Shown here in pieces: positions 1 through 64,000 of a stretch of 64,000 nt of DNA. The stretch is taken from IMG/VR virus record IMGVR_UViG_3300027754_004232, positions 1 to 64,000 of that record. One strand, written 5' to 3'. How positions within the stretch are numbered: position 1 is the first letter of the stretch; every line of letters begins with the position of its first letter. The DNA is from a virus. The notes under the pieces are model-generated. The model was not told the DNA's origin. It was given only the letters and a program-made list of their open reading frames with translations, and did no database searches. The position numbers were made by a program, and so were the translations under genes.

Positions 1-459
1 CAACGAAGGCGTAGGATTTACATTTTGGGGGTCCGTGATGGAATCCCCGCCAATAGCGATATACTCCAGTTTGGCCCTCGTAGTACTAGAACCTGTCAAC
101 AAAGCGTGGAACTTGTCAAAAAAAGCTTTGAATGGAATTTTAAAGCGAGCATGTGGTTCAATGAAACCTTTGCCTACTTTACTCGCCAAAGAAGTGACCA
201 ATTTGATGAATGCGGAGTCTCATCAACCTTAACAAAAAGAGATTATAAATCATTTACAGACCTAGTAGTCTCTAATGGTAATATACGCAGAGTAACGCCC
301 ACAGAGAGGCTTCGCCTCATGGGTTTTCATGATCATTGGCATATTGAAAATGCTTCAAATACTGATAAGTTTAAATACAATGGTATGCATGTGCCTTCAG
401 TTCAGTACATAGCAAGATGTTTAAGGGAGTATCACAAATGTTTGAGTTCTCAAAAATAG
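1..459 (+). CDS. C5 cytosine-specific DNA methyltransferase, C-terminal part (cut by window edge)
   Basis: The reading frame is open from base 1, so the N-terminal half, including the catalytic Pro-Cys loop, lies outside the window. The visible part begins QRRRRIYILGVRD, which matches motif VIII of C5-cytosine methyltransferases (QxRxR). It then shows RRVTPTERLRLMGF (motif IX) and NGMHVPSVQYIARCL (motif X). Family members transfer a methyl group from S-adenosylmethionine to cytosine C5 in DNA. In a phage this usually protects the genome from host restriction, which is an inference here. The target-recognition region between motifs VIII and IX is short, about 75 residues. The end overlaps the next gene's start. 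Confidence 0.8.
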   Translation, partial: QRRRRIYILGVRDGIPANSDILQFGPRSTRTCQQSVELVKKSFEWNFKASMWFNETFAYFTRQRSDQFDECGVSSTLTKRDYKSFTDLVVSNGNIRRVTPTERLRLMGFHDHWHIENASNTDKFKYNGMHVPSVQYIARCLREYHKCLSSQK

Positions 460-1070
460 CAGAAAAGTTTGACGAACACTTGTCTGGACAATTATATTGG
501 CATAGCAATTTTGTTAATCATTTCTTGCCTGAGATTGCATCTGTATTTATGGCAGAAGAAACAAATGTGTATGATTTTGGTGCATCAACAGGTAATGTTG
601 AATTGGCTTTATCAAGTATGATTAAGTCGAGGAACATAGACTTTATACCTGTGGAAAAATGTAAAGAAATGGCAGAAAGATATAAGGGGGAAAGCGAAGT
701 GGTTGTTGATGACTTTCTAAATATATACATGGAAGAGTTTTCATTTGCCACATGCGTTTTATCTTTATGTTTTGTCCACCCATCAAAAAGAGAAATGTTT
801 ATTGATTCTTTAAAAAATAATTGTATGGTTGGAGGTGCTTTTGTAATACTAGAGAAAATGAAATCTAAGGGTGGATATCTAGGCACAGCTTTAAATAGAG
901 TTACATGGCGTAACAAGATTGAAAATGGCGAATCTGTAAAAATGGTAGTCAATAAAGAACTTTCTTTAAGTGGAGTTCAATACCCTCTGAGCGAAAAAGA
1001 ACTTGAAGGATTTGAGTTAATATGGGCGTATGGTGATTTTCGTGCTTACATTTGGCTAAAGGAGTTTTAA
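438..1070 (+). CDS. CmoA-like class I SAM methyltransferase
   Basis: This 210-residue protein has a Rossmann-type SAM-binding motif, YDFGASTGN, at residues 45-53 and the strand VGGAFVILEK near residue 131. The spacing resembles CmoA, the tRNA carboxy-SAM synthase / cmo5U family, where a GGALVLSEK-type strand follows. The ATG at 438 is chosen because AAGGGAG lies 9-16 bases upstream. The start sits inside the end of the preceding methyltransferase gene. The substrate cannot be read from the sequence: it could be a tRNA base, as in CmoA, or a small molecule or sugar. Confidence 0.6.
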   Translation: MFEFSKIAEKFDEHLSGQLYWHSNFVNHFLPEIASVFMAEETNVYDFGASTGNVELALSSMIKSRNIDFIPVEKCKEMAERYKGESEVVVDDFLNIYMEEFSFATCVLSLCFVHPSKREMFIDSLKNNCMVGGAFVILEKMKSKGGYLGTALNRVTWRNKIENGESVKMVVNKELSLSGVQYPLSEKELEGFELIWAYGDFRAYIWLKEF

Positions 1071-1071
1071 A

Positions 1072-1320
1072 ATGGAAGAAGAATTAGATTATCATTGTTC
1101 TGAATGCGGAATACAAATTTCAGAGTGGATGCTTAGAGATGTGGATGGAGTTACAATTGACACATGTTTGAATTGTGCGATTAAATCATCTTTAATGTTA
1201 TGTCCTGTGTGTAATAAAAATATAGGCATGACAAATGTAGATCGTGCTAATAGAATACTTGGAGAAGGGTGGGAAGAAATGTGCGAAGAATGTGCTGTTG
1301 AGTTTAGAAAGGCAGATTAA
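1072..1320 (+). CDS. small zinc-binding protein with four CxxC motifs
   Basis: This 82-residue protein carries four CxxC pairs (CSEC, CLNC, CPVC, CEEC), enough for two zinc ribbons. It starts one base after the preceding stop codon and has the RBS-like AAAGGAG just upstream. No family is recognised. Small zinc ribbons of this kind are common in large phages, where they are often adaptors or nucleic-acid-binding proteins. That role is a guess here. Confidence 0.6.
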   Translation: MEEELDYHCSECGIQISEWMLRDVDGVTIDTCLNCAIKSSLMLCPVCNKNIGMTNVDRANRILGEGWEEMCEECAVEFRKAD

Positions 1321-1321
1321 A

Positions 1322-1468
1322 ATGGAAGATGAATTTATTATTACTTTTTTAAATAATAAAAAGTATAAAATTAAAGATGTTAAGAAAATAGTAAAGTCTA
1401 AACCAAAAGAATACAATAAGTATGTAAGCACTATAGATGAAAAGATATGTAAATGGGAAATAAAATGA
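1322..1468 (+). CDS. hypothetical small basic protein (48 aa)
   Basis: A 48-residue Lys-rich protein begins at the ATG one base after the previous stop and ends in an ATGA overlap with the next gene. Its fit into the chain of overlapping genes is the main support. A longer frame opens upstream but would run inside the previous gene. No domain is recognised. Confidence 0.45.
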   Translation: MEDEFIITFLNNKKYKIKDVKKIVKSKPKEYNKYVSTIDEKICKWEIK

Positions 1469-1884
1469 AAAACATTAAAATAAAGATTGATGATGAAATC
1501 TTCTATGTTTTTTATAGCAACGAGTGTAATTCAAAAAAAGAAAAAATAAGGCTGGATTGGGATCAATTGTTATCTCATTTAAAAGATTCTATTTTTCCAG
1601 AACAAGAAGATGTAAATGAAGATACAAATAATAATCACATAATAGACTTGTCTCTATTTCAAGATGATCTTAAGTTTTTAGTTTTTACTCATTCTTTTGG
1701 AAATAAAAGAGTTTTTTCGATTTACTGTAATCAAAAAATAATATCAAAGAAAAAATTGGCCTTTGGTAAATGGTCCGCAAAACTTGAATGTGGTCATTCA
1801 TATTTAATGGATGAAAGCATAGATGATTTAAATAAGTTTAAAAGAATTTTTTGTTCTAAATGTTTGGAGGAATCTGATGGATAA
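1465..1884 (+). CDS. hypothetical protein with C-terminal Cys/His pairs
   Basis: This 139-residue protein is unrecognised. An ATG at 1453 is possible, but 1465 is preferred because GGGA lies 7 bases upstream and it makes the ATGA overlap typical of this cluster. The last third holds CGHSY followed by CSKCLEE, a possible CH-CC zinc site. The middle is acidic (EQEDVNEDTNNN). It overlaps the next gene by eight bases. Confidence 0.5.
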   Translation: MKNIKIKIDDEIFYVFYSNECNSKKEKIRLDWDQLLSHLKDSIFPEQEDVNEDTNNNHIIDLSLFQDDLKFLVFTHSFGNKRVFSIYCNQKIISKKKLAFGKWSAKLECGHSYLMDESIDDLNKFKRIFCSKCLEESDG

Positions 1885-2320
1885 GGGTTATATTCGTAAA
1901 GATAAATTGTCTGAAATAAAATTGCAATCTGGAGGATTAGTATTAATATCATTAGAGCAAATTCAATATTTGCTTGAAAATTTAACTGGTAAAAACTACG
2001 ATGTTTTTGAATTATTTCAAATGTTAAGGTCTTTTGATGGAGATATAATTAACATGGACATGATGGAAAACATAGTTGTAGAATGTTTGTATACATTAAA
2101 TACAGATGGAACTAATTGTAAGCATGTTACCATATCTCCTGTTGCAGAAGATAAAGAAACTTCTAGAATGGTATGTGAAGGAGAAAAAACAATGGAAGAA
2201 TACTATATATCTGAAACAAAAAGACTCAAGGTAAATATTTCAAAAAACCTTAGTTTTGTAACTGAAAAGTGTAAAGAGTATAAAAAATTAATGTTAGGGA
2301 AAAAACATGAAAACAGATGA
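1877..2320 (+). CDS. hypothetical protein (147 aa)
   Basis: No family is recognised. The protein is mixed alpha/beta by composition, with no membrane segment and two isolated cysteines near the middle. It is preceded by TTGGAGGAA, a good ribosome site 9-12 bases before the ATG. Both ends overlap neighbouring genes, so it is co-transcribed with the 1-5.9 kb cluster. Confidence 0.5.
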   Translation: MDKGYIRKDKLSEIKLQSGGLVLISLEQIQYLLENLTGKNYDVFELFQMLRSFDGDIINMDMMENIVVECLYTLNTDGTNCKHVTISPVAEDKETSRMVCEGEKTMEEYYISETKRLKVNISKNLSFVTEKCKEYKKLMLGKKHENR

Positions 2321-2930
2321 GATCATGAAGCGTATTGAAAGTGGGAATAGTTTGGCAGATAAGGTTGCCAATTATCTAAACTTTAGATTTAAATACAAAT
2401 TTGAAAAAGCTTCTATTGAAGAAGATAAGAAGTTGATGATTGATTATAAATGCAGCAAAAGCAATAAAACTGCACAAATGAAATGTCGTGAAAACAAATC
2501 AGACATCATTTACGAAGCAAAAAGATTCTATTCTACAAGCGGTTGTTTTTATGAAGAGGCAAATGGTAGAGATGTGAGAACAGAAGCAACCCTATACATA
2601 TGTTTGTCAGCAGATAAAAAACAAATAATAGTTGCAGAAACAGAAGCAATTAAAAAAATAGTTCAAAAAGAAATGCAGAAATTAGAAATAACATTAGATC
2701 AAGTAAAACAATATGAGCAAGAATGTGCATCTACTAGGAATAAAACAAAAAAATTAGCTTCAAATAAATCTAGAATTGAAGTATGGTTTAAGGTTGATGA
2801 AGGTATAGATTCAAGACATTACAGTAAACTTCTTGTCTTTATACCTTATTCAGCCATATTTGAATCTGTCGTAATTGATTTGAGAAACAACGAAAATATT
2901 GAAGATGAAAGGACTTGGAAAAATGGATAA
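2307..2930 (+). CDS. hypothetical protein, possible PD-(D/E)XK-like fold
   Basis: This 207-residue protein is not recognised with certainty. Near residues 47-72 it has LMIDYKCSKSNKTAQMKCRE followed by DIIYEA. This spacing of an acidic residue, an aliphatic-Gln-x-Lys strand and a further acidic patch is seen in PD-(D/E)XK nuclease-like phage proteins. A later segment, GRDVRTEATLYICLS, also suits a beta core. The nuclease idea is an inference from this pattern only. A Lys-rich helix follows (residues 110-150). Confidence 0.5.
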   Translation: MKTDEIMKRIESGNSLADKVANYLNFRFKYKFEKASIEEDKKLMIDYKCSKSNKTAQMKCRENKSDIIYEAKRFYSTSGCFYEEANGRDVRTEATLYICLSADKKQIIVAETEAIKKIVQKEMQKLEITLDQVKQYEQECASTRNKTKKLASNKSRIEVWFKVDEGIDSRHYSKLLVFIPYSAIFESVVIDLRNNENIEDERTWKNG

Positions 2931-3519
2931 TGAAATTATGTTTAATCAAAGAATACCTAGTTTGCTTGTTGTTGACAACTTTTACAAAGATCCAGATTCT
3001 ATAGTTGGAAAAACAGCAGACTTTAAATTTAAAGAGGAAAACAAGTTCTATAAAGGAAAAAGAACAACTCAATGTTTATTGCCTTATGTAAAAGAAGAAT
3101 TTGAAAAGTTATTGCAAGTAGAGATAGTAGATTGGTTAAATCAACCAATGAATGGCGTTTTTCAAATAACATCTGGAAATGACCCACTAGTATGGCATAG
3201 TGACTCACAAGACTATGCAGCAGCAATATACTTAACGAAAGATGGACCAACTAATGCTGGAACATCATTTTGGAAAGATAAAAAATATGGTTGCAGAAGA
3301 CCGCCAAGTCACCCATTAGAAAACAGAACAGATATAACAGAATCAGAAATATACACGCAGCATAGCCTATTAAATGAAGATAGTTGGGAGTTGGTAGATA
3401 GAGTTGGATCTGTATATAACAGGCTAGTTCTTTGGGATGGTAAAATGATTCATTCTGCTACTATGTATGGCGAATTTCCTAGATTGGTTCATCTATTCTT
3501 TTTTAATGTGAAAAAATAA
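2923..3519 (+). CDS. 2-oxoglutarate/Fe(II) oxygenase-like protein
   Basis: This 198-residue protein carries the facial-triad pattern of iron-dependent oxygenases: His92 and Asp94 in WHSDSQDYAA, and a distal His177 in LWDGKMIHSA. Arg187 (EFPRLVHLFFF) sits where the 2-oxoglutarate carboxylate is normally bound. The layout resembles prolyl-hydroxylase-fold proteins, including the DUF6445 type. The ATG at 2923 is preferred over upstream TTG/ATG codons because AAAGGA lies nine bases before it. It sits directly before a glycosyltransferase-methyltransferase, so hydroxylation of a sugar or a surface protein is possible but unproven. Confidence 0.6.
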   Translation: MDNEIMFNQRIPSLLVVDNFYKDPDSIVGKTADFKFKEENKFYKGKRTTQCLLPYVKEEFEKLLQVEIVDWLNQPMNGVFQITSGNDPLVWHSDSQDYAAAIYLTKDGPTNAGTSFWKDKKYGCRRPPSHPLENRTDITESEIYTQHSLLNEDSWELVDRVGSVYNRLVLWDGKMIHSATMYGEFPRLVHLFFFNVKK

Positions 3520-4769
3520 TGCCATACTTTTCTATAGTCACACCAACAAACAATACTCAGTTTCTTGCTCGACTTTCTCGATCTATAGCCAAGCAAACAT
3601 TCAAAGATTTTGAGTGGGTTATTGTTCCAAATGGTAACGCCAATATTGATATTGAATCATTGGCTTTTAATCCAAGAGTTGTAGAATCAAAAAAACCAGA
3701 TTCAAAATTAATTGGTCTATTTAAAAAAGAAGGATGCATGGCATCCAATGGGATTGTAGTTGTAGAAGTTGATCATGATGATGAACTTACAGAAGATTGC
3801 TTGCAGGAATTATACAATGAATTTAATTCAGATCAAACACTTGATTTTGCATATTCAAATTGTGCAGAAATAAACCCTGATGGAAAACCATTTGTTTACT
3901 CTAACTATTTTGGTTGGAGAAATAGACCATTTAAACATCAAGAAAAAAATCTTTTAGAACTAATATCATTTGATTCAACTCCAGCATCTTTTTCTAAAAT
4001 TTGGTTTTCTCCAAATCATGTTCGTGCATGGAAAAAATCATTTTATGAAAAAATTGGTGGACATAATGAAGAAATGGAAGTTCTAGATGATCATGACATT
4101 CTTTGCAAAACATACATACAAGGTAAAGTTAAGCATATAGATAAGTGTTTGTACATTTATTATAAGCATAAAAACAATACTTGTTATGGCGAGAAGAATG
4201 CTTTCATTCAAGAAGAAACATTAAACATTCATGATAAGTATATTTATGCATTGGTTGAGAAATGGTGTGACCTTAATGGTTTGCTTAAGATAGACCTTTG
4301 TGGGGGTTTCAATTCTCCAGAGGGGTATAAGTCAATAGACATGCAGAACGCAGAAATTATACATGATTTAAACGATCCTTGGCCTTTTAAAGATGGTGAA
4401 GTGGGATTGATAAGGGCACATGATGCTCTTGAACATTTAAAAGACCCAATTCATGTGATGAAAGAAGCGTATAGGTGCTTATGTCCAATGGGTTGGTTTT
4501 TGACACAAACCCCATCAACAGATGGTCGAGGTGCTTTTCAAGACCCAACACATATAGCATTTTGGAACAGTAACAGTTTCTGGTACTACACAAAACAAGA
4601 ACAGGCAAAATATATTGGTACGCCAGTAAGATTTCAAGGAAATAGAATCAAGAACTTTTATCCAAGTGAATGGCACAAGACACACAACATTCTTTATGTA
4701 AAAGCAGATTTAATAAGACTTCCAGATAAGGATTCAAATATAAGAGTTCCTGGAGAAGTTGTGATATGA
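3519..4769 (+). CDS. family 2 glycosyltransferase fused to a SAM methyltransferase
   Basis: Two domains lie in one 416-residue chain. Residues 1-245 form a GT-A family 2 glycosyltransferase, with N-terminal FSIVTPTNN and an acidic metal/nucleotide motif (VDHDDELTED, D85-D88). A large segment typical of GT2 acceptor domains follows. Residues from about 255 on form a class I methyltransferase with IDLCGGFN, the acidic strand DLNDPWPF, and HDALEHLKDP, a motif shared by many small SAM enzymes in glycan clusters. The ATG overlaps the previous stop. The fusion suggests one enzyme both adds a sugar and methylates it or its neighbour, but the substrate is unknown. Confidence 0.8.
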   Translation: MPYFSIVTPTNNTQFLARLSRSIAKQTFKDFEWVIVPNGNANIDIESLAFNPRVVESKKPDSKLIGLFKKEGCMASNGIVVVEVDHDDELTEDCLQELYNEFNSDQTLDFAYSNCAEINPDGKPFVYSNYFGWRNRPFKHQEKNLLELISFDSTPASFSKIWFSPNHVRAWKKSFYEKIGGHNEEMEVLDDHDILCKTYIQGKVKHIDKCLYIYYKHKNNTCYGEKNAFIQEETLNIHDKYIYALVEKWCDLNGLLKIDLCGGFNSPEGYKSIDMQNAEIIHDLNDPWPFKDGEVGLIRAHDALEHLKDPIHVMKEAYRCLCPMGWFLTQTPSTDGRGAFQDPTHIAFWNSNSFWYYTKQEQAKYIGTPVRFQGNRIKNFYPSEWHKTHNILYVKADLIRLPDKDSNIRVPGEVVI

Positions 4770-5332
4770 AACACATATATAATCTACCAGAATTTGGAGA
4801 AAATTGGTTTTCATATCCAAATCTATACAAGTCAATGGTTGAAGAATTTTCTTCTGGAAGTAAGTTTGTGGAAGTAGGATCATGGAAAGGTAAAAGTGCA
4901 GCCTATCTTGCTGTAGAAATTATAAATTCCAAAAAGAATATAAGTTTAGATTGTGTAGACACATGGATGGGCAGTAATGAAGATGCACATACAAATGATT
5001 CTTATGTAAAGTCAAATACTTTATATGAACTATTTATTAAAAACACATATTCTTTGTCTTCTGTAATTAATCCAATTAGAATGGATTCTATTAGTGCTTC
5101 AAAAATGTATAAAGATAATTCAATAGATTTTGTTTTTATTGATGCTAATCATGAATACGATAGTGTCAAAGCAGATATTTCTGCATGGTTTCCAAAAGTA
5201 AAGATTGGTGGAGTTATAGCTGGACATGATTATACTAAAAACTGGAAAGAAGTAGTAAGAGCAGTTGATGAATTTTTTATAAATAAAAAGCTTTTATTAA
5301 GTGAAGGGTGTTGGATTTACGAGAAAATATAA
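4766..5332 (+). CDS. class I SAM methyltransferase (Methyltransf_24 type)
   Basis: This 188-residue protein has VEVGSWKGKS (residues 35-44) as its SAM-binding loop and a VFIDANHEYDSVKADI strand-helix typical of the Methyltransf_24 / CmcI-like group. These enzymes often act in glycan or antibiotic pathways. The start overlaps the previous stop by four bases and the gene is followed by another transferase-like gene, so it belongs to the same sugar/methyl cluster. Confidence 0.7.
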   Translation: MKHIYNLPEFGENWFSYPNLYKSMVEEFSSGSKFVEVGSWKGKSAAYLAVEIINSKKNISLDCVDTWMGSNEDAHTNDSYVKSNTLYELFIKNTYSLSSVINPIRMDSISASKMYKDNSIDFVFIDANHEYDSVKADISAWFPKVKIGGVIAGHDYTKNWKEVVRAVDEFFINKKLLLSEGCWIYEKI

Positions 5333-5940
5333 TGGATTTAGCATTATTGGTTCATGCGTGTGACAAGTATTCTTTTGTTTTTGAAAGATTTTTAAAAGCA
5401 TTTGATATTTTTAATTTAAACATACCATGTTATTTCTCAACAGAATCCACAAATATAAAAAGCAAAAAATTTGAAAACATAAACACAAATGAAAATGTAT
5501 GGTCATTAAGATTAAATCAATCTTTACTTAAAATAAAAGAAAAAAATGTAGTGATTCTTCAAGAAGACTTTATAGTAAATAGTTTTAATGAAAATTTGTT
5601 TTGTGATCTTTATAAGTTTCACAATGATTATGGTTCAGACATTACTAAGACAGGTTCGTTTAAAACCTTTTCGTTGCTAAAAACTTCTGTTGAAAATATG
5701 TACGCACAAAAATATGGTTATTATTTAATGAGTCATCAACCAATAGCTATATTCAATAAAGAGTTTTTAATATCAACGCTAAATGAAAAACAAAATGCCA
5801 GTGAGCACGAAATGTATTGGTCTGAAAGAATAAGGGAAAATAGTATTTTTTGTTTTGGTAAAAATGAATTTGATCATCAAATGTTTAATCCTGTTTTTGG
5901 ATATACACATGTTATAAGCAAGGGTAAGCTAATAGCTTAA
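5332..5940 (+). CDS. putative glycosyltransferase-like protein
   Basis: The protein has 202 residues. It opens with LALLVHACDKYSFVFERFLKAF and then has WSLRLNQSLLKIKEKNVVILQEDF. This resembles a family of phage and capsule glycosyltransferase-like proteins, in which a HACDKY start and an acidic Q-[DE]-D-F motif replace the classic DXD. Assignment rests on this recall of pattern only. It starts at TAATG overlapping the previous stop and runs tail-to-tail into the adenosyltransferase gene on the other strand, overlapping it by four bases. Confidence 0.5.
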   Translation: MDLALLVHACDKYSFVFERFLKAFDIFNLNIPCYFSTESTNIKSKKFENINTNENVWSLRLNQSLLKIKEKNVVILQEDFIVNSFNENLFCDLYKFHNDYGSDITKTGSFKTFSLLKTSVENMYAQKYGYYLMSHQPIAIFNKEFLISTLNEKQNASEHEMYWSERIRENSIFCFGKNEFDHQMFNPVFGYTHVISKGKLIA

Positions 5941-6449
5941 CCATGCCATATCTTTTCTTCTGGACCAAGCAATCTTGCTAAAGTAAATAGGAAATCGCTA
6001 AGTCTATTTATAAACACAACAATGTTTTTAAAATCTTGATGTGCTTCCATAAGTCTGACTAAATCAATTTCAACTCTTCTGCATACTGCTCTAGCCAAAT
6101 GAATTTCACAATGATTGAATGGGATTATAAAATTCTTTAATGGCTTTAAACTTTTAGTCATCAAATCAATAATGTCTTCTGTTTTTTTAATGTGTTCTTC
6201 TTTTATCCTTTCTTTTCCAGTAGCCACTTCTGCACCAACTTCAAAAAGAAGATTTTGTATTTCTATTATAAATTCGTACACTTCATGGACTTTTAATTCT
6301 AAAATATACTTTTGATTAACAAATCCAATCCAAGCATTAAGCTCATCAATACTACCAAGAAGTTGTATATTAGGATTAGTTTTAGGTACTCTACCTATTT
6401 TTGGCAAAAGTGTAGTTCCGTCATCACCAGTTTTTGTATATATTTTCAT
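5937..6449 (-). CDS. pduO: corrinoid adenosyltransferase, PduO type
   Basis: This 170-residue enzyme should transfer the 5'-deoxyadenosyl group of ATP to cob(I)alamin, making adenosylcobalamin. Family motifs are present in order. TKTGDDGTT (residues 5-13) is the ATP loop. GSIDELNAWIG follows, then HLARAVCRRVE with the conserved Arg pair, then NRLSDFLFTLAR. The segment normally read as LPGGS is IPFNHC here. The ATG at 6449 is chosen because family proteins begin at MKIYTKTGD; a longer upstream frame would add a hydrophobic stretch that the family lacks. The likely purpose is to supply the cofactor of the class II ribonucleotide reductase at 21466-23757. Confidence 0.88.
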   Translation of the reverse strand: MKIYTKTGDDGTTLLPKIGRVPKTNPNIQLLGSIDELNAWIGFVNQKYILELKVHEVYEFIIEIQNLLFEVGAEVATGKERIKEEHIKKTEDIIDLMTKSLKPLKNFIIPFNHCEIHLARAVCRRVEIDLVRLMEAHQDFKNIVVFINRLSDFLFTLARLLGPEEKIWHG

Positions 6450-6522
6450 TTTAAATTCTTGAATATTTTGGTTGTTAAAACGAATACTATTATATATTAC
6501 TAAACTATAAGGAGGAATCAAT
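6450..6522. promoter_or_regulatory. short divergent intergenic region, possible promoter toward 6523
   Basis: Seventy-three A+T-rich bases separate the minus-strand adenosyltransferase from the plus-strand gene at 6523. TTGTTA (6472-6477) and TATATT (6493-6498) with a 15-base spacer form a weak sigma70-like pair. A strong ribosome site, AAGGAGGA, precedes the plus-strand start. In such A+T-rich DNA the promoter match could be chance. Confidence 0.3.
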
Positions 6523-6735
6523 ATGAAAGTAATAATTAGAAACATGTCTGGAGAATTTTTTTGCAAACAACCAGAAGTTGGATTAACAAATCTAAAGAAG
6601 GATGCATATGTTTTTGATTGTTACAATGATGAACATGCAAATTTAGTTCTAGAAAAAACTAAACAATTTATTTCAAACAACGATTTAAATTTAGAAGTTA
6701 TTGATAAAACACAAATAAATTTAAAAGTAGAATAG
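6523..6735 (+). CDS. hypothetical small protein (70 aa)
   Basis: A 70-residue protein of unknown family follows one of the strongest ribosome sites in the window (AAGGAGGA, eight bases from the ATG), which supports real expression. It looks like a small alpha/beta fold with the acidic/hydrophobic pattern YVFDCYNDEHANLVLEKTKQ. It is the first gene of a short plus-strand run. Confidence 0.5.
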   Translation: MKVIIRNMSGEFFCKQPEVGLTNLKKDAYVFDCYNDEHANLVLEKTKQFISNNDLNLEVIDKTQINLKVE

Positions 6736-6742
6736 GAACAAC

Positions 6743-7213
6743 ATGAACATATTTGTTTTAGATAAAGACCCAAAACAAGCTGCTGAATGGCATGTGGATA
6801 AACACATAGTTAAAATGCCTTTAGAAACAGCACAAATTTTATGCACTATTCTTAATGGTCATGGTGTTATGACACCATATAAATCAACTCATGTTAATCA
6901 TCCTTGCACAATATGGGCAGGAAAAAGCATGGGTAATTTTATTTGGTTGTGTGAATTAGGTATGCATCTTTGTGATGAGTATTCTTATAGATACGAAAAA
7001 GAACACGCATGTAAGAAAGTTATAATAGAATGTTTAACTTTTGCGTGTAAAATACCAAACATTGAAATGACAGAATTTGTTCAAGCTATGCCAGAAGAAG
7101 TAAAGTCAAATGATGCAGTTGAATCGTATAAGAATTACTATATAAAATTTAAATCTCATATTGCCAAATGGAAAAAAAGAAATGTTCCAAATTGGTATAA
7201 CATAATAAATTAA
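6743..7213 (+). CDS. conserved phage protein of unknown function
   Basis: This 156-residue protein begins MNIFVLDKDPKQAAEWHVDKHIVKMPLETAQ, recalled as a widespread phage family. Other His/Cys/Trp-rich signatures are THVNHPCTIWAGKS, NFIWLCELG and DEYSYRYEKEH. The conserved HVDKH, HVNHP and EH histidines could form a metal or active site. No function is established from the sequence. It starts seven bases after the previous gene. Confidence 0.6.
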   Translation: MNIFVLDKDPKQAAEWHVDKHIVKMPLETAQILCTILNGHGVMTPYKSTHVNHPCTIWAGKSMGNFIWLCELGMHLCDEYSYRYEKEHACKKVIIECLTFACKIPNIEMTEFVQAMPEEVKSNDAVESYKNYYIKFKSHIAKWKKRNVPNWYNIIN

Positions 7214-7220
7214 GGCACTT

Positions 7221-7409
7221 ATGAAAATTAAAAAGAACAGGCAAAAAAAAGCTAGAAGAATAATGATTCTTGCAGCAATAAGAATGTCTAAAGAAATTGG
7301 AATGAAATTCAATAGGATCAACATGGAGGAAACAAGAGATATTTATATGTGCAAGTATGGCGTAGATAGTTTAATTAGAAGGTTTGATATTGCAAGTATT
7401 GTCGCCTGA
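7221..7409 (+). CDS. hypothetical small basic protein (62 aa)
   Basis: A Lys/Arg-rich 62-residue frame starts eight bases after the previous gene with AAGG upstream. It is unrecognised. Its 3' end overlaps the minus-strand DUF5522-like gene by 39 bases, so one of the two could be wrong; the minus-strand gene is better supported by its motif. Confidence 0.35.
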   Translation: MKIKKNRQKKARRIMILAAIRMSKEIGMKFNRINMEETRDIYMCKYGVDSLIRRFDIASIVA

Positions 7410-7541
7410 TTGTTCTTTTTGAAATCCGTAAGGACAATGTTTGCAATCTTTTTTACAACAACGGCCTCTTTTTTTTAAAAAATATTCAGTCAAAACAACT
7501 TGTTTATTTTCATCTATATAATAATCTATGTTTTCTTGCAT
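7371..7541 (-). CDS. DUF5522-type small cysteine protein (56 aa)
   Basis: Translation of the minus strand from the ATG at 7541 gives a 56-residue protein with VLTEYFLKKRGRCCKKDC followed by KHCPYGF. The hallmark of the DUF5522 family is a compact domain with RGxCC-x-x-x-C-x-x-CPYGF, and all four cysteines and the CPYG end are present here. The family is presumed metal-binding and has no established function. The gene sits alone between convergent neighbours. Confidence 0.65.
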   Translation of the reverse strand: MQENIDYYIDENKQVVLTEYFLKKRGRCCKKDCKHCPYGFQKEQSGDNTCNIKPSN

Positions 7542-7602
7542 ATCTATTAAATTCCACTTCTACACAATTATACCTTTTGCAAATCAAACTAATATTTGAA
7601 TT

Positions 7603-8157
7603 TCATAATCCATTACCACCATTGTTAAAACCGCCACCAAATTGACCAAATAAACCACCAATATTACCACCGCCAAATTGACCACCAATATTACCGCCAC
7701 CAAACTGTCCAAATCCACCACCGCTTTGAAATGCCGAAACACCAACACCAGCCATAATTCCCTGCATTGCCATAGAATAAAAAGGATTGTTCATACCAAT
7801 TGCTTGAACTCCACCGCCCCCTTGACCAAATCCACCTCCACCTTGTTGAAATTGTGTAGCACTTGGCAATTGATAAAGGAATGAAAGTTGAGATCCAAGT
7901 GTGTTGTTTTGAGTATATTGCGTAGTTCCTTGAATCCCACCAGAATTAGCATTGAGTCCACCAATACCGCCACCACCAATTCCATTTATATTACTAGATG
8001 TATTAAAATTAATGTTTTGATTTGCTATTTGAGACTGTGCTGTATTATTTAAAGCAGGAGGAAATGATGGTCTTGGAGGTAAAATATTTCTATATTTTTG
8101 AGCTTGAGAAGTAGAAGCTATTATAAAAAACAAAAAAGTTACAATTATTTTTTTCAT
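7603..8157 (-). CDS. exported glycine-rich repeat protein
   Basis: This 184-residue protein has a clear signal peptide: a Lys-Lys start, a hydrophobic core, and a likely cleavage after TSQA near residue 19. The mature part is Gly/Asn/Gln-rich and of low complexity. Short repeats such as QFGGGNIGG recur near the C-terminus. It lacks the lipobox cysteine of lipoproteins. An exported low-complexity protein is unusual for a phage. It might act at the host envelope or be captured host DNA. It starts 7 bases after the reading-frame extension of the HAD gene. Confidence 0.6.
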   Translation of the reverse strand: MKKIIVTFLFFIIASTSQAQKYRNILPPRPSFPPALNNTAQSQIANQNINFNTSSNINGIGGGGIGGLNANSGGIQGTTQYTQNNTLGSQLSFLYQLPSATQFQQGGGGFGQGGGGVQAIGMNNPFYSMAMQGIMAGVGVSAFQSGGGFGQFGGGNIGGQFGGGNIGGLFGQFGGGFNNGGNGL

Positions 8158-8164
8158 AAGTTAT

Positions 8165-8256
8165 TTAACCAACTTCTTCAATTGTGCCAGATAATTTAAT
8201 AGTTGGTATTGCCTCCCAATTTGTTAGTTTATTACTAAGATATGGCTTACCATCAT
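8165..8256 (-). other. stop-free +1 frame extension of the HAD gene
   Basis: After the HAD stop (AAA AAA TGA) the +1 frame stays open for 29 codons (from DGKPYLSNKLTNWEAIP to TIEEVG) and ends at a TAA 7 bases before the next start. No ATG, GTG or TTG precedes it in that frame. The tail could be reached by +1 frameshifting at the A-run/UGA, or it may reflect a real or sequencing indel in the six-A run. See findings. Confidence 0.35.
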
Positions 8257-8648
8257 TTTTTAGGTGACTTTGTTTTTATTCCAGCTTCCTTATATGCACT
8301 ACGCATTTTAGGGTTGTCATCTATAGCAAACAACACATTTTCTTTTATGCTTTCAGCATGTCTTTTTTTAGACTCGTTTTGATCTTTAGGACTACCACCC
8401 ATATTATTCATCATAAGTTTATTGTATTTAACTCCAGCTTTCTTTAAAGACTTTACAGTATCATCTCTGTCGGATTCTGGCCTACCAGTTATAATATAAA
8501 TCTTGTTTTGTTTTGACAACTCATTAACATAATCAATCATTTTTTTAATTGGGTATATACCATTACGCAAAATAGTGTTATCTATATCGACAATCACTAC
8601 ATTTGCATTACACAAATAAAAAAATATATCTTCTGATGTTTTTCTCAT
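8253..8648 (-). CDS. HAD-superfamily phosphatase (polynucleotide 3'-phosphatase-like)
   Basis: This 131-residue protein has HAD motif I, VDIDNTI (Asp21, Asp23), motif II in YIITGRPES, and motif IV in AIDDNP (Asp110, Asp111). The small cap-less layout with an ITGRP strand resembles the phosphatase half of phage polynucleotide kinase/phosphatases, which remove 3' phosphates during nucleic-acid repair. It is shorter than that domain usually is. The reading frame ends at an A-run and UGA, and a plausible extension continues in the +1 frame. Confidence 0.7.
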   Translation of the reverse strand: MRKTSEDIFFYLCNANVVIVDIDNTILRNGIYPIKKMIDYVNELSKQNKIYIITGRPESDRDDTVKSLKKAGVKYNKLMMNNMGGSPKDQNESKKRHAESIKENVLFAIDDNPKMRSAYKEAGIKTKSPKK

Positions 8649-8726
8649 ATTTATTTATACACCAGTATGTAGACTGTATTAGTGTATGTGTATTTGAAAA
8701 TCTCACCGAAAACATTGTGGTATTTA

Positions 8727-9008
8727 ATGATCAAAACATATCATGTAAAAATAACAATTCTTAAAAATAAAAATAAATATAAAGCTAAAATAACAAAAGA
8801 TGGGTACATATCAATAATTCTTTGTGCATCATCTGATAAGAAAGCAATTGAACTATTAGAAAAAGTTGTTTGTATAGGTGATAAAAGAAAGATTAAAAAT
8901 AGCAAAAAAGTTAAGGATTTCGTATTGCAAAATAGCAACCATAGTTATATGTTTGCATTGCGTATTGAGAATGTAGACAGCTATATACAAGATTGTGATC
9001 ATAAGTAA
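8727..9008 (+). CDS. hypothetical protein (93 aa)
   Basis: A Lys-rich small protein, unrecognised. The ATG at 8727 gives a clean beginning, MIKTYHVKITILKNKN. An ATG at 8682 would add 15 residues, and neither start has a convincing ribosome site. It lies directly before the structured non-coding stretch at 9009-9300. Confidence 0.4.
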   Translation: MIKTYHVKITILKNKNKYKAKITKDGYISIILCASSDKKAIELLEKVVCIGDKRKIKNSKKVKDFVLQNSNHSYMFALRIENVDSYIQDCDHK

Positions 9009-9300
9009 CTGCGTTATCAAATTCAATAACGGTTCTTTCGCAGTTCTTTCCCCGAAGCGATCATAACACCAGGGTATGTACCCAAAGACTGCCATAGAGT
9101 AGCCAAACTCTTAACAGGTGGCACGAAAAGTTTAATTAAGAATCAACACTAGGAATGGAGTGACCCCTTCTCCACCTAGACCTGATAGAGCAAAGCACAA
9201 AATTCTTAATTAATGTCTTGTTTGGTAGAGTGTATAGCACACCGAAGGTAAACAAAGAACTCTGATGCTATGCTATCAGGGTAAAGAAGGGGTATTTGTA
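9009..9300 (+). ncRNA. candidate structured RNA with about six hairpins
   Basis: No gene fits here, and the G+C content looks higher than in the flanks. Nested, mostly perfect inverted repeats fill the stretch. 9008-9013 pairs with 9039-9044, with 9013-9017/9026-9030 inside it. 9072-9075 pairs with 9080-9083. 9090-9094 pairs with 9119-9123, enclosing 9096-9100/9107-9111. A perfect 12-base stem, 9132-9143/9202-9213, encloses a second arm made of 9149-9153/9175-9179 and 9156-9160/9170-9174, separated by an AA bulge. 9262-9266 pairs with 9275-9279. The strand is assigned only because both flanking genes are on plus. It could be a stand-alone phage RNA or a leader of the cupin gene. No known family was recognised: no tRNA, tmRNA, RNase P, hammerhead or cobalamin-riboswitch signature was seen. 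Confidence 0.6.
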
Positions 9301-9654
9301 ATGAAGTTTAAAGCAGACATAACACTTAAAAAATGGGGCAGTGAGGAAACAGTAGTAAACGAATCTTTTAGAGAGACATGTTTGAAAATATTAAAGATGG
9401 ATATTTTTAAACAAACAAGCTGGCACTACCATGCCGAAAAAGAGTCTTATTTTTATATATTGTCTGGAGAGGTGTCAATACACATATCTGACAACGATGA
9501 CTTAAATTTGGCACATATAGAGCTTTTAAAACAAGGTGATTGTATTTTTGTGGGAGCAAACCAAAGACATATGATAACATCAATGAAACAAAGCGTATTA
9601 CTCGAATCATCAAGCTTTGATGATCAATTTGACAAAACTATAGTTCCTCACTAG
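9301..9654 (+). CDS. cupin-domain protein
   Basis: This 117-residue single-domain cupin has motif 1 as HYHAEKESYFYILSGE (His42, His44, Glu48, Gly56) and motif 2 as GDCIFVGANQRHMI (His90). These give the usual 3-His/Glu metal site. Mannose-6-phosphate-isomerase-like cupins of this size act on sugars or sense small molecules. An ATG/TTG further upstream lies inside the RNA hairpins, so the ATG at 9301 with AAGGGG 10-15 bases upstream is preferred. Its end overlaps the minus-strand gene that follows. Confidence 0.75.
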   Translation: MKFKADITLKKWGSEETVVNESFRETCLKILKMDIFKQTSWHYHAEKESYFYILSGEVSIHISDNDDLNLAHIELLKQGDCIFVGANQRHMITSMKQSVLLESSSFDDQFDKTIVPH

Positions 9655-9916
9655 CTATGTCACAAAATATTTGAACTACGCTCTTTTCTATAAAGCCAAA
9701 TGAGTTTAAGTGACCAACATCTTTTCCAACTATTAGAGTTATTTCCATAAATTCAGATTCAGATATATACCCAGTTGAATAAGCTTTTCTTATTATTTCT
9801 TTAAATAAAATAAATTCTTCTTTGGTAAAATTTATGGTGTTTAAATTGAGAAAATCAATCTTGCCCTTAAAATAAGCCTTGAGTGTTTGTTGACTTTCCT
9901 TTATTCTGTTTTTCAT
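9638..9916 (-). CDS. hypothetical protein (92 aa)
   Basis: A helical 92-residue protein of unknown family, read from an ATG preceded by GAGGTC on the minus strand. It overlaps the end of the cupin gene by 17 bases in a tail-to-tail arrangement and faces the acetyltransferase gene across 25 bases. Confidence 0.42.
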   Translation of the reverse strand: MKNRIKESQQTLKAYFKGKIDFLNLNTINFTKEEFILFKEIIRKAYSTGYISESEFMEITLIVGKDVGHLNSFGFIEKSVVQIFCDIASEEL

Positions 9917-9941
9917 ACTGACCTCTTATATCGAGAAAATT

Positions 9942-10433
9942 ATGGCAAAGAAAAATGAACCAGAGATAAATGTAAGGTTATTAATAAAAAGAAATCTCCT
10001 AGATGTAGTAGAAATAGAAAAAGCATCATGCTACACAAACGATCCAGACTTTGGCAAAATTCAAAATGATTCTGCTTGGTCCTCATCTTCTTTTACAAGT
10101 TTTGTTAGAAAAAAGAATACATTTTCTTATGTTATTTATGAGAATTCTAAAATAGTTGGGTTTATTTTGATTGAAAATGGAGTTAATGAAACAACAATAG
10201 AAAAACTAGTTGTTCACCCAATGAAAAGAAGATATGGCTATGGAACCGCCATGATTGATTTTTTAATTCAAAAAAAATTCAAGCCAATAATTTCTGCGTA
10301 CTGTAGGGAAGATGACAATGATAGCATTAAATTCTACAGCAACAAAAAATTCAAATCAAAATTAGAGAAGAAATATTTTCCCAACGATATTGATGCTGTA
10401 AAGTTTACTGTGGAGATTGACCATGAAAAATAA
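9942..10433 (+). CDS. GNAT-family N-acetyltransferase
   Basis: This 163-residue protein has the GNAT core. A central strand, SKIVGFILIENG, is followed by KLVVHPMKRRYGYGTAMIDFLI, whose RRYGYG (residues 96-101) is the acetyl-CoA pyrophosphate loop (R/QxxGxG/A). The next strand ends at IISAYCREDDNDSIKFYSNKKF, as in RimI-like enzymes. It would acetylate an amine; the substrate is unknown. The last bases overlap the next small gene. Confidence 0.75.
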   Translation: MAKKNEPEINVRLLIKRNLLDVVEIEKASCYTNDPDFGKIQNDSAWSSSSFTSFVRKKNTFSYVIYENSKIVGFILIENGVNETTIEKLVVHPMKRRYGYGTAMIDFLIQKKFKPIISAYCREDDNDSIKFYSNKKFKSKLEKKYFPNDIDAVKFTVEIDHEK

Positions 10434-10593
10434 AGTATCTGTAACATGTTTAGGTTGGTGCAATAAAAATTTCATGAGTGTTGATCCAAAAACAAATAGA
10501 TTGTGCAAAAAATGCAGCGAAAAAATAAAAAGCATAACTAATGAATTTGGAAAATGGGGAACAAAAATAACAAGAGAAACAAGAAATGATTAG
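10423..10593 (+). CDS. small zinc-finger protein (56 aa)
   Basis: The ATG at 10423 opens a 56-residue frame with CLGWC, then the spacer NKNFMSVDPKTNRL, then CKKC, a four-cysteine zinc site like those in small phage zinc ribbons. It overlaps the acetyltransferase end by 11 bases and the HNH gene start by 8 bases, matching the packing of real genes here. The C-terminus is basic. Confidence 0.5.
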   Translation: MKNKVSVTCLGWCNKNFMSVDPKTNRLCKKCSEKIKSITNEFGKWGTKITRETRND

Positions 10594-11302
10594 TTTTTTT
10601 TTAAATATATTTTCATCAGAACGATCATCTAAATGGCAAACAGTTAGAAATAAGTGGATTAAAGAAAACCCATATTGTTATGCTTGTGGAAGTAAAAAAG
10701 AATTACAGTGCCATCATATAATTCCATTTTCATCTAATAAAAATTTAGAACTAGACATTAAAAATTTGGTTACTCTTTGCACTACTTGTCATTTTGTTTT
10801 TGGTCACTTGCACAATTACAAAAATTTTAATCCAGAAGTAATTAGGGATTGCCAAGAGCATCACAAAAGAGTAAAACAATTTACAGTTAAGAGTTTTAGT
10901 AAACCTATTTCTTTTTGGAGAAACATTATGAACAAGTTTTTTGGCTCTATTGCTTTGGTTTTTTTCGGTTATTCAATCTATGTTAGTCATATGTATGTAG
11001 TAGAAACTAACAAAAATACAACAATTAAAGAGCTTTTTGCTGCTGAAAATAGAATCCTAAAAGATGAAATTTATGCAGAGAGGGGCAAGCCAACTTATGA
11101 AAATGGCTATAGGGATGCTATTTTAAGGGCTGGCTCACCAACTGGATCTGGTGCATATCGTGATGGTTGGGAGTCTTGTGCAAAGCTTTACACAGATGGT
11201 TCATGGACTAGTGGTTATCATACAGCACTAGAACAATTTGGTTGGAAGAATGAGTCTACGGCATTCAAAACCAACAAACCACAAAATGTCTCTATGAAAT
11301 AA
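10586..11302 (+). CDS. HNH endonuclease-like protein with a membrane segment
   Basis: Residues 1-80 form an HNH domain: CYAC (31-34), HHIIPF (43-48) with the catalytic His pair, and NLVTLCTTCH (60-69) with the second zinc pair. The chain continues through a basic stretch into a hydrophobic segment at about residues 116-136 and then a soluble tail of 100 residues with GSGAYRDGWES. An HNH nuclease with a membrane anchor is odd. Either two genes have fused or translation restarts at the internal methionine near residue 115. Free-standing HNH nucleases are common mobile elements in phages. Confidence 0.68.
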   Translation: MISFFLNIFSSERSSKWQTVRNKWIKENPYCYACGSKKELQCHHIIPFSSNKNLELDIKNLVTLCTTCHFVFGHLHNYKNFNPEVIRDCQEHHKRVKQFTVKSFSKPISFWRNIMNKFFGSIALVFFGYSIYVSHMYVVETNKNTTIKELFAAENRILKDEIYAERGKPTYENGYRDAILRAGSPTGSGAYRDGWESCAKLYTDGSWTSGYHTALEQFGWKNESTAFKTNKPQNVSMK

Positions 11303-11349
11303 TCTTTTTGTCTTTCGCCCTCATACTGTGTATTAGTATGGGGGTAATC

Positions 11350-11724
11350 ATGAAAAAGAAGTCACATAATAGCAAAACTTTTGGCGAAATTTCTGGAAAA
11401 TATTGGTCTTCATTGAAAAAAAATGCAAAAAAAAGAAACATACAAGTAAAAGCAACAATAGAAGAAGCTTGGGAAATTTTCTTAAAACAGAACAAAAGAT
11501 GTTTTTATACTGGATTAAAAATAACTCATAAAAAATATTTAAAAAGAATTAACAATAAAGATATTTATTCTTTAGGAACAGCATCGTTAGATAGGAAAAA
11601 TAGTAGTCTTGACTACACCAAAGGAAATATACAGTGGGTTCACAAAGATGTTAACTATATGAAGATGAGTTTAAACGAAAAGTATTTTATAAAACTTTGT
11701 AAGCTTATATCTAGGAGATTCTAA
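11350..11724 (+). CDS. small HNH-like endonuclease
   Basis: This 124-residue protein has CFYTGLKIT, then TASLDRKNSSLDYTKGNIQWVH, then VNYMKMSL. This pattern is shared by small phage HNH-type proteins in which the Asp-Arg and His of the beta-beta-alpha metal fold are kept but zinc cysteines are mostly lost. The ATG at 11350 has a run of five G five bases upstream. It follows another HNH gene, so this part of the genome looks like a nuclease-rich accessory patch. Confidence 0.55.
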   Translation: MKKKSHNSKTFGEISGKYWSSLKKNAKKRNIQVKATIEEAWEIFLKQNKRCFYTGLKITHKKYLKRINNKDIYSLGTASLDRKNSSLDYTKGNIQWVHKDVNYMKMSLNEKYFIKLCKLISRRF

Positions 11725-12095
11725 TGCATTCAGAAAATTTTTCCAAGACAATGAAGTCTCAATCAGACGAACAGCTTTATTCACAACTTTCAAGTGATGA
11801 AAAAGCATTAGCTGATTTATTGTTATCTTTAGCAGATAAGATTGGACCAATCGACAAAAGCGATGGTATTTGGGTTGGCTATGAGAATGGAGACAAAAAT
11901 CAAGTAAAAGATATTGGGGTGAAGTGTGGAAACTGTGCATTACACAAATCAGAAAATTCATGCAAGATAATCAGCCAAGTAATAGAGCTTGATGGTGCTT
12001 GTAGATTTGCAGTAATTCCAGATGGATATGTAAATTCTGGCAAAGTAAACAAACATATAGAAGAGTACTTAAATGAAAATAATCCTAAACAATAA
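11724..12095 (+). CDS. cysteine-cluster hypothetical protein
   Basis: The protein has 123 residues. The second half reads VKCGNCALHKSENSCKI, then ELDGACRFAVIPDGYV. This four-cysteine layout resembles small domains seen in phage structural or maturation proteins and in high-potential iron-sulphur-like modules; whether metal is bound is unknown. The start overlaps the previous stop, and the end overlaps the peptide deformylase gene by 23 bases. Confidence 0.5.
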   Translation: MHSENFSKTMKSQSDEQLYSQLSSDEKALADLLLSLADKIGPIDKSDGIWVGYENGDKNQVKDIGVKCGNCALHKSENSCKIISQVIELDGACRFAVIPDGYVNSGKVNKHIEEYLNENNPKQ

Positions 12096-12567
12096 TGAAC
12101 TTTTAAAAAAAAAGTGTTTAGCTGTAGATTTAAAAACAGGATTTAAAGTTGCTAAAAGAATGGGTATGTTCTTAAATAAATTAAAGAATAAAACAAACAA
12201 CAAAATAGTTGGTTTGGCAGCAAATCAAATTGGTATAGATGCATGTGTATGCATAGTATTTAAAAACAACAAGCCATTTGTTTTAATAAACCCAAAAATA
12301 ATTTCTTTTTCTGATGTAAGAATTAGAAATAAAGAACAATGTTTAAGTTATCCAGATGTAGAATTAGATATATACAGACATATGTGGATTGAAGTTTCTT
12401 GTGATAATCACAAAGAAACAGTTTTTTTTGGAAATGTTTCGCTCGAAAGTGATGCAATTAAAAATCTTGAAAGTGCTGTTGCTCAACATGAAATATGTCA
12501 TTTAAATGGATTGACTTTTCATGATTTTCAATGGAACAACGCACCAACACCAGCGGAGTGGAATTAA
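12073..12567 (+). CDS. def: peptide deformylase
   Basis: This 164-residue metalloenzyme should remove the N-formyl group from newly made proteins. All three signature motifs are present: GLAANQIG (residues 47-54), EQCLS (88-92, the usual EGCLS with the metal-binding Cys) and QHEICHLNG (138-146) with the HExxH metal and catalytic residues. Phage deformylases are known, particularly in marine phages, where they are thought to speed maturation of certain host or phage proteins. Which protein is the target here cannot be read. Confidence 0.9.
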   Translation: MKIILNNNELLKKKCLAVDLKTGFKVAKRMGMFLNKLKNKTNNKIVGLAANQIGIDACVCIVFKNNKPFVLINPKIISFSDVRIRNKEQCLSYPDVELDIYRHMWIEVSCDNHKETVFFGNVSLESDAIKNLESAVAQHEICHLNGLTFHDFQWNNAPTPAEWN

Positions 12568-12568
12568 C

Positions 12569-12838
12569 ATGCAAACTCATTATACAAAAAGCAAGCTAAT
12601 TGGAAACGAAAGATTTTCTAGTGAACTGGATAGTTTAATATATCAAAACATACCTTCTGATTATTTAATACCAGAAGAAATTCTTTTTGAAAAAATACAT
12701 AAAGATATACTTAAAGAGTTTTCGCACAATAAATATTCATCTAGAGAAATAAATGACAGTTTAAAAAACATGGTTCAAAAAAAACAAATAAAAGAATTGT
12801 ATGGAACAAAACTATCAAAATACATTTCTATACAGTAA
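12569..12838 (+). CDS. hypothetical protein (89 aa)
   Basis: A helical, charged 89-residue protein with no recognised family. The ATG at 12569 follows GGAG by about nine bases and lies just after the deformylase stop; an upstream frame overlaps deformylase and is less likely. The C-terminal half, with DSLKNMVQKKQIKEL, could be part of a small helix-turn-helix, but this is weak. Confidence 0.45.
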   Translation: MQTHYTKSKLIGNERFSSELDSLIYQNIPSDYLIPEEILFEKIHKDILKEFSHNKYSSREINDSLKNMVQKKQIKELYGTKLSKYISIQ

Positions 12839-12959
12839 AGGTTTTAAAAACATTATTGTAATAATATTTTCGTTTTTTATGATGTATTTAATATTACATT
12901 ATATATTAGCAGATTTAATGCACAATGAGGGTTGTAAGTGTGTTGATACTATAGATTAA
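12801..12959 (+). CDS. single-pass small membrane protein (52 aa)
   Basis: Starting at the ATG at 12801, a 52-residue frame reads as a short soluble start, a hydrophobic helix at about residues 18-38 (IIVIIFSFFMMYLILHYILA) and a C-terminal tail with CKC. It overlaps the previous gene by 38 bases. One membrane span with a short tail would fit a small holin-like, spanin-like or signalling protein, but no choice can be made. Confidence 0.42.
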   Translation: MEQNYQNTFLYSKGFKNIIVIIFSFFMMYLILHYILADLMHNEGCKCVDTID

Positions 12960-13003
12960 GGGGTATTTAAGTATGGGTTAATATTTCTCTTTGGAGATTT
13001 CCC

Positions 13004-13198
13004 ATGACAACTTACTTTGAGGTTTGGGGAGTGGTTCCAGGAGGAAAGAACAGGATTAAACTAGCTGAGTATGAAGAAAAATATTGGCAAAGAGCAGAAA
13101 AAAAAGCTGTTTTTTTAGAAGAAAATGAATATACAAAAATTGTAATTTATGAAAAAACAAGAGCAAATATTATTGATAGAGACAATCGTTTTCTGTAG
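13004..13198 (+). CDS. hypothetical small protein (64 aa)
   Basis: A 64-residue protein with an aromatic start (FEVWGVVPGG) and charged helices. GGAG lies about ten bases before the ATG. The 44 bases upstream hold no gene and no clear promoter. No family is recognised. Confidence 0.45.
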   Translation: MTTYFEVWGVVPGGKNRIKLAEYEEKYWQRAEKKAVFLEENEYTKIVIYEKTRANIIDRDNRFL

Positions 13199-13226
13199 TA
13201 TGATTTAGGAACAAAAGGAGGACACA

Positions 13227-14297
13227 ATGAATATCAATTTTTCTTCACCAATTAACCAACTTGGCTATGGTGTTGTTGGCACAAATCTGCTGCTTGAATT
13301 TTCAAAAAAACACAATGTTTCTTTGTGGCCAATTGGCCCAATTGATTGTGAAGAAAAAATAATCCCACTTGTTAAATCTAATTTAAAGAATGCTGCATCG
13401 TTTGATTATGATGCACCAAGCTTTAGACTTTGGCATCAATGGGATATGGGGTTAAATGCTGGTCGTGGCAAGAAATATGGAATGACATTTTTTGAAATGG
13501 ACAATATAAAAGAAAACGAAATACACAACTTAAATTTTTTAGATAAAATTTTTGTATGTTCTGATTGGGCAAAGCAAATAGTTGTTGAATCTGGAATAGA
13601 TAAATCTAAAGTAAAAGTAGTCAGGCTTGGTGTTGATCAATCAATTTTTAAACAATGTGAACCAGACAATGTTAAAACAACAAGAATATTGAGCATAGGT
13701 AAATGGGAAATAAGAAAAGGGCATGATTTAATATTAGAAATATTAGAAAGAACATTTAGTGCTGATGATGATTTTAAGTTGATAATGTGCTGTTCTAATC
13801 CATTTCTTTCGCAAGAGGAACAAGATCAATGGATTTCATATTATGAAGAAAGTAAGTTCTTTGACAAAATAATTGTTTTAAAGAATAGACTAAAAACACA
13901 AAGCGAAGTTTATGACCTTATGAAAAAAAGCGATATAGGCATATTTCCTTATCGTGCAGAAGCTTGGAATTTAGAATTGGCAGAAATGCTATCTATAGGT
14001 AAAAACTGTATAGCCACAAATTACTCAGGACCAACTGAATATGGTGTTGAGTCTGGTTGTTATTTGGTTAATCCAGATGGAATAGAACCAGCGAATGATT
14101 CAAAGTGGTTTGATGGTAGTGCATCTTGGGCAAAGCTAGAAGAAGACTACATAAATAATTTTTCCAATCAATTAAAAGAATTGCACATTAAAAAACAAAA
14201 TGGTAACTTAAAAAAAAATATTGCAGGAATAGAATTTTTTAAACAGAATACATGGGAAAGTGCTTGTAAAACAATAATTCGAGAAATTTCACAATGA
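13227..14297 (+). CDS. GT-B glycosyltransferase (group 1 / family 4-like)
   Basis: This 356-residue protein shows the two Rossmann-like halves of a GT-B enzyme. The N-half includes a Gly-rich start (NQLGYGVVGTNLL) and FVCSDWAKQIV. The C-half includes ILSIGKWEIRKGHDLILE and the donor-binding region DIGIFPYRAEAWNLELAEMLS, with its Glu residues. A strong AAAGGAGG site precedes the ATG. Its function is transfer of a sugar from a nucleotide donor; the acceptor is unknown. It overlaps the next gene by four bases. Confidence 0.8.
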   Translation: MNINFSSPINQLGYGVVGTNLLLEFSKKHNVSLWPIGPIDCEEKIIPLVKSNLKNAASFDYDAPSFRLWHQWDMGLNAGRGKKYGMTFFEMDNIKENEIHNLNFLDKIFVCSDWAKQIVVESGIDKSKVKVVRLGVDQSIFKQCEPDNVKTTRILSIGKWEIRKGHDLILEILERTFSADDDFKLIMCCSNPFLSQEEQDQWISYYEESKFFDKIIVLKNRLKTQSEVYDLMKKSDIGIFPYRAEAWNLELAEMLSIGKNCIATNYSGPTEYGVESGCYLVNPDGIEPANDSKWFDGSASWAKLEEDYINNFSNQLKELHIKKQNGNLKKNIAGIEFFKQNTWESACKTIIREISQ

Positions 14298-14686
14298 AAA
14301 TAAAAGTATCATTTCTTGTATGTGCAAGAGAAATAAATAAAGAGCCAGTCATTGCAATACAAAAAAATAAAGCTAATGATGAATTGCCAACATTTAATTT
14401 TGATAGAGAAGATTCAAATATAGATTTATTTGTTAAAGATAAATTTAAAGAATTAACTTCTTTTGATGCAAAATTTAAAAATATTGAAGGATGGGTAAAC
14501 TTGTTTATTTGTGGAACAATGATTGACTTAGATTCTTCATCTATAGTTTATGCCTGTTATTTACAAGAGCCATTTGAAAAAGAAAATGTTGAATGGAAAA
14601 CTATTTCTTCTGTTTTAGAAAATAAAATATTTGAAGATAAGTATACTCAAGAAGTCATATCTTGTTTTAACTATTTTTCGAGATAA
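14294..14686 (+). CDS. hypothetical protein, possibly NUDIX-like fold without the catalytic box
   Basis: A 130-residue protein. The strand pattern (VSFLVCAREINKEPVIAIQK ... WVNLFICGTMIDL ... YACYLQEPF ... VEWKTISSVL) looks like a NUDIX-type beta fold, but the GX5EX7REUXEE signature is absent. Function is not assignable. It overlaps the glycosyltransferase stop and lies one base before the next gene. Confidence 0.42.
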   Translation: MKIKVSFLVCAREINKEPVIAIQKNKANDELPTFNFDREDSNIDLFVKDKFKELTSFDAKFKNIEGWVNLFICGTMIDLDSSSIVYACYLQEPFEKENVEWKTISSVLENKIFEDKYTQEVISCFNYFSR

Positions 14687-14687
14687 C

Positions 14688-14999
14688 ATGATAAACGCAA
14701 AAATATATTTTGAATTAATTGACAATGAAATAAATTCAATAGTTCAAATTCCAGAAGACCTTACTGCTGAAGAGCAAATGATATTTGCAGATAGATTTTC
14801 AAATTTAATTGGGATGATACAAAGTGGAAATTTATTTCCATCTATATTTCAGTCAGTTGTAGAGGCTGGCATACTAACAGAACAAAAAGCATTATCTGAA
14901 TTAATAATTAAAAAAATACTTGAAAGTTTTTCTGTCGATTCTGAAAAAACCCCCCTTGTTTCCCCTAGTGAAGCTTTTCTATTTAGAGAGACAAAATGA
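14688..14999 (+). CDS. hypothetical protein (103 aa)
   Basis: A mostly helical acidic protein between the GT gene pair and thyX. Start at 14688 is chosen because it follows the preceding stop by one base; a longer frame overlaps that gene. It has no recognised domain. Its end overlaps thyX by four bases, so the two are probably translated together. Confidence 0.45.
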   Translation: MINAKIYFELIDNEINSIVQIPEDLTAEEQMIFADRFSNLIGMIQSGNLFPSIFQSVVEAGILTEQKALSELIIKKILESFSVDSEKTPLVSPSEAFLFRETK

Positions 15000-15811
15000 T
15001 TGAATGCAGAGTGATTGCCGATTCTATAAGTGAGTCAAAAAAAAGAATAACTACTTTTGTTTGTACCTTCCCAAGATTCATACTTGCTGAGTTTAATACT
15101 CATAGAGTTTTCTCTAGAAATGCTGCTAGTTCTAGAGCTATACCTTCTAAAAAATTTATTGATCAAATAAGCAATCATCCAGCAATGCCAATTCATTGGG
15201 GTAAAGAACAATCTGGAATGCAAGCCAGATCTGAACTTTCACCTTCAGACATTCCTGTTGCCCAAGAAATTTGGCTTCAAGCTAGAGATAAAATGATACA
15301 TTGTGCTAAAGAAATGATGTCTATAGGTGTTCATAAGCAAATAGTTAATAGACTTCTTGAGCCTTGGTTTAATGTTACTGTAATTCTTACAGCTACAGAA
15401 TTTGACAATTTTTTAAAATTAAGAAGCCATAAAGATGCACAACCAGAAATACATGACCTTGCATCAAAAATAAAAGATTGTTTAAAAGAATCAACTCCAA
15501 AGGCTATAAACTTTGGCGATTGGCATATACCTTTTGGCGATAGATTTATTGACGAAAAACTTTCTATTGAACAAAAACTTAAAATTTGTGTGGCAAGATG
15601 TGCTAGGGTTAGCTATTTAAATTTTGATGGGGTAATAGATCACCAAAAAGATTATGATCTTCACGATATTCTTTCAAAAGAAGGTCATTGGAGTCCATTT
15701 GAACATTGTGCTTCACCATCTGTAAACCCTTGGGAATACTCTGGAAACTTTATGGGGTGGCATCAGTATAGGAAGTCATTTGAAAATGAACAAAAAAATA
15801 TCTTGGCTTAA
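14996..15811 (+). CDS. thyX: flavin-dependent thymidylate synthase ThyX
   Basis: This 271-residue enzyme methylates dUMP to dTMP using methylene-tetrahydrofolate and FAD. The ThyX signature appears as THRVFSRNAASSRAIP (residues about 35-50), the RHR-X-S flavin/dUMP region in the long phage/bacterial variant. Later conserved blocks include NRLLEPW, LKLRSHKDAQPEI with the Arg and His used in substrate binding, and HWSPFEHCA. It supports the high A+T demand of phage DNA. It overlaps the following gene by 26 bases. Confidence 0.9.
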   Translation: MIECRVIADSISESKKRITTFVCTFPRFILAEFNTHRVFSRNAASSRAIPSKKFIDQISNHPAMPIHWGKEQSGMQARSELSPSDIPVAQEIWLQARDKMIHCAKEMMSIGVHKQIVNRLLEPWFNVTVILTATEFDNFLKLRSHKDAQPEIHDLASKIKDCLKESTPKAINFGDWHIPFGDRFIDEKLSIEQKLKICVARCARVSYLNFDGVIDHQKDYDLHDILSKEGHWSPFEHCASPSVNPWEYSGNFMGWHQYRKSFENEQKNILA

Positions 15812-16376
15812 ATGGGAAGACCCATTTTTTCCCAAGCAAGATTCATATTCTGCTGATGACAACGAAATACAATCACAGAAAGACAGTTTCTTTGATAAAG
15901 ATAAAGACGAAGAACCAGACAGGCACATGAGAGTTATTCTTGGTCCTTATGGCACAATACCAATAAACGAAAACGCAATAACTAGCAAGCTTTACAAAAT
16001 GTGGGTTGGACATTGCAATTTTGATATAACTAGAAACATTATGAAAATAATCGAGGAAGTTGAAGGCGTAGAAATATTGCGTATATGGACAAGATATAGA
16101 TTTTGGATTGGTTTTGGCAATCTTTTTGATGATATTGAAATTCAAAAGAATATAGAGGAAGCAATAAGCCCAACTAAAAAAAGATCAAAAAATGTTTCAA
16201 TCAATGCACTCTCAAAAGTTTTAAATAAAAAATACAAAAATTGGATTATATATTCTTTAAAAAATGGAGAAATAAAAACATTTGGCAGCGAACAACTTGA
16301 CGATGTTTTAAATATTGAAATTCAAAATAAAGACTCTATAACACTTGCTTCCAGTTGGAGCAGTGACTACAATTAA
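15786..16376 (+). CDS. conserved hypothetical phage protein (196 aa)
   Basis: This protein has an aromatic start (SWLKWEDPFFP), an acidic linker rich in Asp/Lys, and a compact core, MRVILGPYGTIPIN followed by KLYKMWVGHCNFDITRNI and LRIWTRYRFWIGFGN. The core looks like a conserved phage-specific domain of unknown role. It starts inside thyX, with the ATG preferred over a TTG two codons earlier. Confidence 0.5.
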   Translation: MNKKISWLKWEDPFFPKQDSYSADDNEIQSQKDSFFDKDKDEEPDRHMRVILGPYGTIPINENAITSKLYKMWVGHCNFDITRNIMKIIEEVEGVEILRIWTRYRFWIGFGNLFDDIEIQKNIEEAISPTKKRSKNVSINALSKVLNKKYKNWIIYSLKNGEIKTFGSEQLDDVLNIEIQNKDSITLASSWSSDYN

Positions 16377-16413
16377 ACAATCGGTCTTTTTACTTTTCAA
16401 ACAGGAGATTATT

Positions 16414-16671
16414 ATGAGTGATGTTAGAACTGCAATTAGTCCAGAACAAGTTCAAAAAACAATGTCTATTGTTATTTCGACTTTAAAATTTGTTTCAACA
16501 ATCATCCCAGGCGAAACAGACGATAGAATTGTTGATGTTGTTTCTAAACTTGCACAAGAACCTTGGGTTATTCCAGCGATTACATTCCTGATTAATAAAT
16601 TTGACAACACAAAACCAATTACTTCCGAAGATTTTCTCCTTGCTATAAAAGTAGCAAAAAATGAGGCTTAA
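16414..16671 (+). CDS. hypothetical small protein (85 aa)
   Basis: AGGAG lies eight bases before the ATG. The 85 residues form two or three helices with moderate hydrophobicity (VISTLKFVSTIIPG, WVIPAITFLINKF) but no full membrane span. It is the first gene of a set that continues with the exported protein and the papain-like peptidase, spaced by 2-7 bases. Confidence 0.45.
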   Translation: MSDVRTAISPEQVQKTMSIVISTLKFVSTIIPGETDDRIVDVVSKLAQEPWVIPAITFLINKFDNTKPITSEDFLLAIKVAKNEA

Positions 16672-16673
16672 TC

Positions 16674-17456
16674 ATGTTTAAAAAAGCTATGTTCTTCTTA
16701 TTAGTATTTTGCAATCTTACTTTTGCAGAAAACTTTATTGTTCCAGAACAAAAAATTGTTGGAGCAGAACTACCTATTCCTTTGGGTGAGCTTGTAGATT
16801 TATCTATAAGCCCAATTCAATCTGCACCGAAGTTTTTAGTTTCAACCACATATGCATGGAAGGTATTTGATGGATATACAGAAAAAAGAATTCGCAACTA
16901 TGAGAATGGCGTTTTCTTTGGTTCTGGCATACAAGCAAAAAGGCTTAAGGTCATCGTTTCAATAACTCATCTGTACATAGTTAAAGACAATGAAAAGCTT
17001 TTAGAATCAGCTATTAGAACCAATTTTATTTCAGCAGATGTTTTTATTGGTGAAGAAGAACCTAGCACTCCAGTAGAACCAGAAGCTGAACCAGAATTTG
17101 GAGAATCGAAGTATCAGCTTTCTAAATTTGTTTATGATGGCGTTAAGAATAATATTAAGCTGTCAAAATCAGATAAGACAAAGCAATGTGCTGCTATTGC
17201 ATCATCCTTTGATGGTATTGCTTCCGCTATTGCTGCTGGAACAATCACAACACTTGAAGAAATACTAAAGAAAACAGCAGAATCAAATAAATTTGCACTA
17301 ACAAAATCTGGTGGAGATAGGGCAAAATGGGAACCTTTGTTTACAGATATACAAGAAAAGCTTTTTGATTTATATAAAACTGGTAAAATGCAAACAAAAG
17401 AAGATTTTGCTGCTGCGTGGAGAGAAATATCCTCTGGACTTAAATTAATAAAATAG
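16674..17456 (+). CDS. exported protein of unknown function
   Basis: This 260-residue protein has a signal peptide (basic start, hydrophobic MFFLLVFCNL core, likely cleavage after TFA at residue 18). The mature N-part is a beta-rich domain with TTYAWKVFDGYTEKRIR. A short Pro/Glu linker (about residues 129-143) follows, then a helical C-terminal domain ending AWREISSGLKLIK. It lies two bases after the previous gene and seven before the peptidase. Export and the linked peptidase suggest a shared envelope, lysis or entry role, which is inference. Confidence 0.55.
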   Translation: MFKKAMFFLLVFCNLTFAENFIVPEQKIVGAELPIPLGELVDLSISPIQSAPKFLVSTTYAWKVFDGYTEKRIRNYENGVFFGSGIQAKRLKVIVSITHLYIVKDNEKLLESAIRTNFISADVFIGEEEPSTPVEPEAEPEFGESKYQLSKFVYDGVKNNIKLSKSDKTKQCAAIASSFDGIASAIAAGTITTLEEILKKTAESNKFALTKSGGDRAKWEPLFTDIQEKLFDLYKTGKMQTKEDFAAAWREISSGLKLIK

Positions 17457-17463
17457 GTGAAAC

Positions 17464-18387
17464 ATGTCTGAATTATCAAAACTTAGTGGTTGGGCAGGAA
17501 AAGATAATCCTTCGCTTGTTGAAAGTGAATTTAATCTAATTAAAGATGGTGGGTCATTTAGAGACTTTAATGTTTATGGCAAAAGCCAAGACACTAAAGG
17601 CAAAAAAATGATGCTATATGAAGTTGTTCGTAAAGTTCTTGGCAAAGATACTCCTAATTACGGACAAGAAATTGGTGATTGTGTTTCTTTTGGTGCTAAA
17701 AATGCAGTCGAATATTTAATGGCTACTGAAAAACTTATGAAAGGAGATAACGAAAAGTTTGAATTTGTATTTCCTCCGTATCTTTATGGAACAGGAAGAG
17801 TTCTTATTGGTCGTGGACAACTTAATGGTGAAGATGGTTCTCTCGGTAGCTGGATGGCAGATGCTGTTATTAAGTATGGTGTTCTTCGTAGTAATTTTGA
17901 TGGTCTTCCTAAGTATGCTGGAAGCGTAGCTAAAAAATGGGGTGATACTCCTGGTCCAGACAAGAAATTTATTGAAGAAGGAACTAAGCATCCAGTAAAA
18001 TCTGCTGCTCAAATTAAAAATTGGGATCAATTAGTAGAGGCTATTGTAAATGGTTACCCTTGCACAACCGCTAGTGATGTTGGCTATACGATGACACCAG
18101 CTAACGATGGTTTCCATCGTCAAACAGATAATTGGGGTCACCAAATGTGCTTTATAGGCGTTGATGATAGGGCTGATGATCCATATGCTATTATTGTTAA
18201 CAGTTGGGCCGATGCTCACGGAGAACTTAAAGACTTTGATACTGGCGAAGTCCTTCCTATTGGCACTCTTAGAGTTAGAAAAAAAGATGCAGAAAAGCAT
18301 CTTAGGGCTGGCGAAACCTTTGCCTATAGTAATTTTGACGGATTTCCAGAACAGTTGATAGATAAAAAGTTGTTTATGCTTATATAG
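17464..18387 (+). CDS. papain-like cysteine peptidase
   Basis: This 307-residue protein shows the C1/C39-fold catalytic set. Gln68 and Cys73 lie in GQEIGDCVSFG, the general base His226 in WGHQMCFIGVDD, and Asn246 in VNSWAD. A hydrophobic Tyr/Gly-rich substrate region lies between. No signal peptide is present, so it acts in the cytoplasm, in the virion, or after cell lysis. Possible roles are processing of phage proteins or cleavage of a host target. Its base composition looks somewhat less A+T-rich than that of its neighbours. Confidence 0.75.
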   Translation: MSELSKLSGWAGKDNPSLVESEFNLIKDGGSFRDFNVYGKSQDTKGKKMMLYEVVRKVLGKDTPNYGQEIGDCVSFGAKNAVEYLMATEKLMKGDNEKFEFVFPPYLYGTGRVLIGRGQLNGEDGSLGSWMADAVIKYGVLRSNFDGLPKYAGSVAKKWGDTPGPDKKFIEEGTKHPVKSAAQIKNWDQLVEAIVNGYPCTTASDVGYTMTPANDGFHRQTDNWGHQMCFIGVDDRADDPYAIIVNSWADAHGELKDFDTGEVLPIGTLRVRKKDAEKHLRAGETFAYSNFDGFPEQLIDKKLFMLI

Positions 18388-18396
18388 GATTTAAAA

Positions 18397-19170
18397 ATGT
18401 CTAAAACAATTACACCTGATTGGTCTAATTTTTTAAATAGATTAAATCAAAGCAAGTCATCTGATTTGAATTACGAGAACTTTTTAAATTGGCAAGTAAT
18501 ACGAGATACAATGTTTGTTTGTGATTCAAGTTTTCATTCTATCGAGTTAGAACATTTAAAAAAAACAAATGACTGGCAAAGATGGGAATCTGCAATACAA
18601 GAATCTCCAATTGGAAATCCCAAAAGAAGTAAATTATATCCTACTTCTAGTGAAAACTTAGTGCATCACGCTTATCATCTATCTTTTTTTGAAAACTCCA
18701 CAAAATTAAAGATAAACGAATTTGATACAGTATTAGAATTTGGTGGTGGATACGGAAGTATGTGTAGACTTTTTAGAAATTTAAATTACGATAAAGATTA
18801 TTACATATATGACATACCAGAATTTTTAGATCTTCAAAAAAACTATTTAGACAAATTAAACTTTGATTGTAATTATTTTTCTGGAGATGATTTAAATAAA
18901 TTTAATTTTAAAGGTAAAAAGTTATTTATTGCTACATGGTCATTAAGTGAAAGTCCAAAAGATTTAATTAATGAAACACTAGAAAAAATAAAAAACTTTG
19001 ATGCTTTTTTAATTTGTTTTCATAAAGATTATTCAAATGGGGATAATGTTAAATACTTTAATGATTTTGCACTCAAGAACAAAGAAGTATCTTTTACATT
19101 AACTCCAATATTTTTCTTGTCTGATAGTTACTATTTTATAGGTAAAAAAACAATTGAGGATTCAATATGA
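18397..19170 (+). CDS. sugar O-methyltransferase-like SAM enzyme
   Basis: This 257-residue protein has VLEFGGGYGSMCRLF as its SAM loop at about residues 108-122, preceded by the long helical N-terminal part typical of putative sugar O-methyltransferases. The later strands YYIYDIPEFLDLQKNYL and LFIATWSLSESP fit the class I fold. It probably methylates a hydroxyl on a glycan or its precursor, consistent with the sugar transferases around it. It overlaps the next gene by four bases. Confidence 0.7.
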   Translation: MSKTITPDWSNFLNRLNQSKSSDLNYENFLNWQVIRDTMFVCDSSFHSIELEHLKKTNDWQRWESAIQESPIGNPKRSKLYPTSSENLVHHAYHLSFFENSTKLKINEFDTVLEFGGGYGSMCRLFRNLNYDKDYYIYDIPEFLDLQKNYLDKLNFDCNYFSGDDLNKFNFKGKKLFIATWSLSESPKDLINETLEKIKNFDAFLICFHKDYSNGDNVKYFNDFALKNKEVSFTLTPIFFLSDSYYFIGKKTIEDSI

Positions 19171-20057
19171 CAGATAAATCTGAAGGTTTACAATATGGAA
19201 AACCAGACAAGGATGATCCAAGGAAAACTCCAGCAAAACCAGAAGAAAAAAAAGGGGGTTCTAAAAAAAACCCAAAAGACTCTGCAAATAAACCAAATAA
19301 AAGTATAGAGCTATCTAAAGAAACCGAAGATAAAATTAAAGCTTTAATGCAAAAACATAACGATAAAGATTCAGAATTTAAAGCTAACATGGGTCAATTA
19401 AAATCTGTTTTTAGAAGAGGTGCTGGAGCATTTTCTACTAGTCATGCACCAAACATGAATAGAACAGGATGGGGTTTGGCTAGGGTAAGAGCCTTTTTAT
19501 ATTTGCTTCGCAATAAAAGACCATCAAATCCAAATTATAAACAAGATAATGACCTGTTACCAGATGCTCATCCAAAAAGCACAAAAAAATCTTCAGCATC
19601 TTATCTGTACGAAGAAATTGAATATTCTGAATTTTTAAATTCTATTAAAGACATAATAGTTAAAAACAAAGAAAGAACTAAAGCCTTTTTAGATATTGAA
19701 AAGTATTTTACTAAATCTGCTGAAAGCTATGATGCCCCACAGTCAGCAAGAAATAACGCAAGAAAAGTTTTAGAATGGAAAGAAAAATACGGAAAAGAAT
19801 GCAAAGGCATGACTGCTGTTGGTTGGGCAAGAGCTAGAGACTTGGCTGGAAATGCTATGCTGTCTGCCGATACAGTTAAAAGAATGTCTCAATTTAATAG
19901 ACATGGATCTAATTATGAAAAAGCAAAATCTAAACCAGAATATAAAACTAAACCTTGGAGTATTCCAGCAGTGGTTGCATGGTTAGGGTGGGGTGGAACA
20001 TCTGGTATTGAATGGGCAATGAGAACAAGTGAATCTATTTTAAAAAAGAAGAAGTAA
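19167..20057 (+). CDS. conserved phage protein with DUF5824-like and Trp/Gly-rich domains
   Basis: The first 55 residues are a charged low-complexity leader (many Lys/Pro/Asp). A conserved block then follows: KSVFRRGAGAFSTSH, WGLARVRAFLYLLRN and NPNYKQDNDLLP, recalled as DUF5824-like. The C-terminal block has KGMTAVGWARARDLAG, DTVKRMSQFNRH and VAWLGWGG. Both blocks recur in phage genomes in proteins linked to capsid or injected functions, but no activity is known. Family assignment is from recall. Confidence 0.58.
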   Translation: MTDKSEGLQYGKPDKDDPRKTPAKPEEKKGGSKKNPKDSANKPNKSIELSKETEDKIKALMQKHNDKDSEFKANMGQLKSVFRRGAGAFSTSHAPNMNRTGWGLARVRAFLYLLRNKRPSNPNYKQDNDLLPDAHPKSTKKSSASYLYEEIEYSEFLNSIKDIIVKNKERTKAFLDIEKYFTKSAESYDAPQSARNNARKVLEWKEKYGKECKGMTAVGWARARDLAGNAMLSADTVKRMSQFNRHGSNYEKAKSKPEYKTKPWSIPAVVAWLGWGGTSGIEWAMRTSESILKKKK

Positions 20058-20059
20058 TA

Positions 20060-20236
20060 ATGTTAAATCTAATTCTTTTTTTGTTGTTTGATCAGACTAT
20101 AAGCAAAGAGCAATTTGTTTTAATAGAAAAAGATTCTATTTCATTTTCTAAGCTTATAGATCAATTATCAAAATCAAAACCAAAAATAGCATTACCAGTA
20201 ACCATAAATGCAAACCGAGAAGAATGCTTTACTTGA
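20060..20236 (+). CDS. hypothetical small protein with hydrophobic start (58 aa)
   Basis: The ATG at 20060 lies two bases after the previous stop. The N-terminal 10 residues are strongly hydrophobic (MLNLILFLLF) and the rest is soluble, so a short signal-anchor is possible. The gene stays open for 58 codons and ends 14 bases before the next start. Confidence 0.4.
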   Translation: MLNLILFLLFDQTISKEQFVLIEKDSISFSKLIDQLSKSKPKIALPVTINANREECFT

Positions 20237-20250
20237 CGGAGAAGAAAATA

Positions 20251-20601
20251 ATGCGGTCGCATAAAAAAATACAAGAAATATTAGAAAAATCAGAAACACT
20301 TAAAAAGTATGATTCTGTTGGTATTTTAACAATAATTATGATCGTTAGTCTTATATTTGAGGGCATAAAAATAATACAGTATTGTAAGTCATCTAAGGTA
20401 ACGGCATTAATAATAAAAAAGGGCGGGCCAATTGTAAGAATGTTTATTAGAAAAAATCTATACAATAAAATAATCAAGGCAAATGTTCCAGAGAATGATG
20501 CTAGAATAATTTCTGACACAATAATTGAGCTTATACAGTCCTTATCTGTAAGCGAAATAATAAATCTTTTAGAGTTAGTTTATGCCGAATCCAAAAGTTA
20601 G
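20251..20601 (+). CDS. hypothetical membrane protein (116 aa)
   Basis: A single hydrophobic segment at about residues 24-40 (VGILTIIMIVSLIFEGI) is followed by a basic helical tail. GGAGA precedes the ATG by about seven bases; an upstream in-frame ATG overlaps the previous gene. It overlaps the next glycosyltransferase by 20 bases. It could be a membrane partner in the glycan region; no function is assigned. Confidence 0.5.
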   Translation: MRSHKKIQEILEKSETLKKYDSVGILTIIMIVSLIFEGIKIIQYCKSSKVTALIIKKGGPIVRMFIRKNLYNKIIKANVPENDARIISDTIIELIQSLSVSEIINLLELVYAESKS

Positions 20602-21319
20602 TTGTTATTGCCCAACTTATGGAAGAACGAGTTCTTTAGAAGAAGCTATCTATAGTTTCTTAAATCAAGACTATGATGGTGAAAAAGAATTAATAATATT
20701 AAATGATCTTGAAGATCAAACACTTTTTTTTGATCATCCAGAAGTAAAAATAATAAACTCTAAAGAAAGAATAACCCCTCTTGGCAAAAAATATAACGAA
20801 TGTATTTCACATTGTTCTGGAGAATACATTTTTGTTTGGGATGATGACGATATATTCCTTCCTTGGAAAATATCTTTTTCAATTAAAAACATAAATCAAA
20901 ATAAAATATTTCATACTGGACAAGGTTTTTATGAAGAAGAAATAAAAAAGCTATCTCTTTCTACAAATTTATTTCACTCAAATTTATGTATGCATAAAGA
21001 TTGTTGGGCAAAAACTAGCGGTTATCTTGAAGTAGATACAATAATATTAGATGTCAATCTTTTTAAAAAAATAAATAATTTATATGGGCAAAGCTCAAAA
21101 AAAATAAACGATGAAGAAATATTTTACATATACAGATGGTCAACCATAAAAAGTTATCATGGTTCATTTTATAAAGAAAATATAAGTTTAAAAACACAAG
21201 AAGTAGTAAAGCAAAAAATATTAAATAATTTAGAACCAATTGGTAACATTATACTTAAACCGCACTGGAAATATGATTATTTAGAAGCAAGAAACATTTG
21301 TTTGAAAAATAAAAAATAG
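20582..21319 (+). CDS. family 2 glycosyltransferase
   Basis: A GT-A fold is clear: SCYCPTYGRTSSLEEAIYSF at the N-terminus, EKELIILNDLED in the nucleotide-binding strand, and the metal-binding acidic motif FVWDDDDIFLP near residue 90. It has 245 residues and a short C-terminal half. It transfers a sugar from a nucleotide donor; the donor and acceptor are not readable. It is the last gene before the ribonucleotide reductase leader. Confidence 0.8.
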   Translation: MPNPKVSCYCPTYGRTSSLEEAIYSFLNQDYDGEKELIILNDLEDQTLFFDHPEVKIINSKERITPLGKKYNECISHCSGEYIFVWDDDDIFLPWKISFSIKNINQNKIFHTGQGFYEEEIKKLSLSTNLFHSNLCMHKDCWAKTSGYLEVDTIILDVNLFKKINNLYGQSSKKINDEEIFYIYRWSTIKSYHGSFYKENISLKTQEVVKQKILNNLEPIGNIILKPHWKYDYLEARNICLKNKK

Positions 21320-21465
21320 ACTATTGCCATATCAAAAAAAATAAGTAAGAATCTCTTCTGTCTTATCATTGTTGTGGGTGTATTTATATCCGCTGGTAAT
21401 CGCCAGTATTACATACCTTTAGAGTTCCGCTTATCCTTGCGATCAGCAGGGAAGATGGGGTTTTT
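21320..21465 (+). promoter_or_regulatory. folded leader of the class II ribonucleotide reductase gene
   Basis: This is a 146-base gene-free stretch directly upstream of nrdJ, richer in G+C near its end. A seven-pair hairpin, TCCTTGC (21434-21440) / GCAGGGA (21446-21452), closes on the loop GATCA and lies 13 bases before the ATG. Upstream, CTGG (21393-21396) / CCAG (21403-21406) competes with GTAAT (21396-21400) / ATTAC (21408-21412), so two exclusive folds are possible. This suggests cis regulation. A published candidate RNA called the nrdJ motif occupies this position in some metagenomic sequences; whether this is a member needs a covariance search. No cobalamin box (GCCACTG) was found. Confidence 0.5.
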
Positions 21466-23757
21466 ATGTCTATTAAAGAATTGCAAAAATATACGGCTGT
21501 TTCTAAGTACGCTAGATGGATAGAGTCTGAAAAAAGACGAGAAACTTGGGATGAAAGCGTAGATAGAATAAAAGACATGATGATTGAAGTTAATCCTTCC
21601 TTGCATAAAGATATTGAAAAATATTATGGGATGATTAAAAATCAAAAAATATTAGGTTCACAAAGAGCATTGCAGTTTGGCGGTAAGCCAATCCTTAAGC
21701 ATAATGCAAGGATATTCAATTGTTCTGCTAGTTATTGCGATAGATTGAAGTTTTTTCAAGAGTGTTTTTACTTATTGCTGTGTGGGTCTGGAACTGGGTT
21801 TAGTGTACAAAAACATCATGTCGAGTTATTACCAAAGTTTTCATCCACTAGATTAGATCCAGAAACATGTTGCTATCAACATCTTATTCATAGAGTTGAA
21901 GATTCGATTGAAGGTTGGGCAGATGCTCTTGGCGTTCTTCTTTCTTCATACTTTGAAACCCCAATAAAAGAATTTGAAAAATACAAAGATATTGAAGTTG
22001 GATTTAGTTATGTAGACATAAGAGAAAAGGGTTCTCCTTTGGGTTGTGGTATAGGTAATGCTCCAGGCTATGAACCACTAGAAAAAGCTTTAGAAAACAC
22101 TAGGGCTTTACTAAATAGATGTACTGCAAATGGGCAGACACAATTACGAACAATAGATGCATTTGATATAGTTATGTACGCTGCTGATGCTGTTATCTCT
22201 GGCGGTGTTCGTAGGTCTGCAACCATAGCTCTATTCTCTGCTGATGATGAATTGATGATTAATGCAAAAACTGGCGATTGGTACTTTACTAATCCACAAA
22301 GGGCTAGAGCAAACATCTCTGCATTACTCCACAGGAAAGATACCTCCAAAGAAGTATTTGAAAATCTCTTTAAGGCAACAAAAGAGTTTGGCGAACCCGG
22401 ATTCTTCTTTGCTGATTATTATGATGTCTTATGCAATCCATGTTGTGAGATTTCATGGATAACTAGGCACTTTTATAAAAAGGGTAGTCCAGAACTGGCC
22501 GAAGCTTTGTCATTATATGAAGGACCAATAACGACAAAAGAGTCCTGCAAAGACGATATGCCAGAAGACGAAGTTGGTCTTTCTGGTTGGGGATTTTGCA
22601 ATTTATCAACCATTAATGGAAAAACAATAACATCAGAAGAAGACTTCTATGAAAGATGTGCTGCTGCTGCCTTTATTGGCACATTGCAAGCATCTTTTAC
22701 CAATTTCCCATACTTGGGTCATGTTACAGAACTTATCGCTCGTAAAGAGGCATTATTAGGCGTTTCAATTAATGGTATGCAGCATCACCCAAAAATACTA
22801 TTAAATCCAGAAATTCAGCAGAAAGGTGCTGAAATAGTGAAGAATACAAATAAAAAGTATGCATCTGTTTTAAACATAAACCCTGCTGCTAGAACAACTT
22901 GTGTCAAACCAGAAGGCAATTCTGCTGCTCTATTAGGTTCGACATCAGGTATTCATCCAGATCATAGTGGTAGGTACTTCCGTATTGTCCAAGCTAATCA
23001 GCTTGAATCTCCTTATCAGTATTTTAAAAGCATTAATCCTCAAGCTTGTGAAGAGTCTGTATGGTCATCAAATAAAACAGATGACTGCATAAGGTTTTGT
23101 GTGCAAACCCAAAAGGGAACAGTGCTTAAGGAAGAAATAGATGCTATATCTATGTTAGATAATGTTGTATCTACCTATAAGAATTGGGTAGTGTCTGGTA
23201 AAAATCCAGAGCTTTGCATTAGAAAAGAACTAAATCATAATGTATCTAATACAATACATGTTCAAGATAATGAATGGGATAAAGTAAAAGACTACATTTA
23301 TGATCATCGTGCAGATCTTGCTGGAATATCACTTATAGCTGCTACTGGAGATAAAGATTATAATCAAGCTCCATTCACAGCAGTTTATTCAATTGAAGAA
23401 CAAATAAAAAATTGGGGTTTTGAAGCTACATCTACTGCTTATGAAATTTATCCAAAATTTTCTGAGTATAACTTTAACTCTTTATGGGATGCGTGTTCTT
23501 GTGTTCTTGGTTATTTTGAACCAAAAGACGAAAAACAAGAAGAGTGGAAAAAATTAATTAAAACATATTCTGATCAGTGTTTTAGTTCCAATACAAAGTA
23601 TGCCACTTATGCACTTAAAGATGCTTACAATTTAGACTTATGGAATAAACTTATAGATAGTTATTCAGAAGTAAATTATTTAAATGTGTTGGAAGAAAAA
23701 TCTACAATAAATATACAAGGCGAACTAGCTTGTGCTGGCGGTGCGTGTTTAGTATGA
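21466..23757 (+). CDS. nrdJ: class II (adenosylcobalamin-dependent) ribonucleoside-triphosphate reductase
   Basis: This 763-residue monomeric-type enzyme is close to the usual length of about 740. It starts with SKYARWIESEKRRETWDE, a class II marker. Substrate and radical residues are visible: the first redox Cys in NCSASYC (near residue 87), NPCCEI with the radical Cys and Glu (near 325), and the second redox Cys in GFCNLSTIN. PEGNSAALLGSTSGIHP is the phosphate-binding block. The C-terminal redox pair is CAGGAC. It turns NTPs into dNTPs without oxygen or an iron cofactor but needs adenosylcobalamin, matching the PduO-type enzyme at 5937-6449. Confidence 0.93.
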   Translation: MSIKELQKYTAVSKYARWIESEKRRETWDESVDRIKDMMIEVNPSLHKDIEKYYGMIKNQKILGSQRALQFGGKPILKHNARIFNCSASYCDRLKFFQECFYLLLCGSGTGFSVQKHHVELLPKFSSTRLDPETCCYQHLIHRVEDSIEGWADALGVLLSSYFETPIKEFEKYKDIEVGFSYVDIREKGSPLGCGIGNAPGYEPLEKALENTRALLNRCTANGQTQLRTIDAFDIVMYAADAVISGGVRRSATIALFSADDELMINAKTGDWYFTNPQRARANISALLHRKDTSKEVFENLFKATKEFGEPGFFFADYYDVLCNPCCEISWITRHFYKKGSPELAEALSLYEGPITTKESCKDDMPEDEVGLSGWGFCNLSTINGKTITSEEDFYERCAAAAFIGTLQASFTNFPYLGHVTELIARKEALLGVSINGMQHHPKILLNPEIQQKGAEIVKNTNKKYASVLNINPAARTTCVKPEGNSAALLGSTSGIHPDHSGRYFRIVQANQLESPYQYFKSINPQACEESVWSSNKTDDCIRFCVQTQKGTVLKEEIDAISMLDNVVSTYKNWVVSGKNPELCIRKELNHNVSNTIHVQDNEWDKVKDYIYDHRADLAGISLIAATGDKDYNQAPFTAVYSIEEQIKNWGFEATSTAYEIYPKFSEYNFNSLWDACSCVLGYFEPKDEKQEEWKKLIKTYSDQCFSSNTKYATYALKDAYNLDLWNKLIDSYSEVNYLNVLEEKSTINIQGELACAGGACLV

Positions 23758-23829
23758 TAAGAACCAGTTTGAAAAGATCAAAAAGGTGTTCTTGCAGGAT
23801 TAAGAAATTGAAAAAGGAAAAAAGGAAAA

Positions 23830-24699
23830 ATGCCAAAAAGAGGAACGCTTAAGGTATTTGGTGCTCCATTCAATACTGAGTATTCAAGCTGCTCAAATAT
23901 TAAGCCAACATTATTTGATTGGACAAAAGAAGATTCAGATATAGAAGTCTTTATAGACTATTCTATAATGCAAGAATCATTTTCTATTCCAAAAAAACCA
24001 TCTGTACTCAGAGTTGGCTGGTTATGTGAATCTACTACTATTTATGGAAATCTCTACGAACACATAAAATACAATTACAAACATATATTCTCTTCCTTAG
24101 ACTTTATATTCACATCTGATAAGTATCTCTTATCATTAGATTCAAGGTTTAAATTTGCTTATTCTTGCAGCAACATACCTTGGACACCAAGAGAACTTTG
24201 GGGCATTTACCCAAAAACAAAAAAGTGCTCAATGATTTGTTCTAATAAAAAATCTTGCAAAGAACATCTATATAGACATGCTGTTGCTGAAATATATAAA
24301 GATAAAGTTGATATTTATGGTGGTGCTTTTAATTCTCCGTACACTGGAGAAAAATACGATAACTTTTACAGAAAAGAAAACGCATTAAAAGACTACATGT
24401 TTTCTATAGTAATACAAAATAATTTTAATTCTTATTTTTTTGCTGAATTGTTAACCGATTGTTTTGCATATGGAACTGTACCAATATATTTAGGAAGTTC
24501 AGAAATAGGAAGTTTTTTTGATGAAAAGGGAATAATACAATACCAAGGAGGATTTGATGTTGGTACTTTAAATGAGGAATTGTATAATAGCAAAATGGAT
24601 GCAATAAATAATAATCTCGAAAAGATAAAATTAATGCCAATGTCTGATGACTATCTATATCAACAATGCACTAATATATATAGGGGTAATCATGAATGA
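23830..24699 (+). CDS. family 10 glycosyltransferase (alpha-1,3-fucosyltransferase-like)
   Basis: This 289-residue protein has the GT10 signature. YMFSIVIQNN, followed about eight residues later by AELLTDCFAYGTVPIYLGS, matches the donor-binding C-half of bacterial fucosyltransferases (KFxLxFEN ... TEK...AxGTVPV). The N-half has VGWLCESTTIYG. Such enzymes move fucose, or a related 6-deoxy sugar, from a GDP donor. Its presence implies a fucose-like sugar in the product, which is inference. It overlaps the next gene by eight bases. Confidence 0.7.
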   Translation: MPKRGTLKVFGAPFNTEYSSCSNIKPTLFDWTKEDSDIEVFIDYSIMQESFSIPKKPSVLRVGWLCESTTIYGNLYEHIKYNYKHIFSSLDFIFTSDKYLLSLDSRFKFAYSCSNIPWTPRELWGIYPKTKKCSMICSNKKSCKEHLYRHAVAEIYKDKVDIYGGAFNSPYTGEKYDNFYRKENALKDYMFSIVIQNNFNSYFFAELLTDCFAYGTVPIYLGSSEIGSFFDEKGIIQYQGGFDVGTLNEELYNSKMDAINNNLEKIKLMPMSDDYLYQQCTNIYRGNHE

Positions 24700-24934
24700 G
24701 TCATTTCAAAATGGTGATGTTGTTTCTTTAAAATCTGGAAGTATGCCAATGACTGTTGTTAATACAAATAAAGAAACTGGTGAAATTTTAGTTGCTTATT
24801 TTGACTTAGATGCAAATGTTATGCGTGATGGTTTTCCACCAGAAGCACTTGAGTTTACTCATGATTCTTGGAAAATGAAGTATTGTGTTGATTTGCATGA
24901 AGATGACGATGACGAAGAAGAAAGTGGTTTTTGA
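24692..24934 (+). CDS. YodC-like (DUF2158) small protein
   Basis: This 80-residue protein begins with GDVVSLKSGSMPMTVV, the DUF2158/YodC signature in which GDxVxLKSGSxxMTV opens a small beta barrel. It ends in a run of acidic residues. Function is unknown in the family. The ATG at 24692 is chosen over an upstream frame because the domain starts there. Confidence 0.6.
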   Translation: MNESFQNGDVVSLKSGSMPMTVVNTNKETGEILVAYFDLDANVMRDGFPPEALEFTHDSWKMKYCVDLHEDDDDEEESGF

Positions 24935-24935
24935 T

Positions 24936-25301
24936 ATGCCAACCTATGAATACATATGTGAAAATTGCAACAACTCAACAGAAGAATTTCGTACTTTTGC
25001 ACAAGGGCATTTAGAAAAATGTCCAACTTGCAAAAAAAATAAATTAATTCAAGTATTTTCTGGTGGAATAATTAGTTATGTCAAAGGTGGAGAAACATTG
25101 GGTCAAATAAGCGATCAAAATTTTAAAAGAGAAGGAGGAAAAATAAAAGAAAAGATTGCAAAGGAAAAAGAAGAAGCAGACAATAAGCTTCCTTGGTGGA
25201 GATCTGGAAAAATAAAAGGTCTTGAAAAGCAAGACAAAATATTAAATGTTGATAAGATCAAGAATATTAGGAAATATATAGACAAAGGAGAAAAAAAATG
25301 A
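24936..25301 (+). CDS. FmdB-type zinc ribbon protein
   Basis: Starting at MPTYEYICENC, the first 45 residues form the FmdB / CxxC_CxxC_SSSS zinc ribbon: CENC, then EFRTFAQG, then CPTC. A basic, helical, charged tail of about 75 residues follows. Such proteins are thought to bind nucleic acid or regulate genes. Similar zinc ribbon proteins with tails are common in phages. The start is one base after the previous stop. Confidence 0.7.
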   Translation: MPTYEYICENCNNSTEEFRTFAQGHLEKCPTCKKNKLIQVFSGGIISYVKGGETLGQISDQNFKREGGKIKEKIAKEKEEADNKLPWWRSGKIKGLEKQDKILNVDKIKNIRKYIDKGEKK

Positions 25302-25648
25302 GCAAGTTAAAACAAGAAGACGAAAAAGAAAAACCAAAAGAAGGTTTAATAGATGGGGGGCATGTAATTATAAAGTGTAGTAATTGCAATAAGCCATTAG
25401 TAGATGTTTTGATCGTAAAGCCAAACGAAAAAAAAAGTGACGGAACACCATTTATTTGGAAGTGTGTAGCAGAATGTTGTTATTGTAACGACAAAAGTTT
25501 TGTTACAGAAATAAAAGGAATATTTCGTGCTGCTGGATTTATTGTTGAAAACAAAGAAAATTCAGAACTTTATACTGAAATTACAAATTTAGATGATATT
25601 GTAATTGATGAAGATAATATTTTATTTAAAACATCTAGGAGAAAATAA
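25298..25648 (+). CDS. zinc-ribbon-like hypothetical protein (116 aa)
   Basis: It carries CSNC and, 30 residues later, CCYCNDKSF, fitting one zinc site in a beta-rich core (HVIIKCSNCNKPLVDVLIV). The C-terminal third is acidic. No family name is recognised. It overlaps its neighbours by one to four bases, so it is part of the 24.7-30.5 kb operon that leads into recA and the replication genes. Confidence 0.5.
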   Translation: MSKLKQEDEKEKPKEGLIDGGHVIIKCSNCNKPLVDVLIVKPNEKKSDGTPFIWKCVAECCYCNDKSFVTEIKGIFRAAGFIVENKENSELYTEITNLDDIVIDEDNILFKTSRRK

Positions 25649-25992
25649 TGGAAATTTATGATGATCCAGAAATAAAATCATATGGATATGATAAAGATGC
25701 AAACGATATAGACCCTAACGAATCTTTTTGTTTGGCTAAAAAATCATTAGATATAATCAATAATACCTATTCATATTGGGTTAAGATGTGTCTTTCATCT
25801 TTTAGCCCAAGCAAATTATTTGATCCCGAAACAGACCTTGTTGAAGAGTTAAGAAGGTTTGACAACTATACTGGTAAAAACAAATATCATTACAGAAAAG
25901 TTAGTGAAGAATGTTTTAATCATTATATTTCATATCTTACAACAAAAAAAACATCTTTCATCAGAAATGCAGATAGGAGTGCCATAGCATGA
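25648..25992 (+). CDS. hypothetical protein (114 aa)
   Basis: The ATG overlaps the previous stop and AGGAG lies 7-11 bases upstream. The sequence is helical and rich in aromatic residues (YSYWVKMCLSSFSPSKLF). It is not recognised. Its end overlaps the next start by four bases. Confidence 0.45.
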   Translation: MEIYDDPEIKSYGYDKDANDIDPNESFCLAKKSLDIINNTYSYWVKMCLSSFSPSKLFDPETDLVEELRRFDNYTGKNKYHYRKVSEECFNHYISYLTTKKTSFIRNADRSAIA

Positions 25993-26276
25993 AAAACAAG
26001 AAATTTGTTATTGACGAAGTTAAAGAGTTTTATATAAAATCAAACTCACACTTACAAACAATTGAATCTATAGCAGAAAAGGTTGGTGCTAAGATTGAAG
26101 ATATTAAAGAACTGTATGATTCTTCAAAAACTAAAGCATCGAATGCATTTCAAATTCATAGTGGAACAGTTTCTATGACTGAAAAACAAGGCGTTGCAGA
26201 TGATATGAGTGCTAAAAAAGATAATATTAACCATGAATTCTTAGATAGATATAAGAATACAAGGCATAAAATATGA
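25989..26276 (+). CDS. hypothetical protein, helical (95 aa)
   Basis: The first half can be read as a helix-turn-helix-like unit (LQTIESIAEKVGAKIEDIKELY). The second half is charged with MTEKQGVADDMSAK. It may be a small DNA-binding regulator, but the support is only this helical pattern. It is tightly packed between overlapping genes. Confidence 0.45.
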   Translation: MKNKKFVIDEVKEFYIKSNSHLQTIESIAEKVGAKIEDIKELYDSSKTKASNAFQIHSGTVSMTEKQGVADDMSAKKDNINHEFLDRYKNTRHKI

Positions 26277-26689
26277 TTTGCACTAAAGAAGACGATTTTA
26301 TTTTTGAAAAGCCTAGATGGATAGCTGTACTATCTGATGGTACAAAAGTTTATCAAGATGATGATAGGCCAAATTTAGAAATAAACTCTGCTTGGATTAG
26401 ATTAAAAAAACACATAATTACTACTGGATTAAAGATTACAAAGCTTTACTTTCAGTTTAGATCTAATTTTTTTGAACCTTTTCCAGAAAACTCACAAGGT
26501 TATTATTTTTCAAATGGGGTTATTGGACAGTTGTCATCTGACTATTCCATAAATCTTTTTGTTTCTGGCGAAATAGTTGGCAATGTTGCACGAATAAAGA
26601 GTATAAAAGTTCCTGAGTTAATTGTAATAAATGAAGAAGATAGGATCTTAGAAAATCTTTCTATAGATCCAGTAATAATGAATGATTAA
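26273..26689 (+). CDS. conserved hypothetical protein (138 aa)
   Basis: A beta-rich protein with WIAVLSDGTKVYQDDDRP and WIRLKKHI, a pattern recalled from other large phages where it has no assigned role. It sits two genes before recA and overlaps the previous gene by four bases. No catalytic motif is visible. Confidence 0.48.
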   Translation: MICTKEDDFIFEKPRWIAVLSDGTKVYQDDDRPNLEINSAWIRLKKHIITTGLKITKLYFQFRSNFFEPFPENSQGYYFSNGVIGQLSSDYSINLFVSGEIVGNVARIKSIKVPELIVINEEDRILENLSIDPVIMND

Positions 26690-26691
26690 TT

Positions 26692-27123
26692 ATGGCAAAA
26701 CAACGAAGTGATGATAGCAAATACGAATCCAGACATGGTGGTGGTTGGATTACTCCAGCACAATTCTTAGCTGAAGTTATGTGCGAAAGAACAGCCAAAG
26801 AAAACCTAGAAGAATTACCTATTAAGTTTTGGAACAAACCAAGATGGAAAAAGGAATTTTTCAAACAATTAAATTTAGCCAACACAATACTAAAAGATCA
26901 TGATGCAGCAGTTGTGTCTAAGGCACTCAAATCAAAAGAAGGTAAAAAAATATTTTCATTGGGTGCTCCTTGGTTTAAGAAGTTGATTCTTTTAGAAGAA
27001 AAAAACTTTAAAGAAATTTCAAGCTTGACTGAATCAAAAGAAGCTGTAGAACTTCCAATTAGAAAAACCTTTCAGCAATCTAAATCTTTAATTAAAAGAA
27101 TAAAGGAACTAGACAATGAGTGA
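26692..27123 (+). CDS. conserved hypothetical phage protein next to recA
   Basis: This 143-residue protein has GGGWITPAQFLAEVMCER, then LPIKFWNKPRWKKEF, then KIFSLGAPWFKKLI. It looks like a conserved phage protein typically found with replication or recombination genes, but its activity is unknown. It overlaps the recA start by eight bases, pointing to coupled translation. Confidence 0.5.
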   Translation: MAKQRSDDSKYESRHGGGWITPAQFLAEVMCERTAKENLEELPIKFWNKPRWKKEFFKQLNLANTILKDHDAAVVSKALKSKEGKKIFSLGAPWFKKLILLEEKNFKEISSLTESKEAVELPIRKTFQQSKSLIKRIKELDNE

Positions 27124-29137
27124 CAATCTTGAAAAAATTCTAAAAGAAGTAGATAAACAATATGGCAAAGGTGTTGCTATAAATGCTAACGATTTATTAG
27201 ACGAGGAAAAACATGTAATACCTTTATCTCCAGCATTAAACTTGGGTTTGCATGGTGGAATACCAGAAGGTTCTTGGATCACATGCTCTGGACACCCAAA
27301 AAGCGGTAAAGAACAACCCATCTCTGCCATAGTTTATACGGCTAATGGACCAAGAAGAATTGGAGATATTACATATGGAGAAACAATTTGTTGTCCAAAT
27401 GGAACGACATCTATGGTTTGTGGTATTTACCCACAAGGAGTAAAAGATGTTTATACAGTAACATTTTCAGATGGTTCAACAGCGGAATGTGGCGAAAATC
27501 ATCTGTGGAATATAAAAACTAGAGAACAAAAATCTTATAAAACTGTAATGTTAAAAGATTTCATGAGCAAAATACACATAGGAAAAAGCACTAAAGCTAA
27601 ATATTCAATACCAATAACAGCACCAGTAAAGTTTAATTCAATTAAAGTTCCAATAAATCCATTTGTATTTGGTGCTTTACTTACTGTTGGATTTTTTAAC
27701 AAAAAAATTACTGCACTAATTGAAAACGAAAATCTACTTAATCGCATTTGCGATTTAATGAATGGAACTGGAATATCTTACACAAAAGAAGAAAGTCAAT
27801 TAACAATAAATGTGCATAGTGAATTAAGAGAATTAGGTCTTTTAGGAAGAAAAACATCTCAAAAATTTATACCTCCAAACTATTTATATAATTCGATAGA
27901 AAACAGAATGTCTTTATTGCAGGGAATACTCAGCTTTGCACATATAACAAAAACAGAAACCCCAATTCTTACAGTATCATCAAAGCAATTTGCTGAAGAC
28001 TTTAGGCTATTAGTTCAGTCTCTAGGTGGAATATGCTTAATATCTATGCACAAAAATAACGAAGAAAATTTTATTTATTATTGTTCTATTATAATCAAGA
28101 ACAAAAAGAAATTGTTTGAATTTAAAAAGGAAAAATTTAAAAAGAAAGATGTAAAAAATAACATATCTAGAAAAATAATATCCGTAGTAAAAACAAGAAG
28201 AGAACAAAGTGTTTGTATTTCAGTTAGAGATAAAAGCGGTTTGTATTTAACAGACAATTTTGTTGTAACTCATAATACGCTTACATCACTATCTTTTGCT
28301 GCCCAATGTCAAAAACCAGAGAATGGTTCTAGACATGTGTACTATCTAAACATTGAGGGTAGATTAAAGCCTATGAATCTAAGGGGCATAGCTGGCTTAG
28401 ATTTGAATAAGATGACAATCTATAGATCTACTCAAGATAAGATTCTTACAGCAAAGGACTACCTAAATCTGGCCTTTAAAGCTATCAATACACACCCAGG
28501 AAGTTTGATCATTATAGATAGTGTTTCTGCTCTATGTGATGAGAAGGAGATGGATCAAGGTATTGGCTATGAGAATAGAGGGGCTGGCAATAAGCTTTTT
28601 GCTGGATTTTGTAGGCAAGCAGCAAATATAGTGCCTGTTCAAAACTGTATGGTTTGGGCAATTATGCATTTAACACAATCTCAAGGTATGTATGGTGGTT
28701 ATACAGAAAAGGGTTCTAGAACATTGCAATACCAAGCAGATGTTCAAATGAGAGTAAAGTCTGATAAGCCTTGGACTGTTGGTGGGGAAGGAAAAGACAA
28801 GCAGATTGGCCAGCAAGTACATTGGCTAATTGAATCTTGTTCTTTGGGATCGCCAGGAATGGAAGTAGATAGTTATATAAGATATGGTATTGGAATAGAT
28901 AATACATACGAGGCAATCAACTTAGGTTGTCAGCTTGGACTTATAAACAAAGCTGGTGCTTGGATGACATTAGATTTTATGGAAAGACATTTAAAGCTAT
29001 TAAAGGCTGAAGCTTGGGATGATGCCACTATAAAATTAGTTAAAACTCAAGGGGCAGAAAAAATGTATAAATTATTGTTGGAAAATCCTAAGTGGATTGC
29101 TGCATTAGAAAAAGAAATTAAGGCTATTATATCGTGA
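27116..29137 (+). CDS. recA: RecA-family recombinase interrupted by an intein
   Basis: The mature recombinase is residues 1-65 joined to 388-673, about 351 residues, normal for RecA/UvsX. It forms filaments on single-stranded DNA and drives strand exchange. The Walker A loop GHPKSGKT is split after GK by the intein, and the +1 residue is Thr. The Walker B strand is SLIIIDSVSAL. Loop and core regions include MVWAIMHLTQSQG and ADVQMRVKSDKPW. The N-terminus, LSPALNLGLHGGIPEGS, is the usual RecA lead-in to the P-loop. It heads the block of recombination and replication genes, overlapping the nuclease gene after it by four bases. Confidence 0.9.
   Translation: MSDNLEKILKEVDKQYGKGVAINANDLLDEEKHVIPLSPALNLGLHGGIPEGSWITCSGHPKSGKEQPISAIVYTANGPRRIGDITYGETICCPNGTTSMVCGIYPQGVKDVYTVTFSDGSTAECGENHLWNIKTREQKSYKTVMLKDFMSKIHIGKSTKAKYSIPITAPVKFNSIKVPINPFVFGALLTVGFFNKKITALIENENLLNRICDLMNGTGISYTKEESQLTINVHSELRELGLLGRKTSQKFIPPNYLYNSIENRMSLLQGILSFAHITKTETPILTVSSKQFAEDFRLLVQSLGGICLISMHKNNEENFIYYCSIIIKNKKKLFEFKKEKFKKKDVKNNISRKIISVVKTRREQSVCISVRDKSGLYLTDNFVVTHNTLTSLSFAAQCQKPENGSRHVYYLNIEGRLKPMNLRGIAGLDLNKMTIYRSTQDKILTAKDYLNLAFKAINTHPGSLIIIDSVSALCDEKEMDQGIGYENRGAGNKLFAGFCRQAANIVPVQNCMVWAIMHLTQSQGMYGGYTEKGSRTLQYQADVQMRVKSDKPWTVGGEGKDKQIGQQVHWLIESCSLGSPGMEVDSYIRYGIGIDNTYEAINLGCQLGLINKAGAWMTLDFMERHLKLLKAEAWDDATIKLVKTQGAEKMYKLLLENPKWIAALEKEIKAIIS
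27311..28276 (+). mobile_element. class 3 intein with degenerate LAGLIDADG domain, inside recA
   Basis: This is a 322-residue insertion between Lys65 and the Thr of the RecA P-loop. It begins with Glu-Gln-Pro, not Cys or Ser. Splicing blocks are present: VYTANGPRRIGDI (block A), DGSTAECGENHLWNI (block B, His64 and Trp66), SVCISV (block F, Cys302) and NFVVTHN (block G, Thr320, His321, Asn322). Trp, Cys and Thr at these places are the WCT set that defines class 3 inteins, in which the block F Cys replaces the missing first nucleophile. The middle keeps a LAGLIDADG-like frame (FGALLTVGFF, SLLQGILSFAHI) but lacks the catalytic acidic residues, so homing activity is probably lost while splicing may continue. 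Confidence 0.9.
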
Positions 29138-29532
29138 AAGTAATAGGACTTGATGGTAAAACTTACTCTTGGACTTCTGGTAATGTTCCAGATCATGATG
29201 ATTCTAAACCTAGATCTTCATTGCATTTATTAGCTAGATCTATACTTAAAGCAATGTATCCAATGGACAGAATCTTAGAAGAAGCAACTTTGCCGGGTTC
29301 TGGAGGTTTAGCAGCAGATTTTTGGTTGCCATTGAGAAAAACAATAATTGAAGTTCATGGAGAACAACACTACAAATTTATACCGTTTTTTCATAATACG
29401 ATGTTAAACTTTTATCATTCCAAAAAAAATGATAAGAATAAAATAGAGTGGTGTGAAAAAAATAACATTTACCTTATAGAGTTACCATTCAATGAATCAG
29501 AACAACAATGGCGAAAAAGAATTGAAGGTTAG
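29134..29532 (+). CDS. Vsr/PD-(D/E)XK-like nuclease
   Basis: This 132-residue protein begins at a GTG overlapping the recA stop. It has GGLAADFWLP, then KTIIEVHGEQHY, then DKNKIEWCEKNNIYLIELP. The Asp in the first strand and Glu-x-x-Gly in the second match the Vsr-fold or PD-(D/E)XK nuclease core, in which a D and E-x-x/K set binds metal. Phages often carry such small nucleases next to recombinases. The role here, perhaps in repair or recombination, is inferred from position. Confidence 0.65.
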   Translation: MKVIGLDGKTYSWTSGNVPDHDDSKPRSSLHLLARSILKAMYPMDRILEEATLPGSGGLAADFWLPLRKTIIEVHGEQHYKFIPFFHNTMLNFYHSKKNDKNKIEWCEKNNIYLIELPFNESEQQWRKRIEG

Positions 29533-30004
29533 TGAAGAGGAAAAATTTGATTCTCTTTTAGATAGCTATGAAAATTCAATAGGGTTATCCTCAATCCCTA
29601 AAGATTTAGAATTTACTTGTATAAAATACTTATATCTTTCTCAAGAAGAATTAAAAAAAATGTCTTCTGAAGATTGTGCAGAAGCGTGTGTTCTATTAAA
29701 TAGTTTTTCTTTTCACTTATCTAGAGTGCTTAACAGAGAAAAAGCAAAATTAAGATGGTGCAACGAGAAGATTCTAAAGGCTATTTCTTCTAAGCTTACA
29801 GACTATAGATACTTTTCTCCAGATGAAAGAATGGCATTATCAGTCAAAGATGATGACTATGCACAAAAAGTAAAAATGCTTGCAGTAAAGATACAAGCAA
29901 GGATAGACAGGACAGAATATTTACCTATAAGAGTAGAGAAGGTTTCTGATACATTTTCTAATCTTTCTTATAACAAAAGGAAAAACAATGAGCGTAATAT
30001 CTAA
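29492..30004 (+). CDS. hypothetical replication-region protein (170 aa)
   Basis: Helical, charged, and without a recognised domain. LSFHLSRVLNREKAKLRWCNEKI suggests a long amphipathic helix, and the N-terminus is strongly acidic. It overlaps its neighbours by 41 and 17 bases. Such proteins often assist phage recombination or replication, which is a guess. Confidence 0.48.
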   Translation: MNQNNNGEKELKVSEEEKFDSLLDSYENSIGLSSIPKDLEFTCIKYLYLSQEELKKMSSEDCAEACVLLNSFSFHLSRVLNREKAKLRWCNEKILKAISSKLTDYRYFSPDERMALSVKDDDYAQKVKMLAVKIQARIDRTEYLPIRVEKVSDTFSNLSYNKRKNNERNI

Positions 30005-30473
30005 GTTAAAAGAAGCAATACTTAAAAATGATTGGGTATTAGTGGATGAGGTATTGCAAGATTTGGCTGGTGTTGTAGCACTTAACAATAAAAAAGAAAA
30101 AGTAGTTGAAGAAAAAAAACAGGTTCTTGTTGAAACAATTAAAAATGACGATATTGAATTGAATAAATTCATGGTGAATACGAATAATACTACAGCAAAG
30201 ACAAAAGAATCAGTTGCTAGGCCAGTATTTCAAAACAAATTTGTAGACGATCAAACTTTAGAGTGTTCTTTTATTGAAGAGCAATCTAAAGAGTTACAAC
30301 CTAAGAAATACAGAAGGCCAGTAGATGAATCTTCTGGATTTCAAAGCGTTAATTGTACAAAATGTTCCAATTCTATGGAAATAACTTCAGAGGAATATGC
30401 TTTTAAATCTAGAGATAGTGAATCTTCTGGATTTATATGTGTTCCTTGCATGAAGAAAGCGGTGAGAAGATGA
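29988..30473 (+). CDS. hypothetical zinc-binding protein (161 aa)
   Basis: The N-terminal half is helical (ISKLKEAILKNDWVLVDEVLQDLAG) and the C-terminal part has CTKCSNSMEI and CVPCMKKAVRR, a two-pair zinc ribbon. It ends at 30473, overlapping the helicase start by four bases. The pairing with the helicase suggests a loader or accessory role; nothing in the sequence proves it. Confidence 0.48.
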   Translation: MSVISKLKEAILKNDWVLVDEVLQDLAGVVALNNKKEKVVEEKKQVLVETIKNDDIELNKFMVNTNNTTAKTKESVARPVFQNKFVDDQTLECSFIEEQSKELQPKKYRRPVDESSGFQSVNCTKCSNSMEITSEEYAFKSRDSESSGFICVPCMKKAVRR

Positions 30474-31930
30474 TAGATGTTGGTGCAGAAAGGGTAGTCT
30501 TAGCTGGACTTTTTCAGAAAGGCTATGACTGTTTTATTGAAGTTGCAGATATTATCGATGAAAACTGTTTTTCTAGTGATGACAATGCTGCTATATTTAA
30601 ATGTTTTTCAAAAATTATTACTGATAAGAGTTCAAGAGTAGATATACCAACAGTTATTTCTACTGCCGAATCTTTAAACCTGTCACAGTTTTTTAAGACA
30701 TCAGAACAAGCAAAGTATTTAAGATCGCTAACTAGTTTTCCAGTTGAGTTAGTTAATGCTAGAAAAAGTGCAGCAAAACTTAAGAAATTGAGCATTGCAA
30801 AAAACCTATCTTTAAATCTAATCAATGGTGCAAACACACTTGAAAATATTACTGGTGATGAGCCTATAAGCCATATAATTTCTATTGCAGAATCATGTGT
30901 TTTAGATGCAACATTTAAGATTTCAAATTCTGAAGATCCTAACCCAAAACTAATGAGCGATGGTATAGAAGAATATGTTGAGTATTTAGAGTCAAATCCA
31001 ATTTCGCAATTGGGTATTTCCTCTGGATTCAAAGCATATGATATGGCTATTGGGGGTGGGTTTAGGCCAGGAACAGTCAATCTAATCGGTGCTAGAATGA
31101 AAACTGGCAAAAGCTTTTTTGCTGACAATGTAGGTATTAGCGTATCATCAAATAACATTCCAGTCTTAATGCTTGATACAGAAATGACAGAGAAAGATCA
31201 TTGGCATAGAATATTAGCTTGTATATCTGGAGTCAAAATAGAAGAAATTGAAAGCGGATTGTTTTCAAAAGATACTTCAAAAAGAAACAACATTAAAAAG
31301 GCTATTGAAAAAATCAAATTGATGCCATTTCAATACAAATCTATTGCAGGAAAAAGCTTTGATGAAGTTATAAGTATGGCTAGAAGATGGGTGATTAAAG
31401 ATGTTGGACTTGATGATTCTGGAAAAGCAAACCCATGTTTAATCATATATGACTATATAAAGTTGATGGATGATTCTGCTATTGGTAAAAATATGGCAGA
31501 ATATCAAGCACTTGGCTTTTTAATGACAAACCTACATAACTTCATGGTTCAATATAATGCTTCATGTTTAGCGTTTACTCAGCTAAATAGGGATGGGATC
31601 AATCGTGAAGATACTGATGTAGCATCTGGTTCTGATAGAATACTTTGGCTTTGTTCAAACTTTTCAATCTACAAAAGGAAAAGTGAAGAGGAAATGGCAG
31701 ATGAAGGATTTTCACAAGACAAGATTAGATATAACTTGAAATTAGTTCCTGTTGTTGCAAGACATGGCAAAGGAATGGATCAGGGGGATTATATAAATAT
31801 AATTGCTAATTATGAATTTGGAAAAATAGAAGAAGGTCCAACTAGAAGTCAAATTTTTAAATCTCAGTCTACAAGGCAGAATAGTGGTTTTGTAGTGGAA
31901 GGATTACCAGATGAAATCGAAGTCAACTGA
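30470..31930 (+). CDS. dnaB: DnaB-family replicative helicase
   Basis: This 486-residue protein unwinds DNA ahead of the polymerase. The N-terminal 150 residues resemble the DnaB helical N-domain (AERVVLAGLFQ...CFSSDDNAAIF). The RecA-like ATPase has Walker A GARMKTGKSFFAD near residue 207, an ETEM-type helix in DTEMTEKDHW, Walker B LIIYDYIKLM, and AFTQLNRDG as motif H3/H4. The ATG at 30470 is used because the DnaB domain begins right there. It overlaps the primase gene by 20 bases. Confidence 0.86.
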   Translation: MIDVGAERVVLAGLFQKGYDCFIEVADIIDENCFSSDDNAAIFKCFSKIITDKSSRVDIPTVISTAESLNLSQFFKTSEQAKYLRSLTSFPVELVNARKSAAKLKKLSIAKNLSLNLINGANTLENITGDEPISHIISIAESCVLDATFKISNSEDPNPKLMSDGIEEYVEYLESNPISQLGISSGFKAYDMAIGGGFRPGTVNLIGARMKTGKSFFADNVGISVSSNNIPVLMLDTEMTEKDHWHRILACISGVKIEEIESGLFSKDTSKRNNIKKAIEKIKLMPFQYKSIAGKSFDEVISMARRWVIKDVGLDDSGKANPCLIIYDYIKLMDDSAIGKNMAEYQALGFLMTNLHNFMVQYNASCLAFTQLNRDGINREDTDVASGSDRILWLCSNFSIYKRKSEEEMADEGFSQDKIRYNLKLVPVVARHGKGMDQGDYINIIANYEFGKIEEGPTRSQIFKSQSTRQNSGFVVEGLPDEIEVN

Positions 31931-33038
31931 ACTAAGTAAGAATGAATATTTAAATGCTGTAATATGCGAAAGAATAGAATTTCTTATGGATTATTTTAAT
32001 ATTCAATATAAAACAGTTTCAGATTCAATAATTTGTGCTTGTCCAGTTCATGGTGGAGACAATAGAACAGCAGTAAATCTTTTTATGTCTGGACACACAA
32101 GAGTTGGCAATTGGGTTTGTTATACACATCATTGCGAAAATACATTTATAAATACATCTATAGGATTTTTTCGTGGAGTAATGAGTAATAAAAAATATGG
32201 TTGGTCAAAAATTGGAGATAAAACAGTTAGTTTTTCAGATACAATTGCTTCTCTTTGCGGATTATTAAAATTGGATCTTTCTGACATAAAAGATACTGTT
32301 AGTTCTCATGCTTTTGATAAACACGCACATTTATTTACTCCTTCTAAAAAAGGGAAAGAATTCTTATACACTAAAAAAGTTGTAAGAGAAAGACTTGATA
32401 TACCATCAAAATACTTTGTATCTAGAGGCTATTCTGCACATATATTAGATATGTATGACATTGGGGAATCAAAATCAGACAATAGATTCTTTAGGAAAAG
32501 AGCAGTAGTTCCAGTATATGATTCAGACAATAAAACAATTGTAGGTTTTACTGGAAGAACAATACTTGATAAATGCATTAAATGTAATGACTATCATGAA
32601 AATGAAAGCTGTGATCCACAAAATGTTATTAGTAAATGGATTCACAATAAAGGATTCTCAAAAAAGAACTACCTTTATAATTTTGGCAATGCTAAAGATG
32701 AGATTAAAAAAACTGGAATAGTTATATTGGTCGAAGGTCCAGCAGATGTGTGGAAATTTGTCGAGAACGGAATACATAATGTTGTTGCTGTTTTTGGATC
32801 TTCGCTTACAGATACACAACAAGTTTTACTTGAATCATCTGGTGCTACTACATTAATATTGCTTTTTGACTCAGATAAAGCTGGCAATAATGCTTCTAAT
32901 AAATTAAATTCATCTCTTTCCAGAATGTTTAAAATAATAATTCCATCTTTGCCAGATGGGATTAAAGACCCAGGCGATCTTAGCAGCGAGCAAATAAATA
33001 TGATAATTAAACCCTTGATTGAAAAGAACTCGTATTAA
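31911..33038 (+). CDS. dnaG: DnaG-type primase
   Basis: This 375-residue protein makes RNA primers for lagging-strand synthesis. A zinc-binding front has CPVHGG and, 25 residues on, CYTHHC, matching the CHC2 zinc finger. A middle domain follows, with RAVVPVYDSDNKTIVGFTGR in the catalytic-core style. The TOPRIM domain has VEGPADVWKFVE (residue about 275) and LLFDSDKAGN with the metal-binding Asp. The set is compact for DnaG and lacks a helicase-binding tail, so contact with the DnaB protein would have to use another surface. Confidence 0.85.
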   Translation: MKSKSTELSKNEYLNAVICERIEFLMDYFNIQYKTVSDSIICACPVHGGDNRTAVNLFMSGHTRVGNWVCYTHHCENTFINTSIGFFRGVMSNKKYGWSKIGDKTVSFSDTIASLCGLLKLDLSDIKDTVSSHAFDKHAHLFTPSKKGKEFLYTKKVVRERLDIPSKYFVSRGYSAHILDMYDIGESKSDNRFFRKRAVVPVYDSDNKTIVGFTGRTILDKCIKCNDYHENESCDPQNVISKWIHNKGFSKKNYLYNFGNAKDEIKKTGIVILVEGPADVWKFVENGIHNVVAVFGSSLTDTQQVLLESSGATTLILLFDSDKAGNNASNKLNSSLSRMFKIIIPSLPDGIKDPGDLSSEQINMIIKPLIEKNSY

Positions 33039-33691
33039 TGACAATTCAAAGACTAATAGGTTTTTCTGGAAGAAAAGGTTCTGGTAAGGATACCTTGGCT
33101 GGATTTCTTTCATTTAATTCCGTTGATCTTTTTGGTTGTAATTCATGCATATTTTCTTTTGCTCAAACAATGAAATCATTAGCAATTAACTTTTTTGGAT
33201 TAAAGCACAAACAGGTCTTCGGATCTTTAGAAGACAAAAACTCACTTACAAGTTATTTATGGGAAGACTTGCCTCATTATAGTGAAATAAAATCTAGTCG
33301 TTTAAATCCACCAATAGGACAAATGACAGCTAGAGAATTTCTACAAGAGTTTGGAACTGGAATAGCCAGAAAAATGAATAAATCAATACATATTAACGCT
33401 TGTTTTAATATGATAAGCAAAGAAAACTGCCCATTAAATTTTATTACTGATGCAAGGTTTGAAAATGAAATTGATAGCATTAAAGATGCTGGTGGCATAG
33501 TTATTAGGCTAACAAGAAGCACAGATAATGATAGCCACATAAGTGAAAACGAAATAGATAAATGTGCAAGCAAATTTGACATTATTTTAAATAATGAAAA
33601 TATGTCTAAAGAAGAACAGCAATTTGAACTTATCAGAAAACTAAAACAAATAAACTGGATTAAAAATGATCATAACTTATCTAAGGTCTAG
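33038..33691 (+). CDS. deoxynucleoside monophosphate kinase-like P-loop protein
   Basis: This 217-residue protein has the P-loop GRKGSGKDTLAGFL (Walker A at residues about 11-18) and the later strand ITDARFENEIDSIKDAGGIVIRLTR, which match the T4 gp1-type dNMP kinase group. It phosphorylates dNMPs, including host breakdown products, to dNDPs. This fits beside RNR and ThyX in supplying phage dNTPs. Substrate preference cannot be read. It starts at the last base of the primase gene and overlaps the next gene. Confidence 0.75.
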   Translation: MTIQRLIGFSGRKGSGKDTLAGFLSFNSVDLFGCNSCIFSFAQTMKSLAINFFGLKHKQVFGSLEDKNSLTSYLWEDLPHYSEIKSSRLNPPIGQMTAREFLQEFGTGIARKMNKSIHINACFNMISKENCPLNFITDARFENEIDSIKDAGGIVIRLTRSTDNDSHISENEIDKCASKFDIILNNENMSKEEQQFELIRKLKQINWIKNDHNLSKV

Positions 33692-34697
33692 TTCTGTAAG
33701 TTCTTACGCATGGTGTCAACATAAGTACTGGCTAACTTACAACTTAGGCTTTCAAGATGATTCCAATAAAAAAGCGGAAAAGGGCAATGTTGTTCATAAA
33801 GCATTAGAATTGTTGGCAAATAAAAAGCTTTGCCTACAAAACGAAACATCTACATTTACAGATAGTGAATTAAAAGAAACTTTTTCCACAATAGATATTT
33901 CTCCAGAAAGTGCCATACTGTCTGCTTTTAATCATTATAAAAACAAAAGCATTCATGAGTGGGATGATAAGGATCTAAAGGAATGCTCTAAATGGACTTG
34001 GGATACACTATTATTTAACAATGGTATGTTTTCACCTTTATCTAGAAAGATTGAGCAACCAGAGCAGTATTTTGATATAGAGATTGAAGAACCTTGGGCT
34101 AAATACGAATACTATTTAGATGATGGTACTGTTATGTCTGGAAATCTTAGAATTAAAGGAACAATGGACTTAATAACTAGAGTAGACAAAAAAACAATAG
34201 AGTACATAGACTGGAAAACAGGAGAAAGAAAAAACTGGGCAACTGGAAAGGAAAAAAACTATGATGACTTTTATAAAGACTTTCAATTAAGACTTTATCA
34301 TTACGCATTAAACAAACTTTATCCAGATGAAGAAAATATAATTATTACTATTTTTTTTAATAAAGCTGGTGGTCCTTTTACATTGTGTTTTCATAAAGAA
34401 GATATAAAAACAACAATTGAAATGATTAGGTATGAATTTGAAAAAATAAAGTCTTGTCATTTTCCATCGAGAATTATAGATTATGGTAAAGATAGATGGA
34501 AATGTGAGAAGCTTTGTAGGTTTCATAAAGAAAAATATGAAGATACAGATATTTCTGTCTGTGACTTTATGAATAAAGAACTTATACAATTGGGCATGAA
34601 TGTTGCGTATACTAAATATGCCAATAAAAAAACAGTTGTTTCTTATGGCGATGGTGGTGGTCAATCTAACAGGGAGAATAATGATGTCAAAAAGTAA
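33666..34697 (+). CDS. Cas4/RecB-like PD-(D/E)XK exonuclease with Fe-S cysteines
   Basis: This 343-residue protein shows the RecB-family nuclease motifs: a GNVVHKALE helix with His, then the acidic GTMDLITR, YIDWKTGE (Asp/Lys core) and QLRLYHYAL (motif QxxxY). Cysteines at residue 17 (WCQHKYW), 280-284 (CEKLC) and about 299 (VCDF) make the Cys set of Cas4/AddB-like nucleases that hold an iron-sulphur cluster. It would resect DNA ends in recombination or replication. No CRISPR genes occur nearby. Confidence 0.8.
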   Translation: MIITYLRSSSVSSYAWCQHKYWLTYNLGFQDDSNKKAEKGNVVHKALELLANKKLCLQNETSTFTDSELKETFSTIDISPESAILSAFNHYKNKSIHEWDDKDLKECSKWTWDTLLFNNGMFSPLSRKIEQPEQYFDIEIEEPWAKYEYYLDDGTVMSGNLRIKGTMDLITRVDKKTIEYIDWKTGERKNWATGKEKNYDDFYKDFQLRLYHYALNKLYPDEENIIITIFFNKAGGPFTLCFHKEDIKTTIEMIRYEFEKIKSCHFPSRIIDYGKDRWKCEKLCRFHKEKYEDTDISVCDFMNKELIQLGMNVAYTKYANKKTVVSYGDGGGQSNRENNDVKK

Positions 34698-35448
34698 AAA
34701 GTGGATAGAAGCTATTTTTGAAAAATCAAAACAGACAACGACTTCTACAACATTTAGTCCAGAAAATTCTCCTACAGACCAAGATTATCCAAATTATAAT
34801 GAGGAAGGGGAATTAATTGTTTCAAAAGAACCAGAGTATCTTCCAAAGTACAATGGTGAGAAAGTTTTGGTCTTTAGAAAAGAATTGTTAACTGAAGACT
34901 TATCGTTTCAAGGAATGCTAACTGGAGAAAAAGCTTCTAGCATTAAAAATAAGATCCTTGCTCCAGAAAATTTATTTTATATAGACAGAGATATTGCAGA
35001 AAATAACCAGAATTATAAACAAGTAATTCCTTATTGTATTTTTACAAAAAATGATCAATTGTTTATGTATCAAAGATCAAAGCATGGTTCTGAAAATAGG
35101 CTTCATGATCTATGGTCTGTTGGCGTTGGTGGACATGTTAATCCTTGCGATGGGAACAACATTGAAACAATAGGCAATGCTTGCAAAAGAGAAATAGAAG
35201 AAGAAGTTCAGTTTTCAGATCCTCATTCTGTAAGATTGGTTGGTGTTATAAATGACGATTCGTCTACAGTTAATGCTGTTCATTTTGGTGTTGTTTTTCA
35301 TGTTCATTTAAAAGATGGAACTTCGCTTAATCCAATTGATAAAGCTCTTGCAAATGGCGAATTTAGACACACAAAAACAACAGTAATATCAGATATAAAC
35401 TGGGAAGATTGGTCAGTGCATGTAATTAGGAACTACTTAAGAAATTAA
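34684..35448 (+). CDS. NUDIX hydrolase
   Basis: The C-terminal half shows the NUDIX box GHVNPCDGNNIETIGNACKR with the continuing EIEEEV: G, then E in the middle, then R-E-x-x-E-E. It hydrolyses nucleoside diphosphates linked to another group. The N-terminal 90 residues are a separate region with an acidic linker (PENSPTDQDYPNYNEEGE) and may recognise a substrate. The ATG at 34684, seven bases after GGGAG, is preferred over one three bases earlier. It ends 28 bases before the polymerase gene. Confidence 0.75.
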   Translation: MSKSKKWIEAIFEKSKQTTTSTTFSPENSPTDQDYPNYNEEGELIVSKEPEYLPKYNGEKVLVFRKELLTEDLSFQGMLTGEKASSIKNKILAPENLFYIDRDIAENNQNYKQVIPYCIFTKNDQLFMYQRSKHGSENRLHDLWSVGVGGHVNPCDGNNIETIGNACKREIEEEVQFSDPHSVRLVGVINDDSSTVNAVHFGVVFHVHLKDGTSLNPIDKALANGEFRHTKTTVISDINWEDWSVHVIRNYLRN

Positions 35449-35476
35449 TTAATTGAAAAAAATTTAAGGATTGAAC

Positions 35477-37393
35477 ATGAATTGGATACCATTGCATTGT
35501 CATACTCATTATAGTTTATTGGATGGATTAAGTAAGCCAGATCTTTTAGCAAAAAGATGCAAAGAGCTTGGATATACTTCATGTGCTATAACTGATCATG
35601 GAACTATATCTGGTGCTATTTCTTTTTCTAAAGCTTGTATTTCACAAGGTATAAAGCCAATTATTGGTTGTGAATTTTATATTTGTAAAAAACCAGCGAT
35701 AGAACAAAATAAAGAAAACTCAAGTTTGACCCATCTATGCGTTATTGCTAAGAATTTAAATGGATGGAAAAACTTAATTAATCTATCTTCTTTAGCCAAT
35801 TCTTTAGATTATTTTTATTATAAACCAAGATTAAACTTAAATGACTTTAAAGGAGTTTGCGGTGATCTAATTGCTTTCTCTGGTCACCCAGGAACCGATT
35901 TGGCAAACTGCTTATTTGAGGATTATAAAGAAGCATACAAAAGAACCGATTATGATGAAATAAAAGAAATGCTTAAGCCTAATTGGTTGAATGAAGCTGG
36001 AAACATTTGTTCGGAGTATACAGACATATTTGGGGCAGACAATTTTTTTGTAGAAATACAATTGTTTGATAGTTCTAATTTAGTTGCATCAAAAGTTATT
36101 GCGGAATGCTTGAGAGAACTTTGTGCTAAAACTGGAATTAAAAAAATAGCAACTCCAGATGTTCATTATGTTATGCCAGAAGATGCCCCTGATCAAAGGG
36201 TTTTGTTGTGTTCTTCAATGGAAACAACTTTAAAAAATGTAAATAGCAAATTAGAAAATAACGAAGAATTTGGACTTTCCGTATTCTTTAAATCAAATAG
36301 ATACTATCTTCCAACAATTGAAGAGATATCTAGCTTTCATGAAGAAGATGAAATAAGTAATTGCTGTTTAATTGATAGTTTATGTGAAAGTTATTCACTT
36401 ATAAAACAACCAGCCATACCAAACTTTGCTTGTCCAGATGGGCTTTCTCAGATCCTTTATTTGAGGAAGTTATGCAGAGATGGGTGGAATAGGCGTTTTT
36501 CTGAAATAAAGCCAAAAACAGATGAATACAAGGAATATACAGAGAGAATAAAGCATGAGCTTGAAGTTATAGATACTTCGGGTTTAGCTGGATACTTTTT
36601 AATTGTGCAGGACTATTGCAATTGGGCAAAGTCTAAGGGTTGGATTATGGGTAGAGGTAGGGGTTCTGGTGCTGGATGCATGATATCCTACCTTTTAGGA
36701 ATAACAGAAGTAGATCCAATTAAACATTCTCTTATATTTGAAAGATTTTATAATGCAGGAAGAAACTCTGCTGGTCGTATAAGTTTGCCAGATATTGACT
36801 GTGACTTTCCAATTACAAAGCGTGATAAGGTAATAGAATATATAAAGCAAAAGTATGGAAGTACCAATGTTTGTCAAATGATAACATTTAGTCGTATGCA
36901 GGGTCGTGGATCACTCAAAGATGTTCTTAGAGTTCACGGCTTTTCTTTTGAGGAAAGCAACAATGTAACAAAATATATTCCAGATGAATCAGAGATATCT
37001 GAACAGCTACAAGATATGAAAGATGAAGATGGAGATTCTTCAATAATAAGGTGGGCGTTAGAGAATATTCCTGATAGATTATCTGAGTATTGCAAGATTG
37101 AAAAGGATGGAACTTACTCTGGAAGATTAGCAAAGGAATTTGCACAAGCAATAAGATTAGAAGGAACAAAAAGGAGTCAAGGTAAACATGCTGCTGGTAT
37201 AGTTATTAGCAATATTCCATTATCAGAAGTATGCCCAATGACATTTGATAAAAAAACAAAACAAATGATAGCTGGTCTGGAAATGTCAGATTTAGAATCA
37301 ATTGGTATGGTTAAGTTTGACATACTTGGAGTTGCAGTTTTAGATAAGATAATGGGTTGTATAAATATTTTAAAGGGGAAACCAAATGAATGA
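35477..37393 (+). CDS. dnaE: DNA polymerase III alpha (DnaE), N-terminal part
   Basis: This 638-residue protein opens with the PHP domain (HCHTHYSLLDG, TDHGTISGA, GCEFYI), where metal-binding histidines are mostly intact. The palm follows with GRGRGSGAGC and the paired catalytic aspartates in LPDIDCDFP (about residue 438). The third catalytic Asp lies in VKFDILGVAV near residue 613. It ends about 20 residues after that, so the fingers and C-terminal part come from a second gene. AAGGA lies six bases before the ATG, and the end overlaps the next gene by eight bases. Confidence 0.92.
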   Translation: MNWIPLHCHTHYSLLDGLSKPDLLAKRCKELGYTSCAITDHGTISGAISFSKACISQGIKPIIGCEFYICKKPAIEQNKENSSLTHLCVIAKNLNGWKNLINLSSLANSLDYFYYKPRLNLNDFKGVCGDLIAFSGHPGTDLANCLFEDYKEAYKRTDYDEIKEMLKPNWLNEAGNICSEYTDIFGADNFFVEIQLFDSSNLVASKVIAECLRELCAKTGIKKIATPDVHYVMPEDAPDQRVLLCSSMETTLKNVNSKLENNEEFGLSVFFKSNRYYLPTIEEISSFHEEDEISNCCLIDSLCESYSLIKQPAIPNFACPDGLSQILYLRKLCRDGWNRRFSEIKPKTDEYKEYTERIKHELEVIDTSGLAGYFLIVQDYCNWAKSKGWIMGRGRGSGAGCMISYLLGITEVDPIKHSLIFERFYNAGRNSAGRISLPDIDCDFPITKRDKVIEYIKQKYGSTNVCQMITFSRMQGRGSLKDVLRVHGFSFEESNNVTKYIPDESEISEQLQDMKDEDGDSSIIRWALENIPDRLSEYCKIEKDGTYSGRLAKEFAQAIRLEGTKRSQGKHAAGIVISNIPLSEVCPMTFDKKTKQMIAGLEMSDLESIGMVKFDILGVAVLDKIMGCINILKGKPNE

Positions 37394-37667
37394 CAACTCT
37401 CTTGAAATATCTATAATAAGCAAATTAGTAGTTCAGCAAACAGCCTTGTTGGATGCTTTATCTGATTGTTCTTCTTTAAAGAAAGACCTTGTTAAACAGG
37501 CTAATAAACTATTAAAAGCGATAACAATTCAAAATGGAGGAATATTATTTATAGATAAGGATTTTTTAGATTCAGCAGAAGATGCGGAAGTTGAACTTAA
37601 AATACAGCAAAATGATGATGGATCAATAGAACTAACTATTAAAGGAGAAGAAGACGATGAAGAGTAA
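37386..37667 (+). CDS. hypothetical acidic protein between polymerase halves (93 aa)
   Basis: A 93-residue protein with a helical front and an acidic tail ending GEEDDEE. It begins inside the N-terminal polymerase gene and ends inside the exonuclease gene. No domain is recognised. Its position between the two halves of DnaE and the overlaps with both neighbours suggest it is co-translated with them and may contact the polymerase; that is inference. Confidence 0.45.
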   Translation: MNDNSLEISIISKLVVQQTALLDALSDCSSLKKDLVKQANKLLKAITIQNGGILFIDKDFLDSAEDAEVELKIQQNDDGSIELTIKGEEDDEE

Positions 37668-38295
37668 TACGATTATTGTTTTTGATTTTGAAACAGGATC
37701 TTTAGATACAAATACTTGTGAAGTTATTCAAATTGCTGCAAAGGCAATAAATAGGAAAACTCTTCAACCAATAGAAGGTGCGGTATTTAATAGTCTTGTA
37801 AAACCTAGAGACTTTAATAACTTACAAGAAGCAGCACTAGCAGTAAACAAAAAGACAAGAGAAGAACTTCAGCTTGCACCTAATCTTGATGTTGTTTGGA
37901 GTAGATTTATTGATTTTATATCTACTTTTGCAGTTGGTAAAAGTAATATATTAGCCCCTGTTCCAGCAGGAAAAAACATTAGATTTTTTGATATGCCGAT
38001 TTTTCAAAGAGTCTGTATTGAATTAGGATATGTTCAGCCAAATGCCACACAATCTTTCTTTAATAAAAGAAGCATGTTTGATCTAGATGAAATGATGCTG
38101 CTTTGGTTTGAAAATTCAGATGATATGCCTAATATGAAAATGGATACCATTAGAGATCATTTTGGAATGTCAAAGGCTAATGCTCATGATGCACTAGTTG
38201 ATGTTGAGCAAACAGCAGACTTAATCACATACTTCTTAAAACTACATAGATCAATATACCCAAAAGTTAAATTTAAAGACTCATTTAAGAAATAA
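37657..38295 (+). CDS. dnaQ: DnaQ-like 3'-5' exonuclease (DEDD)
   Basis: This 212-residue protein has the DEDDh motifs in order: FDFETGSLD (Exo I, residues 9-17), a GKNIRFFDMPIFQR block with Asp (Exo II), and AHDALVDVEQT (Exo III with His and Asp). It would proofread DNA made by the adjacent polymerase, as the epsilon subunit does in bacteria. It sits between the two dnaE genes, which is the notable part of this locus. A spacer of four bases leads to the C-terminal dnaE gene. Confidence 0.86.
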   Translation: MKSNTIIVFDFETGSLDTNTCEVIQIAAKAINRKTLQPIEGAVFNSLVKPRDFNNLQEAALAVNKKTREELQLAPNLDVVWSRFIDFISTFAVGKSNILAPVPAGKNIRFFDMPIFQRVCIELGYVQPNATQSFFNKRSMFDLDEMMLLWFENSDDMPNMKMDTIRDHFGMSKANAHDALVDVEQTADLITYFLKLHRSIYPKVKFKDSFKK

Positions 38296-38299
38296 TAAT

Positions 38300-39925
38300 A
38301 TGACAAAAACATACAAGTTTTCATGCGGTTGTAGTTTTCCAATAATTGGAGATCCTTTAACCAAAAATTCTTTGCCTCTAATGGAAGTAGACCCAACCAA
38401 TCTACCTTCTTGCGATATTGCTTGGGATATATTTTCTAGAGGCGATACAAAAGGAATTTTTCAATTAGAGTCAGATCTTGGAAAACAGTGGTCTAAGAAA
38501 TTAAGACCAAAGACTGTTGAACATTTAACTGCTCTTGGAGCACTGATAAGGCCAGGAGCTTTGCGTTCTGTTGACGATAAGGGCGTTAGTATGACCGCAC
38601 ATTATTGTCGTATTGTAAATGGAGAAGAACAGATTTCATCTTATCATCCTATTGTTGATGAAGCACTTAAATCAACATACGGATCGCTTGTTTTCCAAGA
38701 ACAGGCAATGGAACTTTCTAGGGTTATCGCTGGATTCACTTTACAAGAGGCAGATATGCTTCGTAAAGCAATGGGAAAGAAATCATCTAGCGAAATGGCA
38801 AAATGTAAAAAGATGTTTATTGAGGGTGCTAAAAAAATAGAGGTTGTTTCAGAAGATCAAGCCGAAGAAATATTTGGATGGATTGAACAGAGTCAAAAAT
38901 ATTCCTTTAATCGCAGTCACAGTTGTTGTTATGGTTTAATTGGATATGATACCGCTTATTTAAAGAGTCACTTTCCAGTTCAATTCTTTACTAGCTGGCT
39001 TTATTTTGCTAAAGACAAGGCAGATAGCCAACTTGAAATATCAGATCTAATTGAAGATGCAAAAAAATTTAACATAATTGTTGAGCCTCCAGATTTAATG
39101 ATGCTAAATAGCAATTTCTATACTGATGGAATATCAATTTGGTTTGGTATTACTGATGTAAAAGGAATTGGCCAATCTCAATTTGAAAAAATTAAGCTCG
39201 CTATAAATAATTATGGCAAAAGCATAGATTCTTGGGAAGAATTTGTTGTTAAATGTTCTGATGAAATGCCAAAATCAAGTATTGAAAAATTAATTGCTGT
39301 TAATGGACTAAGAAAATTTGGAAGCAAAAGGAAGGTTCTTCTTGCAGAATTTAATGCTTGGTGTGAATTAACAGATAAAGAAAGAGAATGGATAAAAGCC
39401 AATGCTGAAATCACTAACATATCAGATATGATTTTAAACTCAGCAAACACAAAAAAAGAAGGTGGTTGTTGTTCCTCAGTCAAAAGAGTTGAGGTTTTAA
39501 AAAGCATTGCCTCTATGATTAAAAATCCTCCTTCTCCATTAATAGATATTCCAAGTTGGGTTTGTTGGATTGAAAAGGACTCTTTAGGGATTTCTTTAAC
39601 ATATAATGCTACAGATTCCTGCGATACAAGTAGTTCAAATACTACATGCAAAGAATACTTAGATGGAAAGAATGGTTATATGGTTTTTGGTGTTGAAGTA
39701 AGAAGGTCTAAAGAAGTACTTACAAAAGCTGGAAAAACACCGGGATCTAGAATGGCATTTTTATCAATATCTGATGCTACTGGAAAAATAGATGATGTTA
39801 TCTGTTTTCCAAACTCGTACAAAGATTTTGCTTCTTTGTTAAAAGAGGGTAATACAGTCTTGATTCAAGGTGAACGAGACAAAAAAAGTGACTCTCTTTT
39901 AGTTAAAACTGTTGTTCAAATTTAG
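38300..39925 (+). CDS. dnaE: DNA polymerase III alpha (DnaE), C-terminal part
   Basis: This 541-residue protein continues the polymerase after the palm. A short cysteine segment at the start (KFSCGCSFPI, then PSCDIAW) leads into KGIFQLES (about residue 53). Next come the fingers (ALGALIRPGA, QEQAMELSRVIAGFTL, DMLRKAMGKK) and the conserved FNRSHSCCYGLIGYDTAYLK block. A helix-hairpin-helix region includes KGIGQSQFEKI, and an OB fold ends the chain (YMVFGVEVRRS ... GKIDDVICFPNSY). Together with the N-part, the total is about 1180 residues, the size of a complete DnaE. No intein ends are present, so joining must be non-covalent. Confidence 0.9.
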   Translation: MTKTYKFSCGCSFPIIGDPLTKNSLPLMEVDPTNLPSCDIAWDIFSRGDTKGIFQLESDLGKQWSKKLRPKTVEHLTALGALIRPGALRSVDDKGVSMTAHYCRIVNGEEQISSYHPIVDEALKSTYGSLVFQEQAMELSRVIAGFTLQEADMLRKAMGKKSSSEMAKCKKMFIEGAKKIEVVSEDQAEEIFGWIEQSQKYSFNRSHSCCYGLIGYDTAYLKSHFPVQFFTSWLYFAKDKADSQLEISDLIEDAKKFNIIVEPPDLMMLNSNFYTDGISIWFGITDVKGIGQSQFEKIKLAINNYGKSIDSWEEFVVKCSDEMPKSSIEKLIAVNGLRKFGSKRKVLLAEFNAWCELTDKEREWIKANAEITNISDMILNSANTKKEGGCCSSVKRVEVLKSIASMIKNPPSPLIDIPSWVCWIEKDSLGISLTYNATDSCDTSSSNTTCKEYLDGKNGYMVFGVEVRRSKEVLTKAGKTPGSRMAFLSISDATGKIDDVICFPNSYKDFASLLKEGNTVLIQGERDKKSDSLLVKTVVQI

Positions 39926-39934
39926 GAGATAGAA

Positions 39935-40318
39935 ATGAATATTTGTTCTTTCCTTGGCAAGCTAACTAGAGAACCAGAACTTATAAAATTAAACAACGGA
40001 AAATCTGTTGTTAACTTTTGTATTTCGGTTAGAAACCCATCTAAAAATCAAGAAAAACCAGAAATGACTTTTATTGATTGTGTTGCTTGGGAAAAAACTG
40101 CTGATTTGATTGGTAAGTATTTTAAAAAAGGTTCTAGAATTTTGGTGCATACTTCTGCTAAAACAGAAAGTTGGGTAGATAAAGAAAATGGCAAAAACAG
40201 GCATAAAATTAAATTTATAGTTCAAAAATTTTGGTATGTAGATCAGAAATCAAACGATGAAGAAGAACAAACGGAAGTATTTGTAGAAGAAGAAGATTTT
40301 GGCAATCAAATACTATAG
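39935..40318 (+). CDS. ssb: single-stranded DNA-binding protein
   Basis: This 127-residue SSB has the OB-fold start MNICSFLGKLTREPELIKL, then the strand set FCISVRNPS and FIDCVAWEKTADLIGKYFKKGSRILVHT. The acidic tail (DEEEQTEVFVEEEDFGNQIL) replaces the usual DDIPF tip but keeps an aromatic near the end. It coats single-stranded DNA and recruits replication proteins. GGAG lies upstream, and it follows the polymerase gene by nine bases. Confidence 0.88.
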   Translation: MNICSFLGKLTREPELIKLNNGKSVVNFCISVRNPSKNQEKPEMTFIDCVAWEKTADLIGKYFKKGSRILVHTSAKTESWVDKENGKNRHKIKFIVQKFWYVDQKSNDEEEQTEVFVEEEDFGNQIL

Positions 40319-40326
40319 GAATTAAA

Positions 40327-41826
40327 ATGTCAAAAAAACGAATACTCCTGTGCGGTGAAGCTACATTTATAAACTCTGGATATGCCAACTATGGTTGCCA
40401 GATTATGAATAGGCTTTATCAAACAGGAGAATTTGAATTGGCAGAAATAGGGTGTTTTGGTAAAGATCATTCATCAGTTCCAAAACCACCTTGGAAAATA
40501 TACTATCCAAAGGAAGATAATGGGGCTGGAAGATTCGGATCTTCTATTTTTGAAGATGTTCTTCTGGAATTTAAACCAGATGTAGTATGGTCTTTTAGAG
40601 ATCCTTGGATTGATGATTTTATTGGAGATTCGCCTTACAAGAGACATTTTCATTGGGCTTATATGCCAACCATTGATTCTATTCCACTAGATCCAGAATG
40701 GATATACACATTAACTAAGGCAGATTCCATATTTACATATTCAGATTGGGCATTAGATATACTTAAAGAAAATTACCCAAATTTAAATTTAATTTCTTCT
40801 GCATCTCCAGCAGCAGACGAAGTATTTACAATGATTAAAGACAAGAAAGAATTTAAAAAATCTCATGGCTTAGATCCAGACTGTTTAATAATCGGTTCTG
40901 TTATGAGAAATCAAAAAAGAAAACTTATTCCAGATCTTTTTGATGCATTTGAAATGTTGTTGGATCAAGCACCAAAAGAGATATCTTCAAAATTAATTCT
41001 ATATATGCACACTACTTATCCAGATGTTGGTTGGGATATACCAAAATTAATAGCAGAAAGACCAAAAATATCAAAAAAATTATTCTTTACATATAGTTGT
41101 AGAGTTTGTTTTAACATATCAATATCAAATTTTAATGGTGCAATTATACAATGCAATCATTGCAAAAAAACATCTTCTTTGTTTCCTAATACAAGTTCTG
41201 GTGCAAAAAGAGACTCTATGGCAATGGTGTATAATCTAATGGATCTATATGTTCAGTATTCTTGTGCAGAAGGGTTTGGAATGCCATTAGTTGAAGCAGC
41301 TTCTTGTGGAGTTCCTATTTGTGCTACAGATTATAGTGCCATGTACGATATAGTTAGAAAACTTGATGGTTTTCCAATAAAGGTACAGAGAATGCATTAT
41401 GAGGTTGAAACACATAGAAAGTTTGCACTACCAGACAATCAAAATTTTGTAGATATTTGTATTAAATATTTTAAACAGCCAGAATCAGTAAGAAAGTTTA
41501 AGTCTAATAAAACATTAAATTTAGCAAAAGAAAAATATAGTTATGATGCTGTTTCAGAAAAGTTAAAAAATCACTTTTTATCTATACCAAGCTCAAATAC
41601 ATGGAATGAACCAAAAAGGTATATGAGTATATCTTCACAAATATTATTTGAAAATAATTCAGATTTTTTAAAACAGTTGCTAAAATGTTTTAATGATGAT
41701 TTTTCTCTTTTGTTTTCAAAGTTTTTAAAAAAAATGAATTACAACATGTCTTCTAAAGAAGATGTATGCAAGGAAGTAGAAAAAATAGTATCTAAATATA
41801 ACCATTATGAATCTATAAGGAACTAG
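40327..41826 (+). CDS. GT-B glycosyltransferase with an inserted zinc ribbon
   Basis: This 499-residue protein has a GT-B layout. The N-half includes ILLCGEATFINSGYANYG and WAYMPTIDSIPLDPEW. The C-half includes IIGSVMRNQKRKLIPDLFDAF and a donor pocket with YVQYSCAEGFGMPLVEAASCG (E-x7-E). Between them, near residues 257-280, CRVC and CNHC form a zinc ribbon that ordinary family members lack. A C-terminal tail of about 100 residues follows. The zinc ribbon could bind a partner or an acceptor. It starts the glycan island and ends one base before the next glycosyltransferase gene. Confidence 0.78.
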   Translation: MSKKRILLCGEATFINSGYANYGCQIMNRLYQTGEFELAEIGCFGKDHSSVPKPPWKIYYPKEDNGAGRFGSSIFEDVLLEFKPDVVWSFRDPWIDDFIGDSPYKRHFHWAYMPTIDSIPLDPEWIYTLTKADSIFTYSDWALDILKENYPNLNLISSASPAADEVFTMIKDKKEFKKSHGLDPDCLIIGSVMRNQKRKLIPDLFDAFEMLLDQAPKEISSKLILYMHTTYPDVGWDIPKLIAERPKISKKLFFTYSCRVCFNISISNFNGAIIQCNHCKKTSSLFPNTSSGAKRDSMAMVYNLMDLYVQYSCAEGFGMPLVEAASCGVPICATDYSAMYDIVRKLDGFPIKVQRMHYEVETHRKFALPDNQNFVDICIKYFKQPESVRKFKSNKTLNLAKEKYSYDAVSEKLKNHFLSIPSSNTWNEPKRYMSISSQILFENNSDFLKQLLKCFNDDFSLLFSKFLKKMNYNMSSKEDVCKEVEKIVSKYNHYESIRN

Positions 41827-41827
41827 A

Positions 41828-42967
41828 ATGAAAGTTCTTTACATTGGAAATTACAGAGATGGAACTGGATATGGTCAAGCTGCTGAAGATTATATATTAT
41901 CTTTAGATTCAGTTGGCGTAAATGTTGTTTGTAGACCATTGAAGTTCAATGAATTAAATCACACGCCACACAAAAGAGTAGAAGAGTTAGAAAAAAAATC
42001 GATAGATAATTGTAATGTTGTTATTCAACACACTCTTCCAACTCATATGCAATATGATTCAAATTTTGATTTAAATATAGCACTTTTTGCTCATGAAACA
42101 TCTTCATTTAGAATGGCTGGCTGGCAAAACCATTTAAATAATATGGATTGTTGTGTTGTTATAAATAATGAAATGATTGAATCATGCAGAAATAGTGGAG
42201 TAAAAGTTCCAATATATGTTGTTCCTCATGCTAGAGATTTTTCTATTTATACTGAAAAATTTGAAAAGTTAAAACAGATAGAAGACAATACTTTTAAAAA
42301 TGATTTTATCTTTTATACTATTGGAGAACAGAAAAGAAGAAAGAATTTATCGTCATTATTAAAAGCATATTTTTTAGAGTTTTCAAGAGATGAAAATGTT
42401 TGCTTAATAGTAAAAACAAATCACGATGACAAAGAAGACTTTGTTAAATACTGCAATTCTATTTCCTCTGGACTTAATGTCAAAAGACCACCTAGAGTAT
42501 TTTGTATAAAAGAAAGATTATCAAATAACGCTATATATAAACTGCATAATTCATGCGATGCTTTTGTACAAGCATCTTATGGTGAAGCTTGGAGTATACC
42601 AGCATTTGATGCAATGGGTTTTGGAAAGACACCTATTGTAACTAATTGCTCTGGTTACAAAGACTATTTGAATGACAATGTTGGATGGATGGTTGATTGC
42701 CATAAGGAATTTGTTTTCGGTCAAGAAAGGATTCTTAATGGCATTTACGATGGTTCTGAATATTGGTGGTCAATTGATATTCATGACTTAAGAAGGAAGA
42801 TGAGAGATTGTTATTCGATGGAGGATATCAGAAAATCTAAGGCTACTTCTGCTTTAGATCGTGCCTACGAATTCTCCCACGAAAAAGTGGGTTTAAAATT
42901 TTTAAAGGTGATCAAACATGCCTCCAAAAAAGAAAAAACAAACTTGGGTAGACATTGCAAACTATAA
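41828..42967 (+). CDS. GT-B glycosyltransferase (family 4-like)
   Basis: This 379-residue protein has the family 4 donor site, AFVQASYGEAWSIPAFDAMGFGK, and an upper half with YIGNYRDGTGYGQAAEDYI. The middle strand IFYTIGEQKRRKNLSSLLKA is the typical start of the C-terminal Rossmann half. It moves a sugar from a nucleotide donor to an unknown acceptor. It overlaps the phoH gene by 50 bases, so glycan and phoH genes are read together. Confidence 0.78.
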   Translation: MKVLYIGNYRDGTGYGQAAEDYILSLDSVGVNVVCRPLKFNELNHTPHKRVEELEKKSIDNCNVVIQHTLPTHMQYDSNFDLNIALFAHETSSFRMAGWQNHLNNMDCCVVINNEMIESCRNSGVKVPIYVVPHARDFSIYTEKFEKLKQIEDNTFKNDFIFYTIGEQKRRKNLSSLLKAYFLEFSRDENVCLIVKTNHDDKEDFVKYCNSISSGLNVKRPPRVFCIKERLSNNAIYKLHNSCDAFVQASYGEAWSIPAFDAMGFGKTPIVTNCSGYKDYLNDNVGWMVDCHKEFVFGQERILNGIYDGSEYWWSIDIHDLRRKMRDCYSMEDIRKSKATSALDRAYEFSHEKVGLKFLKVIKHASKKEKTNLGRHCKL

Positions 42968-43652
42968 AGAAGAACCAACAGAACTTTCTTGGAAGGAAGA
43001 AAGAGATAAGTCAGTTGAAGAAGAAAAGACGAATCAAATAAAAGGAAAAACAAAAAATCAAGATATTTATATAGAAGCAATTGAAAAACACACGCTTACA
43101 ATATGTTCTGGTCCTGCTGGTGCAGGGAAAACATTTATAGCTTGTGGTGTTGCTGCTGGATTGTTGATGCAGAAAAAAATAGAAAAAATTATTATAGCTA
43201 GACCATTAATTGAATGCGGGCAAAAGATTGGTGCTTTTCCAGGCGATTTAAAAGAAAAAACTGAACCTTTTATGGTTGCCATGCTTGAGGCAATCGGTAA
43301 TTTTGTAACAAAAACAAAAATGAAAGCAATAAGAAATGATCAGATATTAGAAATATGTCCTCTTGAATTAATGAGAGGAAGAACATTTAATGACTCTATG
43401 ATTATTTTAGATGAAGCACAAAATGCCACAAGACGGCAATTAAAAATGTTTTTAACTAGGTTTGGTCAAAATTCAAAAGTTGTTGTTTGTGGTGATCACA
43501 CACAAACAGACTTGCCTCACTACGAAGGAAATACTATGGAGTGGATTTTAGAAAAACTTAATCATAAAGATATTGCTAAAGTGTTCCTGACTGGTGATGA
43601 TATACAAAGGCATGGGCTTATTAAATATATCGTTGAGCAGTTAGGGGAATAA
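42918..43652 (+). CDS. phoH: PhoH-like ATPase
   Basis: This 244-residue ATPase has Walker A GPAGAGKTFIACG (from residue 65), IARPLIECGQKIGAFPGDL, LELMRGRTFNDSMIILDEAQ (Walker B), and VVCGDHTQTDLP. PhoH proteins are common in phages of aquatic bacteria and may act on RNA; their exact role is not settled. The N-terminal 45 residues are charged and low in complexity. AAAGGTGA precedes the ATG. It interrupts a run of glycosyltransferase genes. Confidence 0.9.
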   Translation: MPPKKKKQTWVDIANYKEEPTELSWKEERDKSVEEEKTNQIKGKTKNQDIYIEAIEKHTLTICSGPAGAGKTFIACGVAAGLLMQKKIEKIIIARPLIECGQKIGAFPGDLKEKTEPFMVAMLEAIGNFVTKTKMKAIRNDQILEICPLELMRGRTFNDSMIILDEAQNATRRQLKMFLTRFGQNSKVVVCGDHTQTDLPHYEGNTMEWILEKLNHKDIAKVFLTGDDIQRHGLIKYIVEQLGE

Positions 43653-44648
43653 ATGCATTCTGCATTAAGTAATATAATAAGGTCATCCACTAGAAAAAGT
43701 GGGGATAGACTTAAGATACTTACATTTTCAACGCATGAAAGATATCAGTCTAATATGGCTGATATCAATGCTGATTTTTGGGTCATAAACAATCCAAAAA
43801 TTAAAGCTTGGAATACTCAATATGCAGAAGTTCCAAAAAACCATAAGCTATTAAATAATATAGATAAAATATCTGATATTCCAAACTATCTAGTTTTTGA
43901 TGCTATTTTAAGCCATGAAAAATTTATGCAATTTAATATAGCATCGATTATATCTAAACATTTACACATACCATTAATATGCCTAGAACATGTATGCATG
44001 ACAGAAACAAGAACTTCATTAAAGAAAAAACTTGGCAATACAAATATATTTATTTCTGAATATTCTGTAAAATCTTGGGATTTTAAGGAAGAACATGAAG
44101 TTATTAATCATGGGGTTGACACTAAGGTTTTTAACAATAAAAAAATAAAAAGAGAAAACAACATTTTGAGTGTCGTTAATGATTGGCAAAATAGAGATTA
44201 TGAATGTGGATTTACATTGTGGCAGACAATAACCAAGGATATGCCAGTAGTTGTAATTGGCAATAATCCTGATCTTTCTGAACCAGCTAAAAATATCGAT
44301 GATTTAGTTAATGGCTATAATAGATCTAGTATATTTTTAAACACATCAATATTTAGTCCGCTACCAACTACTTTAATAGAAGCTATGGCATGTGGTTGTT
44401 GTGTTGTTACTACTGCAAATGGTATGTGTCCAGAGATAATTAAAAATGGCGTAAATGGATTTATTTCAAATGATGAAGAAGAACTTAAATTGTTTTTGAA
44501 TAATTGTTTGGAAGATCCTTCTTTGTGCAGAAAAATGGGAGAAGAAGCAAGAAAAACAATAGTTGAAAATTTTTCTTTAAAATCTTTTACGAATAGATGG
44601 AATGAAGTTTTACAGAAGGCAGTAACCAAAAACTGGTGGGAACTATGA
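43653..44648 (+). CDS. GT-B glycosyltransferase (family 4-like)
   Basis: This 331-residue protein has a middle strand, ILSVVNDWQNRDYECGF, and a donor region, SIFLNTSIFSPLPTTLIEAMACGCCVVTT, with the Glu that binds the donor. The N-half is short for the family, starting with LKILTFSTHERYQ. It ends in ENFSLKSFTNRWNEVLQ, as many group 1 enzymes do. It begins at TAAATG overlapping the phoH stop. The acceptor is unknown. Confidence 0.76.
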   Translation: MHSALSNIIRSSTRKSGDRLKILTFSTHERYQSNMADINADFWVINNPKIKAWNTQYAEVPKNHKLLNNIDKISDIPNYLVFDAILSHEKFMQFNIASIISKHLHIPLICLEHVCMTETRTSLKKKLGNTNIFISEYSVKSWDFKEEHEVINHGVDTKVFNNKKIKRENNILSVVNDWQNRDYECGFTLWQTITKDMPVVVIGNNPDLSEPAKNIDDLVNGYNRSSIFLNTSIFSPLPTTLIEAMACGCCVVTTANGMCPEIIKNGVNGFISNDEEELKLFLNNCLEDPSLCRKMGEEARKTIVENFSLKSFTNRWNEVLQKAVTKNWWEL

Positions 44649-45124
44649 AAATAAATATAGGAATACCATTCTTTATAGAAGATGTTGAAGATAGTGAGTT
44701 TACATATATAAGCCCATTTCCAACATCGTCTAATAGTGTTTTGTATTGTCATTATCAAGATTTAAGTAAAATTGCAGATGATGGTGAGTTAGATGCTATC
44801 TCTTGCAAAAGAGTTTTAAATTTTATAAGTCATTTAGAAATAAAAGACACTATTAAACATTGGTGCAAAAAATTAAAGCATGAAGGAAAATTATTTCTAT
44901 TTTTTGAAGATATTATTGAATTATGTAGATTGGTAACAATTGGAACTATTAAAGAAGAAGATATTTCACAATATATTTATGGCGGTCAAGAAGAAGGATG
45001 GAATTTTAAAAAATCTGGATTTACAATACCTTTTATAAAAAATATACTTGTAGAAAATGATATGATAATAGAGAATGTCAAGCTTGACTCATTTTATTGC
45101 TATATAGAATCAAGGAGAAAATAA
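44645..45124 (+). CDS. small methyltransferase-like protein
   Basis: Its layout resembles small SAM-dependent enzymes of glycan clusters: DAISCKRVLNFISHLEI, then WCKKLKHEGKLFLFFED, then a YIYGGQEEGWNFKKSGFT loop. The usual glycine-rich SAM-binding motif I is not visible, so it could be a divergent or inactive member, or act with a partner. The start overlaps the previous stop by four bases. Confidence 0.5.
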   Translation: MKINIGIPFFIEDVEDSEFTYISPFPTSSNSVLYCHYQDLSKIADDGELDAISCKRVLNFISHLEIKDTIKHWCKKLKHEGKLFLFFEDIIELCRLVTIGTIKEEDISQYIYGGQEEGWNFKKSGFTIPFIKNILVENDMIIENVKLDSFYCYIESRRK

Positions 45125-45942
45125 TGCTAGGAAGTGTTCATACATCATGTAAAGATTGTGCGTTTGCCATTTATTCTGATAAAACTCAAACAGATTGCTC
45201 TTTTGATAAAATAAAAAAGCTTAAAGAAAATGGTGTTGCTGTAGATGAATCGTTTGATGAAGAAAAGGAATTTTTTGTAATTAATAATCATGCTTGCATG
45301 ACATATAGACCAATATCTTTTTTAGAAGGAAAAACATTTGAAGAAGCAAAGCAAAGTGCTAGAGAAAGATGTTCAGTTAGAGTCGGCTGTTTAGTTATGA
45401 TAAAAGAAAGCGAAGAAAATTTAATTAGAATTATAGATAGTATTTGCAATCAAACCAAACAATTTAGCGAAGTAATTTTTTGTGCTAATCCAGAAGTTCA
45501 ACCATCAAAAATAATGAAAGTTCTTAATGATAAAAAAGTAACATTTAAATGGTCTATTAGGCATATAGTTGATGGTGAATATGTTGGTGATGTTTCTATG
45601 AATGTAGCAATGCAAAAAACAAATTGCATATACATGTCTGTTTTCACCTCCGATTTTATTATACCAAATAGATTTGTAGAAGAAATTGATATTGCCTTGA
45701 ATGACAACATGCAAAGATTCCTATTGTTAGAACCGATTGATTCTCAGAACAATGGTCTTACTTTTCAATCTTTTATATTTAATTTCTTGCGTGGAAACGA
45801 AGAAGCTGTTGTTGATGATGATTCAGAAAAACCAGCAAACACTATTGTTGAAAAAATAAAATATATTGCAACAACGCAAAACCTTACTTCCATGATTAAA
45901 AAGTGTGAAGACATATGTCCATGCATAATAAGCCAAGGGTAA
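45124..45942 (+). CDS. divergent family 2 glycosyltransferase-like protein with N-terminal cysteines
   Basis: This 272-residue protein starts with CKDCAFAIYSDKTQTDC and later has NNHACMTYRP, a cysteine front recalled from phage glycosyltransferases. The rest has the GT2-style strand VGCLVMIKESEENLIRIIDS, but no clear DXD motif is seen; FTSDFIIPNRF stands in that position. It may still transfer a sugar, or it may be a regulator. It overlaps the next gene by 28 bases. Confidence 0.55.
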   Translation: MLGSVHTSCKDCAFAIYSDKTQTDCSFDKIKKLKENGVAVDESFDEEKEFFVINNHACMTYRPISFLEGKTFEEAKQSARERCSVRVGCLVMIKESEENLIRIIDSICNQTKQFSEVIFCANPEVQPSKIMKVLNDKKVTFKWSIRHIVDGEYVGDVSMNVAMQKTNCIYMSVFTSDFIIPNRFVEEIDIALNDNMQRFLLLEPIDSQNNGLTFQSFIFNFLRGNEEAVVDDDSEKPANTIVEKIKYIATTQNLTSMIKKCEDICPCIISQG

Positions 45943-46685
45943 CTGTAGTTGTACCAAATTACAATTATGGTCATTGGATAGAAAGCTGCCTAGACAGTGT
46001 GGCTAATGATCCGTATGACAGTAAAAGCATTGTAGTTATTGATGATGGATCTACAGATAATTCAGCACAAAACATATACAATTTAATAACTAATCCAAAA
46101 CCCTTTTTAGAAAATGAAGTCTCTGGAATAGTTGGAACATATAAAGATTATGATTTTAAAATAAAATTAATTGCTGCAAATGCATCTAAAGGTCCATCAG
46201 CAGCTAGAAACATTGGAATAAAATCTTGTTTTGATGAAACAGATTTCTTTTCATTTATTGATTCAGATGACATGCACATTGCTGGAAAAATAAAAAAAAC
46301 AGTTAAAAAAATGATTGAACATCAAAACTATGTTGGTGTTGTGTATTGTGACTATGAAAATTTATATGTAGACAACAATAGGGTTCATCAACAATATAAA
46401 GAACCATTCTGCTCAGAAAGATTGCTTTCAGAGTGCATAATTCCACCACATAGTTTGGTTGCTAAGTATGCAATTGAAGACTCTGGTTTTTTTGACGAAG
46501 AAATGCGTGTAGCAGAAGATTACGATTGGTGGATAAGAATAGCTAAGAAATTCGTTTGTTATCATATACCAGAAAAATATGTAATCATGAGAACAGGAAA
46601 GTACAATTCTTCCAATACAGTAGAAAAAAATGTATGGATTAAAAATTGGGCAAGAATAAGAGACAAAATAAGTAATGGCTCATAA
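45915..46685 (+). CDS. family 2 glycosyltransferase
   Basis: This 256-residue protein is a good GT-A member: VTVVVPNYNYGHWIESCLDS at the start, SIVVIDDGSTDNSAQNIYN with the nucleotide-binding Asp, SKGPSAARNIGIKSC, and FSFIDSDDMH as the metal-binding motif. The C-terminal YDWWIRIAKKF sits where the acceptor base usually is. It transfers a sugar to an unknown acceptor. It overlaps the gene before by 28 bases and the nucleotidyltransferase by 11. Confidence 0.83.
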   Translation: MSMHNKPRVTVVVPNYNYGHWIESCLDSVANDPYDSKSIVVIDDGSTDNSAQNIYNLITNPKPFLENEVSGIVGTYKDYDFKIKLIAANASKGPSAARNIGIKSCFDETDFFSFIDSDDMHIAGKIKKTVKKMIEHQNYVGVVYCDYENLYVDNNRVHQQYKEPFCSERLLSECIIPPHSLVAKYAIEDSGFFDEEMRVAEDYDWWIRIAKKFVCYHIPEKYVIMRTGKYNSSNTVEKNVWIKNWARIRDKISNGS

Positions 46686-47361
46686 ACTTGGGGTTGTTAT
46701 ATTAGCTGCTGGCCTTGGCAAAAGAATGAAGGCATATGGTCCTAAATCGGCTATTGGTATATCGTCAGATCAAACAGTTATAGGAAGACAAATAAGTATA
46801 ATTCAATCATGTTTTCCAAAATACGAAATAACTGTGATAGTAGGGTTTCAAAAAGATAAAGTATTAGAAAAAATGCCTTCTTTAATTTCATATATAGAAA
46901 ACAAAAGTTACGAATCTACCAACACATCAATGTCTGTCAATTTAGCTTTAAGCAGGAATAACTACTCAAAACTTTTAATAATTTATGGGGATCTTGTTTT
47001 TACAGACGAGATTTTTAAAGAAACACCAAAAAACAATTCTTGGGTTGCTATAGACAATGAAAAAAATCAAAGGTCTATGGAGGTTGGAGTTAATGTAGTT
47101 GATAACAATGTTGTTCATTTTTCTTATGGTATAAGTCCAAAGTGGGGCCATATAGCTATGCTCACTGGAAATGAATTGCTTCTTTATAAAAAAATAACAA
47201 ATAATGAAAGATCACATAAGAAATTTTGCTTTGAAATTTTTAATGAAATAATAGATCAGTCTGGTATATTTAAAGCTCATAGGAATAACAACTGGAAAAT
47301 GGTTGAGATAGATACTTCCAAAGATATAGATAGAGCAAAGAAACTAGTGAAAAGAGGTTAA
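46675..47361 (+). CDS. sugar/choline nucleotidyltransferase (LicC/RfbA-like)
   Basis: This 228-residue protein begins with the nucleotidyltransferase signature VVILAAGLGKRMK (residues 7-19), followed by a Lys for substrate binding (PKSAIGI) and a metal site in IIYGDLVF. The fold joins an NTP to a phosphate-bearing sugar or choline. Here it likely makes the donor used by the nearby glycosyltransferases. Which sugar or base it uses cannot be read. Confidence 0.75.
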   Translation: MAHKLGVVILAAGLGKRMKAYGPKSAIGISSDQTVIGRQISIIQSCFPKYEITVIVGFQKDKVLEKMPSLISYIENKSYESTNTSMSVNLALSRNNYSKLLIIYGDLVFTDEIFKETPKNNSWVAIDNEKNQRSMEVGVNVVDNNVVHFSYGISPKWGHIAMLTGNELLLYKKITNNERSHKKFCFEIFNEIIDQSGIFKAHRNNNWKMVEIDTSKDIDRAKKLVKRG

Positions 47362-47362
47362 G

Positions 47363-48229
47363 ATGAATATTCTTTGTGTTTATGGGGAACAATTAAACAT
47401 AGAAGAGTTCTCAGGTTGGGGAAAAGCATTTATATCTTGTGGACATGATTTTCTATTCTTTAAGCAAAAAGAAAAATCAATTTTAGATGCATTTTACGAA
47501 AAAAAACCAGATTTATTTATTGCATGTGAATCAGCATTTGATAGAGCTACAAAAAAAGCAATAAATCTTTATCCAAAATGCAAGGTTGTTATATTTTATA
47601 AAAACGCTTCTTTTTTAGAAAATAAAAATTTTCATGATAATGTTTATTGTTTTAATAATTTTGATCCATCCGTAGATATCTATCCTTTGCTCAAAGGAAA
47701 ATCAAAGACAAACTTAATTTCTGACATTAATTATGTTGGTGAATACATAGATGATAATGACAATGTTATTTTAAACACCCTATCTGAAAATGGTTTTATT
47801 GTTAAGGTATGGGGAGATAAGAAGTGGCCATATAGACAGTATTTAGGAAAGGCAAAGGAAAATCTAGTTAAAGATATTATAATGTCTTGCTCCTTGTCTG
47901 TTTCTTCTGATTTATTTTCTGGTGAAATTTGGCCTTTAAAGGTGTTCGCATCTGGAAAACCATGTATACTGTATAGATCGGCTAAGACGAAAAATTTGAT
48001 AAATGCAGATAATTTTAATTATGAAGATGAAGAATCGTTTTTTAAAGCTATTATAGACTTGCTTCAAAATCCAGATTCTTTAAATGACGAAGTAGAAAGA
48101 ATAAATAAAGATGTAAGGAATAATCATACATCGCATAATAGAGTAGCAAAACTTTTTAATCTATTGAGTATGGAACAGGAGTCAGATAAATGTCTATTGG
48201 AATTAAAGAAAATTCTAGAGAAGTATTAA
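47363..48229 (+). CDS. CgeB/spore-maturation-like glycosyltransferase
   Basis: This 288-residue protein has a GT-B-like frame: KPDLFIACESAFDRATKKAI, NYVGEYIDDNDNVILNTL and the C-terminal FSGEIWPLKVFASGKPCIL. These resemble CgeB-like enzymes whose N-half binds the acceptor. It is shorter than the other GT-B members. It starts one base after the previous stop and overlaps the next gene by 40 bases. The assignment is by pattern only. Confidence 0.58.
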   Translation: MNILCVYGEQLNIEEFSGWGKAFISCGHDFLFFKQKEKSILDAFYEKKPDLFIACESAFDRATKKAINLYPKCKVVIFYKNASFLENKNFHDNVYCFNNFDPSVDIYPLLKGKSKTNLISDINYVGEYIDDNDNVILNTLSENGFIVKVWGDKKWPYRQYLGKAKENLVKDIIMSCSLSVSSDLFSGEIWPLKVFASGKPCILYRSAKTKNLINADNFNYEDEESFFKAIIDLLQNPDSLNDEVERINKDVRNNHTSHNRVAKLFNLLSMEQESDKCLLELKKILEKY

Positions 48230-48894
48230 GTGTAAATTTAGGTTTTGTTAAATCTTCAGATCATCTTAGAAAGTGTTTGTGGTGGATAACTAGAGATCTT
48301 ACCAACACAACTTTAAAAGTAATTATAGCTATAGATGATAACGAAAAATCTAATGATATAATTGATGTTTTAACAATATATTCGGCAAGATGTTCTTGGA
48401 CTGTTATTAAAACAAAACCAGAACATTTAATGGAAACATATAATTTAAAAACATATCAACAATCAAAAAGTCTAGCTCATAAAGTATGCGATAGGTTTTG
48501 CACAAAAAGAAAAATAGTTGCAAGCCCTCAGATTATTTATGGCAATAATTGCTTCAAAGAATTTGCGGATCAAATAGATAATGACTTTGTAAATACAATG
48601 AACTGTTATTCAATGCCACCATATGTTCAAGTCGGACTTACGGATGCATCTTCTAATCTTTCAAACTTTTTAATGAAAGAATGCTTTAAATTTCCAATAT
48701 ATAATTTAGAATATCCACCAAAGATAGCTGACTATACGGTTAAGTCTTTCTATGATACTGAAGAAAACAAAGAAGTTAGGTTTTTAGATTTCAATTGCTT
48801 TTTTCTAGAATCAAGTGATGCTTGCCCACAAATAGATGTTGAACTTAATGAATCTACGATAGACAAAAATAATGTTATGGAGTGGCTATGTTAG
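48190..48894 (+). CDS. glycosyltransferase-like hypothetical protein (234 aa)
   Basis: The start LSVNLGFVKSSDHLRKCLWW and TTLKVIIAIDDNEKSNDIID look like the first strands of a GT-A enzyme, but no catalytic DXD is present and the C-terminal part is unlike known members. It may be a partner or a degenerate transferase. It is read in the overlap with the preceding gene and again into the following one, so it belongs to the same transcript. Confidence 0.48.
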   Translation: MSIGIKENSREVLSVNLGFVKSSDHLRKCLWWITRDLTNTTLKVIIAIDDNEKSNDIIDVLTIYSARCSWTVIKTKPEHLMETYNLKTYQQSKSLAHKVCDRFCTKRKIVASPQIIYGNNCFKEFADQIDNDFVNTMNCYSMPPYVQVGLTDASSNLSNFLMKECFKFPIYNLEYPPKIADYTVKSFYDTEENKEVRFLDFNCFFLESSDACPQIDVELNESTIDKNNVMEWLC

Positions 48895-49628
48895 CATTTA
48901 AAATACCAAAACCAATAACTGTAATTGGCGATTATACCAATAAGGCTATTACCTTTGCATCATGTAATTTTTGTACATGCATTAACTTTAATACTATAAT
49001 TGAGCAAGAAGAGCCATGTGATTCAACATTAAAAGTATTAAAGTATTTAAATTTACATAGGACTTTTGAGAAAAATATAATCATAGAAGGTCTTTATCCT
49101 AATGATGACTTTGCTAAAATCCAATCCGCTGTATTTGGTGGATTAAACTATTTAACAGTTTCAGATCATCTTTGGTTTTCAATAAAGCTTGATTATGAAA
49201 AAGAATTTTTTGATCACATTATGCTTTATGAAATAAACAAAGATTTTTTTGAATACGATAAGTCTATAGCGAAATCATTTCATAAAATAGACAATCTTGA
49301 AAAGATGGTTGCTGATTTTTATGATGCATATCAAGAAAAAAACTGGGTATTTTTAGGCCAATTAATAAATTCTTACTGGAAAATAAAAAGAGATATTGAT
49401 CCAGCATCTAAAAACGCATACATAGAAAAACTTTATTCTGACTGTAGATTAAATGGTGCAATAGGTGGTAAAATGGATGGTTCTTTAATGTTGTTATTTG
49501 TAAATCCAAAAAATCAAGACTCGATAAGATCAATAATGAAAGATCATGTTCAAATAAATGGTAGCTTAGATTTAACTGGCATAATCCATGAGGAACTATT
49601 CAGTGGAAGTAGCAATTGTTGTAAATAA
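48888..49628 (+). CDS. GHMP-kinase-like protein lacking the P-loop
   Basis: The C-terminal half (FLGQLINSYWKIKRDIDP, then LYSDCRLNGAIGGKMDGS) matches the acceptor/base part of GHMP sugar kinases such as heptose-phosphate kinases, where AlxxGAxGGKxxG is conserved. The N-terminus (KPITVIGDYTNK) fits the first strand. Where the phosphate-binding PxGxGLGSSS should be, the sequence reads IIEGLYPNDDFAKIQSAVFG, with no Gly-Leu-Gly-Ser. Activity is therefore doubtful. ATG at 48888 is preferred over an upstream GTG because the domain begins there. Confidence 0.58.
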   Translation: MLAFKIPKPITVIGDYTNKAITFASCNFCTCINFNTIIEQEEPCDSTLKVLKYLNLHRTFEKNIIIEGLYPNDDFAKIQSAVFGGLNYLTVSDHLWFSIKLDYEKEFFDHIMLYEINKDFFEYDKSIAKSFHKIDNLEKMVADFYDAYQEKNWVFLGQLINSYWKIKRDIDPASKNAYIEKLYSDCRLNGAIGGKMDGSLMLLFVNPKNQDSIRSIMKDHVQINGSLDLTGIIHEELFSGSSNCCK

Positions 49629-50061
49629 AATAAGGTTTAGCCAACTTTCATATCTTTTGACTAAACAGTCACAAGACAATGACTTAATTGTATTTTCTCA
49701 AAATGAATATACTATTAATGCAAACAACGGATTTTCAATCTTTATGATGTATGATTTTTGGAATTATAAGGGCAAGAACATTGTTGCTACAGATATAGAA
49801 TCATGCAAACTTATCTTAAAAAATCCATCCGTAAAAAGTTTTTATTTTTATGTTTGGGATTTAGAATGGATGAGATTAAAATCTTTTGATTATGAAGACA
49901 TTCAGCAAATATATGGTAATAGCAAAATTAAATTGATTGCTAGAAGTGATAGACATGCATTAGCTATTGAACAGGCGTGGAATAAAAAATGTTTGGTGGT
50001 TGAAGACTTTAAATTAAGCGAAATATTTAGGAGCGATAAAAATGAACCAGTTAACGCATGA
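49603..50061 (+). CDS. hypothetical protein at the end of the glycan island
   Basis: An ATG at 49588 and a GTG at 49603 are both possible. The GTG has GAGGA eight bases upstream and removes five residues. The protein (about 152 residues) has SFYFYVWDLEWMRLKSFDYE and KLIARSDRHALAIEQAWNKK, patterns seen next to phage glycosyltransferases. It may be a sugar-binding or transferase-related domain. It overlaps the endonuclease gene by 20 bases. Confidence 0.5.
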   Translation: MEVAIVVNKIRFSQLSYLLTKQSQDNDLIVFSQNEYTINANNGFSIFMMYDFWNYKGKNIVATDIESCKLILKNPSVKSFYFYVWDLEWMRLKSFDYEDIQQIYGNSKIKLIARSDRHALAIEQAWNKKCLVVEDFKLSEIFRSDKNEPVNA

Positions 50062-50806
50062 ATACCTAATAGAACATTATGTACAGCAAGTTAAATCTAC
50101 ATATCAAATAGCAGAAGAATTTGGTACATATCCTAATAAGGTTAGAAGGGCTTTAGTTGAGTTTGGCATACCACTCAGGGATAAATCTCAAGCACAAGAA
50201 AAAGCCATAGAAACTGGTAGGTGTAAACACCCCACAAAAGGCAAGAAGACATCAGAAGCAACAAAGAACAAGATAAGTGACTCTATTGCCAATGTATGGC
50301 AGGAAATGGGTGAGGATGAAAAGAAGAGAAGGGCCGAAATGTCTAGACAGCAGTGGGAAGCTAAGTCTGTGCAAAAAGTAGAGGAAATGCAAAAGGCAGC
50401 AGCAATATCAGTTAGGGCAGCAGCAGTATATGGATCTAAGCTAGAAAAGTTCTTAATTACTGGATTGAAAAAAGAAGGCTTTAAAGCAGACTTCCACAAA
50501 GAATTTTGGGCTATTGACAGAAAACAACACATAGATATATTTATATCTGATCTTAATTTGGCAATAGAAATAGATGGGCCAAGTCATTTTAGGTCTATTT
50601 GGGGTGAAGATATACATAAAAAACAAGTGGCTAGTGATAGTAAAAAGACTGGATTTATAATAAATGCTGGAATGAAAATGATTCGTGTAAAAAACATAGA
50701 TGGAAATAGTTCTGGATTTTATATGAGAACGATCTTGAAAAAACTTTTGCATACAATAGACTTAGTTAAGAATGGTACGAAGGAATGTTTTTTTGAACTG
50801 GAGTAA
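50042..50806 (+). CDS. free-standing endonuclease, HTH plus Vsr/PD-(D/E)XK-like core
   Basis: The first 60 residues include a helix-turn-helix-like segment (TYQIAEEFGTYPNKVRRALVEFG). The middle is Glu/Lys-rich with repeated helices, as in NUMOD-bearing homing endonucleases. The C-terminal core has KLEKFLITGLKKEGFKADFH, DIFISDLNLAIEIDGPSHF and WGEDIHKKQ, where D, E-I-D and G-P-S-H match the Vsr-like nuclease site. These enzymes cut DNA at a specific site and often spread themselves. Base composition looks less A+T-rich than its glycan neighbours. Confidence 0.65.
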   Translation: MNQLTHEYLIEHYVQQVKSTYQIAEEFGTYPNKVRRALVEFGIPLRDKSQAQEKAIETGRCKHPTKGKKTSEATKNKISDSIANVWQEMGEDEKKRRAEMSRQQWEAKSVQKVEEMQKAAAISVRAAAVYGSKLEKFLITGLKKEGFKADFHKEFWAIDRKQHIDIFISDLNLAIEIDGPSHFRSIWGEDIHKKQVASDSKKTGFIINAGMKMIRVKNIDGNSSGFYMRTILKKLLHTIDLVKNGTKECFFELE

Positions 50807-50809
50807 TTA

Positions 50810-51475
50810 ATGTTAGATGAACAAGAGAATGAAATTCCTCTTAGGACTAGTAGAGACTGGAATGAGTATGTACTATCCCATTTTGGTCCAGATGAATTAG
50901 CCGATGGAAATCCAACAGTAGATGGTTTAAGAAGAGTTACAGAACTTCTTCTTGGGCCAATTATCGATGGGAATGCCAAAGTTGTACAATCACCAACACC
51001 TCAGAATGACAACAGATGTGTTGTTGAATATGAAGTTACAGTTCGTATTGGAGAGGAAGTGGTATCGCAACAAAGCGTAGCTGATTGCTATCCTGGCAAT
51101 TGTGACCACCGATTTGCCGTCTATTCTTCTGCAATAGCTGAAACTAGGGCTGAAGGTCGAGCATTGAGGAAATTGCTCAAATTACGCAAAGTAATCGCTG
51201 CTGAAGAAGCAGGGCTAGTTCCTCTTGAAGAAACTGGGGTTAATGGTAAGATAACTCCTACGCAGATGAATTTCATAGAAACTCTCTGCCAAAGAAATGA
51301 TATCAATGTACCAGCTTATTTGGGTGCAGCAAAGGATTTTAACTTTAATGGAAAGCTTGAAGAAATTCCATATAAGTCAGCAGTTGCTGTAATATCACAT
51401 TTGTCTGAAATGCAAAGAAATCAAGCGTCTATTAATGTTAAGTTCAAAGGCTATAACTCTAACTGGAGGAAGTAA
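50810..51475 (+). CDS. recombination-associated protein, possible single-strand annealing (Rad52/Erf-like) fold
   Basis: The protein has 221 residues. The core EYEVTVRIGEEVVSQQS, then HRFAVYSSAIAETRAEGRALRKLL is a strand-helix combination recalled from phage annealing proteins and their relatives. The C-terminal PTQMNFIETLCQRNDINV resembles the short tail of Erf/Rad52-like proteins. The assignment is by pattern only. Upstream is a nuclease gene and downstream a zinc protein often found with such proteins. Its third-position G+C looks higher than in the cluster before it. Confidence 0.5.
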   Translation: MLDEQENEIPLRTSRDWNEYVLSHFGPDELADGNPTVDGLRRVTELLLGPIIDGNAKVVQSPTPQNDNRCVVEYEVTVRIGEEVVSQQSVADCYPGNCDHRFAVYSSAIAETRAEGRALRKLLKLRKVIAAEEAGLVPLEETGVNGKITPTQMNFIETLCQRNDINVPAYLGAAKDFNFNGKLEEIPYKSAVAVISHLSEMQRNQASINVKFKGYNSNWRK

Positions 51476-51477
51476 TT

Positions 51478-51846
51478 ATGAAGGCTATTATCCCAACAAA
51501 GTTTTGCACAATTGAAATAGATTGTGATTCGGTAAAAGATGTGTTTAGAGAAGTAGGAGGCATCTCTGAAATCTTTAATGAAGAAAAATGTGGGTTGTGT
51601 GGCAATACCGCAATTATGCCAAAAACACGATCCGTAGAAAAGAACAAGAAAGTCTACGAATATTTTGAGATGAGTTGCACTAACTCAAAATGTAGGGCAA
51701 GGTTGTCTTATGGGCAGCGACAAGATGGCGGTGGGATTTTCCCAGTACGCAAGCTTGATACTAATGGCAAGCCTGATCGTGAAACTGGTTCTTATGGACC
51801 ACATAATGGTTGGAGCAAATACCGAGGTGAAAACAAAGATGAGTGA
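51478..51846 (+). CDS. zinc-binding protein next to the annealing-like gene
   Basis: This 122-residue protein has CGLCGNTAIMPKTRSV, then SCTNSKCRARLSYGQRQDGG, giving a four-cysteine zinc ribbon within a conserved block. A motif PHNGWSKYRGE closes the protein. GGAGGAAG precedes the ATG. Family members accompany recombination genes in several phages, though the role is unproven. It overlaps the last plus-strand gene by eight bases. Confidence 0.55.
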   Translation: MKAIIPTKFCTIEIDCDSVKDVFREVGGISEIFNEEKCGLCGNTAIMPKTRSVEKNKKVYEYFEMSCTNSKCRARLSYGQRQDGGGIFPVRKLDTNGKPDRETGSYGPHNGWSKYRGENKDE

Positions 51847-51997
51847 TGTTGGCATTGATGTTAGCTCTTTCAAGACTGAAGAGCTTAAAAAAGAACTCCT
51901 TTGGCTAGACGGATATGATACCGAATGGTCAAAGGAGATTTCTAAATTGATTAAAGAAGAACTTAAGCTTAGAGATATTCAAGTTCAATCCACATAG
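51839..51997 (+). CDS. hypothetical small protein (52 aa)
   Basis: The last plus-strand gene. ATG at 51839 has GAGGTG about ten bases upstream. It is helical and acidic (EELKKELLWLDGYDTEWSKEI). It runs tail-to-tail into the minus-strand structural operon, overlapping the stop of the next gene by 29 bases. Confidence 0.42.
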   Translation: MSDVGIDVSSFKTEELKKELLWLDGYDTEWSKEISKLIKEELKLRDIQVQST

Positions 51998-52583
51998 CAT
52001 ATTGAGTTTTTGAACCAATTGAGTCTGGAGATGCAGACAGGGCAAGATACCAATCGTGCCTATTTGATGTTGTTCCACTTCCACTTGGACTTAAACCTGA
52101 CATTCCAGGCGAACTAGCTAATGAAACAATTGATCCAGATCCTGCTGGCGTTTGCCAAGAAGAAGATCCAGAACCATCTAAAGCATTAGTTAAAGTTGGA
52201 TGAATAATCTCTGCAACTTTAGTAGTAACACCACTAGCAGCATTATTAATGTTTGATCTATCATAGATCCTTAACTTTACATTTTGTGTTGCTACCGCTG
52301 TGGCATGGGTAAAACGCACATTTAAACTAGCTTGGGCATTGGTTATTGTTTGAAGGTTTAGACCGCTTGGAGATCCAATTCCATTAACTATTCCAGAGTT
52401 TGGATGAGAGTACTTTACATTGTTTATTGCAGCACCAGCAATAGTGCCATTACTATTAGTTATATAGCTAGAGTCTTGATAGTTTCCTACGGAAACAGAC
52501 GATCCAAATCCAGAGCTTCCAAAGAAGCCCACGCCACTTGAACCTATGTCGTTTCCTGCCGAAAAAAAAGCAAATGTAGCCAT
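51969..52583 (-). CDS. virion structural protein (Ser/Gly-rich, 204 aa)
   Basis: The C-terminal part, WYLALSASPDSIGSKTQYAMWIELEYL, has a compact beta signature that recurs in virion and tail proteins of aquatic phages. The first half is Gly/Ser/Asn-rich (GSSGVGFFGSSGFGSSVSVG). It is the last gene of the minus-strand operon. GGAG precedes the ATG, within the candidate promoter region. Family membership is recalled, not proven. Confidence 0.6.
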   Translation of the reverse strand: MATFAFFSAGNDIGSSGVGFFGSSGFGSSVSVGNYQDSSYITNSNGTIAGAAINNVKYSHPNSGIVNGIGSPSGLNLQTITNAQASLNVRFTHATAVATQNVKLRIYDRSNINNAASGVTTKVAEIIHPTLTNALDGSGSSSWQTPAGSGSIVSLASSPGMSGLSPSGSGTTSNRHDWYLALSASPDSIGSKTQYAMWIELEYL

Positions 52584-52599
52584 GATTTTTCTCCTATTG

Positions 52600-52627
52600 T
52601 ATATAGTATATTACACCGCACAATCAA
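52600..52627 (-). promoter_or_regulatory. possible promoter for the minus-strand gene at 51969-52583
   Basis: On the minus strand, TTGATT (52622-52627) and TATATA (52600-52605) are separated by 16 bases, close to the sigma70 spacing, and lie about 20 bases upstream of the ATG. The 67-base gap is otherwise empty. In A+T-rich DNA such a match can be chance. Confidence 0.3.
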
Positions 52628-52650
52628 AATATTACGCACAAGCGTTGATA

Positions 52651-54051
52651 TTATGGTGAACTCGTAAAGGTCGGTGTTCCTGTCGTAGTAGTTGGTGTTG
52701 ATGTTGTAGTGGTCGGTGTTCCTGTCGTTGTGGTTGGTGTTCCTGTCGTACTTGTCGAGGTTGAGGTTGAAGTTATAGTATTACAGTATTCATCCACATT
52801 CATTTGAATATTATTAATATTTCTTATAGTTATACAATCTGATTCGCCAGTTATTGAAGCAAAAAATTCTACTATGTTGTTTATGTAGTTACCTAAATCA
52901 AAACATTGAGTAATGCAGCCATAACATTCAATTAGAAGTAATGCTGTTGCATAAGATTCTCCAACAGGACATATAGTTGTTGATGTGCTAGTACTTGTAG
53001 ATGTTGAGGTTGAGGTACTAGTACTTGTAGAGGTTGTTACAAAATTACAATTTGCATCTATATTATTTATTAAATTTCTTGAATCTCTATCTATTATGCA
53101 TGAACTATTGTCATTATAAAATACTCCAGCATAATATCCAAGTTGATTAACTATAGACATTTCCCAACAATCAGGATTGCATGTATAACAAATTCTTGGC
53201 GGGGAAGGATAAAAAATCTGAAATAGTGGGCTACCATAAACTTCCCCAGTAGGACATATGGTTGTACTTGTTGATGTACTGGTAGAGGTACTGGTAGAGG
53301 TAGCAGTTGCACAATCAATATTTCCAGTATTTAATTCTTCAGCATTCATTAAACATTCTTCGGGGCTATACGGACCCCCAAGATTATCAGTTGGATCATA
53401 ATCACAATAATAACATAAATCTACAGTCTCTTGATGAATGTATTGTGGTTCTGGAGTAGTCGAAGTAGATGTACTAGTACTCGTAGAGGTAGTCGAAGTA
53501 GTTGGCGGTGGTGTTGTACAACTACATTGATAAGTTGTAAATAAAAAGTCTTGTGGAGTTATACAAGGACCACCAGCATTGGGCCAGCCAGCCCTATCAC
53601 TTGCCAAACATGGAGAAGTACAAGAAAAGCTAAGATATTGCTGAATTCCATTTTGACAAATTAAATTTGTTGCAATTACTCCAGCACATGGGCAATAAGT
53701 AGTACTTGTAGAGGTTCCTGTGGTACTAGTCGATGTACTCGTAGAAGTGGTACTCGTAGATGTAGTTGTTCCATCGCATTCTGCTCTAGAACTGCCACAT
53801 GGCAGACATTCACAATTTGGGCCTGTTGGTGCTAGTCCACTACCGCAACAACAGCAATTAGCCCCACAAGCCGTTCCAGTTTCATCAGGACAACAAGGAG
53901 GTGAATAGCATGGATTATGGCTAGTACTTGTAGTAGTACAGCAATTACATTCACCAGAGCTAAGTGTAGATATACTATCATTATAAACAACAATTTCATT
54001 AGGTACTTCTACCCCATATAATCTTAATAGTTCTAAATCTTCATTATTCAT
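52651..54051 (-). CDS. tail-associated protein with cysteine-rich modules and Thr/Ser linkers
   Basis: This 466-residue protein is built of cysteine-rich blocks linked by Thr/Ser runs. Three blocks share an aromatic CYxC opening (CYYCDY about residue 210, CYTCNPD about 286, CYGCITQ about 375) followed 25-45 residues later by SC/DC and an N-x-x-C end. The first 100 residues are denser in Cys (CGANCCCCGSG). The linkers are runs of alternating Thr and Ser, and the C-terminus ends in repeated TPTTTTG units. No signal peptide is present. It starts inside the end of the giant tail gene and probably shares a virion structure with it. Confidence 0.62.
   Translation of the reverse strand: MNNEDLELLRLYGVEVPNEIVVYNDSISTLSSGECNCCTTTSTSHNPCYSPPCCPDETGTACGANCCCCGSGLAPTGPNCECLPCGSSRAECDGTTTSTSTTSTSTSTSTTGTSTSTTYCPCAGVIATNLICQNGIQQYLSFSCTSPCLASDRAGWPNAGGPCITPQDFLFTTYQCSCTTPPPTTSTTSTSTSTSTSTTPEPQYIHQETVDLCYYCDYDPTDNLGGPYSPEECLMNAEELNTGNIDCATATSTSTSTSTSTSTTICPTGEVYGSPLFQIFYPSPPRICYTCNPDCWEMSIVNQLGYYAGVFYNDNSSCIIDRDSRNLINNIDANCNFVTTSTSTSTSTSTSTSTSTSTTICPVGESYATALLLIECYGCITQCFDLGNYINNIVEFFASITGESDCITIRNINNIQMNVDEYCNTITSTSTSTSTTGTPTTTTGTPTTTTSTPTTTTGTPTFTSSP
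52669..52775. repeat. tandem 24-base repeats coding for TPTTTTG units
   Basis: The end of the gene at 52651-54051 contains tandem repeats of a 24-base unit based on GGTGTTCCTGTCGT on the plus strand, translated on the minus strand as Thr/Pro/Gly runs. Unit copies differ slightly, so the run is likely to expand or shrink by slippage. Confidence 0.6.
52974..53772. repeat. four separate Thr/Ser-coding low-complexity tracts
   Basis: Runs of alternating ACT/AGT/TCT/ACA codons (minus strand) occur at about 52974-53038, 53261-53306, 53455-53519 and 53699-53772, and separate the cysteine-rich blocks. They encode strings of Thr and Ser. Their similarity at DNA level would favour recombination between them and so change module number. 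Confidence 0.55.
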
Positions 54052-57000
54052 CTGTTTTTATTCCATGTTTTTGCAAAACAGAATAAATATTAGATAGCTG
54101 TTGTTTTAAAGATTGAATTTCTATTTTCATTAATTGTGTACTAAAGTCAGATAAAAACGGAGATGGCGATGGCGTTGGAGAATCTGTAGATGCATATCCA
54201 CAAGCAAGAACACTTACATAACTTGCTGGTGCTGCACTTATACTACCATCTTCAGCACAGGTTATAGTCCATGAATCAGGAACTTGTACACAATAAGGTG
54301 GAGGTGTTGTTGGTGCTGGAGTTGTGCAGCTAATTGTATTATGTGTAATTTCTGCTTCTGCACATCTTGCCAAAGAATTATTTCCAACATATGCCGTTCC
54401 ACCACAACCTTGATAATATGGAACACATGCTCTACAATCAGGTCCATATGGTGGCATATTTGCTGTATATGTATCTAAACAATATGATTCTGAACACATT
54501 GGATTATTTGAATTATCAAATTCTACGCCAAGATTACAAGATGCTAAATCATCATATTCAGCACCAAAAATAATTGGTGGTTCAATATAACTATAACATT
54601 CATAACAACCAACATTGTTTTGTTGTGAGTACCATTTATATGTTGGTGGAGGTGGCGGGGTTGGTGGCGGTGGAGGTGCAGGATTTGGAACAACCTTTTT
54701 AAGTAATCCATTTCTAAATGTAGCTGTAATAGTAGCACCAGCAACAGATGTCAATGCCGTATGTGTGCCATTAAATCCATTTGTTTCAAGAAAATCATGG
54801 CATAAAAAGTCTGTACATGTTCCTACATCTCCACTATTATTTTTTGTTATTTTAAAATCAGAGTCACTTTCGTCAGTAATGATATCGCCACATTCAGCTT
54901 CAGAATATCTAATTCCACAACCTTGTCCTTCAACATACCAATTTCCGTCATAGACAGAGTATTTTGCAACAACAGGAGATCCTACTGGTATAGCTTTGCC
55001 TATATTTTTTACTTGTATAATTGCTGCATTAGTTGATTCGCCTCCAGAAATTGTTTTTAAAGCAACATTTCCAGTCGGATAATTTTCATTTGCTTGACCT
55101 AAATTATATGATTGAATATTGGATGCTGCTTGCCCAAGAAATATATCGTGAGAAGTCCATACGCCTCTTGCACTATCCCACATTAAATCTACTGGTCCAG
55201 CCAAAGCTGCTGCTGTCATATAAGCATTTTGATTTGGAACAATTTGCTTTGTAAATAAATCTGTTCCCCAACCACTAAGCATTATTGGACCACGAAGACC
55301 AATTGGTTGTCCACCAAGAACTCCATTTTGTGCTCCTATAGCATCATTCATAGCCCATGATCCACCAGAAGAAACCATGTTTGCTATATATGATCCAGAT
55401 CTAAATGGAGTGTATGTAAACGATGTGGGTACATATTGATCTGATTGTTGAAATGCACCAATAGGTTGCAATGTACTTGAAGATAACATTCCATTGTAAA
55501 AATTATTAAAAGGAGAAAATAAACCATCTAAAGATACTCCACCTTTATTAAAATATTTTCCGCTTTGAGAATGAATTGCAGCATTTGTTTCTCTGTTACT
55601 TAAAGTCGCTCCAAGTATTTTTGTTGGTCCATATCTACCAGCTATTTGTGCCATAATAATATTTGTATGTGGCGTATTTCTATCATTTCTTCTTCCCAAA
55701 TAATCTAAAAAGAATGATGATATTGCAAATCCAGTTTTTCTTCTATTTACAGCTTGAATTTTTTTAAGTGAGTCATTATATAATGCCAAAAGATTTTTTC
55801 TATCAGAGTAAGCTTTTATTGCTGTTTTTTTAAGTCTTTCAGTTAAATATCTTGATGGCAAACCAAATTTTGGCGTAAATGTTCTAAATGAATACTGTGT
55901 AGTTACTCCAGAAGATCCATAGCTACACGATAAAGATGTTAGTATTGGCCCATTAGAAACAATTTCGTCACCCAAATTATGTTCTGGTAATCCAACTTTA
56001 GTTAATGTTCCTGTTTCCATATATGGTATTGGAACAATGTCTTTTAATTTTGCTGATGCAGCAGTATTTAAAATAGATGAAGAATTAAATGTCCAAGGAA
56101 CTAAAGAATCATCTTTTTGAACAACTGTTTTTCCACCAATAGTATTACCAAAATACCAAGGTCCATAAAAATCATTTCTAGTGGATTTAAAATTTACCAA
56201 TACTCCACTTGGAGAGATTGGCAAAATTCCAGTTTTTACTGTCATAGACTGACCTAAAACACTATTCTTATCTCTTATCCCAAAAAAACAATTCGTTAAG
56301 TTAAAATATCCAACTTCATTAATAATTGATTCATCAAATATAGATACAGAATTTGTTAGTGTTATCGATAAATGTTCTTGATCATCAATTATTGCGTATT
56401 CTGAATTTAAAGAACACTTTACCCATAAAACATCATCAACTAAAAATGTTTCTTCACTATTTTCAAAAATAAAATTTCCAGAATACTTTTTAAAGGTCAT
56501 GTAATTATTTGTTTTACCATTTGCATCTAAAACATATCCGTATATATACTCTTTTGGGATAGATCCAATAAGTGCCTCTAATAATGCTGGTTCTGTCCAT
56601 CCTGTGTCTGTAGGAACAATATTGTATATTTTTTTTGGTGTTTCAGTTATTGATGCTGATTTTAATACGACTCCAAACGGACTTCCTGCCCCCGATACGC
56701 CAGGAAATGGAACTGTAGAATTAAAAGAAGAATAAGGCAAAGATAAGCTTGTTATTTCTTTTCCTGACGATGTGTAATATGTAAGATAACTTCCATTATA
56801 TACCCATGTAGTTGGTCCAGAAAATAATTGATTGTATTGTGTTTTGCTTAATGTGGTTGTGCTTAAGGATAGATTAGATGATCTTATTGAATTAGTTGAT
56901 AATTCAAGCCATTTATATGAAACATTAAGATTTACATCATAGTTTATAGATGCAGAAGGAGTTAGTGCATCTGCATCTGTATAGTATTCTAATTTTTGTT

Positions 57001-58426
57001 TTGTAGCTAAAAGACCGTCTGTTTTTGATAATGGATCTGATGAATTTATATTGTAGTCGCTAATTAATTCCCCATTATAATTTACTGGCAACATAAAAGA
57101 TTTGCCTAAATATGATTCTAATGATTGTTTTAAATAAGAAAAAACTCTTGTTCCCCTTATTACTCCAGCATCATTTTCTTTCTCCCCATAAACTCTTGTG
57201 ACAGGATATTCATCTGATCCACCAAAATGCATAAAATTTGCAACTTGAGCTATACGAAGTCTAGGTGGTTTTAAAAATATTTGCTGATAGTAATCGCTTA
57301 CCCCTTGATCTTGTCTTATTTCTAAGTACAATTCCCAAAGATCTTGTTGCCCACCCAATATTATTGCTACTTGAGCTATATCCAAAGTAATAAATAAACC
57401 GCCATCTGAAGAAATTACATCTTCAATTCCTTTTATCGGAAAACAAAAATATCCTGGTTGTGCTGGATGAGATTTTTCTGCAAAATCAATAAAGGTTAAA
57501 TTAGCACCAATATAAGGACATGTATATGTTGTATTTGTGACATACTTAGTTGAAACCCAATATGGTTTTCCATCAATATCATAACCTAAAAATTGTTTCA
57601 ATCTTCCGTCTTTAAAGCAATCAAATGCAAAAGTATGGTCTTTTTGCCCACCCCATAACATAAAATTAGAATCTATATTATTTGACGATTCAACTCCAGC
57701 ATCCCAAGATATAACATCTTTATTTTTAGCAAGATCTTTAATTACATTATTAACTTTTTGATTGGCTGCATTGTTTGCCAAACTTGCGGTTTTTATTTTA
57801 AAAACATTTCCATCAAGTTCAATTCTATAGAGTAAACCTAAATCATCGCAAACCTTTGATATTAAATCCATTAGATTTATATTTGGAAGATCAACTCTGT
57901 AATACTGTGGAAGCTGTGAAGAAAAGTTTAATTCAATTGAATAAGCTTTCCCTGCTGAAAAAATTCCGTATTTTCTAGATAAATAATTTACTGCTTCCTC
58001 AAATTTTTGATATGGCATTCCAGTATCATTAGTTTGACTAACTCCAAAACCTTTAGATTCATGATATCTAAAAACATTAAATAAATTTATTATTGGAAAG
58101 TCTTCTGCTGCATCTGAAGTTCCATATAAAGATGTAACACACTCAACATTTCTAATTAAATCTTTTCCATCATTAAGTTTTATTTCATAAGTAAATCCAC
58201 TGCCATTATGTTTTTCAATTACTCTATCTAAAAAACCAGTAAATTTAAAAGGAGATTTTGGATTTAAAGAAAACTCAATTGGCTCCCCTAATTGATATGG
58301 AGCTATAGTTTCGCCATCTTCTGGAGCAAGATTTATAGTTACAGATGATTCTGAATCATTCCATCCAACGGATGAAGAAAAATCTATAACAGTTAAATTT
58401 AAAATCTTTATTCTATCAAAGCTCAT
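54044..58426 (-). CDS. giant tail/baseplate-hub-like protein with cysteine-module tail
   Basis: This protein has 1460 residues. The N-terminal 250 residues (FTGFLDRVIEKHNGSG, IKLNDGKDLIRNVE, MDLISKVCDDLGLLYRIELDG) resemble the hub/tail-protein domain that binds the tail tube. A long middle part follows with Gly/Asn/Ser-rich beta repeats. A Pro-rich hinge of about 15 residues (PPPPPTPPPPP) near residue 1255 leads to cysteine modules (CYECYS about residue 1272, CRACVPY about 1329) like those of the next gene. The end is a short coiled-coil (EIQSLKQQLSNIYSVLQKHG). The ATG at 58426 is used because AGGTGA lies eight bases before it; an upstream TTG is inside the previous gene. Confidence 0.7.
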   Translation of the reverse strand: MSFDRIKILNLTVIDFSSSVGWNDSESSVTINLAPEDGETIAPYQLGEPIEFSLNPKSPFKFTGFLDRVIEKHNGSGFTYEIKLNDGKDLIRNVECVTSLYGTSDAAEDFPIINLFNVFRYHESKGFGVSQTNDTGMPYQKFEEAVNYLSRKYGIFSAGKAYSIELNFSSQLPQYYRVDLPNINLMDLISKVCDDLGLLYRIELDGNVFKIKTASLANNAANQKVNNVIKDLAKNKDVISWDAGVESSNNIDSNFMLWGGQKDHTFAFDCFKDGRLKQFLGYDIDGKPYWVSTKYVTNTTYTCPYIGANLTFIDFAEKSHPAQPGYFCFPIKGIEDVISSDGGLFITLDIAQVAIILGGQQDLWELYLEIRQDQGVSDYYQQIFLKPPRLRIAQVANFMHFGGSDEYPVTRVYGEKENDAGVIRGTRVFSYLKQSLESYLGKSFMLPVNYNGELISDYNINSSDPLSKTDGLLATKQKLEYYTDADALTPSASINYDVNLNVSYKWLELSTNSIRSSNLSLSTTTLSKTQYNQLFSGPTTWVYNGSYLTYYTSSGKEITSLSLPYSSFNSTVPFPGVSGAGSPFGVVLKSASITETPKKIYNIVPTDTGWTEPALLEALIGSIPKEYIYGYVLDANGKTNNYMTFKKYSGNFIFENSEETFLVDDVLWVKCSLNSEYAIIDDQEHLSITLTNSVSIFDESIINEVGYFNLTNCFFGIRDKNSVLGQSMTVKTGILPISPSGVLVNFKSTRNDFYGPWYFGNTIGGKTVVQKDDSLVPWTFNSSSILNTAASAKLKDIVPIPYMETGTLTKVGLPEHNLGDEIVSNGPILTSLSCSYGSSGVTTQYSFRTFTPKFGLPSRYLTERLKKTAIKAYSDRKNLLALYNDSLKKIQAVNRRKTGFAISSFFLDYLGRRNDRNTPHTNIIMAQIAGRYGPTKILGATLSNRETNAAIHSQSGKYFNKGGVSLDGLFSPFNNFYNGMLSSSTLQPIGAFQQSDQYVPTSFTYTPFRSGSYIANMVSSGGSWAMNDAIGAQNGVLGGQPIGLRGPIMLSGWGTDLFTKQIVPNQNAYMTAAALAGPVDLMWDSARGVWTSHDIFLGQAASNIQSYNLGQANENYPTGNVALKTISGGESTNAAIIQVKNIGKAIPVGSPVVAKYSVYDGNWYVEGQGCGIRYSEAECGDIITDESDSDFKITKNNSGDVGTCTDFLCHDFLETNGFNGTHTALTSVAGATITATFRNGLLKKVVPNPAPPPPPTPPPPPTYKWYSQQNNVGCYECYSYIEPPIIFGAEYDDLASCNLGVEFDNSNNPMCSESYCLDTYTANMPPYGPDCRACVPYYQGCGGTAYVGNNSLARCAEAEITHNTISCTTPAPTTPPPYCVQVPDSWTITCAEDGSISAAPASYVSVLACGYASTDSPTPSPSPFLSDFSTQLMKIEIQSLKQQLSNIYSVLQKHGIKTDE

Positions 58427-58434
58427 TTTTTCAC

Positions 58435-59793
58435 CTAGTTGTAATTCCAAACTACAGAACGAGTTATTTTACCAGTCTTATAATCATAAGTCACATCATC
58501 TTTTTCAACAAACATATCCGTTGAATTTGGCGTATAGGTATCAACATCTATTGGAATCTTTATTTTTCCAACAGAATCAAATGGATCATTATATAACACC
58601 TCTACATTTACAGTTTTAACACCATTTTTTTTCGTTGTTAATCTTTGTATAATTGGCCCTTCTGGTTTACCAATTGCTACAATTGAAACAAAATTAATTA
58701 AGGGTGGCGTATCTGTCCAAGTAATAGATTTTGTTCTTTCTCCAGTTTCTTCTATGCCTTCAGAAATATCTACAGAAAAGGTTATTACTCCAGATATTTT
58801 ATTTGTTCCTTCAGAAATAGACTTTACTTTACCAGTTATTGCTCCAATAGTGTATGTCTCACCTATTTTCCACCCATTGGCTTGTTTGATTGCTTTTAAT
58901 TTATCCTCTGCATTCTTATACTTTGTCTTCCCTTCGCCTTCATATCCAGTTATAGTTCCTTGCAAACTTGCAGATTTATATATAGATTCAGAAGATTCTT
59001 TAGTATTTATTGTTTGTTCTATTACATATGGATTAGTTGATATAATCCAAGACTCATTGCATTCCACGCTATTCTTATAAGTGTTTACTGAATAGCTAGT
59101 TGTTTTGTTATAAACACCACCTGTTGGAACAGTTAGATATGTAGAAGCATCTACAATTGAAGTAGATGGCTTTAATTTTTTAACTGCTAAATTATAATCT
59201 TTTTCTGTTAAAACTTCAGTATCTACACTCTTTACTTGTATACTTCTAGTTCTATTTATTTTTACAAATCTTCCGTATTCATCTGCTGGATCTAATGACC
59301 AAGTTTCATCTGGTTCTTGTGTATCTAAAACTATCTGCTCTAAGGATATTGTATAATCGCATATTAAACTTGCTTCGTTAATTTGAAAGTTTTTTGATTT
59401 TAATTTAAATTTTTCATTTAGGTCTGGTAATTGAGATAAATTTGGTCCAACTATTGGTGTTGTTATATTTATATTATTTATGTCATGAACTAATACTAAT
59501 TCTAAATTTGCTATTTTATCTCTAAGTAAAGTCAACTTTTTTTTGTCTATATCTAATGGAGTTACATCAGTTGGCTCTAGCTCTCCTTGCACTGGATCAA
59601 CAGCTAAAATTTTTCCTTTCAAATCCACTTGTCTTGTAATTGTTTTTACTTCACCATTCTCTGTAAATTCTGATTGTTGACTAATACTCATTAATGGAGT
59701 TGGTACTAGTTCTTTTCCATTTAATGTCATGGCCATGTTATTTGGCGTTAATCGTTGTTTAGGAATCGTATAGAATGGTCCATTCGTAGGCAT
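58435..59793 (-). CDS. tail-associated structural protein, paralogue of the next upstream gene
   Basis: This 452-residue protein shares a series of landmarks with the adjacent protein at 59803-61182: SEFTENGEVK with EDVQFYENGKAK, LICDYTISLE (residues 143-151) with DFCDYTIEME, DETW (162-165) with DESW, and LQGTITGYEGEG with IEGTITGLNALS. It also has repeated beta-type segments (TITRQVDLKGK). No known domain is recognised. Both genes sit between the fibre-like repeat protein and the hub-like protein, suggesting a ring or collar in the tail. Confidence 0.62.
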   Translation of the reverse strand: MPTNGPFYTIPKQRLTPNNMAMTLNGKELVPTPLMSISQQSEFTENGEVKTITRQVDLKGKILAVDPVQGELEPTDVTPLDIDKKKLTLLRDKIANLELVLVHDINNINITTPIVGPNLSQLPDLNEKFKLKSKNFQINEASLICDYTISLEQIVLDTQEPDETWSLDPADEYGRFVKINRTRSIQVKSVDTEVLTEKDYNLAVKKLKPSTSIVDASTYLTVPTGGVYNKTTSYSVNTYKNSVECNESWIISTNPYVIEQTINTKESSESIYKSASLQGTITGYEGEGKTKYKNAEDKLKAIKQANGWKIGETYTIGAITGKVKSISEGTNKISGVITFSVDISEGIEETGERTKSITWTDTPPLINFVSIVAIGKPEGPIIQRLTTKKNGVKTVNVEVLYNDPFDSVGKIKIPIDVDTYTPNSTDMFVEKDDVTYDYKTGKITRSVVWNYN

Positions 59794-59802
59794 ATAGTGT
59801 TC

Positions 59803-61182
59803 CTAGTATGGTCTTGGTATTGCGGTTTTTAACACGGCAAAATTAACAGTAGGAGTAGTTGGAAAATCTTTAATTGAATCGTCTGCCCAAATAAATGTTG
59901 TTGTCCTTGATATTTTTTTATTTTGTGCAGTAAAGTTAATAGAGTCTGATTCGATAACACTTCCTGCTGGTTCATATCCAGTTAATGTATCTGGAGTAGC
60001 CTCAGTTCCAATTCTTTCTATTGTTACAGACATAGCCCTTACTTTTTTTGTATTAATATCTTGAAATATTGGTCCAGAAGTTCCGTATATTGTATTATGA
60101 ATAACATAATTTTTAAGTGATTTTGCCTTTGGATTAAAAAGAGTTACGCTTATAGATTCACTTTTAAATGCTGCACCAGTTGGTCTAGTCATATTTTCAA
60201 TTTCATAATTATAATTAATAATTCCCTTTTCTAAATCTTTAGTTTCTGAAAATGATGTTACTGTCAATGTTAAATACTTTTGATCTAATGCTAATTTTAC
60301 AGTTCCCCATAAAACATTAGCAGCAGCATACCTATCACCACTTGATAATGCATTAAGACCAGTTATTGTTCCTTCAATACTCAAACTTTCTCTTAAGCTT
60401 TCAGTTGTTGATTTATCTGTCACTGTTTGCTCATGGTAAGCATAGGCATCTTGATCTAATTCAGAATTAAAAATTGTAGAATTATGATAAACAAGATTTA
60501 TTTCGGCAGAAAACTCACCACTGTTTGGATTAACATTATAACTAATTAATTTATTGCAGGGAGTGGCATAAGTAGTTGTATAAGTATCTGTAGAAGCTAT
60601 CTTTATGTCTAATGGAATTAAATCATTTATCTTTTTTAAAACTTCTGTTTTTGATATTTCCCAACCTTTTTTTGTGCCAACAGATTTTGATTTTGCTGAA
60701 ATTTTATGATTAACTTTAGTTAATCTTAAGTCTTCTTGATTGTATTCAGTACTCCAAGATTCATCTACATCTGCTGGATTAACATTTGAAAGTGTTTTAG
60801 GGTCTGGAATTGTTTGTAATCCAATAGCTATCGAATCAGCTTCCATTTCAATTGTATAATCACAAAAATCAACCCATACATCTTCTTTAAAGCTAATGCT
60901 TTTTACTCTAGGAAGAAACTTAAATGGGAGTGTTGCATCTCTTGGTTGAACTTCAAAATATTGAGTGGATGCATTTGAATATTGTTTAAACTGATTTAAT
61001 ATCGCTGTTTGTCTTGCAAGAATGAATGCTTTTTTATTTTCTGTAGATAATGTTTGACTTGCCACAATTTTTGCTGATACAGATATACTAAATAAATATA
61101 ATTTTGCTTTTCCATTTTCGTAGAATTGAACATCTTCTGTAATAGAAAAGGATTGAATCGGATCTGTTAATGTTCCAGCCAT
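59803..61182 (-). CDS. tail-associated structural protein, paralogue of 58435-59793
   Basis: This 459-residue protein shares the landmarks CDYT (107-110), DESW (140-143) and GTITGLNAL with its neighbour. The N-terminal EDVQFYENGKAKLYLFSISVSA begins a beta-rich region. The end differs (TAIPRPY). The pair may have arisen by tandem duplication and then diverged. A role in the tail is inferred from order only. Confidence 0.62.
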   Translation of the reverse strand: MAGTLTDPIQSFSITEDVQFYENGKAKLYLFSISVSAKIVASQTLSTENKKAFILARQTAILNQFKQYSNASTQYFEVQPRDATLPFKFLPRVKSISFKEDVWVDFCDYTIEMEADSIAIGLQTIPDPKTLSNVNPADVDESWSTEYNQEDLRLTKVNHKISAKSKSVGTKKGWEISKTEVLKKINDLIPLDIKIASTDTYTTTYATPCNKLISYNVNPNSGEFSAEINLVYHNSTIFNSELDQDAYAYHEQTVTDKSTTESLRESLSIEGTITGLNALSSGDRYAAANVLWGTVKLALDQKYLTLTVTSFSETKDLEKGIINYNYEIENMTRPTGAAFKSESISVTLFNPKAKSLKNYVIHNTIYGTSGPIFQDINTKKVRAMSVTIERIGTEATPDTLTGYEPAGSVIESDSINFTAQNKKISRTTTFIWADDSIKDFPTTPTVNFAVLKTAIPRPY

Positions 61183-61184
61183 AT

Positions 61185-62237
61185 TTAATCCTCAAAACCA
61201 TGAATGTATAATTCTACATTACCATTGAATGGTTGATTTGTTTCTGGAATTACTAACTCTATTGAATCAAAATAAGTATCTTTTGTATATATATTAAAGT
61301 CAATACTACTAGTTATTGCAGGAGAAGCACCATAAGCTATTAATGGCACAGAATTCCAAGTTGCCTCAATATCTCTTTGTATAAATAGTTCCATAGATGA
61401 ATTGCTTGGTATTCCATTAAATGTAGTTCCAAGACCAATTATAGTTATGTTTAATGAATTATAAATTGATTTATATTCGTTGCTCAAGTAAAGATTTAAA
61501 CTTTTAAACATTTTTAAATTTTCAAAATTGCCATCAATAAATAAATTAATAAAGTTAGTGCTATTACCTATTTCGCTGACCTTTAAAAACAATTCAAAAT
61601 TTTGTTGTGTGATACTGTTTATGTATAGATCAACAACATTTATTTGTGTGTCTATTGTTGAGCCATAAATATTAAAATCTATATTAGTATTTTGTAAAGA
61701 TATAGCTAAACTAGATATGTATAAGTCTTTGCTTGATTCCATAAATGATTTTATGTAAAGATCTTGACTGTCTTGATATTCATACCAATATTTTATAAAT
61801 AAGTTAATTGAACTTTGAGGAAAAGATTTTAAATATAAATTTATTTGTTCTTGTGTGTCTGACTGTAAATACAATGCTATTGCACCAACATCTCCTATAG
61901 ATGATTTTATATATAAAGAAACGCTATTTTCAAAAGATGACTTTAAGAATAAATTTTTTGTATTAAATATTTTTTTGGGTGGAACCATTGATATTGTTGG
62001 TGCTGGTGCTGAACCTAATGATGTTAGCCATCCTGTTAGCGGTGGACTTCCTGCACTTGCGGTATTATAGTAATAAATGCTTGAAAAATGACGAATAGTC
62101 CACTGAGATAGTCCTGAGTCATAGGCTAACACATAATTTGAATCTACGCTATTTTGATACAAATAACCGCTGGCAAACACAAATGTGCCATTAAAGTTTC
62201 CACCACTGCCAGCACCAGCAATAATATAATTTGCCAT
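61185..62237 (-). CDS. fibre-like protein with short LYIKS-type repeats
   Basis: This 350-residue protein has a Gly/Ser-rich N-part (IIAGAGSGGNFNG). From residue 96 on, a short unit based on [L][YF][ILM][KNS]S recurs at residues 96, 108, 122, 134, 146, 160, 172, 204, 217, 232 and 248, a spacing of about 12-15 with one longer gap. Regular spacing of a hydrophobic-aromatic pair like this suggests a beta-solenoid or fibre. Such proteins often contact the host. The following two genes are the paralogous pair. Confidence 0.6.
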   Translation of the reverse strand: MANYIIAGAGSGGNFNGTFVFASGYLYQNSVDSNYVLAYDSGLSQWTIRHFSSIYYYNTASAGSPPLTGWLTSLGSAPAPTISMVPPKKIFNTKNLFLKSSFENSVSLYIKSSIGDVGAIALYLQSDTQEQINLYLKSFPQSSINLFIKYWYEYQDSQDLYIKSFMESSKDLYISSLAISLQNTNIDFNIYGSTIDTQINVVDLYINSITQQNFELFLKVSEIGNSTNFINLFIDGNFENLKMFKSLNLYLSNEYKSIYNSLNITIIGLGTTFNGIPSNSSMELFIQRDIEATWNSVPLIAYGASPAITSSIDFNIYTKDTYFDSIELVIPETNQPFNGNVELYIHGFED

Positions 62238-62246
62238 ATTTATACC

Positions 62247-64000
62247 TTAACCCATTTCATCTGTTATTTGCCTATCTATTTCACTAGTTATCCATCCTTT
62301 TAGAGACTCAGTAGCATCTGTTACTGCTGCATAAACACTACTAGTATCAAAATTAACATTTAATGAAGCATTTAAAGTGCCCATTATTTCTAAATTTAAT
62401 GTTCCTGGTATTCTATTTATTGCAGCACTTAATTCATCTACATATGTTTTAAATTTTTCTAATGATGAGCTAAAACCGCTGTTAAATCCTGTTGAATTTG
62501 TACCAAATTGTGTAACTGCATTATTAAATTTATCTATTGGTCCTGATCCTATTTTTATTTCAGTTTTTAGTATTCTTGAAAGTTCTTCAAAACTAGACTT
62601 TGCTATGTTTATTTGATTGTTATTGTTAGAACCGCCATCTGGCCTGTTCATTCTTGATATAGCAGCATCAAATCTTGATGTTCCATTATTAAATGTTATT
62701 GCAGCTTGCAAAAGTAAGCCAGATGTTTTGCCTCCACTATTTGTTCTTCCTCCAGCATAATAACCAACAGTACCACCATTTGCAAAACCTTCAACATCTT
62801 TTCCAGTATTTATTGCATGTAGTAAAGAAGCATTCTTAGATGATTGTCTTGCATTAACAACAAACTCACCTGGAGTTAACATGGCTGGAATAGTGTCAGA
62901 GCTAGATGATGGTATTCCACCTTTAGAAAAATATAATTCTTCATTGGCCATAGCATCTTGTTGTGCTTGTAATGCTTCCATCTTAGCTTTTAACTGCTCT
63001 ATTTCTCCTATGCTTTGTTTAGGATCTGTTTTTACTACTGCGTTTGTATTATCTGGTTTCTTATCTTTTACATCTGGTGGAGTTGTTGTTGGTTGAGTAG
63101 GTGGCAGTAAAGGCATAGTCCTTGTTTGTTTTTGTTTTTGTTGTTCTTGTTTTTGCTCTTGTTCTTTTGCTAATTGTATTGGCTTTGTTTCTATTGCATA
63201 TGAACCAAGCTCCTGTGGTCCTTCAGCATAATTCCCTGCATCTCCAATTCTGCTCACACCAGCTTTTTTATTAGCATCTGGCCCTTTGAAGAAATTAAAT
63301 CCAAGTTGTTTTTCAAAATTTTTGCTAAGAACCTCATTTCTACTATTTCTCTGTGCATCTCCTGCCTTAAGATTCATTTCATATATCTGCTGCTTATCAC
63401 CAGATTGAATTGCTTCCATCATTCCTTTTTGAGTAATACCAGCATTTTTTAATCGCTTTTCAAAACTAGTTGAACTATCTCCATAAGCAAGATATTCTAT
63501 TAAACCACCAGTTGCTGAATAACCAACATCTTGCCCACTATTTATCGCACTTAATAAATCGCCATGTTTAGCAGTAGCACCAGCATTTATTACAAACTCA
63601 CCAGGAGATAGCATAGCAGGTACTGTATCTGTACCTTTAGGCTTAAAGTAAGATGGATTAGGGTTTGGTCTATATGATGGAACATTACCGCCAGTTGCAA
63701 GGTAGTTTACTACTCCACCAACTGACATGCCTGTGGCTCTAGCATCTCGCATTCTCTGATACTTTTGCATAATTCTAATTCGGCCTTCATTATCTCCTTG
63801 TTCAAGTGCTGCAATTTCATCAGCTTGATTTCTATCATCGATTTGATTAACCAATTGCACTCCACCTTGCTGTGGGGTTATTTCTCCCCTTCTTGTGCGA
63901 TTTGCAATACTGTTTGCATCATCTGATGGTAATGGGCCGTTTGATGATTTAACAACATTTGTTTGTGATTTACTATTAGGATCTGATTCTGCTTTTTTAT
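62247..64000 (-). CDS. tail tape-measure-like protein, C-terminal part (cut by window edge)
   Basis: The frame is open to the right edge, so the N-terminal part is missing (a GTG at 63860 is only an internal codon). Two copies of a block typical of tape-measure proteins appear: TDTVPAMLSPGEFVINA, then LLSAINSGQDVG, and later SDTIPAMLTPGEFVVNA, then LLHAINTGKDVEGF. Between them are Gln/Lys/Pro-rich linkers. The C-terminus is helical (SLEKFKTYVDELSAAIN). Tape-measure proteins set tail length and exit during DNA injection. This gene is the first visible one of the virion operon. Confidence 0.75.
   Translation of the reverse strand, partial: KKAESDPNSKSQTNVVKSSNGPLPSDDANSIANRTRRGEITPQQGGVQLVNQIDDRNQADEIAALEQGDNEGRIRIMQKYQRMRDARATGMSVGGVVNYLATGGNVPSYRPNPNPSYFKPKGTDTVPAMLSPGEFVINAGATAKHGDLLSAINSGQDVGYSATGGLIEYLAYGDSSTSFEKRLKNAGITQKGMMEAIQSGDKQQIYEMNLKAGDAQRNSRNEVLSKNFEKQLGFNFFKGPDANKKAGVSRIGDAGNYAEGPQELGSYAIETKPIQLAKEQEQKQEQQKQKQTRTMPLLPPTQPTTTPPDVKDKKPDNTNAVVKTDPKQSIGEIEQLKAKMEALQAQQDAMANEELYFSKGGIPSSSSDTIPAMLTPGEFVVNARQSSKNASLLHAINTGKDVEGFANGGTVGYYAGGRTNSGGKTSGLLLQAAITFNNGTSRFDAAISRMNRPDGGSNNNNQINIAKSSFEELSRILKTEIKIGSGPIDKFNNAVTQFGTNSTGFNSGFSSSLEKFKTYVDELSAAINRIPGTLNLEIMGTLNASLNVNFDTSSVYAAVTDATESLKGWITSEIDRQITDEMG

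Follow-up and report, generated by a model that had tools for sequence, protein, structure and literature searches.

A conserved folded RNA directly behind a small basic protein gene in a group of uncultured phages

Judged by comparison of its homologues, the stretch of about 290 bases that follows the small gene orfX in this virus encodes a real, conserved folded RNA, with covariation that goes beyond phylogeny. The window analyzed here is the whole stretch of DNA given above, namely positions 1-64000 of IMGVR_UViG_3300027754_004232, an IMG/VR record totalling 92,193 bases, and the boundaries of the element (Table 1) were set by conservation and pairing. A sequence-only reading of the window had proposed an undescribed structured RNA here, either as a leader of the cupin gene or as a stand-alone phage RNA. 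This main proposal was borne out by the covariation of the 12-base stem at 8 of its 12 pairs and by the absence of an Rfam match, and of the two proposed roles the stand-alone phage RNA fits better on the compared loci. We believe that the element is a new RNA class among structured phage ncRNAs, with no Rfam family and no description found in the open-access literature searched.

Table 1. Window coordinates of the RNA element, its neighboring genes and its helices
Feature	Position	Strand	Remarks
Structured RNA element	9003..9293	+	Conservation, pairing, covariation
orfX	8727..9008	+	Gene for a basic 93-aa protein, immediately before the RNA; without Pfam or PHROG family
Cupin-domain gene	9301..9654	+	Pfam Cupin_2; best PHROG 'cysteine dioxygenase'
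Orphan gene, 92 aa, convergent	9638..9916	-	Directly behind the RNA in 13/14 cupin-less loci
P1	9003-9005/9046-9048 + 9007-9013/9039-9045	+	orfX stop codon 9006-9008 inside; one pair changed on both sides (L022)
P2 hairpin	9072..9083	+	GGGT/ACCC; 4/4 pairs changed on both sides
P3	9085-9089/9215-9219	+	Closes the P4-P6 domain; AAGAC/GTCTT to AGGAT/GTCCT, one pair changed on both sides
P4	9090-9094/9119-9123 + 9096-9100/9107-9111	+	Paired letters invariant
P5	9132-9143/9202-9213	+	12-base stem; 8/12 pairs changed on both sides
P6	9149-9153/9175-9179 + 9156-9160/9170-9174	+	4/10 pairs changed on both sides
PKa	9181-9188 (CCTGATAG) / 9273-9280 (CTATCAGG)	+	One pair changed on both sides (L061)
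PKb	9163-9169 (ACCCCTT, P6 loop) / 9287-9293 (AAGGGGT, 3' end)	+	One pair changed on both sides
PKb 3' strand doubling as Shine-Dalgarno	9287..9303	+	AAGGGG, 8 bases before ATG at 9301, in cupin-bearing rows

The region carries no gene, as had been claimed. No frame was open across the element in any of the 16 rows compared, and the longest stop-free run (73 codons) was found in L048 only. The region had also been described as richer in G+C than its flanks; the G+C of the gap 9009-9264 was 0.414, the highest of the 13 gene-free gaps longer than 150 bases, and those of the other 12 gaps and of the whole window were 0.248 to 0.370 and 0.316, respectively. The stems described in that reading, P5 as a perfect 12-base stem, P6 as an inner arm with an AA bulge and P4 as a nested stem of five plus five pairs, could be read directly in the letters, and P1, P2, P3 and the long-range pairings PKa and PKb were absent from it. 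The folding energy of the element was not unusual (-71.3 kcal/mol, z -1.52), and 13 of 200 shuffles folded equally well. Because stems and folding energy alone would not prove an RNA, comparison was needed to settle the question.

Homologues were searched with the cupin protein, with RNA patterns and with the upstream protein orfX. The element was found in 31 further IMG/VR contigs, whole in 29 and cut by the contig end in 2 (L024/L071 and L057), and its 12-base stem was kept with compensating changes, which was the check that had been suggested for it. The 31 contigs represent 16 distinct stretches with flanks and 14 distinct elements. The RNA of L002, L003 and L004 is identical to that of the window, and these three may belong to one virus population with it. 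Every one of the 31 contigs found via orfX carried the RNA directly behind it, and none was found without the RNA. Such constant adjacency may be plain synteny, since the downstream gene order is conserved as well. A covariance model of the core gave one strong copy per record in 9/9 records scanned, and the four extra matches in these records (E 5.5 to 9.3) were at chance level. The phage collection gave four partial matches only (E 0.3), the L061 and L053 versions of the element gave none there at E 0.01, and the plasmid collection gave no match. The core model, at E 0.01 and with stricter filters, found nothing in 395 genomes of one bacterial phylum, which shows little because the set included no positive-control genome. 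The single match among genome contigs (L046) was put down to chance; it lay inside a bacterial gene read as ribonucleotide reductase. The pattern matches in L077 and L087, outside the clade, were likewise judged to be chance. A 16-base pattern matched 33 stretches, 14 of which were the element; the other 19 had no whole-element blastn match, and two of them had a 20-base match. So far, the RNA is known only from one group of uncultured phages.

Covariation was evaluated on a plain MAFFT alignment of 16 rows (A3), with 69 pairs drawn on the window, including one helix that was later rejected. Standard pairs were formed in 94.0% of the cells, compared with 41.1-49.1% when the partners were slid by 1 to 3 columns. 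Both sides had changed in 21 of the 69 pairs (20/62 without the rejected helix), compared with 0-6 pairs in the slid versions. By helix, the numbers of such pairs in P2, P5 and P6 were 4/4, 8/12 and 4/10, respectively, with one each in P1, P3, PKa, PKb and the rejected helix. The count for P5 was the same on the structure-fitted alignment. In P2, the homologues carried GAAC/GTTC, TGGC/GCCA, GGGG/CCCC and GGAT/ATCC. The P6 pair 9156/9174, one of the four, is unpaired in 10 of the 16 rows. The paired letters of P4 never vary, and therefore covariation gives no test of this arm. The measure of further pair types did not exceed that of the shuffles (32 vs 32.6). On the structure-fitted core alignment, which leans towards the structure, 98.1% of the cells paired. 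A 7-base pairing at 9032-9038/9254-9260 was dropped: 80.4% of its cells paired, and each of four pairs was broken in 5 or 6 rows out of 16.

For the tree null, 500 alignments were simulated from the window sequence with no structural constraint, using 14 distinct rows and 62 pairs. In the simulations, the paired cells had a mean of 86.9% and a maximum of 91.7% (observed 96.5%), the pairs changed on both sides had a mean of 5.9 and a maximum of 13 (observed 20), and the cells changed on both sides had a mean of 10.2 and a maximum of 28 (observed 44). None of the 500 simulations reached the observed value on any of the three measures. The lineages behind these figures are few, with 14 distinct elements and an Infernal effective number of 1.2 for the core.

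The sequence of the RNA was also conserved. Between the window and L006, the RNA was 96.0% identical (4% divergence) and the adjacent orfX had a dS of 0.49. The conservation boundary was sharp and lay near the first bases of the element, within the last codons of orfX. The AAG at the start of the element is paired in P1 and is retained by the L052 and L006 groups, in which the stop codon of orfX lies upstream of it. Between the window and L061, 94 of 124 paired columns and 105 of 165 unpaired columns were identical, so that at this long range the paired columns were the most conserved and the unpaired columns were not specially conserved.

As drawn from these pairings, the fold is a P3-closed domain containing P4, P5 and P6, with the 5' hairpins P1 and P2 and a 3' tail that is complementary to the middle of the element at PKa and PKb; one strand of PKb lies in the P6 loop, 9161-9169. 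RNAalifold, which was not given the drawn structure, recovered P1, P2, P4, PKa and PKb. Being unable to draw pseudoknots, it preferred PKa and PKb and omitted P3, P5 and P6 as drawn. Since P5 crosses PKa and PKb and RNAalifold omits these three helices, the pairings may be alternative folds; P5 and PKa/PKb would either form simultaneously, as a pseudoknot, or replace each other. In A3, the 3' strand of PKa was misaligned by one base in the L061 row. In the correct register, 7 of the 8 PKa pairs of L061 formed, with one G-U and one pair changed on both sides. A kissing pair between loop 4 and the tail and a P8 stem had weak support by eye and were excluded.

The gene behind the RNA differs between loci. 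We laid out the loci of 30 of the 31 contigs; the omitted one, the contig of L003, has the cupin gene. The order was orfX, RNA, cupin gene where present, convergent 92-aa gene and acetyltransferase, as far as the locus reaches. The cupin gene was present in 14 loci and absent from 14, and 2 loci ended inside the RNA. In L026/L047, the cupin gene and the 92-aa gene were both missing and the acetyltransferase came next, in L047 on the same strand approximately 95 bases behind the RNA. In the other 13 cupin-less loci, the end of the convergent gene lay close behind the RNA. In 25 of the 30 loci, a 58-aa protein with cysteine pairs (window 10417-10593) was encoded behind the acetyltransferase. The 3' strand of PKb differed accordingly. 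All 10 cupin-bearing rows of A3 had AAGGGG with the matching loop CCCC, and all 6 cupin-less rows (representing 4 distinct elements) had AAGTGG with the matching loop CCAC (the pairing being ACCACTT/AAGTGG). The pattern, which comes from few evolutionary events (the tree was unresolved around L026), fits a PKb pairing that would have been kept while one of its strands became a ribosome binding site.

It could be argued that the RNA is a riboswitch or translational leader, which senses something and hides or frees the Shine-Dalgarno sequence of the cupin gene through PKb. The identity of the PKb 3' strand with that sequence in cupin-bearing rows speaks for this, and so does a local pairing of the PKa 3' strand with the bases just upstream (window 9266-9280 and homologues), which could be the switch. 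This local alternative formed 6/7 pairs in the window (shuffle P 0.075) and 7/7 in L052 (P 0.024), but it formed poorly in L048 (5/7, P 0.44) and at chance level in L061 (P 0.355). A conformational switch through a local hairpin competing with PKa is thus possible, but does not go beyond chance in every row. Moreover, the RNA is present without the cupin gene in 14 of the 28 informative loci, yet PKb is kept there by the matching change, and therefore the RNA is not a leader that requires the cupin gene. The position expected of a riboswitch was not kept either, as a same-strand cupin gene came next in 14/30 loci and 13 of the 14 cupin-less loci had the convergent gene. We consider a riboswitch or leader quite improbable. 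The leader role proposed earlier thus fails as a general role and stands only as an added one in cupin-bearing phages.

The gene upstream, orfX, is constant and under purifying selection (dN/dS 0.13-0.34 in six pairs). In 12 relatives its product had a pI of 9.2-9.8 and a net charge of +7 to +10, and by charge per residue it would come third of the 27 small frames of the window. Searches against PHROGs (window, L061 and L053) and Pfam (the same and L009) gave no family, with best E values of 0.031 and 0.21, the orfX of L026 found nothing in the phage collection at E up to 1, and the AlphaFold model was poor (pLDDT 49.6). That orfX binds RNA is our guess. In L009, orfX is 46-47% identical in protein to that of the window and the RNA is 96% identical in DNA, which argues against a strictly matched orfX-RNA pair. 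The end of orfX is cut short by an insertion of one base in the L006 group. Because of the mismatch in L009 and this insertion, we believe that recombination is likely to have occurred at the 5' border of the RNA in L009 (4406-4684) and in the L006 group (L006 1201-1470).

These observations also bear on whether the element acts in cis, as a 3' UTR element of orfX that remains part of the mRNA and governs how it decays or is translated. Ribosomes terminating in or just before P1 would open P1 and so couple orfX translation to the fold. The RNA follows orfX in every contig, the orfX stop codon is part of P1 in the window and other sequences and precedes the element by 0 to 4 bases in the L052 and L006 groups, a paired 3' end could block exonucleases, and the convergent gene comes next in all but one of the cupin-less loci. 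However, L009 uncouples the types of orfX and RNA, and in our judgement about 290 bases with an invariant P4 arm is much for a stability element. We regard a cis-acting role as rather unlikely, though as the most serious of the rivals.

We infer that the plus strand is transcribed, from the orientation of orfX and of the cupin gene and, weakly, from the G-U pairs. Over all 16 rows there were 15 G-T and 17 A-C cells, and such a crude count of about equal numbers does not settle the strand. Promoters and terminators did not stand out, which speaks against a stand-alone transcript: promoter-like sites numbered 12 in the window stretch vs 9.0 in shuffles and 8 vs 7.2 in L054, and the one terminator-like site of the window stretch lies within the cupin gene on the minus strand, with no such site in L054. 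The near-equal G-T and A-C counts would also suit a conserved structure that acts as DNA, for example as an origin or packaging site, because the pairing rules would shape single-stranded DNA too, and one strong copy per record is what was found. In the ten representatives, however, 9 of the 10 A-C cells belong to four pairs that are doubtful or at helix ends, and the remaining one lies where L061 is misaligned; most of the 12 G-T cells, by contrast, are internal to helices. This is a weak argument for the strand. A role as DNA is very improbable.

The window had no match to Rfam 15 at the gathering score, and at E up to 10 (window, L061 and L060) there were seven matches with E of 0.75 to 6.4, far below the gathering scores. 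The group I intron, the cobalamin riboswitch, manA (RF01745) and wcaG (RF01761) gave no Rfam match. In agreement with the sequence-only reading, which had seen no signature of tRNA, tmRNA or the cobalamin riboswitch, no tRNA, tmRNA or Rfam family was found in the window. As for cobalamin elsewhere in the window, a ribonucleotide reductase is encoded at 21466-23757, where the best phage matches are so annotated; it is probably of the B12-dependent class II. A cobalamin adenosyltransferase is encoded at 5937-6446, and the presence of both genes suggests that the phage itself provides the coenzyme B12 needed to make DNA precursors. Upstream of orfX, window 7603-8157 (minus strand) encodes a protein of 184 aa that begins with a signal-like segment and contains glycine-rich repeats; it had no Pfam match at E 0.001.

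The pseudoknotted core could also be a ribozyme that cleaves or processes itself or another RNA. Two long-range pairings cross P3 and P5. In group I introns P3 and P7 cross, and the order of strands seen here (P3 5', P4, PKa 5', P3 3', PKa 3') resembles that crossing. However, no Rfam ribozyme or intron matched at E up to 10, and 26 bases, including the 3' strand of P5, lie between the PKa 5' and P3 3' strands, so that the PKa 5' strand is inside P5 and not beside P3 as in group I introns. Also unlike an intron, the element lies behind a stop codon and not within a gene: in the 14 loci read, it begins at the orfX stop or shortly after it, with no interruption of a gene. A ribozyme is therefore unlikely.

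The reading that we prefer, at about an even chance, is a stand-alone phage ncRNA that comes from the orfX transcript, acts in trans as an RNP and secondarily gates the cupin gene. The ncRNA would be cut from the orfX transcript or form its 3' end, and would fold into a compact pseudoknotted body. The P4 arm, together with a few stretches of loop that likewise never vary, would bind a protein, perhaps the basic orfX protein, and the RNP would act during infection. In cupin-bearing lineages, the last strand of PKb would be the ribosome binding site of the cupin gene, so that folding would hold back cupin translation where this gene sits directly behind the RNA. A bolder form, which we put forward tentatively and below an even chance, is a new class of pseudoknotted phage RNA that would be an in-trans catalytic RNA or RNP core, whose 3' pseudoknot strand would have become a ribosome binding site in some lineages, preserved by a matching mutation in the loop. 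If this is true, one strand serves both the fold of the RNA and the translation of a newly acquired gene. The phages with and without the cupin gene, which differ accordingly in the PKb strand, are a natural experiment and a clear test case of a structured-RNA strand that doubles as a Shine-Dalgarno sequence.

Several known systems can be compared with this RNA. In type III toxin-antitoxin systems and in the AbiF-associated RCd22, an ncRNA is described beside a protein gene and binds that protein (PMC12373285). Similarly, the present RNA would be an ncRNA next to a protein gene in a mobile element. Unlike those systems, orfX matches no such toxin family and the RNA lies downstream of it. The manA and wcaG motifs are structured RNAs of T4-like cyanophages that carry metabolic genes, with manA in potential 5' UTRs and wcaG seemingly gene-regulatory (PMC2864571). 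In contrast, the present RNA lies behind orfX and keeps this position where no same-strand cupin gene follows. GOLLD, ROOL and OLE (approximately 600 nt) are larger than this RNA, and some of them occur in phages. Studies describe GOLLD, ROOL and OLE as structured RNAs from comparative genomics with unsettled function (PMC12286853). What RNA classes of this complexity do is an unsettled question, for which the present RNA offers a defined clade, a constant neighbor gene and a length short enough for probing or cryo-EM. It is smaller than these classes and has no Rfam match, and it is like them in having been discovered by comparative genomics.
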